From positions 1-22,801 of the IMG/VR virus record IMGVR_UViG_3300031703_000059: a stretch of 22,801 bases of DNA. The stretch is one strand, 5' to 3'. Of the stretch, positions 1-22,801 are shown piece after piece; positions within the stretch are counted from its first letter, which is position 1, and every line of letters begins with the position of its first letter. Source of the DNA: a virus. The notes below the pieces were generated by a model that was given only the letters and a program-made list of their open reading frames with translations, was not told the origin of the DNA and did no database searches. The position numbers were made by a program, and so were the translations under genes.

Positions 1-81
1 GTTTATATTAAGCTAACAATACAAATACTATCTACATCAGACGTTATTGACGTAGAAACATCATTAGAGAGACTACGATAA
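1..81 (+). CDS. gp25: Baseplate wedge subunit gp25-like, C-terminal fragment (5' end outside window)
   Basis: The first reading frame is open from base 1 and gives 26 residues ending in LERLR before TAA at 79-81. The alternating hydrophobic strand followed by a terminal L-E-R-L-R resembles, from memory, the C-terminus of T4-like gp25, a small lysozyme-like-fold wedge protein that joins the baseplate to the sheath. The stop codon shares one base with the ATG of gp6 (TAATG), which implies translational coupling, and gp25 directly before gp6 is a gene order I associate with marine T4-like phages. Only the tail of the protein is visible, so identification depends on this short motif and the neighbour. 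It could be another small wedge protein. Confidence 0.65.
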   Translation, partial: VYIKLTIQILSTSDVIDVETSLERLR

Positions 82-1955
82 TGGCACAACAACGCAGAAT
101 TAATGCTGGTGAATTAGATTTCGATCAAATTAAAGCCAACTTAATTACATACATGAAAGCTAATAATACGACTTTCAATGACTACAACTATGACGGCTCT
201 GCGATGAATACTATCATCGACGTGTTGGCATATATAACCCACATTAACGCTGTTAACTCTAACTTCGCCCTGAACGAAACCTTCTTGGATACGGCACAAC
301 TTAGAGAGTCTATTGTATCTCACGCTAAGTTACTAGGCTATACACCACGTTCGTCTACTCCTTCGGTGGCTATGGTTAACGTTGAGATGGTGACACCTAC
401 TAACGTACAAGATGATCAGGGCGCATACCTTCCCTTGAGTATCGTTAAGAACACCCAGTTCTCTACTCAGATTGATTCGGTGTCTTACAACTTACACGCT
501 ACTGAAACGACTACAATCCAAGTTAATGGAAGCGGTAAGTATATCTTCAATAACATTAAATTGGAGCAAGGTTCTGTTAAAGACATTACCTTTACCTTCC
601 AAGATAATAAGTTTGATCACTATATTGTATACGATAAGTTCATTAACACTAACTCGTTAAAGGTTGATGTGTACGAAAGTGGTACGTCTTCTAACTTTGA
701 AACTTACACTCCATACACTAATATTGTGAACATAGATGCTACCTCTAAAGTATATTTCTTAGAAGAGACTCGTGAAGGGTATTACGAGATTAAGTTTGGT
801 GATGGTATTATCGGTAAGAAACCTGCTTCAGGTAACATCATTAAAGTATCATACTCTTCAGTAGGATCTACTGATATTAACGGTGCTGGTGGTGTTGTAG
901 GAACAACTGGAAACTTCTCCCTTGTAACTCCTATTAGTGGAAACACTAACGTTCTAATCACAACAGTGGCTAAGGCTACTGGTGGGGCTGGTGCTGAATC
1001 TAAAGAGGCTATTAAGTATAATGCCCCTCTTGGTTTCGTATCACAGAACAGAGCGGTAACGCCTGATGACTATAAGTCAATCATCCAGAACACATACGGT
1101 AACGTTGACACACTAACTGTTTGGGGTGGTGAGGATAATATCCCACCTGATTACGGTAAGGTGTATATCTCTATTAAACCATTAGACGGTGAAACACTAT
1201 CCGCTTCAGAGAAAGAAACAATCATAGGTAACTATTTAAAGCCTAAGAATATTGTATCAATCACTCCTGTCCTTGTTGATCCTGATTACACTTATATTGA
1301 CTTACAAGTATTCTTTAAGTATAACCCTAACGTGGCTAATATTACGGTGAACTCTTTGGCTGAGAATGTAAGAAGCAAGATCTCCACATACAATACTAAC
1401 GTATTAAAATCATTCGGTGGTGTATTCAGAAACTCTAACCTGCTTCGTGATATCGACGATACCTCTATTGCTATCCTGTCTAACATAACTCGTGTAACCT
1501 TCCATAAGAAGTTCACTCCAGTTATAGGTACGGAAACTAGATACCAGTTCGACTTCAACCAAGCACTAACTAAGATTAATGAGAACTATATCGCATCTAC
1601 TGAGTTCGTTTATAACGGCTTTACGTGTACCCTTCAAGATTACTATAATACGACTACTCAAAAGAACGTTATGAGAATCATAGATAGCACTGGTATTGTT
1701 CGTAATGCGGATATCGGATATGTTGAACCTAACACAGGTCGTGTAGTTCTAGCTGGGTTTAACCTAACGTCTATTGTTGATACTACAGTAACGACTCTAA
1801 AGATTAAAGCTAAACCTGCTTCCTCTGATATTAAGCCGACCCGTAACGAATTGCTTACAATCAACTCTAACGAAGTTACTATTGCTGGTGAGATTGATAC
1901 AATGGCTATCGGTGGTACAACAGCTGGTATAGAATACACAACGGTGAGTAACTAA
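81..1955 (+). CDS. gp6: Baseplate wedge subunit gp6
   Basis: This 624-residue protein matches gp6 of T4-like phages (T4 gp6 is about 660 residues), the protein whose dimers form the inner ring of the baseplate wedge with gp7. The N-terminal helical part (about residues 13-87) has the gp6-type run F-N-D-Y-N-Y-D-G-S, then a hydrophobic helix and an N-E-x-F-L-D-T-A-x-L-R-E-S segment. Around residues 297-345 lies the Baseplate_J-like motif: a GGxGAES loop, A-P-L-G-F, then R-A-V-T-x-D-D-Y. This family is homologous to P2 gpJ. The C-terminal 150 residues are beta-rich and less recognisable. The ATG overlaps the upstream stop by one base. No membrane segment or signal peptide is present, as expected for a virion protein. 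Confidence 0.92.
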   Translation: MAQQRRINAGELDFDQIKANLITYMKANNTTFNDYNYDGSAMNTIIDVLAYITHINAVNSNFALNETFLDTAQLRESIVSHAKLLGYTPRSSTPSVAMVNVEMVTPTNVQDDQGAYLPLSIVKNTQFSTQIDSVSYNLHATETTTIQVNGSGKYIFNNIKLEQGSVKDITFTFQDNKFDHYIVYDKFINTNSLKVDVYESGTSSNFETYTPYTNIVNIDATSKVYFLEETREGYYEIKFGDGIIGKKPASGNIIKVSYSSVGSTDINGAGGVVGTTGNFSLVTPISGNTNVLITTVAKATGGAGAESKEAIKYNAPLGFVSQNRAVTPDDYKSIIQNTYGNVDTLTVWGGEDNIPPDYGKVYISIKPLDGETLSASEKETIIGNYLKPKNIVSITPVLVDPDYTYIDLQVFFKYNPNVANITVNSLAENVRSKISTYNTNVLKSFGGVFRNSNLLRDIDDTSIAILSNITRVTFHKKFTPVIGTETRYQFDFNQALTKINENYIASTEFVYNGFTCTLQDYYNTTTQKNVMRIIDSTGIVRNADIGYVEPNTGRVVLAGFNLTSIVDTTVTTLKIKAKPASSDIKPTRNELLTINSNEVTIAGEIDTMAIGGTTAGIEYTTVSN

Positions 1956-1956
1956 T

Positions 1957-3222
1957 ATGAGCGTCAATATCTCCTCTTTCGTAGATGAATTAATTCCGGA
2001 ACACATTGTCGCATCAAACCCAGAGTTAATTGAATTCATTAAGGTATATTCGTTGTATCTAGAAAAGGAGAGCTTCTACCTTAACAACCTAGACATGCAA
2101 CGAGATATCGACTTAATCGAATCAACGTTACTTAACGAATTACAGAATGAGATCGGTACACCTATCCCAAGGTCTTTTGCTGCCGACCCTAGATTGTTCT
2201 ATAAGCACCTTGTGGACTTTTATAAGTCCCGAGGAACTCCTGAGTCTATTAAAGCTTTCTTCCGATTAATATATGAAGATGATGTTGAGATCTACTTCCC
2301 TAAAGACGATATGTTAATACCATCTGACGGTAAGTGGTACAATCAGAGTGCTGACATTAAAGTTACACCATCTAACTTCACACCTTATCATACGTGGACG
2401 ATCTCTGCTGCTACAGCGGTTATAAACTTCGCTGACGATACTGGGTTCCTACCTAAACTTGATGGTGATATAATCGTTGTTAACGGTGTATATGAACCTG
2501 CTGTTGTATCGTGTATAGAACAGATTACGGTCGACGTAACTACTACCACCCAACATAAGATAACTTTCTCAGACAGAACTTTGGCTATTGGTGATGTTGT
2601 TAAATCATACAGACCTGGATTGTTTACGACTGCTGATGGATTCTTATCGGATAAGAAATACATCCAAGACTCTAAGTTCTACCAAAAGTTCTCATACGTA
2701 TTGAAGACTGGTAAGAACATTGCTGATTGGAAGAACGCCTTTATCAGATTGATTCACCCTGCTGGATTTAACTTCTTCGGTCAGGTACTAATTAACATAA
2801 CGATGTTGACACAGAGAAGTTTCAACCAACCTGGATATCAATCTACTGGTGTTCCGTTCTCTATCAATATTAATTACTTGACTAAATACCTATCAGTGAA
2901 CGACTTAGGTTCATTCATAGAGAAGACGTGGGCAAGACCTATTGACTTCAGTCAGGTACTAGGTTTATGGGATCACTTCGAGAATATTAAGTTCATTAAT
3001 TGGAGACCGATGTCCGATTATTCCAACTTTACCTTCACAGACGTTATAAATAAGAATATAGGAACGCAAATAGGTTCGCAAGTAAAACAGTGCTCTAATG
3101 TAGGGCTAAGTTGGAACGGTGATATTCCTTATTCAACCACAAACAATATAGATTATATAGTAGACGGGACAGACACTGGTACTAATATAACATATTATGA
3201 ATTAAACTGTCCAACAATATAG
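1957..3222 (+). CDS. gp7-like baseplate wedge protein (P2 gpI-like motif)
   Basis: This 421-residue protein starts one base after the gp6 stop. The N-terminal 120 residues are helical and contain F-Y-K-S-R-G-T-P-E-S-I-K at about 88-99, followed by a helix and then E-I-Y-F-P-K-D-D-M-L. The R-G-T-P-x-x-I-K turn is the hallmark of P2 gpI-type tail proteins, which partner gpJ/gp6-type proteins in wedge trimers. Its position directly after gp6 fits a gp7 counterpart. T4 gp7 is far larger (about 1030 residues), so this would be a short form retaining the core bundle and lacking the T4 peripheral domains. The middle and C-terminal parts are beta-rich. The assignment to gp7 is inference from motif plus order; 'virion structural protein' is the safe name. 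Confidence 0.72.
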   Translation: MSVNISSFVDELIPEHIVASNPELIEFIKVYSLYLEKESFYLNNLDMQRDIDLIESTLLNELQNEIGTPIPRSFAADPRLFYKHLVDFYKSRGTPESIKAFFRLIYEDDVEIYFPKDDMLIPSDGKWYNQSADIKVTPSNFTPYHTWTISAATAVINFADDTGFLPKLDGDIIVVNGVYEPAVVSCIEQITVDVTTTTQHKITFSDRTLAIGDVVKSYRPGLFTTADGFLSDKKYIQDSKFYQKFSYVLKTGKNIADWKNAFIRLIHPAGFNFFGQVLINITMLTQRSFNQPGYQSTGVPFSININYLTKYLSVNDLGSFIEKTWARPIDFSQVLGLWDHFENIKFINWRPMSDYSNFTFTDVINKNIGTQIGSQVKQCSNVGLSWNGDIPYSTTNNIDYIVDGTDTGTNITYYELNCPTI

Positions 3223-3234
3223 GAACAAATAGAA

Positions 3235-4566
3235 ATGCCAGCAATTATCACAAGCAAGTTCAGATTAGACACTACTGAGGCGTTCATTGATTCCCTCCAA
3301 GGTGCTACTAATAAATATTATCTAGGTTTAGGACGTTCACATGCGTGGACTGTCGATGCTACTCCAGACACCCCAGCAGAAAACGACTCAACGATTAATT
3401 CCGCTTGGGAATCAATGTTTGCTGCTAAGAAACTTGACGGTATCGATGCGATCTACGCAACGGTTCGTAAGTTATGGGTATCAGGTACAACCTACGCAGA
3501 ATACGATGATCAAGATACTAACATCGAAAGTAAAGATTACTTCGTTATCTCTGATAACAACAACGTCTATATCTGCTTAAAGTCTAGTGGACCTTGTACT
3601 ACTAACCCAGATATTGGTGGTGTAACAACTACTGGTGTTATCGATAACACTGCTTCTGATGGTTATATTTGGAAATACTTATTCACTATCTCGGTTGATA
3701 CGTCGTCTAAGTTCCTTACAACTTCATTCTTACCAGTACAAAGAATTACTACCTCTCCTTCTGCTGGTGCTGATACCGCGTTATTAAACCAATGGGCTGT
3801 ACAGACTAACGCTATTGATGGTGGTATCCATAATATTAAAATTGTAGCTGGCGGAACGGGTTATACTTCTGTCCCTACAGTTACTATCACTGGTGCTGGT
3901 TCTGCTGCTACGGCAACGGCTACCCTAACTGGTACGGTTATATCGGATATAACATTAACTAACGTTGGTACAGGTTACACTAACGCTTCTGTAGCTGTTA
4001 CAGGTGGTGGTGGTTCTGGTGCTTCTCTAAGGGCTATTATCTCTCCAAAGGGTGGCTTCGGTAAGGACGCTAGAAACGAATTAAGAGCTCACTACGTTGC
4101 TATCAACAAAGTATTCAACGGTGATGAGTCTGGCGCTATTGTATCAACTAACGACTTTAGACAGATCGCTTTATTAAAGAATCCTGTTGACACGGCAACT
4201 ACAAATACAGCGACTGGTAACTTATACGATACAACCTCTAATTTAGTTATAGCGACTGGTGCTACCTTCGCTGTTGACGCAGAGGTTATCGGTACTACTA
4301 CTGGCGCTAAGGGTATTGTTGTAGAATATGACTCAGCGAACGGTATCTTGTATTTTAACCAAAATGCTTCCACAGGTTATGGCACCTTCCTAAGTACTGA
4401 GAACGTTAAATTAACTTCTGATGGTGGCGCTGGTAAAGATATTACTTCAGTAAATGCTCCAAGCTTAACAAAATATTCTGGAGATATATTATTCTTAGAG
4501 AATAGAACTCCAGTGTCTAGGGGTGCCGACCAGATCGAAACCATTAGACTAGTAATCGCATTTTAA
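3235..4566 (+). CDS. gp8: Baseplate wedge subunit gp8
   Basis: The 443-residue product starts with the gp8-type opening M-P-A-I-I-T-x-K-F-R, then Y-Y-L-G-L-G-R, W, and a segment in the middle (about 101-170) with Y-x-C-L and S-D-G-Y-x-W-K-Y-L-F that is typical of gp8 in marine T4-like phages. The K-G-G-F-G-K-D segment at about 272-278 is also typical. gp8 dimers sit on the periphery of the wedge and link gp7 to gp10. T4 gp8 is 334 residues; about 64 of the extra residues come from a glycine-rich GxGYT-type beta insert at 205-268, listed separately. AGGA lies upstream of the ATG at suitable spacing, only 12 bases after the previous stop. Confidence 0.88.
   Translation: MPAIITSKFRLDTTEAFIDSLQGATNKYYLGLGRSHAWTVDATPDTPAENDSTINSAWESMFAAKKLDGIDAIYATVRKLWVSGTTYAEYDDQDTNIESKDYFVISDNNNVYICLKSSGPCTTNPDIGGVTTTGVIDNTASDGYIWKYLFTISVDTSSKFLTTSFLPVQRITTSPSAGADTALLNQWAVQTNAIDGGIHNIKIVAGGTGYTSVPTVTITGAGSAATATATLTGTVISDITLTNVGTGYTNASVAVTGGGGSGASLRAIISPKGGFGKDARNELRAHYVAINKVFNGDESGAIVSTNDFRQIALLKNPVDTATTNTATGNLYDTTSNLVIATGATFAVDAEVIGTTTGAKGIVVEYDSANGILYFNQNASTGYGTFLSTENVKLTSDGGAGKDITSVNAPSLTKYSGDILFLENRTPVSRGADQIETIRLVIAF
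3847..4038 (+). repeat. GxGYT two-copy beta repeat inside gp8
   Basis: Residues about 205-268 of the gp8-like protein hold two copies of a G-G/V-x-G-Y-T motif about 40 residues apart (G-G-T-G-Y-T at 206-211 and V-G-T-G-Y-T at 244-249). Each is followed by a V-T-(I/G)-(T/G)-G-(A/G)-G strand and an alanine/threonine-rich strand. This pattern of repeated short strands is seen in many phage and bacterial surface proteins and probably forms a small beta domain projecting from the wedge. The surrounding gp8 motifs remain intact, which supports an insertion in a surface loop. Confidence 0.6.
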
Positions 4567-4580
4567 ATTAGGAAAATAAC

Positions 4581-7500
4581 ATGGCAATTAAGTTTAACAT
4601 TGAACCTTATTGGGACGATTTCGAAACAGCAGGTTCTGATGGGTTAAGCCCGAAAGAAAAATATCACAAGATATTGTTCAGGCCATCTCACGCCATTCAA
4701 GCGAGAGAATTGACTCAATTACAGTCAATGTTACAGAACCAAGTTTCCGCTTTAGGTGCTCACAATTTTAAAGAAGGATCGATGGTTGTTCCTGGAGCGG
4801 TCCACGCCCACAACAAAATCGTATATCTTAAAGTAACAACTTCAGTAACAACCTTAACTGACTTTGTTGGTAAGGAAATTACTGACGGTACTACAATCGG
4901 TAAGGTTATCCACGTTGAAGCGGCTACTGGATCTGATCCTGTAACGTTGTTTATCAACTATGTTTCTGGTTCAACCTTCTCTTCTACTGCTTCCTTAACA
5001 GGAACTGGTCTGGCTGCTACGGTAACGGCTACTGGTTACGGTTCGTTGGTGTCAGTTGAAGAAGGTATCTACTACATCAAGAAGCACTTTGTAGTTGTTA
5101 AGTCTTCTACAATCGTATTAGATAAGTACACTCACGACGTTTCTTATGACGTAGGTTTAACTGTATTAGAAACCTTAGTGGATTCTGATACCGATGCCTC
5201 TCTAGTAGATAACGCTCAAGGTACTCCAAACGAAACGGCTACTGGTGCTCACAGATATGCGATAACTACTGACCTAGTTAAGCAAGCGGTGAACTCTGCC
5301 ACTGGTGATTTCGTATTACTCGCTAGATTAGATTCTGGTGTGGTTGTTAAAGAAATTAATCACTCTACATACGCTATTCTAGGTGATACACTAGCACGAA
5401 GAACGTTCGACGAATCAGGTAACTATACAGTTAACCCGTTCCCTGTTGATATTAAAAACCATGTAGGCGCTGATGCGACTAAGCTAACATTAGGTATTGA
5501 ACCATCTAAGGCTTACGTGCGTGGATACGAGATCGAAACATTATCAACTACTAATGTTGATTTGAATAGATCTAGAAACTCAGCTCTTGGTACTGATAAG
5601 GTTGTTGAAGTTACAAACACAAGTTGGATCGATATTACTGGAATGACATCATTACCTGATATCACAACCTTCGGTGTAATCACTCTTAAGACTTCTGGTT
5701 CGGTCGCTACAGGAACTTGTAGAGTTAGATCTATCCAGTCTAAAGGCTCTGGTGCTTACAGACTTCATATCTTTGACTTAACAGGTACTATCACTGGTGC
5801 TGCTAAATTAGATTCTTCTACATCATTCGCGGCTACTGGTATAACAGCCTTTGATGTTACAAACGAATCATTAGTATTCCCTCTACCATATAACAGGGTT
5901 AAAACTTGTAACTCGGTCACAGACCCTAACATTGCTGCTGACTTCAACTATCGTTTTGAAGCTAACAGATCAATTAGTGGTGTTGTAGCAGGTACGTTGG
6001 CTATATTCAGCGGACAAAACCTTAACGAAACTTTTGCCTCTTTCGATTCAACCAACTGGATCCTAATTAAGGATACCACTGGTGCGATCCAGACTGTTGT
6101 TTCTGGTGATGTGGTTGTAGATAATGTTTCAGTGCCTCCTAAAGTGACAATCAATAACTTGAGTGTTACAGGTAATATGACATTAATCGCTAAAGTAACG
6201 CGAACGTTAACTCACAAGACTAAAGTTAAGACGAACGCTACTAAGGTTGTTGCTGTATCAGTTAGCCTTAACGCTAAAGAATATCAAGACTTAGGACACT
6301 CTGATGTAATCGGTCTTACTACGGTGACTGAAGGTGGTGTTGATATCACTCGTCACTTCGAGTTCGATACAGGTCAGACTCCTTCTCACTACGGTTTAGG
6401 TCGTGTTAGGTTAAAGCCTGATACCAACTACACTGTTGCTGCTAACATTGATGTTGCTTACGAATATTTAACTCACACTTCTGGTGACTTCTTCACAGTA
6501 GATTCTTATACTGGTCAGGTTGATTATGAAGATATCGGTAAGTTCGATGGTGTTGAGCTACGCTCTGCTGTTGACTTCCGTCCAAGAAAGGCTGATGGTC
6601 TGGCTAACTTTACAGGGTCTAACGCCTCTGTTAACATTAGTCCACTACCTAATACCCAGTTCGAAACGGATATCCAATATTACTTGAACCGAATCGATAA
6701 AGTATATATTGATAAGAACGGTGAGTTCGGTGTACTTGAAGGTGTATCTGCTTTAGACCCATCAATCCCTGGAACTCCTAAAGACTCTATGGTTCTCTAT
6801 GAACTATATGTTCCTGCGTATACTATGACGGCTGCTGAAGTTGAAGTTACATTTATTGATAACCAACGTTACACTATGCGTGATATTGGTAAGTTAGAAA
6901 AGCGTATCAATAACTTAGAATACTATACAACTCTATCTCTATTAGAGACTGATACTTCTCAATTACAGATCCTAGATGGATCAGGTAATTCTAGATGGAA
7001 GTCAGGTTTCTTAGTTGACTCGTTCACCTCTACTAAGGTTGGTCGTGTTGACTCAACTGAATATAGAGCTGGTATAGAAAGAGCCACAGGAACTCTAAGA
7101 CCTCTCTTCACAGAAGGTAACGTAGGATTAGATTATAAGGCAGGCGCTTCTACTACTCAACGAACTGGTGATATTGTAACATTACCTTATACTAGTTCTG
7201 CGATAATTACACAAACACAGAGTTCAGGTTCTATTAACGTTAACCCTTACGATGTATTCAACTGGGGTGGTACGGTTAAACTAACACCTTCTTCAGACGA
7301 ATGGAAAGATATCGATAGACGCCCACAGGTTGTTATTAACCAAGACGGTGTTTGGGATGCTATGTCAGCAATCGTTAACGAAACAGTGGCCACTGGTACT
7401 GTTTGGGGTTCTTGGAAAACTACTTGGGCTGGTGCGACTCGTGAAGTGAATGCTGGCGGTAGACGTAGAGATACTAAACGAGATATAAAAGAAACTAGAG

Positions 7501-9479
7501 CTGGTGTTATCACTACAATCGGTTCATCAACGGTAACTAATAACGTTGGTGATAGAGTTGTTGAAGTTAGCTTCGCACCGTTTATGCGGTCACGCGTTGT
7601 TGGATTCTCAGCTACTAGAATGAAGCCTAATACACGTGTATATGCTTTCTTCGATGATATAGATGTTTCTACTTGGGTTTCTACTAACTCAGCTGCTGGT
7701 ATTGTACCTTCAATCGGTGTGAACGGTATTACTACTCACCCTGCCACGGCAACAATACTTACTACTGATGCTGCTGGTGCTATCGTTGGATCTTTCTTCG
7801 TACCTAACAATACGACCCTTAACTTCAAGACTGGAGATAAGACGTTTAAGTTAACTGATTCAGCTACTAACTCTGCCTCTGATAACGGTACGTTCGCTAC
7901 AGCAATGTATAGTGCTAAGGGTTTGATCGAGACTAAAGAAAACGTTTCAATCTCTACTAGGGTTCCGACCATAGATAGAAAGGCTACTGATCAGAACAAT
8001 TCTAGAACTGAAACTTTATCAACTCGTTGGGTTGACCCATTAGCTCAATCTATTCAATTGAATTTGAATGGTGGTGCTTTTGTTACTTCCCTTGAGTTAT
8101 ACTTCACTACTAAGGATAGCAGCTTACCAGTTCAAGTACAGCTTCGTGAGATGGAAAATGGTATTCCTACTCCAAGAATCGTACCTTTCTCTGATAAGAC
8201 TATCAATTCTGGTTCGGTTAATATAGACGGAACTTCAACGGTATTTACGTTCGACTCCCCTGTATACTTACAAGACGGTGTTGAGTATTGTTTCGTTATA
8301 ATGGCGAACTCTAGTGATTATAGAGTTAAGTACGCTGAGATCGGTGGTGAAGATGAGACTGGTAACAGAATCTCTAAGCAACCATATAACGGTGTAATGT
8401 TTAAATCACAGAACGCTTCTACTTGGACTCCTGATCAAAATAAAGATATAACGTTCAAGATGAACCGAGCTGTGTTTGATATCACTAGCAATATTAACGT
8501 TGTTCTAGAGAACCAAGAACTACCTACTAGATCTCTTGCGATGGATGCTTTAGCTACTACAAACGCTTCAACGGCTGTTGTGGTAGAACATAGAAACCAC
8601 GGTATGACCGCTGGTGAAAGTGTTACAATATCTACGGCTATAACAAGCGACCTTAACGGTATTGTTGCTGCTAATATTAATAAGTCTCACACTATCTCTG
8701 CGGTAGAACGTGATAGATATACTATCACGGCAGCAACAGCTGCTACGTCAACTGGTGTTGATGGTGGTATGAGTATTACGGCTACGCAAAACCTTTCTTG
8801 GGATTCATTATATCCTCTAGTACAGGAAGTGACATTACCTAATACCTCTATGACTTGGGGTATTAAGGATAGAACGTATATCGGTAATAATAACTATGCG
8901 GCATACCCTAGTGTAGATTCTCCAATAATCATTAACTCTGATTATGAACCTATCGCTCCGAAAGCTGTGTTAAGCGGTGGAACTCCATCGTTACAATTAA
9001 CTGGTTCGTTCGCTTCTAGTAAGGATAACGTATCACCGTTCATTGATATGGAAAGATGTTCTGTTATAACAATATCTAACAGAATTGATACTCCTTCGGT
9101 TAGCACGGTTGCTGATTATTATGCTGAAACTGATGCCTCTAGGGGTTCTGCTTTGGCTAAATATGTTACAAAGACAGTAAGCCTTACTGAAACTGCTGAT
9201 GCTCTTAAAGTGTATATGGATATCAATAGACCATCCTTCACTGATGTTAAATTGTATCATAAGGTCGGTTCTGTAGCAGGTACTTTTGATGCTCAACCTT
9301 GGGTAGAGATTACGGCTGTTGTACCTTTCTCTGATGATGACGTGTATAAAGAAGTTATATTTGACTTCGATTCTACGGCTGATCCGTTCACTATGTTCGC
9401 TATTAAGGTTGTTATGACATCAACGTCTACCTCTTCAGTACCGTCTGTTAAGAAGTTCAGGGCGGTAGCGTTAACGTGA
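4581..9479 (+). CDS. Giant DUF4815-type virion structural protein (probable baseplate/short fibre component)
   Basis: The 1632-residue protein is the longest complete gene here. Residues about 8-50 contain the DUF4815 signature: P-Y-W-D-D-F, then K-I-L-F-R-P-S-H-A-I-Q-A-R-E-L-T-Q-L-Q, then a G-S-M-V-V-P-G loop. A short helical/coiled segment with L-E-K-R-I-N-N-L-E-Y-Y lies near 769-790, a W-V-D-P-L-A-Q-S motif near 1150, and a beta-sandwich-like domain at the C-terminus (about 1500-1632) with a K-V-Y-M-D-I-N-R-P strand. In T4-like marine phages such proteins follow gp8 and take the place of the gp9/gp10/gp11 cluster, so a peripheral baseplate or fibre-attachment role is likely but inferred. 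Its stop overlaps the next GTG start by three bases. No internal frameshift is seen. Confidence 0.82.
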   Translation: MAIKFNIEPYWDDFETAGSDGLSPKEKYHKILFRPSHAIQARELTQLQSMLQNQVSALGAHNFKEGSMVVPGAVHAHNKIVYLKVTTSVTTLTDFVGKEITDGTTIGKVIHVEAATGSDPVTLFINYVSGSTFSSTASLTGTGLAATVTATGYGSLVSVEEGIYYIKKHFVVVKSSTIVLDKYTHDVSYDVGLTVLETLVDSDTDASLVDNAQGTPNETATGAHRYAITTDLVKQAVNSATGDFVLLARLDSGVVVKEINHSTYAILGDTLARRTFDESGNYTVNPFPVDIKNHVGADATKLTLGIEPSKAYVRGYEIETLSTTNVDLNRSRNSALGTDKVVEVTNTSWIDITGMTSLPDITTFGVITLKTSGSVATGTCRVRSIQSKGSGAYRLHIFDLTGTITGAAKLDSSTSFAATGITAFDVTNESLVFPLPYNRVKTCNSVTDPNIAADFNYRFEANRSISGVVAGTLAIFSGQNLNETFASFDSTNWILIKDTTGAIQTVVSGDVVVDNVSVPPKVTINNLSVTGNMTLIAKVTRTLTHKTKVKTNATKVVAVSVSLNAKEYQDLGHSDVIGLTTVTEGGVDITRHFEFDTGQTPSHYGLGRVRLKPDTNYTVAANIDVAYEYLTHTSGDFFTVDSYTGQVDYEDIGKFDGVELRSAVDFRPRKADGLANFTGSNASVNISPLPNTQFETDIQYYLNRIDKVYIDKNGEFGVLEGVSALDPSIPGTPKDSMVLYELYVPAYTMTAAEVEVTFIDNQRYTMRDIGKLEKRINNLEYYTTLSLLETDTSQLQILDGSGNSRWKSGFLVDSFTSTKVGRVDSTEYRAGIERATGTLRPLFTEGNVGLDYKAGASTTQRTGDIVTLPYTSSAIITQTQSSGSINVNPYDVFNWGGTVKLTPSSDEWKDIDRRPQVVINQDGVWDAMSAIVNETVATGTVWGSWKTTWAGATREVNAGGRRRDTKRDIKETRAGVITTIGSSTVTNNVGDRVVEVSFAPFMRSRVVGFSATRMKPNTRVYAFFDDIDVSTWVSTNSAAGIVPSIGVNGITTHPATATILTTDAAGAIVGSFFVPNNTTLNFKTGDKTFKLTDSATNSASDNGTFATAMYSAKGLIETKENVSISTRVPTIDRKATDQNNSRTETLSTRWVDPLAQSIQLNLNGGAFVTSLELYFTTKDSSLPVQVQLREMENGIPTPRIVPFSDKTINSGSVNIDGTSTVFTFDSPVYLQDGVEYCFVIMANSSDYRVKYAEIGGEDETGNRISKQPYNGVMFKSQNASTWTPDQNKDITFKMNRAVFDITSNINVVLENQELPTRSLAMDALATTNASTAVVVEHRNHGMTAGESVTISTAITSDLNGIVAANINKSHTISAVERDRYTITAATAATSTGVDGGMSITATQNLSWDSLYPLVQEVTLPNTSMTWGIKDRTYIGNNNYAAYPSVDSPIIINSDYEPIAPKAVLSGGTPSLQLTGSFASSKDNVSPFIDMERCSVITISNRIDTPSVSTVADYYAETDASRGSALAKYVTKTVSLTETADALKVYMDINRPSFTDVKLYHKVGSVAGTFDAQPWVEITAVVPFSDDDVYKEVIFDFDSTADPFTMFAIKVVMTSTSTSSVPSVKKFRAVALT

Positions 9480-9667
9480 TACCAGTAGAAGGTCATTCTG
9501 ATTTAAAACGTGATCCAGCCAGTGGTGCCATTATAAATATTAATAAAGGCAACGTGGCTGTTATCAAGGCGGCAAGGCGAAAGGCTGAAGAGAGAATACA
9601 AACACTAGAAAATGATATGTCTGAGATTAAAGATATGTTAAAAACTCTATTAAACAAGAAGAAGTAA
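9476..9667 (+). CDS. Small coiled-coil virion-associated protein
   Basis: This 63-residue protein starts at GTG overlapping the preceding TGA (GTGA), a classic coupled arrangement. The N-terminus has G-H-x-D-L-x-R-D-P-x-S-G-A-I-I-N, a conserved opening I recall from small proteins in T4-like marine phage baseplate and fibre regions. The second half, from about residue 28, is a charged amphipathic helix with hydrophobic residues spaced 3/4 apart (I-Q-T-L-E-N-D-M-S-E-I-K-D-M-L), ending in KKK, consistent with a coiled coil. The function is unknown; being placed between the giant baseplate protein and the first fibre suggests an adaptor or assembly role. Confidence 0.7.
   Translation: MIPVEGHSDLKRDPASGAIININKGNVAVIKAARRKAEERIQTLENDMSEIKDMLKTLLNKKK
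9532..9539 (+). promoter_or_regulatory. Candidate T4-type late promoter box upstream of first fibre gene
   Basis: The octamer TATAAATA, identical to the T4 late promoter -10 element, lies on the coding strand inside the 63-residue gene, about 130 bases before the fibre ATG at 9671. T4-like late promoters need only this box. The match is exact, but an AT-rich window of this size would be expected to give about one by chance, so this single case is tentative. Confidence 0.3.
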
Positions 9668-9670
9668 CTT

Positions 9671-11761
9671 ATGGCGAATATAGTAAACGTAACAACCTCT
9701 AACACTTTTGAAGAGTGGAGAGTTAAAACCAATGAGGTTGGGACTGCTGTTGGTGACCTCGATAATCTGACTTCACTTAATATAGGGGCGGCTGATATAG
9801 TCGCTGCTTTAACATTATCTAAGTCTAATGTAGATACCAACACAGGTAGTGTTGGTGTGATGGCAGACCTCTACGGTGTTCATACAAACCTAGTTGTAGC
9901 CTCTAACGATCTAGATACTAGAACAAGCACTAACCTAACCTCTATTGGTACAATGGGTTCGTTGTTTGGAAGTCACGCTAACCTAGTTGTTTCTTCTAAC
10001 GACTTGAATACTCGGACAATAACTAACCTAACCTCTATTGGTACAATGGGTTCTTTATACGGTTCTAAGACTAACCTTGTAACTGCTATAAACGACGCTG
10101 AAACACGATTGGGTGCTGCTGAAGTTGATATAGGTACTTGGTCTGGTTATACTGGATCTTCTGCTGATATCACCTCAGCCATTACAGCTATTGAACTTGT
10201 TCAGTCTAACTTAAGTGGTAACTATGTAGACGTTGCTGGTGATACGATGACTGGCGCTCTAATTGCTGCTGGTGGTGTATACGCTGCTACAGGTAATTAT
10301 CTGAACTTAGGTGTTAATGCCATAAACACAATACGTATTAACTCTAACAATAGAGTTGGTGTTGGTAAAGCCGCTCACTCCTCATATAAAGTAGACGTAT
10401 CTGGAACATTGAATGCCACTGATCTTAAGATTGGCGGTGAGTCTCTAGACGATAGATTCTTAGCTGCTTCTGAAGCTGGTGGTACTTCTACAATATCTTC
10501 TGTTACTGAATTCAGCGGTGCTATAACGATGTCTAAGTCGTTAACGCTTGGCTCTGAAAAAGTTTTTGACTCACACGCAAGTACTGGTATAACGTTTACT
10601 GAATACACCCAAGATATTGTCGGGGCTATGTTCACTGGTAATACAGAATCAGGTATTAGTGCGGTATATCAAGATAGTGATGGAACTGTTGACTTTGATG
10701 TTGATGACTTTACGATAACATTAACAGGTGATGTTGGTGGTGTTGGTACGGTTACTAACTTAGGTAATGTATCCTTCGTGACTACAGTTGCTGATGATTC
10801 GCATAACCATGTGATCTCTAACGTAGATGGACTTCAAAGTGCTTTGAACCTTAAAGCTGCTTTATCTGATCCAGACTTAACTGGTACTCCTACTGCTCCG
10901 ACCGCTGGTGCTGCTACTAATAACACGCAACTAGCTACGACTCAATATGTAACGTCAGCTATCACAGCTCTTGGTGGTGTGGCTCCAAACCTTCTTAATA
11001 CCTTAAACGAACTCGCTGCTGCTATTGGTGATGATGAAGACTTCGCTGGTACAATGACCCAGAACCTCGCTGGTAAAGTAGGTACAAGTTCTATTCAGGC
11101 TTTATCTACCGCTGCTAATGCGATGACTATAACTGGTCATACAATAACACTAGCTAGGGCTGACGGTTCTACTGATAGCGTAACGGTTCCTGATAATAAC
11201 GATAACACTCAGCGAGCTATTCACGATACACCAGTTAATGGTGCGACAACAACATCAATATCTTCTAACTGGGCTTTTGATAACGTTAAAACTGCGGTTC
11301 CTGCAGGAGCGGTCTTTACAGACAATAACACAACATACTCTGTTGGTGACAACGGGTTAACTCAGAAGAACTTAACAACAGCGTTACATACTTTATTAAG
11401 CGGAGCCACTGATAATAACACGAACTCTACCTTAGTTAAGCGGTCATCTACTGGACGTGTTGCGGTAAATACTCTTGAGGTTGGTAAAAACGGTGGCGGT
11501 GATTCTGAGCAATTCTTCTATGATGATAACTCTAATGATTTCAGAACGTTGAAGTGGGATGATTCATCTAGTGAATTCCAAGTTGAAGATAATGGAGGAA
11601 CTATGAGAACTATGTATCACTCTGGAAACCTTCCTGCTGCAACTCCTCATGGTATTAATGATGTTATAGTGAACGGTTCTACCACGACAGGAAAGACTAT
11701 ATATATTAACAATAACGGTCCATCTGGTGGATCAGATGGAGACGTGTGGTTTGAATACTAA
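9671..11761 (+). CDS. Modular tail fibre protein
   Basis: This 696-residue fibre has a predicted N-terminal attachment part (F-E-E-W-R-V-K-T-N-E at 13-22, typical of marine T4-like fibres), then three tandem 31-residue repeats (about 59-151). After these come the widespread fibre motif G-D-T-M-T-G-A-L and a run of beta-rich modules: D-I-V-G-A-M-x-T-G-N-T-E-S-G-I, D-D-S-H-N-H-V-I-S-N-V-D-G, L-T-G-T-P-T-A-P-T-A, L-N-E-L-A-A-A-I-x-D-D and A-N-A-M-T-I-T-G-H-T-I-T-L. The same modules return in the giant fibre starting at 19287. It ends in S-D-G-D-V-W-F-E-Y, a common fibre terminus. Composition is rich in T, S, N, G and A, with few charged or cysteine residues. It follows the 63-residue gene by three bases and overlaps the next gene at its 3' end. 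It is probably a trimeric shaft protein. Confidence 0.85.
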   Translation: MANIVNVTTSNTFEEWRVKTNEVGTAVGDLDNLTSLNIGAADIVAALTLSKSNVDTNTGSVGVMADLYGVHTNLVVASNDLDTRTSTNLTSIGTMGSLFGSHANLVVSSNDLNTRTITNLTSIGTMGSLYGSKTNLVTAINDAETRLGAAEVDIGTWSGYTGSSADITSAITAIELVQSNLSGNYVDVAGDTMTGALIAAGGVYAATGNYLNLGVNAINTIRINSNNRVGVGKAAHSSYKVDVSGTLNATDLKIGGESLDDRFLAASEAGGTSTISSVTEFSGAITMSKSLTLGSEKVFDSHASTGITFTEYTQDIVGAMFTGNTESGISAVYQDSDGTVDFDVDDFTITLTGDVGGVGTVTNLGNVSFVTTVADDSHNHVISNVDGLQSALNLKAALSDPDLTGTPTAPTAGAATNNTQLATTQYVTSAITALGGVAPNLLNTLNELAAAIGDDEDFAGTMTQNLAGKVGTSSIQALSTAANAMTITGHTITLARADGSTDSVTVPDNNDNTQRAIHDTPVNGATTTSISSNWAFDNVKTAVPAGAVFTDNNTTYSVGDNGLTQKNLTTALHTLLSGATDNNTNSTLVKRSSTGRVAVNTLEVGKNGGGDSEQFFYDDNSNDFRTLKWDDSSSEFQVEDNGGTMRTMYHSGNLPAATPHGINDVIVNGSTTTGKTIYINNNGPSGGSDGDVWFEY
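9929..10053 (+). repeat. 93-bp direct repeats in fibre N-terminal region
   Basis: Two identical 32-base stretches begin at 9929 and 10022, exactly 93 bases apart, within a three-copy 31-residue protein repeat (about 59-90, 91-121 and 122-151 of the fibre). The period is a multiple of three, so gain or loss of a unit would keep frame. The repeats contain N-L-V-V-x-x-N-D-L-x-T-R, suggestive of a stacked or coiled shaft segment. Confidence 0.75.
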
Positions 11762-12926
11762 AGTTAAAGTAAGTAGTGTTTGGCAGACAGTATCGGCGAA
11801 ATATGTAAAAGTATCTGGTGTATGGAAGAAAGTAAAAAAATCATACACTAAGGTCGGTGGTGTCTGGCAAGAATCTTATGTAGGTGAAAAGACTGTACGT
11901 CTCACAAAATCCTCTACAGTAGTCACCACAGGTTCAGAACGGGTGTATGCGGCACCGTCGGTAGACTCTGGTGTTGGTGTGTATACTGATATCAACTTAA
12001 ACACATACTTTACTGCTGCTGATAAACTATTCGATTGTAGGTTAATAGTTGACTCCGATGTAACCTTAGTCGGTTCATCAACATCAGCTTTCGCTTTACA
12101 AACTGGTTCTTCTTACACACGGTTAATGACTGTTGAGAACAACGGTAACATATTAGGTCGTGGTGGTGATGGAGGCAACGGTGCCTCTATTTATTTAATA
12201 GGTAACTACACTGGCTCGTATACTGGTGCTTATGCAGGTGCTTATGCAGGAACTTATACAGGGGCGTATTCCGGATCGTACTCTGGTGCATACTCTGGTG
12301 CATACTCTGGTGGTTATATAAGATATTACTCTGGTAGAAACGCTGGAACTTATACTGGATCATACACTGGATCATACACTGGCGCTTATGTTGGTTCTTA
12401 TTCTGGTGCTTACGCTGGATCGTATATTGGTTCTTATTCTGGTGCTTACGCTGGGACTTACGCTGGGTACGGTTTACAGTCTGGAGAAATTGGGTACGGT
12501 GGTGGAACGGCTATAAAGTTATTCAACAATATAGTAGTAACTGGTTCAGGTGTCATCAACGGTGGTGGCGGTGGCGGTGGCGGTGGTGGTGCTGCTAGAA
12601 ACGGTTGGACTATTGCTGGTGGTTCAGGTGGTGGTGGTCATCCGTATGGTGTTGGTGGTGTTAGAGGTACTGGTGCTACATATGCCCCAACAGCGAGCAC
12701 AACGCCAAATGGAACCATATCTGCTGCGGGTACACGTAGTGGAGCTCGTATAAATAATTATGTACAGTCAGGTGGTGGTGGAAATGGTGGCATCGCTGGT
12801 TCTAATGGATCTTATGGTGAGAATGCCGTGGACGCTAATAGTCCAGCCACTGCGGAATTAACATCAGGCGGTTCAGCAGGTTCCGCTGGTGTTGACTATG
12901 AATTAAACGGGTTTTCGGTAAGTTAA
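11736..12926 (+). CDS. Glycine-rich adhesin / receptor-binding protein with inserted aromatic tetrapeptide repeats
   Basis: From ATG 11736 the product has 396 residues. Residues 9-46 hold three K-V-(S/G)-(S/G)-V-W copies, a short tryptophan repeat often seen at the start of phage fibre-tip proteins. Residues about 128-152 and 246-396 are a glycine-rich domain with E-N-N-G-N-I-L-G-R-G-G and a run of ten glycines at 276-285. It recalls the glycine-rich tips of T-even gp38-type adhesins, which fold as polyglycine-II bundles. Between the two parts sit 21 tetrapeptide repeats. The gene overlaps the preceding fibre gene. The start is uncertain: GTG 11727 is upstream, and TTG 11751 has GGAG nine bases before it and gives M-N-T-K-V-K-V. 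A receptor-binding role is inferred from composition and position. Confidence 0.75.
   Translation: METCGLNTKVKVSSVWQTVSAKYVKVSGVWKKVKKSYTKVGGVWQESYVGEKTVRLTKSSTVVTTGSERVYAAPSVDSGVGVYTDINLNTYFTAADKLFDCRLIVDSDVTLVGSSTSAFALQTGSSYTRLMTVENNGNILGRGGDGGNGASIYLIGNYTGSYTGAYAGAYAGTYTGAYSGSYSGAYSGAYSGGYIRYYSGRNAGTYTGSYTGSYTGAYVGSYSGAYAGSYIGSYSGAYAGTYAGYGLQSGEIGYGGGTAIKLFNNIVVTGSGVINGGGGGGGGGGAARNGWTIAGGSGGGGHPYGVGGVRGTGATYAPTASTTPNGTISAAGTRSGARINNYVQSGGGGNGGIAGSNGSYGENAVDANSPATAELTSGGSAGSAGVDYELNGFSVS
12207..12470 (+). repeat. 12-bp tandem repeat coding for 21 (T/S/A)-G-x-Y units
   Basis: Starting at the tyrosine codon at 12207, tyrosine recurs every fourth residue through 21 units (T-G-S-Y, T-G-A-Y, A-G-A-Y and so on) to 12470, with no loss of phase. 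The only unit lacking Tyr at position four is S-G-R-N, which follows the irregular unit I-R-Y-Y. At the DNA level the units are similar 12-mers built around tay-nct-ggn-nct, so the number of units could change by slippage or recombination without a frameshift. The array corresponds to residues 158-245 of the adhesin. Confidence 0.9.
12561..12590 (+). repeat. Ten-codon polyglycine tract
   Basis: Thirty bases of GGT/GGC codons encode ten consecutive glycines in the adhesin's C-terminal domain. More GGSGGGG-type stretches follow within 40 residues. This is consistent with polyglycine-II packing in a phage adhesin tip, and the tract is a possible slippage site that would stay in frame when whole codons are gained or lost. 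Confidence 0.85.
12749..12756 (+). promoter_or_regulatory. Candidate late promoter box upstream of glycosyltransferase gene
   Basis: An exact TATAAATA on the coding strand lies inside the adhesin gene, about 174 bases before the ATG at 12930. If active it would give the first glycosyltransferase its own late transcript. Only the octamer supports this. Confidence 0.22.
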
Positions 12927-12929
12927 AAT

Positions 12930-13652
12930 ATGAATGGTTTTATTATTGTTGCGTCTTTAAATAAGGCGTTTTATGAGGCGGCACACAACTTAATTGATTC
13001 GCTATTGGATCACCTACCAGACGCGAACATAGCATTGTTCGCTCACGACGAATGGACTAAAGGTGATTCGAGGTGTGATGACTTATACCTTGTACACGAT
13101 TGCCCTAAACACATTAGATCGAAGTTATGGGCTTTACCTAAGTCCCCTTTCGACACAACTGTGTATCTAGACGCTGACACCCTAGTCTGTCACGATGATA
13201 TCACTGATATGTTCGAGCTTAAAGGTAACGATATGATGTTTACAAACATTAGAAGTTACGCTGGTAAGATCGATAAATTCATCGGCGGTCAAATGATTCT
13301 ACACGGTGGTGTATTCACGTATGATACTAAGAAGTGTACACCCTTTCTAGAAGATTGGTTCGACCTCTACCAGAAACAAATTAAAGATGAGTGGTGGCCT
13401 GATGAAGATATTAAACCAAAACATCAGTTAAAGGGTTGGGATCAATTTACTTTATGGTGGCTGTCTGAGTATAAATATAAGGACGACATAAAGATTGGTA
13501 TATATGATGATGACGCGAGATACAATTATGTGTACGTTTACAAAGATAACGAATGCAAAGGAGAGATTGTTGTTTGGCATTACACGGTTCCGAGGTCTCA
13601 GATAGATAAGTATCGGGCTGAATCATTTAAACCAACCACACAAATCATATAA
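12930..13652 (+). CDS. GT8-like (GT-A fold) glycosyltransferase A
   Basis: This 240-residue protein begins with a Rossmann-like strand (G-F-I-I-V-A-S-L-N). At about 78-85 it has V-Y-L-D-A-D-T-L, the D-x-D metal/nucleotide-sugar site of GT-A enzymes, preceded by K-L-W-A-L and followed by a G-G-V strand (126-128). G-W-D-Q-F-T-L-W-W at 169-177 and V-V-W-H-Y at 214-218 resemble the acceptor-side DQ and the C-terminal metal-binding His of GT8-type enzymes. It probably transfers a sugar from a nucleotide donor; donor and acceptor cannot be read from sequence. It has no membrane anchor. The gene lies three bases after the adhesin gene, inside a late structural operon with no strong Shine-Dalgarno sequence, so reinitiation after the adhesin is likely. 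That context favours modification of virion adhesins over host sugars, but this is inference. Confidence 0.75.
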   Translation: MNGFIIVASLNKAFYEAAHNLIDSLLDHLPDANIALFAHDEWTKGDSRCDDLYLVHDCPKHIRSKLWALPKSPFDTTVYLDADTLVCHDDITDMFELKGNDMMFTNIRSYAGKIDKFIGGQMILHGGVFTYDTKKCTPFLEDWFDLYQKQIKDEWWPDEDIKPKHQLKGWDQFTLWWLSEYKYKDDIKIGIYDDDARYNYVYVYKDNECKGEIVVWHYTVPRSQIDKYRAESFKPTTQII

Positions 13653-13655
13653 ATA
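13648..13655 (+). promoter_or_regulatory. Candidate late promoter box, possible leaderless transcript start
   Basis: TATAAATA overlaps the stop codon of glycosyltransferase A and ends five bases before the ATG at 13661. In T4 late promoters the box occupies about -13 to -6, which would put the first transcribed base at about 13661, the A of the ATG. The gene has no visible Shine-Dalgarno sequence, which fits a leaderless message. Confidence 0.4.
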
Positions 13656-13660
13656 ATAAT

Positions 13661-13996
13661 ATGGCAATTTATTCAAATATTACAATAGATCAAGGTTCCG
13701 ATTACTCTACGGAGATAAAGGTCACAGGCGCTGATGGTAACCCAGCGGATATGACAGGATACTTGATAACAGGACAAATAAGGAAAACTTATGCGTCATC
13801 AACCTCTACTGACTTCGTTTGCTCTATAGTAAATGCAGGAGGGGGCGTAGTAAAAATCGCATTAACGGGTGGTACAACTAACAGTATGAAAGCTGGTAGA
13901 TACGTATACGATGTTGAAGCACAGAACGGAGCTGGTGGATCCGTCACTCGAATTGTTGAAGGACAAGTTGAGATAACACCAGGAGTAACAAGGTAA
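13661..13996 (+). CDS. Small beta-sandwich virion protein (fibre-region conserved protein)
   Basis: This 111-residue protein has the pattern I-T-I-D-Q-G-S-D-Y near the start, then G-A-D-G-N-P-A-D-M-T-G-Y, then R-Y-V-Y-D-V-E-A and a final G-Q-V-E-I-T-P-G-V-T-R. This sequence pattern recurs in small proteins beside fibre or baseplate genes in many tailed phages and suggests a single immunoglobulin-like or beta-sandwich domain. It has no catalytic motif and no cysteine pair. The stop overlaps the next ATG (TAATG), so the two small genes are coupled and probably act together, possibly as adaptors for the following fibre. No Shine-Dalgarno sequence is visible before its ATG, although a late promoter box lies immediately upstream. 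Confidence 0.68.
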   Translation: MAIYSNITIDQGSDYSTEIKVTGADGNPADMTGYLITGQIRKTYASSTSTDFVCSIVNAGGGVVKIALTGGTTNSMKAGRYVYDVEAQNGAGGSVTRIVEGQVEITPGVTR

Positions 13997-14238
13997 TGGC
14001 TATTCAAGGTTCTCTATCTCCAGCAAACCCTATTAAAGGGTCGGTTGGTGGATCAGATTCTATTCAAGCGAAAAGCATGACTTATACTCCGACCGCAAAA
14101 TTAGCGGACTTAACTGATATTGATGTTACTGAAAGGGAAGAAGGTTCCCTTATTCTTTGGGATGAAACTACACAGACTTTTAAAGTGAAGAGTACTGTAG
14201 AAAATAATAACACTTTCATCGTTGGTGGAAGTTTTTAA
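13996..14238 (+). CDS. Small fibre-associated protein
   Basis: This 80-residue protein contains K-L-A-D-L-T-D-I-D followed by G-S-L-I-L-W-D-E-T-T-Q-T-F-K-V and ends in I-V-G-G-S-F. The D-L-T-D-(I/V)-D...G-x-x-L-x-(Y/W) block is common in fibre proteins and in tiny fibre-neighbour proteins of marine T4-like phages. It starts inside the stop of the previous gene, with AAGG close upstream. The function is unknown; a connector between fibre and baseplate is possible. The block also resembles part of a longer fibre N-terminus, so this could be a separately encoded fibre segment. Confidence 0.65.
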   Translation: MAIQGSLSPANPIKGSVGGSDSIQAKSMTYTPTAKLADLTDIDVTEREEGSLILWDETTQTFKVKSTVENNNTFIVGGSF

Positions 14239-14260
14239 CAATACTTAGGGAAACAGTCTC

Positions 14261-15895
14261 ATGTCAGGTACTATTATTCAAATCAAATATGCTGGAGCGG
14301 CAGGTAGTGCGGCACCATCATCTGGTACATTAAATCTTGCTGAATTAGCGTATTCGTTTAATTCACAAAAACTATTCATTGGTGATGAAACGTCACCATC
14401 TACTTCATTAATTATCGGTGGTAAATACTTCACCGATATGCTCGATCACACAGCTGGTACGCTAACGCCATCATCTGCTTTGATTGTAGATTCATCATCT
14501 AAAATTGATGTTCTTAATGTTGATAACGTTACAATCGACGGGAACCAAATCTCGTCAACTAATACAAACGGAAACTTAACACTAGTTGCTAACGGCTCTG
14601 GTTCTGTTGTATTAAACTCTGCAACAACAATCGCAGGTAATACCGATATTACTGGTACATTGACCGTAACTGGTCAAGCTGATGTTGATAATATCAATAT
14701 TAACGGCAACCAGATCTCTACCTCTAACGTTAATGGTGATTTAACCTTAGCAACTAACGGTACTGGTCGTGTAATCTTAGACGGTAACACAGTTGTTGTT
14801 CTACCACAAGGTACAGACTCTAACAGACCTACAGCGGCTAATGCTACTAACGGTGCGTTGCGTTACTCTACTGAACATCACAGATTCGAAGGTACTGTTA
14901 ACGGTGCTTGGACTTCTGTTGGTGGTGTTACTGATACAGATAAAGACACTTATATCACAGCGGAACAAACTTCCGATGATGATACATTACGCTTCTGGAT
15001 TGCTGGTACTGAGAAAGGTACTTGGAATGCTGCTGGCCTACAAATTGATAACAATATCGATGTAGACGGTAATGCTGATGTTGCTGGTACACTAGGTGTA
15101 ACTGGTGATGTGACTCTAGCTGCTGATGCTTCTGTAGCTGGTGCTTTAACTGTTACTGGTAACACTGTAATTGGTGGAAACCTTACGGTACAGGGTACAA
15201 CTACTACTGTCCAATCTACAGTAACTACGCTAACTGATCCAGTTATCCACGTTGGTGAAGGTTCTATTGCTGCTGGCGATGCTAACGATCGTGGTGTATC
15301 TTTTGAATGGGGCGACGGTTCTGCGGTTCAGAACGGATTCTTCGGTCTGGATATGTCTACTGGTCGATTCTCTTTCCAGAAAATATTAGGATCTGGCGAC
15401 AGTACTCCTGATGATAACCAATTCAATTCACCTTGGGGTGATGCGCAGTTTAATAGCTTATTCCTTACTGGTAACCAAACAGTTGCGGGTACTTCTGCTG
15501 TAACAGGTAATGCTACTTTCGCTGGTACTTTAGGACTAACTGGGGTTGCGACTCTAGCTTCTTCTATTAACGTTGCTGGTGTTGTATCTGCTAACGGTGG
15601 AATTAACACTACTGCTGGTGATTTAACAATCGCTCCTGCAGGTGGTGATACTAACGTAACTGGTAACTTGGCTGTAAGTGGTGCTCTATCTGCTGCTTCA
15701 TTAAGTTTAACTGGTGCTCTTCCTGTAACTTCTGGTGGTACTGGATTACAATCGTTTACTGGATCTGGTTTCTTTGTATCTAACGCAGCTGGAACTGCGA
15801 TGTCGTTTATTACTGGTTCACAATATCAGTTGTTACAGTTTGATGCTTCGGGTGTACCTGTTGCTAGTAACACAATTGATTGCGGTACGTTCTAA
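14261..15895 (+). CDS. Tail fibre protein with Mtd-N-like start and beta-helical shaft
   Basis: The first 50 residues (I-I-Q-I-K-Y, then L-A-E-L-A-Y-x-x-x-x-x-K-L-F-I-G-D) match the pattern of the N-terminal domain of Mtd-type and other fibre proteins, which attaches to the tail. The 544-residue product continues with repeated short strands (I-D-G-N-Q-I-S, G-N-L-T-L-x-x-N-G-x-G), each seen twice. Further on come L-T-D-P-V-I-H-V-G-E-G with N-D-R-G-V-S-F-E-W and G-F-F-G-x-D-x-S-T-G-R-F-S-F, a domain frequent in marine phage fibres. Near the C-terminus L-P-V-T-S-G-G-T-G precedes about 55 residues. The run of V-T-G-N-x-x-x-x-G-T-L repeats suggests a trimeric beta-helix. The C-terminus has no recognisable receptor-binding or chaperone domain. 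Confidence 0.85.
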   Translation: MSGTIIQIKYAGAAGSAAPSSGTLNLAELAYSFNSQKLFIGDETSPSTSLIIGGKYFTDMLDHTAGTLTPSSALIVDSSSKIDVLNVDNVTIDGNQISSTNTNGNLTLVANGSGSVVLNSATTIAGNTDITGTLTVTGQADVDNININGNQISTSNVNGDLTLATNGTGRVILDGNTVVVLPQGTDSNRPTAANATNGALRYSTEHHRFEGTVNGAWTSVGGVTDTDKDTYITAEQTSDDDTLRFWIAGTEKGTWNAAGLQIDNNIDVDGNADVAGTLGVTGDVTLAADASVAGALTVTGNTVIGGNLTVQGTTTTVQSTVTTLTDPVIHVGEGSIAAGDANDRGVSFEWGDGSAVQNGFFGLDMSTGRFSFQKILGSGDSTPDDNQFNSPWGDAQFNSLFLTGNQTVAGTSAVTGNATFAGTLGLTGVATLASSINVAGVVSANGGINTTAGDLTIAPAGGDTNVTGNLAVSGALSAASLSLTGALPVTSGGTGLQSFTGSGFFVSNAAGTAMSFITGSQYQLLQFDASGVPVASNTIDCGTF

Positions 15896-15901
15896 TAAAT
15901 A
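15894..15901 (+). promoter_or_regulatory. Candidate late promoter box before aromatic-repeat gene
   Basis: AATAAATA, which fits the relaxed late-promoter form NATAAATA reported for marine T4-like phages, overlaps the fibre stop codon and lies 27 bases before the GTG at 15929. It would leave a leader of about 22 bases containing a weak CAGG. The gap between these genes (33 bases) is among the longest in the window. Confidence 0.35.
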
Positions 15902-15928
15902 ACAATAAACTAATACAGGCATTATATC

Positions 15929-17227
15929 GTGAGTAGACCTTTAAAGATTAAATACAGCGGATCGACGTTCGACGGCTTGCAAGAGATGACGAACACTGAG
16001 TTAGACGGTGTAGCTGATTTAATCTTGAAGGAGTTTATCGATAACGTTGGGACAGGTCACCTTGCTATGAATACGCAAGGCACTTGGACTGATATTGGTA
16101 CGTTCGTTGATACAATCCGCACAGAGGCTGTTGGAACACACCCAGCCTCTGGTGCAGTAACATCTACTAATTACGTTTTCAGACAAAACCTAACTGCGGT
16201 TACACCTAACCCTTCAGTCAGACCATTAAGAATTAAGTATGATGGTGCGACGTTTAAGGGTACTCAGGATATGTCTAATGCTGAGATCGTCACTAACGTA
16301 ATTAACCGCTGCAAATCCAAACTAGCTGGTTTCTCTATAGGTTCATATAAACTACAACCTTCATCCCCTGCTGGTGGATCTTGGTCGGCTGTTGCTACTA
16401 TAACTAACACACGAAGAGATGCTGCTGCTGAAACATCTACCCTTTGGAAACGTATAGATACTCCATCGGCTACAATAACTAACCCTATAAAACATACGTC
16501 TTCGTTAACTATCAAAGAGATGACTAACGCTGAAGTTATAGGATTGACTGATTCATTAAGGTCAGAAATAGTCGCTTCTGGTATAGGTAAGTATGAATTG
16601 TCTGCTAACTCACCAGCTGGTGGTGGTTCTTGGCAACAATGTGGTTCTGGTTTTTCAGATACCAGAAAGGTTGTATCGAACGTAACATATTCGGCAGGTT
16701 ATACTGGCACTTATAACCGTAACTGGGCAGGCGTGTATACAGGTTCTTATAATAGAACTTATACTGGTACTTACTCAGGTGGTTATGTCCATGCTTACGC
16801 TGGTACATATAACAGAACTTATACTGGGTCATACTCAGGTGGTTATGTACACAGTTGGGCAGGCACATATAACAGAACTTATACTGGGTCATACGCTGGC
16901 GGTTATGTAAGATATTATGCTGGTACTAATTATGGTACATATACTGGCTATTACGCTGGTGGTTATGTACACAGTTGGGCAGGCACATATAACAGAACTT
17001 ATACTGGTGTATATTCTGGTGGTTATGTACACAGTTGGGCTGGATCGTATAACAGAACATGGACTGGCGTGTATACAGGAAACTATGTACACAGTTGGGC
17101 TGGATCGTATTCAGGTTATTACGCGAATACTTACGCAGGAACATATACAGGAAACTATGTAGGTGCTACGGTGCAATCAGCATTGGAAACAGCTAATACA
17201 CTAAAACTTTGGATGAGAGTAACATAA
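15929..17227 (+). CDS. Aromatic tetrapeptide-repeat tail protein (candidate adhesin)
   Basis: This 432-residue protein starts at GTG. It has three N-terminal repeats of about 60-65 residues (about 3-65, 98-163 and 188-247), sharing I-K-Y-x-G-x-T-F, an M-T/S-N-x-E helix start, and in copies two and three G-S/K-Y-x-L...S-P-A-G-G-x-S-W...T-R. This N-terminal module occurs in tail proteins of marine T4-like phages. From residue 258 to 410 the protein is 38 consecutive tetrapeptides with Tyr or Trp every fourth residue; 18 unique residues follow, ending L-K-L-W-M-R-V-T. The repeat resembles the one in the adhesin at 11736. Aromatic, Ser/Thr and Gly richness suggests a surface-exposed, carbohydrate-binding or glycosylated stalk. 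No known catalytic motif is present. The name 'adhesin' is inference. Confidence 0.75.
   Translation: MSRPLKIKYSGSTFDGLQEMTNTELDGVADLILKEFIDNVGTGHLAMNTQGTWTDIGTFVDTIRTEAVGTHPASGAVTSTNYVFRQNLTAVTPNPSVRPLRIKYDGATFKGTQDMSNAEIVTNVINRCKSKLAGFSIGSYKLQPSSPAGGSWSAVATITNTRRDAAAETSTLWKRIDTPSATITNPIKHTSSLTIKEMTNAEVIGLTDSLRSEIVASGIGKYELSANSPAGGGSWQQCGSGFSDTRKVVSNVTYSAGYTGTYNRNWAGVYTGSYNRTYTGTYSGGYVHAYAGTYNRTYTGSYSGGYVHSWAGTYNRTYTGSYAGGYVRYYAGTNYGTYTGYYAGGYVHSWAGTYNRTYTGVYSGGYVHSWAGSYNRTWTGVYTGNYVHSWAGSYSGYYANTYAGTYTGNYVGATVQSALETANTLKLWMRVT
16700..17158 (+). repeat. 12-bp tandem repeat (38 units) with 60-bp higher-order period
   Basis: From the Tyr codon at 16700, 38 four-residue units follow with no phase break; each ends in Tyr or Trp except one (A-G-T-N). 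Five units form a higher-order 20-residue, 60-bp block: AGTY NRTY TGSY SGGY VHSW. The V-H/V-R unit falls at units 8, 13, 18, 23, 28 and 33, and N-R-T units at 5, 10, 15, 25 and 30 (unit 20 is Y-G-T-Y; unit 2, N-R-N-W, is off phase). Copies of the 60-bp block are close to identical in DNA, so recent in-frame expansion is likely. Confidence 0.93.
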
Positions 17228-17230
17228 ACT

Positions 17231-17644
17231 ATGATTAAAAAGATAATCACACCTAGATGGGATAACGAAGCTAAAACTAGAGTTCGTTGTACTTTCGAAT
17301 ATGAAGATGGTTCTAACGTAACTGCTGCAGTTAGTGATACTGAAGGTGGTAATCCAGACTGGACGCAGATATTCACTGATTTTAAAGAAGAAGATATAGG
17401 TGCGTTCGATGGTAAAAAAAGGATGCCTAAAGGACAGCACGGTGGTCGAGAACAAGACCCATTCGTGAAGCAGAAAGATTTGAATGAGATGTTATTCACA
17501 TCCAAATTAGAAGCTTTCGAGATTGCTGAAATCAAAAACTCAAAAAATCGAGTCTTGAAGTCTAAGATCCGTAAATCTAAAACAATGACCGAAATTACTG
17601 CTTATACAGCGGCTATTATCCTCTCGGAGATGGACACTAAATAA
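17231..17644 (+). CDS. Conserved phage protein of unknown function
   Basis: This 137-residue protein is not assigned to a family. The N-terminal 45 residues look like a small beta-hairpin domain (F-E-Y-E-D-G-S-x-V-x-A-A-V-S-D-T-E-G-G-N-P-D-W), a pattern I associate with hypothetical proteins near phage fibre genes. The middle is charged (G-K-K-R-M-P-K-G-Q-H-G-G-R-E-Q-D-P-F), and the last 60 residues are helical with many Lys/Arg (K-N-S-K-N-R-V-L-K-S-K-I-R-K-S-K). It has no signal peptide or membrane segment. It lies three bases after the aromatic-repeat gene and before the oxygenase, so a fibre assembly or chaperone role is possible but unproven. Confidence 0.6.
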   Translation: MIKKIITPRWDNEAKTRVRCTFEYEDGSNVTAAVSDTEGGNPDWTQIFTDFKEEDIGAFDGKKRMPKGQHGGREQDPFVKQKDLNEMLFTSKLEAFEIAEIKNSKNRVLKSKIRKSKTMTEITAYTAAIILSEMDTK

Positions 17645-17669
17645 CATCATACTAAGCAATTAAGGAAGT

Positions 17670-18299
17670 ATGATGAGAGACGTGGAAATTAACGACCCGT
17701 ATATCCTAGAAAGGTTAAACGGGTTTTTAGAATCATTCAATAAACTAGATATCGAAAAGTCCTTTAAGATGGACAACCGAGACCCATCCATAGATAAAGT
17801 TTATGGTACTTCGGAAGAATACCTAAAGAAGATGCGGGTCGAAGGTCACGTAGGATACCCTATGGCGATCAAAGGCATAGATATCCTAGCTCACCCAACT
17901 AAGAAAGACGGTTGGGGTGAGATTGAACAGGAAGTGTCTTATGAGTTCGGAAGAGAACTAGGGGCGCAACAAAACGCACTCTGCTGTTACTACCCTTCTG
18001 ATGGGTTTATAGGTTGGCACGATAACCACGACGCTCCAGGTCACACACTACTATTCACTTGGTCCGCAACAGGTGACGGTTACTATAGGTACAGAGATAT
18101 CGATACTGGTGAAGTTAAAACTTTACCTGATAGAGCTGGTTGGATCTGTAGAACTGGTGAGTACGGGGACGGTAAGGCTGCTCCTGAACAATGGCACTGT
18201 GCTGCTACGAACGAACCAAGATGGTCTATAGCATTTTACGTTAGGTCTAAAGCGATGATTGATATGATAGTTGAAGATCTTGAATATCCTGACAGTTAA
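17670..18299 (+). CDS. 2OG-Fe(II) oxygenase-like protein
   Basis: This 209-residue protein has the layout of a 2-oxoglutarate/Fe(II) dioxygenase double-stranded beta helix. It shows C-C-Y-Y-P-S-D-G-F-I-G-W-H at 105-117, P-G-H-T-L-L-F-T-W-S, G-D-G-Y-Y-R-Y-R-D, P-D-R-A-G-W, then W-H-C-A-A-T-N-E-P-R-W-S at 175-186. His117 and His176 would bind iron and Arg184 would bind 2-oxoglutarate. The position two residues after His117 is Asn119 instead of the usual Asp/Glu. The fold resembles AlkB- and prolyl-hydroxylase-like families common in marine T4-like phages; the substrate is unknown. ATG 17670 is followed at once by ATG 17673, whose spacing from AAGGA (six bases) is better, so the true start may be one codon later. 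It overlaps the downstream glycosyltransferase by 29 bases. Confidence 0.75.
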   Translation: MMRDVEINDPYILERLNGFLESFNKLDIEKSFKMDNRDPSIDKVYGTSEEYLKKMRVEGHVGYPMAIKGIDILAHPTKKDGWGEIEQEVSYEFGRELGAQQNALCCYYPSDGFIGWHDNHDAPGHTLLFTWSATGDGYYRYRDIDTGEVKTLPDRAGWICRTGEYGDGKAAPEQWHCAATNEPRWSIAFYVRSKAMIDMIVEDLEYPDS

Positions 18300-18987
18300 A
18301 TGGGGTGACAAATATTCCTCTGAATACGTCAACACCCTATACGATACTATAAGTGATTGTAACTTTTATTGTTACACCGAAGACCCAACAGACCTTAACC
18401 CTAATATCAACGTAATTCCGATTGATAATGAGTTAGAAGGTGTTTGGAATAAACTCTCTATGTTCCAAAAGGGGTTCGGTGGGATTGAAGGTAAGATAAT
18501 GTATCTCGATCTAGACGTTGTTATACAGAAAGACTTAACAGACTTATACGAATCAACGGAAGGTTTCACAATGGTAGAATGCTATTGGAAACCCCTTACA
18601 GAACTATACACCTCTAACCACTATAGTATAAAAACCGATATGAATATTAACTCGTCCGTAATGATATGGAATCAGGACGAGAACACCCACATCTGGGATA
18701 AGTTCATGGAAGACCCAGAGTGGTACATGCTTAAATATTTAGGTATAGATAGGTTTATATTCTGGGAGAAATTGACCAACAACTTCTTCAAAGAGCTATT
18801 GATATATTCAAGGCTCTATGGTATTAATGCGATGAACGGGTGGTATAATGTGTGGACAAGGGCATATTATCACAAAGAGGCTTATATATGTTTAATGAAC
18901 GGAAATACTTCAACACAAGATTATGTTGAGCTCCGAAATGATATAAATAAACATATAGACCCGTATCTCTATACGATCCAAATTTAA
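18271..18987 (+). CDS. GT-A-like glycosyltransferase B
   Basis: This 238-residue protein starts at TTG 18271, giving M-K-I-L-N-I-L-T-V-K-W-G, a first beta strand typical of this family. No ATG start is available before the conserved strand. W-N-K-L-S-M-F at 59-65, I-M-Y-L-D-L-D-V-V at 76-84 (the D-x-D nucleotide-sugar/metal site) and I-N-S-S-V-M-I-W at 126-133 support a GT8-related or capsular-polysaccharide-type GT-A transferase. The last 50 residues lack the F-H-G-x-x-K-P-type metal-binding His seen in many relatives; L-M-N-G stands roughly in that place. The coding region begins 29 bases inside the oxygenase gene, so production of the two enzymes is coupled. Donor and acceptor are unknown. 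Similarity to glycosyltransferase A is in layout only. Confidence 0.72.
   Translation: MKILNILTVKWGDKYSSEYVNTLYDTISDCNFYCYTEDPTDLNPNINVIPIDNELEGVWNKLSMFQKGFGGIEGKIMYLDLDVVIQKDLTDLYESTEGFTMVECYWKPLTELYTSNHYSIKTDMNINSSVMIWNQDENTHIWDKFMEDPEWYMLKYLGIDRFIFWEKLTNNFFKELLIYSRLYGINAMNGWYNVWTRAYYHKEAYICLMNGNTSTQDYVELRNDINKHIDPYLYTIQI
18942..18949 (+). promoter_or_regulatory. Candidate late promoter box before terminal fibre cassette
   Basis: An exact TATAAATA on the coding strand lies near the 3' end of glycosyltransferase B, 56 bases before the ATG at 19006. It would give a leader of about 50 bases that includes AGGAAACATA just before the start. It is well placed to transcribe the small attachment gene and the giant fibre. 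Confidence 0.38.
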
Positions 18988-19005
18988 TCCTCGATAGGAA
19001 ACATA

Positions 19006-19287
19006 ATGGCAACTAAAGTAATTATCAAAAAATCAGCTGTGGCTGGCAAAACACCGACATCCGCTCAATTGGACTACGGTGAGCTGGCTATAAACGTTGT
19101 AGATAAGAAAATATACACGAAAGATCATATCGGTAATGTCATTGAGTTATCCTCTACCTCTTCTGGTGGTGGTGGTGGACTATCAGGATTAGACGGTGGT
19201 GGTTGGGACAGAGTTATAACCTATGATGGTGATGACGCAAACCCTGATCCTCTAACAGCAACTTATGACGGTGGAGGAGCAATCTAA
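19006..19287 (+). CDS. Small fibre-attachment protein (Mtd-N-like)
   Basis: This 93-residue protein starts after AGGA at good spacing. Residues 3-48 (K-V-I-I-K-K-S, then L-D-Y-G-E-L-A-I-N-V-V-D-K-K-I-Y-T-K-D) follow the same pattern as the N-terminal domain of Mtd-type fibres and the starts of the fibres at 14261 and 19287. The second half has a glycine run, then G-L-D-G-G-G-W-D-R-V and T-Y-D-G-G-G-A-I, a form common in tiny fibre-region proteins of marine T4-like phages. It is coupled to the giant fibre by a TAATG overlap, and the sequence just before its stop (GGTGGAGGAG) is also the giant fibre's ribosome site. A role as adaptor for that fibre is inferred. Confidence 0.72.
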   Translation: MATKVIIKKSAVAGKTPTSAQLDYGELAINVVDKKIYTKDHIGNVIELSSTSSGGGGGLSGLDGGGWDRVITYDGDDANPDPLTATYDGGGAI

Positions 19288-22200
19288 TGTCAATAAAAAT
19301 CCAACTAAGAAGGGACTCCTCTTCAAACTGGGTAACACATAACCCAGTACTAGGCGACGGTGAAATCGGTCTAGACGAAACAAATAACTATTTTAAAATC
19401 GGTGACGGCTCTAGTGCTTGGACCGCTTTATCTAACTTCACACAAAGTGTTGAATCTGTACAAGACATCATAGGCGCTATGATAACAGGTAATACCGAAT
19501 CAGGTATCGCTGTTACATATAATGACGCCACTGGTAAGTTGAACTTTGATGTTGGTGATCCTAACTTAAGTATCTCTGGCGACGCTAGTGGTACTGCGTC
19601 AATGTCTGACTTAGGTAACACTGATATTGCTGTTACTTTAGCAGCGACTGGTGTTACTGCTGCTTCATACGGTTCCGCTTCACAAGTCCCTGTTATTACG
19701 GTAGACGCTAAAGGTCGTATCACTGCTGCTTCAACAACTAATGTTGCTGGTGTAACAGACTTTGATTATAATACCTCGACTGGTGTTCTGGATATTGATA
19801 CTGCTGACGGAGCTAACTTCGCCACAACAGTAACATTAGATCCATTCGATACTGCTGATTTAACTGAAGGTTCAAACCTTTACTTTACAGACGCTCGTGT
19901 AATGACTTCGTTGGCTACAGTTTCTGGGCATATTATCCCTGATACTGATGTAACGTATGACTTAGGTTCTTCTGCTAACAAGTTCAGAGACCTATACTTA
20001 AGTGGTTCTACAATCTATTTGGGTGGCGCGACTATTACCGCTTCTGGCAGCACTGTTGTTCTTCCTACTGGTTCAGGTGGTGAATCTCCTGCGTTTACTG
20101 GTACTCCAACGGCACCTACTGCTGCAGCTAATACCAATACAACTCAGGTAGCGACTACTGCATATGTTCAAGCAGAACTTACTGAGTTAATCGGTGGCGC
20201 TCCTGGAACGTTAGATACTCTTAATGAGTTAGCTGCTGCGATTAATGACGACGCTGCTTACGCTTCTACACTAACAACCGCTTTAGGTACTAAAGAGCCT
20301 ACAATTACTGCTGGCACTACATTACAGTATTGGAGGGGTGATAAATCTTGGCAGACAATAGATAGTTCAGTTGTTCCTGAAAATACTAATCTATATTGGA
20401 CTACTGGCCGTGGTCAGAGTATGTTCGATACACGTCTAGCTACTAAAGATACTGCTAATTTAGCTGAAGGAACTAACCTCTATTGGACTACTACACGTGG
20501 TCAATCTATGTTCGATACACGTCTAGCTACTAAGAATACTGGTAACTTGACTGAAGGAAGTAACTTATACTGGACAACTGCTCGTGGTGACGCGAACTTT
20601 GATACACGTCTAGCTACTAAAGATACTGGTAATATAGGGGAAGGTTCTAACCTTTACTATACTGACGAACGTGTAGATGATAGAGTTAACGCTTTATTGG
20701 TTGCTGGTGCTAACGTATCATTGGTTTATGATGATTCTGCTGGTACGATGACTATCGCAGCAACTGAAGATAATCTATCTAACAATGATACTGATGATTT
20801 ATCTGAAGGTTCTACTAACCTTTACCATACAACAGCGAGAGCAAGGGCTGCTATCTCTGGAACTGGTTCTCTAAGTTATAGTTCTGGTACTGGTGTAATG
20901 TCCTTTACCCAAGGGAATACAGATACAATCACTGAAGGTTCTACTAACCTCTATTATACTGATGCTAGATCTAGAGCCGCTATTTCAGCGACTGGTTCTC
21001 TAGCTTACGATAACGGTACTGGTGTTATCTCGTTCACTATGAATGATGAGACTGTTCAGGATATCGTTGGCGCTATGGTAGCGTCTAATACTGAGTCTGG
21101 TATTGCTGTCACGTATGACGACGCTTCTGGTAAGTTGAACTTTGATGTTGGTGATCCAACGATTACCCTTGGCGGTGATTTGTCTGGTTCTGTGACACTT
21201 ACTAACCTCGGCAACGGTACATTAACTGCTACGATTGCTGATGACTCGCATAACCATGTGATCTCTAACGTAGACGGTTTTCAAGGTGAACTTGATGCTA
21301 AGGTAGACGACTCTCAAGTATTAACTGACGTTCCTGCTGGTGCTTTGTTTACTGATACAGTATACACCCACCCAGCGGCTCACGCAATCTCGTTTATTAC
21401 TGGCCTCCAAGCTGCTCTTAACGGTAAGATTGATGACTCTCAAGTATTAACTGACGTTCCTGCGGGGGCTTTGTTTACCGACACAACTTACACAGTAGGT
21501 GATGGTGGTCTAACGACTAACGACTTCACTACAGCTGATCATAGTAAGTTGGATGGTATTGAAGCATCTGCTACCGCTGATCAAACTAACGGAGAGATTC
21601 GTACGGCTGTTGAAGCTGCCACGGATTCTAACGTATTCACAGACGCTGATCATACTAAGTTGAACGGTATTGCGGCATCTGCTACCAATTACTCTCACCC
21701 AGCTAATCACGCTATATCAGTAATTACTGGTCTACAGGCTGCTTTGAACCTTAAAGCTCCCCTTGCTAGCCCTGCGTTAACTGGATCTCCTACTGCTCCA
21801 ACTGCTGCTGCTAATACCAATACTACTCAAGTTGCTACAACTGCGTATGTACAGGCTGAATTAACAGAACTTATTGGTGGTGCTCCTGGAACGTTAGATA
21901 CTCTGAACGCATTGGCTGAAGCGATTAATGATGATGCGGCTTACGCTTCTACATTAACTACTGCTCTTGGTACTAAGGTAACTAAAACAACCAATCAGGC
22001 ACTAAGTTCAGCGGCTGATGCTATGACTATATCTGGTCATACTATTACCTTAAACCGTGGCGATGGTACTACGGATACTGTAACAGTTCCTGATAATAAC
22101 ACTACCTATTCTGTAGGTGATGGTGCGTTAACTCAGAAGAACTTTACCACTACATTAAAGAACAAGTTAGACGCGATTGAAGCTTCTGCTGATGTTACAG

Positions 22201-22801
22201 ACACTACTAACGTTGTAGCTGCCTTAACTGCAGGGTCTAACATAACTATTGCAGCGAACGGTACGATCTCTTCTAGCTATGTCAACACTACTTACTCGGT
22301 TGGTGATGGCGGTTTAACTCAGAAGAACTTCACTACCGCTCTCAATACTAAGTTAACTGGTATAGAAACGGGTGCTACCGCTGATCAAAGTGCTTCACAA
22401 ATACTAACTAAACTTAAGACTGTTGATATTAACGGTTCTGGTGGATTGAACGCAGGTACTATTGACGGCTTTACTGTTGCTAAGTCTGTACCTTCTAACG
22501 CTTTGTTCACGGATAACAATACAACATACTCTGTTGGTAACGGTGGGTTGACTCAAGTTAACTTTACTAGCACTCTAAATACTAAGTTGGCTGGTATTGA
22601 AACTGCTGCTACTGCTGACCAAACTGCGACTGAGATCTTAACTAAGATTAAGACCGTTGACGGTTCTGGGTCTGGGCTTGATGCTGATACTGTAGATGGT
22701 GTACACGCTTCACAGTTTGTAAGATACTTCGAATCGACGTCTGCTCCTTCTACTACTAGTAACGGTACTATGTGGTACGATACTTCAGACGATACATTAT
22801 A
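19287..22801 (+). CDS. Giant modular tail fibre, 3' end outside window
   Basis: From ATG 19287 the frame stays open to the last base, giving at least 1171 residues. The start overlaps the previous stop and has GGAGGAG seven bases upstream. Residues 1-51 match the Mtd-N-type attachment domain (I-Q-L-R-R-D, G-E-I-G-L-D-E, K-I-G-D-G-S-S-A-W). The rest is a chain of fibre modules: V-Q-D-I-I-G-A-M at about 55 and a second copy at 589; L-T-G/F-T-G-x-P-T-A-P-T-A with T-A-Y-V-Q-A-E-L-T-E-L-I at 267 and about 828; three 29-residue repeats at 368-454; and several N-T-T-Y-S-V-G-x-G-G-L-T-Q modules late on. The visible end, S-A-P-S-T-T-S-N-G-T-M-W-Y-D-T-S-D-D-T-L, resembles the fibre segment that usually precedes a C-terminal tip, so the gene may end not far beyond the window. 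Confidence 0.88.
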   Translation, partial: MSIKIQLRRDSSSNWVTHNPVLGDGEIGLDETNNYFKIGDGSSAWTALSNFTQSVESVQDIIGAMITGNTESGIAVTYNDATGKLNFDVGDPNLSISGDASGTASMSDLGNTDIAVTLAATGVTAASYGSASQVPVITVDAKGRITAASTTNVAGVTDFDYNTSTGVLDIDTADGANFATTVTLDPFDTADLTEGSNLYFTDARVMTSLATVSGHIIPDTDVTYDLGSSANKFRDLYLSGSTIYLGGATITASGSTVVLPTGSGGESPAFTGTPTAPTAAANTNTTQVATTAYVQAELTELIGGAPGTLDTLNELAAAINDDAAYASTLTTALGTKEPTITAGTTLQYWRGDKSWQTIDSSVVPENTNLYWTTGRGQSMFDTRLATKDTANLAEGTNLYWTTTRGQSMFDTRLATKNTGNLTEGSNLYWTTARGDANFDTRLATKDTGNIGEGSNLYYTDERVDDRVNALLVAGANVSLVYDDSAGTMTIAATEDNLSNNDTDDLSEGSTNLYHTTARARAAISGTGSLSYSSGTGVMSFTQGNTDTITEGSTNLYYTDARSRAAISATGSLAYDNGTGVISFTMNDETVQDIVGAMVASNTESGIAVTYDDASGKLNFDVGDPTITLGGDLSGSVTLTNLGNGTLTATIADDSHNHVISNVDGFQGELDAKVDDSQVLTDVPAGALFTDTVYTHPAAHAISFITGLQAALNGKIDDSQVLTDVPAGALFTDTTYTVGDGGLTTNDFTTADHSKLDGIEASATADQTNGEIRTAVEAATDSNVFTDADHTKLNGIAASATNYSHPANHAISVITGLQAALNLKAPLASPALTGSPTAPTAAANTNTTQVATTAYVQAELTELIGGAPGTLDTLNALAEAINDDAAYASTLTTALGTKVTKTTNQALSSAADAMTISGHTITLNRGDGTTDTVTVPDNNTTYSVGDGALTQKNFTTTLKNKLDAIEASADVTDTTNVVAALTAGSNITIAANGTISSSYVNTTYSVGDGGLTQKNFTTALNTKLTGIETGATADQSASQILTKLKTVDINGSGGLNAGTIDGFTVAKSVPSNALFTDNNTTYSVGNGGLTQVNFTSTLNTKLAGIETAATADQTATEILTKIKTVDGSGSGLDADTVDGVHASQFVRYFESTSAPSTTSNGTMWYDTSDDTL
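20085..21975 (+). repeat. About 70-residue fibre module present twice in the giant fibre
   Basis: A segment starting at 20085 and again at 21768 (561 codons apart) encodes almost the same 70 residues: S-P-A-(F/L)-T-G-(T/S)-P-T-A-P-T-A-A-A, then T-A-Y-V-Q-A-E-L-T-E-L-I-G-G-A-P-G-T-L and D-D-A-A-Y-A-S-T-L-T-T-A-L-G-T-K. A more distant third copy lies in the fibre at 9671 (around 10867-11080). The coordinates given span both copies and the sequence between them. Confidence 0.75.
20388..20648 (+). repeat. 87-bp tandem repeat in giant fibre
   Basis: Three full copies of a 29-residue unit start at 20388, 20475 and 20562, each beginning N-L-Y-W-T-T-x-R-G and containing F-D-T-R-L-A-T-K; a fourth partial copy starts at 20649 (N-L-Y-Y-T-D-E-R). 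DNA stretches such as the one coding F-D-T-R-L-A-T-K are nearly identical between copies. The unit begins with N-L-Y-x-T, which also appears singly near residues 200 and 510-560, so the array probably arose by duplication of a common fibre element. Confidence 0.8.

Follow-up and report, generated by a model that had tools for sequence, protein, structure and literature searches.

Mirror-symmetric arrays of aromatic tetrapeptides as a probable hairpin shaft of fibres in uncultured phages

Phage fibres decide host range, and their known shafts are built from a handful of folds. Known systems that bear comparison with the arrays described here include: (i) the receptor-binding needle of T4 gp37 at the distal tip of the long tail fibre, in which beta strands run out and back to form a thin needle with a receptor-binding tip, (ii) the polyglycine-rich adhesins of the S16 gp38 type, polyglycine helices having a period of three, and (iii) the collagen-like and triple-beta-spiral shafts of phages and viruses, in which the chains are unidirectional and the period is 3 or about 15. 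In the T4 gp37 needle, glycine on a strand of one subunit is packed onto an aromatic residue in the core that another subunit contributes (G921-F970), and seven iron atoms are coordinated via His residues (PMC6957217).

The window analysed here is a 22,801-nucleotide stretch of viral DNA, the entire contig of its record (IMG/VR record IMGVR_UViG_3300031703_000059), in which a protein of a marine-type phage, a member of a large family of uncultured phages, carries a long array of aromatic tetrapeptides (Table 1). The array is likely to be the shaft of a phage fibre, formed by one chain that runs out and back. Judged by analogy, the T4 gp37 needle is the closest known counterpart of this model: the strands of both run out and back, and the alternation of glycines and aromatics in the array, with aromatic facing aromatic and glycine facing glycine, resembles the glycine-aromatic packing of gp37 (PMC6957217). 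By contrast, the gp37 needle has an irregular sequence and one fixed length, whereas the array family keeps a strict four-residue period in arms of about 6 to 164 units. Assignment of the arrays to gp37 itself was rejected, as there is no sequence match, no HxH metal-binding motif in the window array, and a different repeat. The window's second array (ORF 11727) interrupts a Gly-rich, tail-fibre-like domain and in this respect is reminiscent of the S16 gp38 type; unlike the latter, the arrays have Gly at every fourth residue with an aromatic between, and the main protein is without a Gly-rich domain. Gly lies two residues after each aromatic, which gives a period of four and not the Gly at every third residue of a collagen-like or polyglycine-II structure. 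Collagen-like and triple-beta-spiral shafts are likewise repetitive and vary in length with unit number, but the array chain returns and its halves mirror each other.

The array protein and its relatives

Table 1. Features of the window that bear on the hairpin arrays. Neighbour counts come from loci fetched for carrying arrays and describe synteny, not enrichment.
Feature	Position	Strand	Evidence
Second array protein, Gly-rich and tail-fibre-like, with hairpin module	11727..12926	+	PHROG tail fiber protein, E=1.7e-08; array 52% identical to main array
Second hairpin array, 11 and 10 aromatics, tip YSGRNAGTY (12327-12353), within Gly-rich region	12207..12461	+	Register reading; tip comparison
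Glycosyltransferase-like protein, 240 aa, DxD-type motif DADT by eye, directly after second array gene	12930..13652	+	Homologues within 3 kb downstream of 95 family genes (synteny)
Array protein, 432 aa, GTG start: three N-terminal repeats, aromatic tetrapeptide array, short C-terminal strand	15929..17227	+	ORF list; family alignment A1
Three N-terminal repeats, aa 1-253, confident fold; final strand runs into array	15929..16687	+	AlphaFold pLDDT about 85-97 over aa 1-250, strand 242-259; profile matches 200 ORFs in fetched loci
Outgoing arm, 20 aromatic tetrapeptides (Y-x-G-x)	16688..16918	+	Register reading, arm counts
Predicted hairpin tip YAGTNYGTY, preceded by YVRY; sole register interruption	16916..16942	+	Tip spacing, AlphaFold
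Returning arm, 19 aromatic tetrapeptides	16940..17158	+	Arm counts 20 and 19; non-Gly units mirror outgoing arm, p=3.8e-4
Conserved C-terminal strand VGATVQSALETANTLKLWMRVT, closes repeat 3	17159..17224	+	Alignment A1; AlphaFold strand 405-430, pLDDT about 85-95 from aa 411
137-aa protein, candidate assembly chaperone (from position)	17231..17644	+	Homologue immediately downstream of family gene in 96 cases (synteny)
209-aa protein, possible 2-oxoglutarate/Fe(II) oxygenase by motif (WHDN...H)	17670..18299	+	Homologues within 3 kb downstream of 82 family genes (synteny)

Tyr or Trp occupies 39 of 40 every-fourth positions in a single phase between aa 254 and 410 (nt 16688-17158), while the best phase in 20,000 shuffles of the array's own residues reached 21 aromatics and never more. 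The lone gap in the register is Asn at aa 334, within YAGTNYGTY, which lies at the dead centre with 20 aromatics before it and 19 after. Thus, the 38-unit aromatic register claimed in the initial annotation stands as to its four-residue spacing and single phase but is not unbroken; the central Asn gap and the second array in ORF 11727-12926 were both overlooked there. The 20-residue superperiod that it reported is real (YNRT-YTGS-YSGG-YVHS-WAGT). The 60-bp DNA copies, which it took to be near-identical, have an in-register identity of only 0.60-0.85, the first block about 0.5, so that the window DNA alone gives no proof of recent expansion. Its expectation of length variation is borne out among close relatives, which differ in unit number with both arms changing in coordination.

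A DNA pattern for Y-x-G-x units retrieved 120 viral stretches. A profile of the N-terminal domain matches 78 ORFs in these stretches and 200 ORFs in an enlarged set that retains overlapping contigs; the window protein as query found no close relatives in viral contigs. Alignment A1, which comprises the window protein and 26 relatives that are 30-57% identical, has a layout of three N-terminal repeats, array and conserved C-terminal strand, with invariant or near-invariant columns. The array is flanked by the three-repeat domain and by a C-terminal strand of the pattern T-[IV]-x(8-10)-L-[WYF]-x-R, and the window protein fits this arrangement (alignment A1, profile search). Because repeat 2 has a short hairpin turn at the matching place, the array would have been inserted into the final hairpin of repeat 3, and the AlphaFold strands at 242-259 and 405-430 support this placement. 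Arrays of the family range from about 13 to over 320 units, and a tip spacing of 8 residues is common to 26 members.

Searches of Pfam, PHROGs and NCBIfam gave no match to the window protein. Its comparison to PDB sequences gave just one compositional repeat match and chance-level matches, none of them convincing, and no tail fibre, including T4 gp37, is among the PDB sequence matches of the window protein or the A2 profile. The PDB match to an IgA1 protease repeat was dismissed as a compositional YTG repeat with a different period. Searches of bacterial and archaeal genomes with the array pattern gave, among the matches listed, short Gly/Tyr-rich proteins alone and no family member, and no description of such arrays was found in the literature. 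The early suspicion of an undescribed pattern is upheld by these searches and, as far as could be found, the aromatic-tetrapeptide hairpin is a common but undescribed design in uncultured phages.

A search of 50,697 phage records with three N-terminal domain queries gave a sole relative, a 3347-aa hypothetical protein of phage C48C1 (OQ984149, Kyanoviridae), on which no literature was found; a query of the repeats alone, subject to low-complexity filtering, gave no match in phages. The C48C1 protein has the N-terminal repeats (24% identity over 246 aa) and the C-terminal strand in common with the window protein, and tetrapeptide arrays as well. Its array, unlike that of the window, is irregular, with TRTS-type units and several globular inserts, and simple mirror symmetry is not seen. 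The C48C1 protein (L003:14443-24486), in which aromatic and TRTS-type units occur, also has a stretch of about 75 aa twice in tandem (aa about 2007-2157), which is perhaps a real duplication or an assembly artefact. Arrays with other features include an unrelated protein, L120 (open frame at offset 87, 586 aa), with arms of 15 and 13 units, a central Cys/His cluster (CDRCCHAH) and CSRCG at the end of the array; these clusters, as read from the sequence, suggest a metal site at the array tip and base. In a distinct sub-branch (L115 and L211), some units are acidic, as in YTGDYGRIDPE, and the runs are long, with 267 units in L211.

Mirror symmetry and residue matching of the two arms

The number of units before the tip closely predicts the number after it (r=0.981 for 41 members with one short interruption; in 34 of the 41 the difference is exactly one unit), and the observed arm symmetry was not reached in any of 20,000 random placements of the interruption. 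The window array has the same equality, with 20 and 19 units around one central interruption. In giant arrays, equal arms surround a central insert (128 and 126 units around 95 residues, 116 and 115 around 110, 34 and 34 around 185, and 29 and 29 around 99), and another giant has 164 and 163 units. Two-residue phase slips, where they occur, are equidistant from both ends (7 and 12 in either arm, 8 and 13 in either arm, or 10, 15 and 20 in either arm); such mirrored slips are noted in L020, L048, L081, L102 and L004, and at two of three places in L062. The facing slips are unlike, with the K-type (PKT, AKN) always opposite the T-type (TSA, TGT). Length also changes in coordination, as L127 (8 and 7 units) and L128 (10 and 9) differ by two units per arm and L028 and L091 by eight per arm. 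A few members (e.g., L104 and L105) are exceptions to the equality of arms, and the mirror rule is not seen in L003, L170 and other members of an irregular branch that carries TRTS-type units. An origin of one arm by direct duplication of its partner was dismissed, as it would yield a parallel order and the observed order is mirrored. How arms hundreds of residues apart gain and lose units in step is an evolutionary puzzle.

If the arms are aligned outward from the tip, so that the two aromatics flanking it form the first pair, the identity of the aromatics (Tyr versus Phe/Trp) matches across the arms. In L068, 79 Tyr/Tyr and 42 other/other pairs stand against 5 mismatches (79/2/3/42; p=2.5e-27), and the same match is found in L008 (p=6e-13) and L057 (p=3e-15), with null results at registers one unit away. 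The rule extends to L074, which was not used in finding it (97 and 51 matched, 15 mismatched, 97/13/2/51; p=2e-27), and the parallel pairing of arms is far weaker than the antiparallel match. Over all arrays, mutual information peaks at the aromatic register (z=47.6) and is nil at neighbouring registers. Pairs of facing non-Gly residues are avoided at the aromatic register (8 cases, OR 0.13) and are enriched at the next (OR 6.7, p=2e-25). The window array, which has no Phe and in which the few Trp are unmatched at the aromatic register, follows the second rule, with its NRT units (YNRT) opposite its VHS units (YVHS; p=3.8e-4). The 20-residue superperiod of the window array is thus accounted for by mirror pairing, as YNRT facing YVHS makes the pattern self-complementary. 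A beta solenoid with one 20-residue coil per superperiod, which that periodicity in itself would favour, is highly improbable, since relatives that lack the superperiod are nonetheless mirror-symmetric and its origin in the window lies in the pairing of the arms.

The positions between aromatics covary at an offset other than that of the aromatics (x3-x3 at delta -2 and also 0, compared to delta +4 for aromatics). This disagreement is not explained by one flat two-stranded ribbon; two neighbours per arm, a partner arm and another chain, would explain the two offsets. An attempt to derive the exact strand register from covariation failed, as the two faces disagree (delta +4 versus -2). The strongest direct couplings are at even offsets. 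In the giants, both aromatic classes have their own lag-3 periodicity, and this periodicity within each arm is the source of the weaker cross-arm signals three units away. In L068, L008 and L057, Phe recurs at a spacing of three units (and also at one close to ten); this periodicity of about 13 residues may result from a twist of the shaft.

AlphaFold is not confident of the window array, with pLDDT below 50 over aa 257-406 and 26-37 in most of the array; low-confidence strands (326-330 and 333-338) are placed around the tip. These values, together with a composition dominated by Y, G, T and S, would suit a disordered Tyr/Gly stalk of low complexity, bound to sugars or other surfaces via many weak contacts. 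Such a stalk, however, would give no reason for arms to be equal, slips mirrored or residues matched across the arms, and is very unlikely. The flexible sugar-binding stalk put forward in the initial annotation is opposed by the exact equality of the arms, the mirrored phase slips and the cross-arm Phe/Tyr matching; pure disorder with unconserved aromatics, the outcome named there as a refutation, is half borne out, since AlphaFold confidence is low for the window array, but across the family the aromatic positions show strong conservation.

The predicted hairpin and its assembly

The array very probably folds as an antiparallel beta hairpin that serves as a shaft and bears the tip at its distal end. 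A single long hairpin (strands 238-278 and 281-330) is predicted by AlphaFold for L084, a relative with short arms that is 57% identical to the window protein, with an overall pLDDT of 84 and values of 53-68 in the array; the predicted turn falls within the tip and does not match the covariation register exactly. Fold searches with Foldseek and VIA-align gave no convincing fold; for a six-stranded trimeric needle of the T4 gp37 type, too, they offered weak matches. The second N-terminal repeat of the window protein (aa 132-177) has a weak, recurring structural match (Z 2.1-3.1) to T4 gp11, a protein that joins the baseplate and the short tail fibres. The stacked beta structure proposed in the initial annotation, aromatic face included, finds support here, while the mirror-symmetric, out-and-back hairpin with its central tip was missed.

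Equal arms would also be found in an antiparallel alpha-helical hairpin of the glycine-zipper type (GxxxG every four residues), and weak matches to Pfam Gly-zipper families occur in 10 of 27 members (best 1.9e-06). These scores are under the curated cut-offs: PF13441 and PF13488 do not match the window protein, and reach 19.6 bits for ORF 11727 (cut-off 25) and 22.3 bits for L068 (cut-off 28.9). The array is beta-prone in composition (Y, G, T and S make up 73%, Leu 0.6% and Glu 1.3%), the arrays of both AlphaFold models (window protein and L084) are strands only, and the direct couplings favour even offsets. Helical hairpins are, thus, accorded scarcely any probability.

In the proposed beta-hairpin shaft, the outgoing and returning arms would be antiparallel strands of equal length joined by a short tip, which is predicted to be an 8-residue loop in most relatives and a domain of 95-185 residues in many giants. 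Aromatics of opposite arms would be neighbours at a single, fixed register and alternate with glycines. The shaft would extend the last beta hairpin of the third N-terminal repeat, so that the folded domains anchor its base and its tip projects outward, presumably to bind the host. By analogy with other tail fibres, several hairpins, probably three, would bundle. At about 3.3 angstrom per residue, an arm would extend to about 26 nm in the window protein and about 217 nm in L074, if fully extended (an arithmetic estimate).

Whether the arrays represent a new class of fibre is evenly balanced; such a class would be defined by a single chain whose strictly periodic aromatic tetrapeptides form a mirror-image beta hairpin. 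In its assemblies, probably of three chains, each arm would contact its partner at one register and a neighbouring chain at another, and length would be tuned by the addition of units to both arms, up to 164 per arm. Arm length, tip and register are all readable from the DNA sequence alone, and hundreds of cross-strand contacts are, in a rare case, legible within single sequences. The design offers a natural, modular and length-programmable beta fibre.

Gene neighbourhood and a second array

By synteny, the shaft most likely belongs to a tail fibre. The array gene lies in a baseplate and tail-fibre region, the genes upstream of it have tail-fibre and structural PHROG matches, and the C48C1 relative is encoded between a tail assembly chaperone gene and a tail fibre assembly gene. 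A real hairpin in a protein other than a tail fibre (e.g., a baseplate whisker, a head fibre or decoration, or a secreted or assembly factor) is rather unlikely. This alternative draws on the functional annotation of the family, as no member has one and the C48C1 version is a hypothetical protein, and on other window proteins that match 'virion structural' as well as tail PHROGs. Against it, the surrounding genes in both the window and C48C1 are baseplate and tail-fibre genes, a candidate chaperone-like gene comes next after the array gene, and the second array resides in a protein that matches a tail-fibre PHROG.

The tip of this second array is identical to that of L084, a relative of the ORF 15929-17227 protein. 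Because the same tip thus occurs in proteins of different families, the hairpin module seems, from sequence, to move between genes.

The tail-fibre reading also gives possible roles to the neighbours. The 137-aa protein downstream of the array gene may aid folding, and the glycosyltransferase-like and oxygenase-like proteins, candidate identities that derive from motifs, might modify the Tyr/Thr/Ser-rich array of the fibre. The 137-aa and 209-aa proteins have no match in Pfam, PHROG or NCBIfam, and the 240-aa glycosyltransferase-like protein has no convincing match in Pfam, NCBIfam or PHROGs. A 238-aa neighbour at 18271 matches a glycosyltransferase PHROG (E=2e-14). Tandem repeats of 93 bp and 87 bp are present in two other fibre-like ORFs of the window, at 9887-10096 and 20385-20653, respectively.
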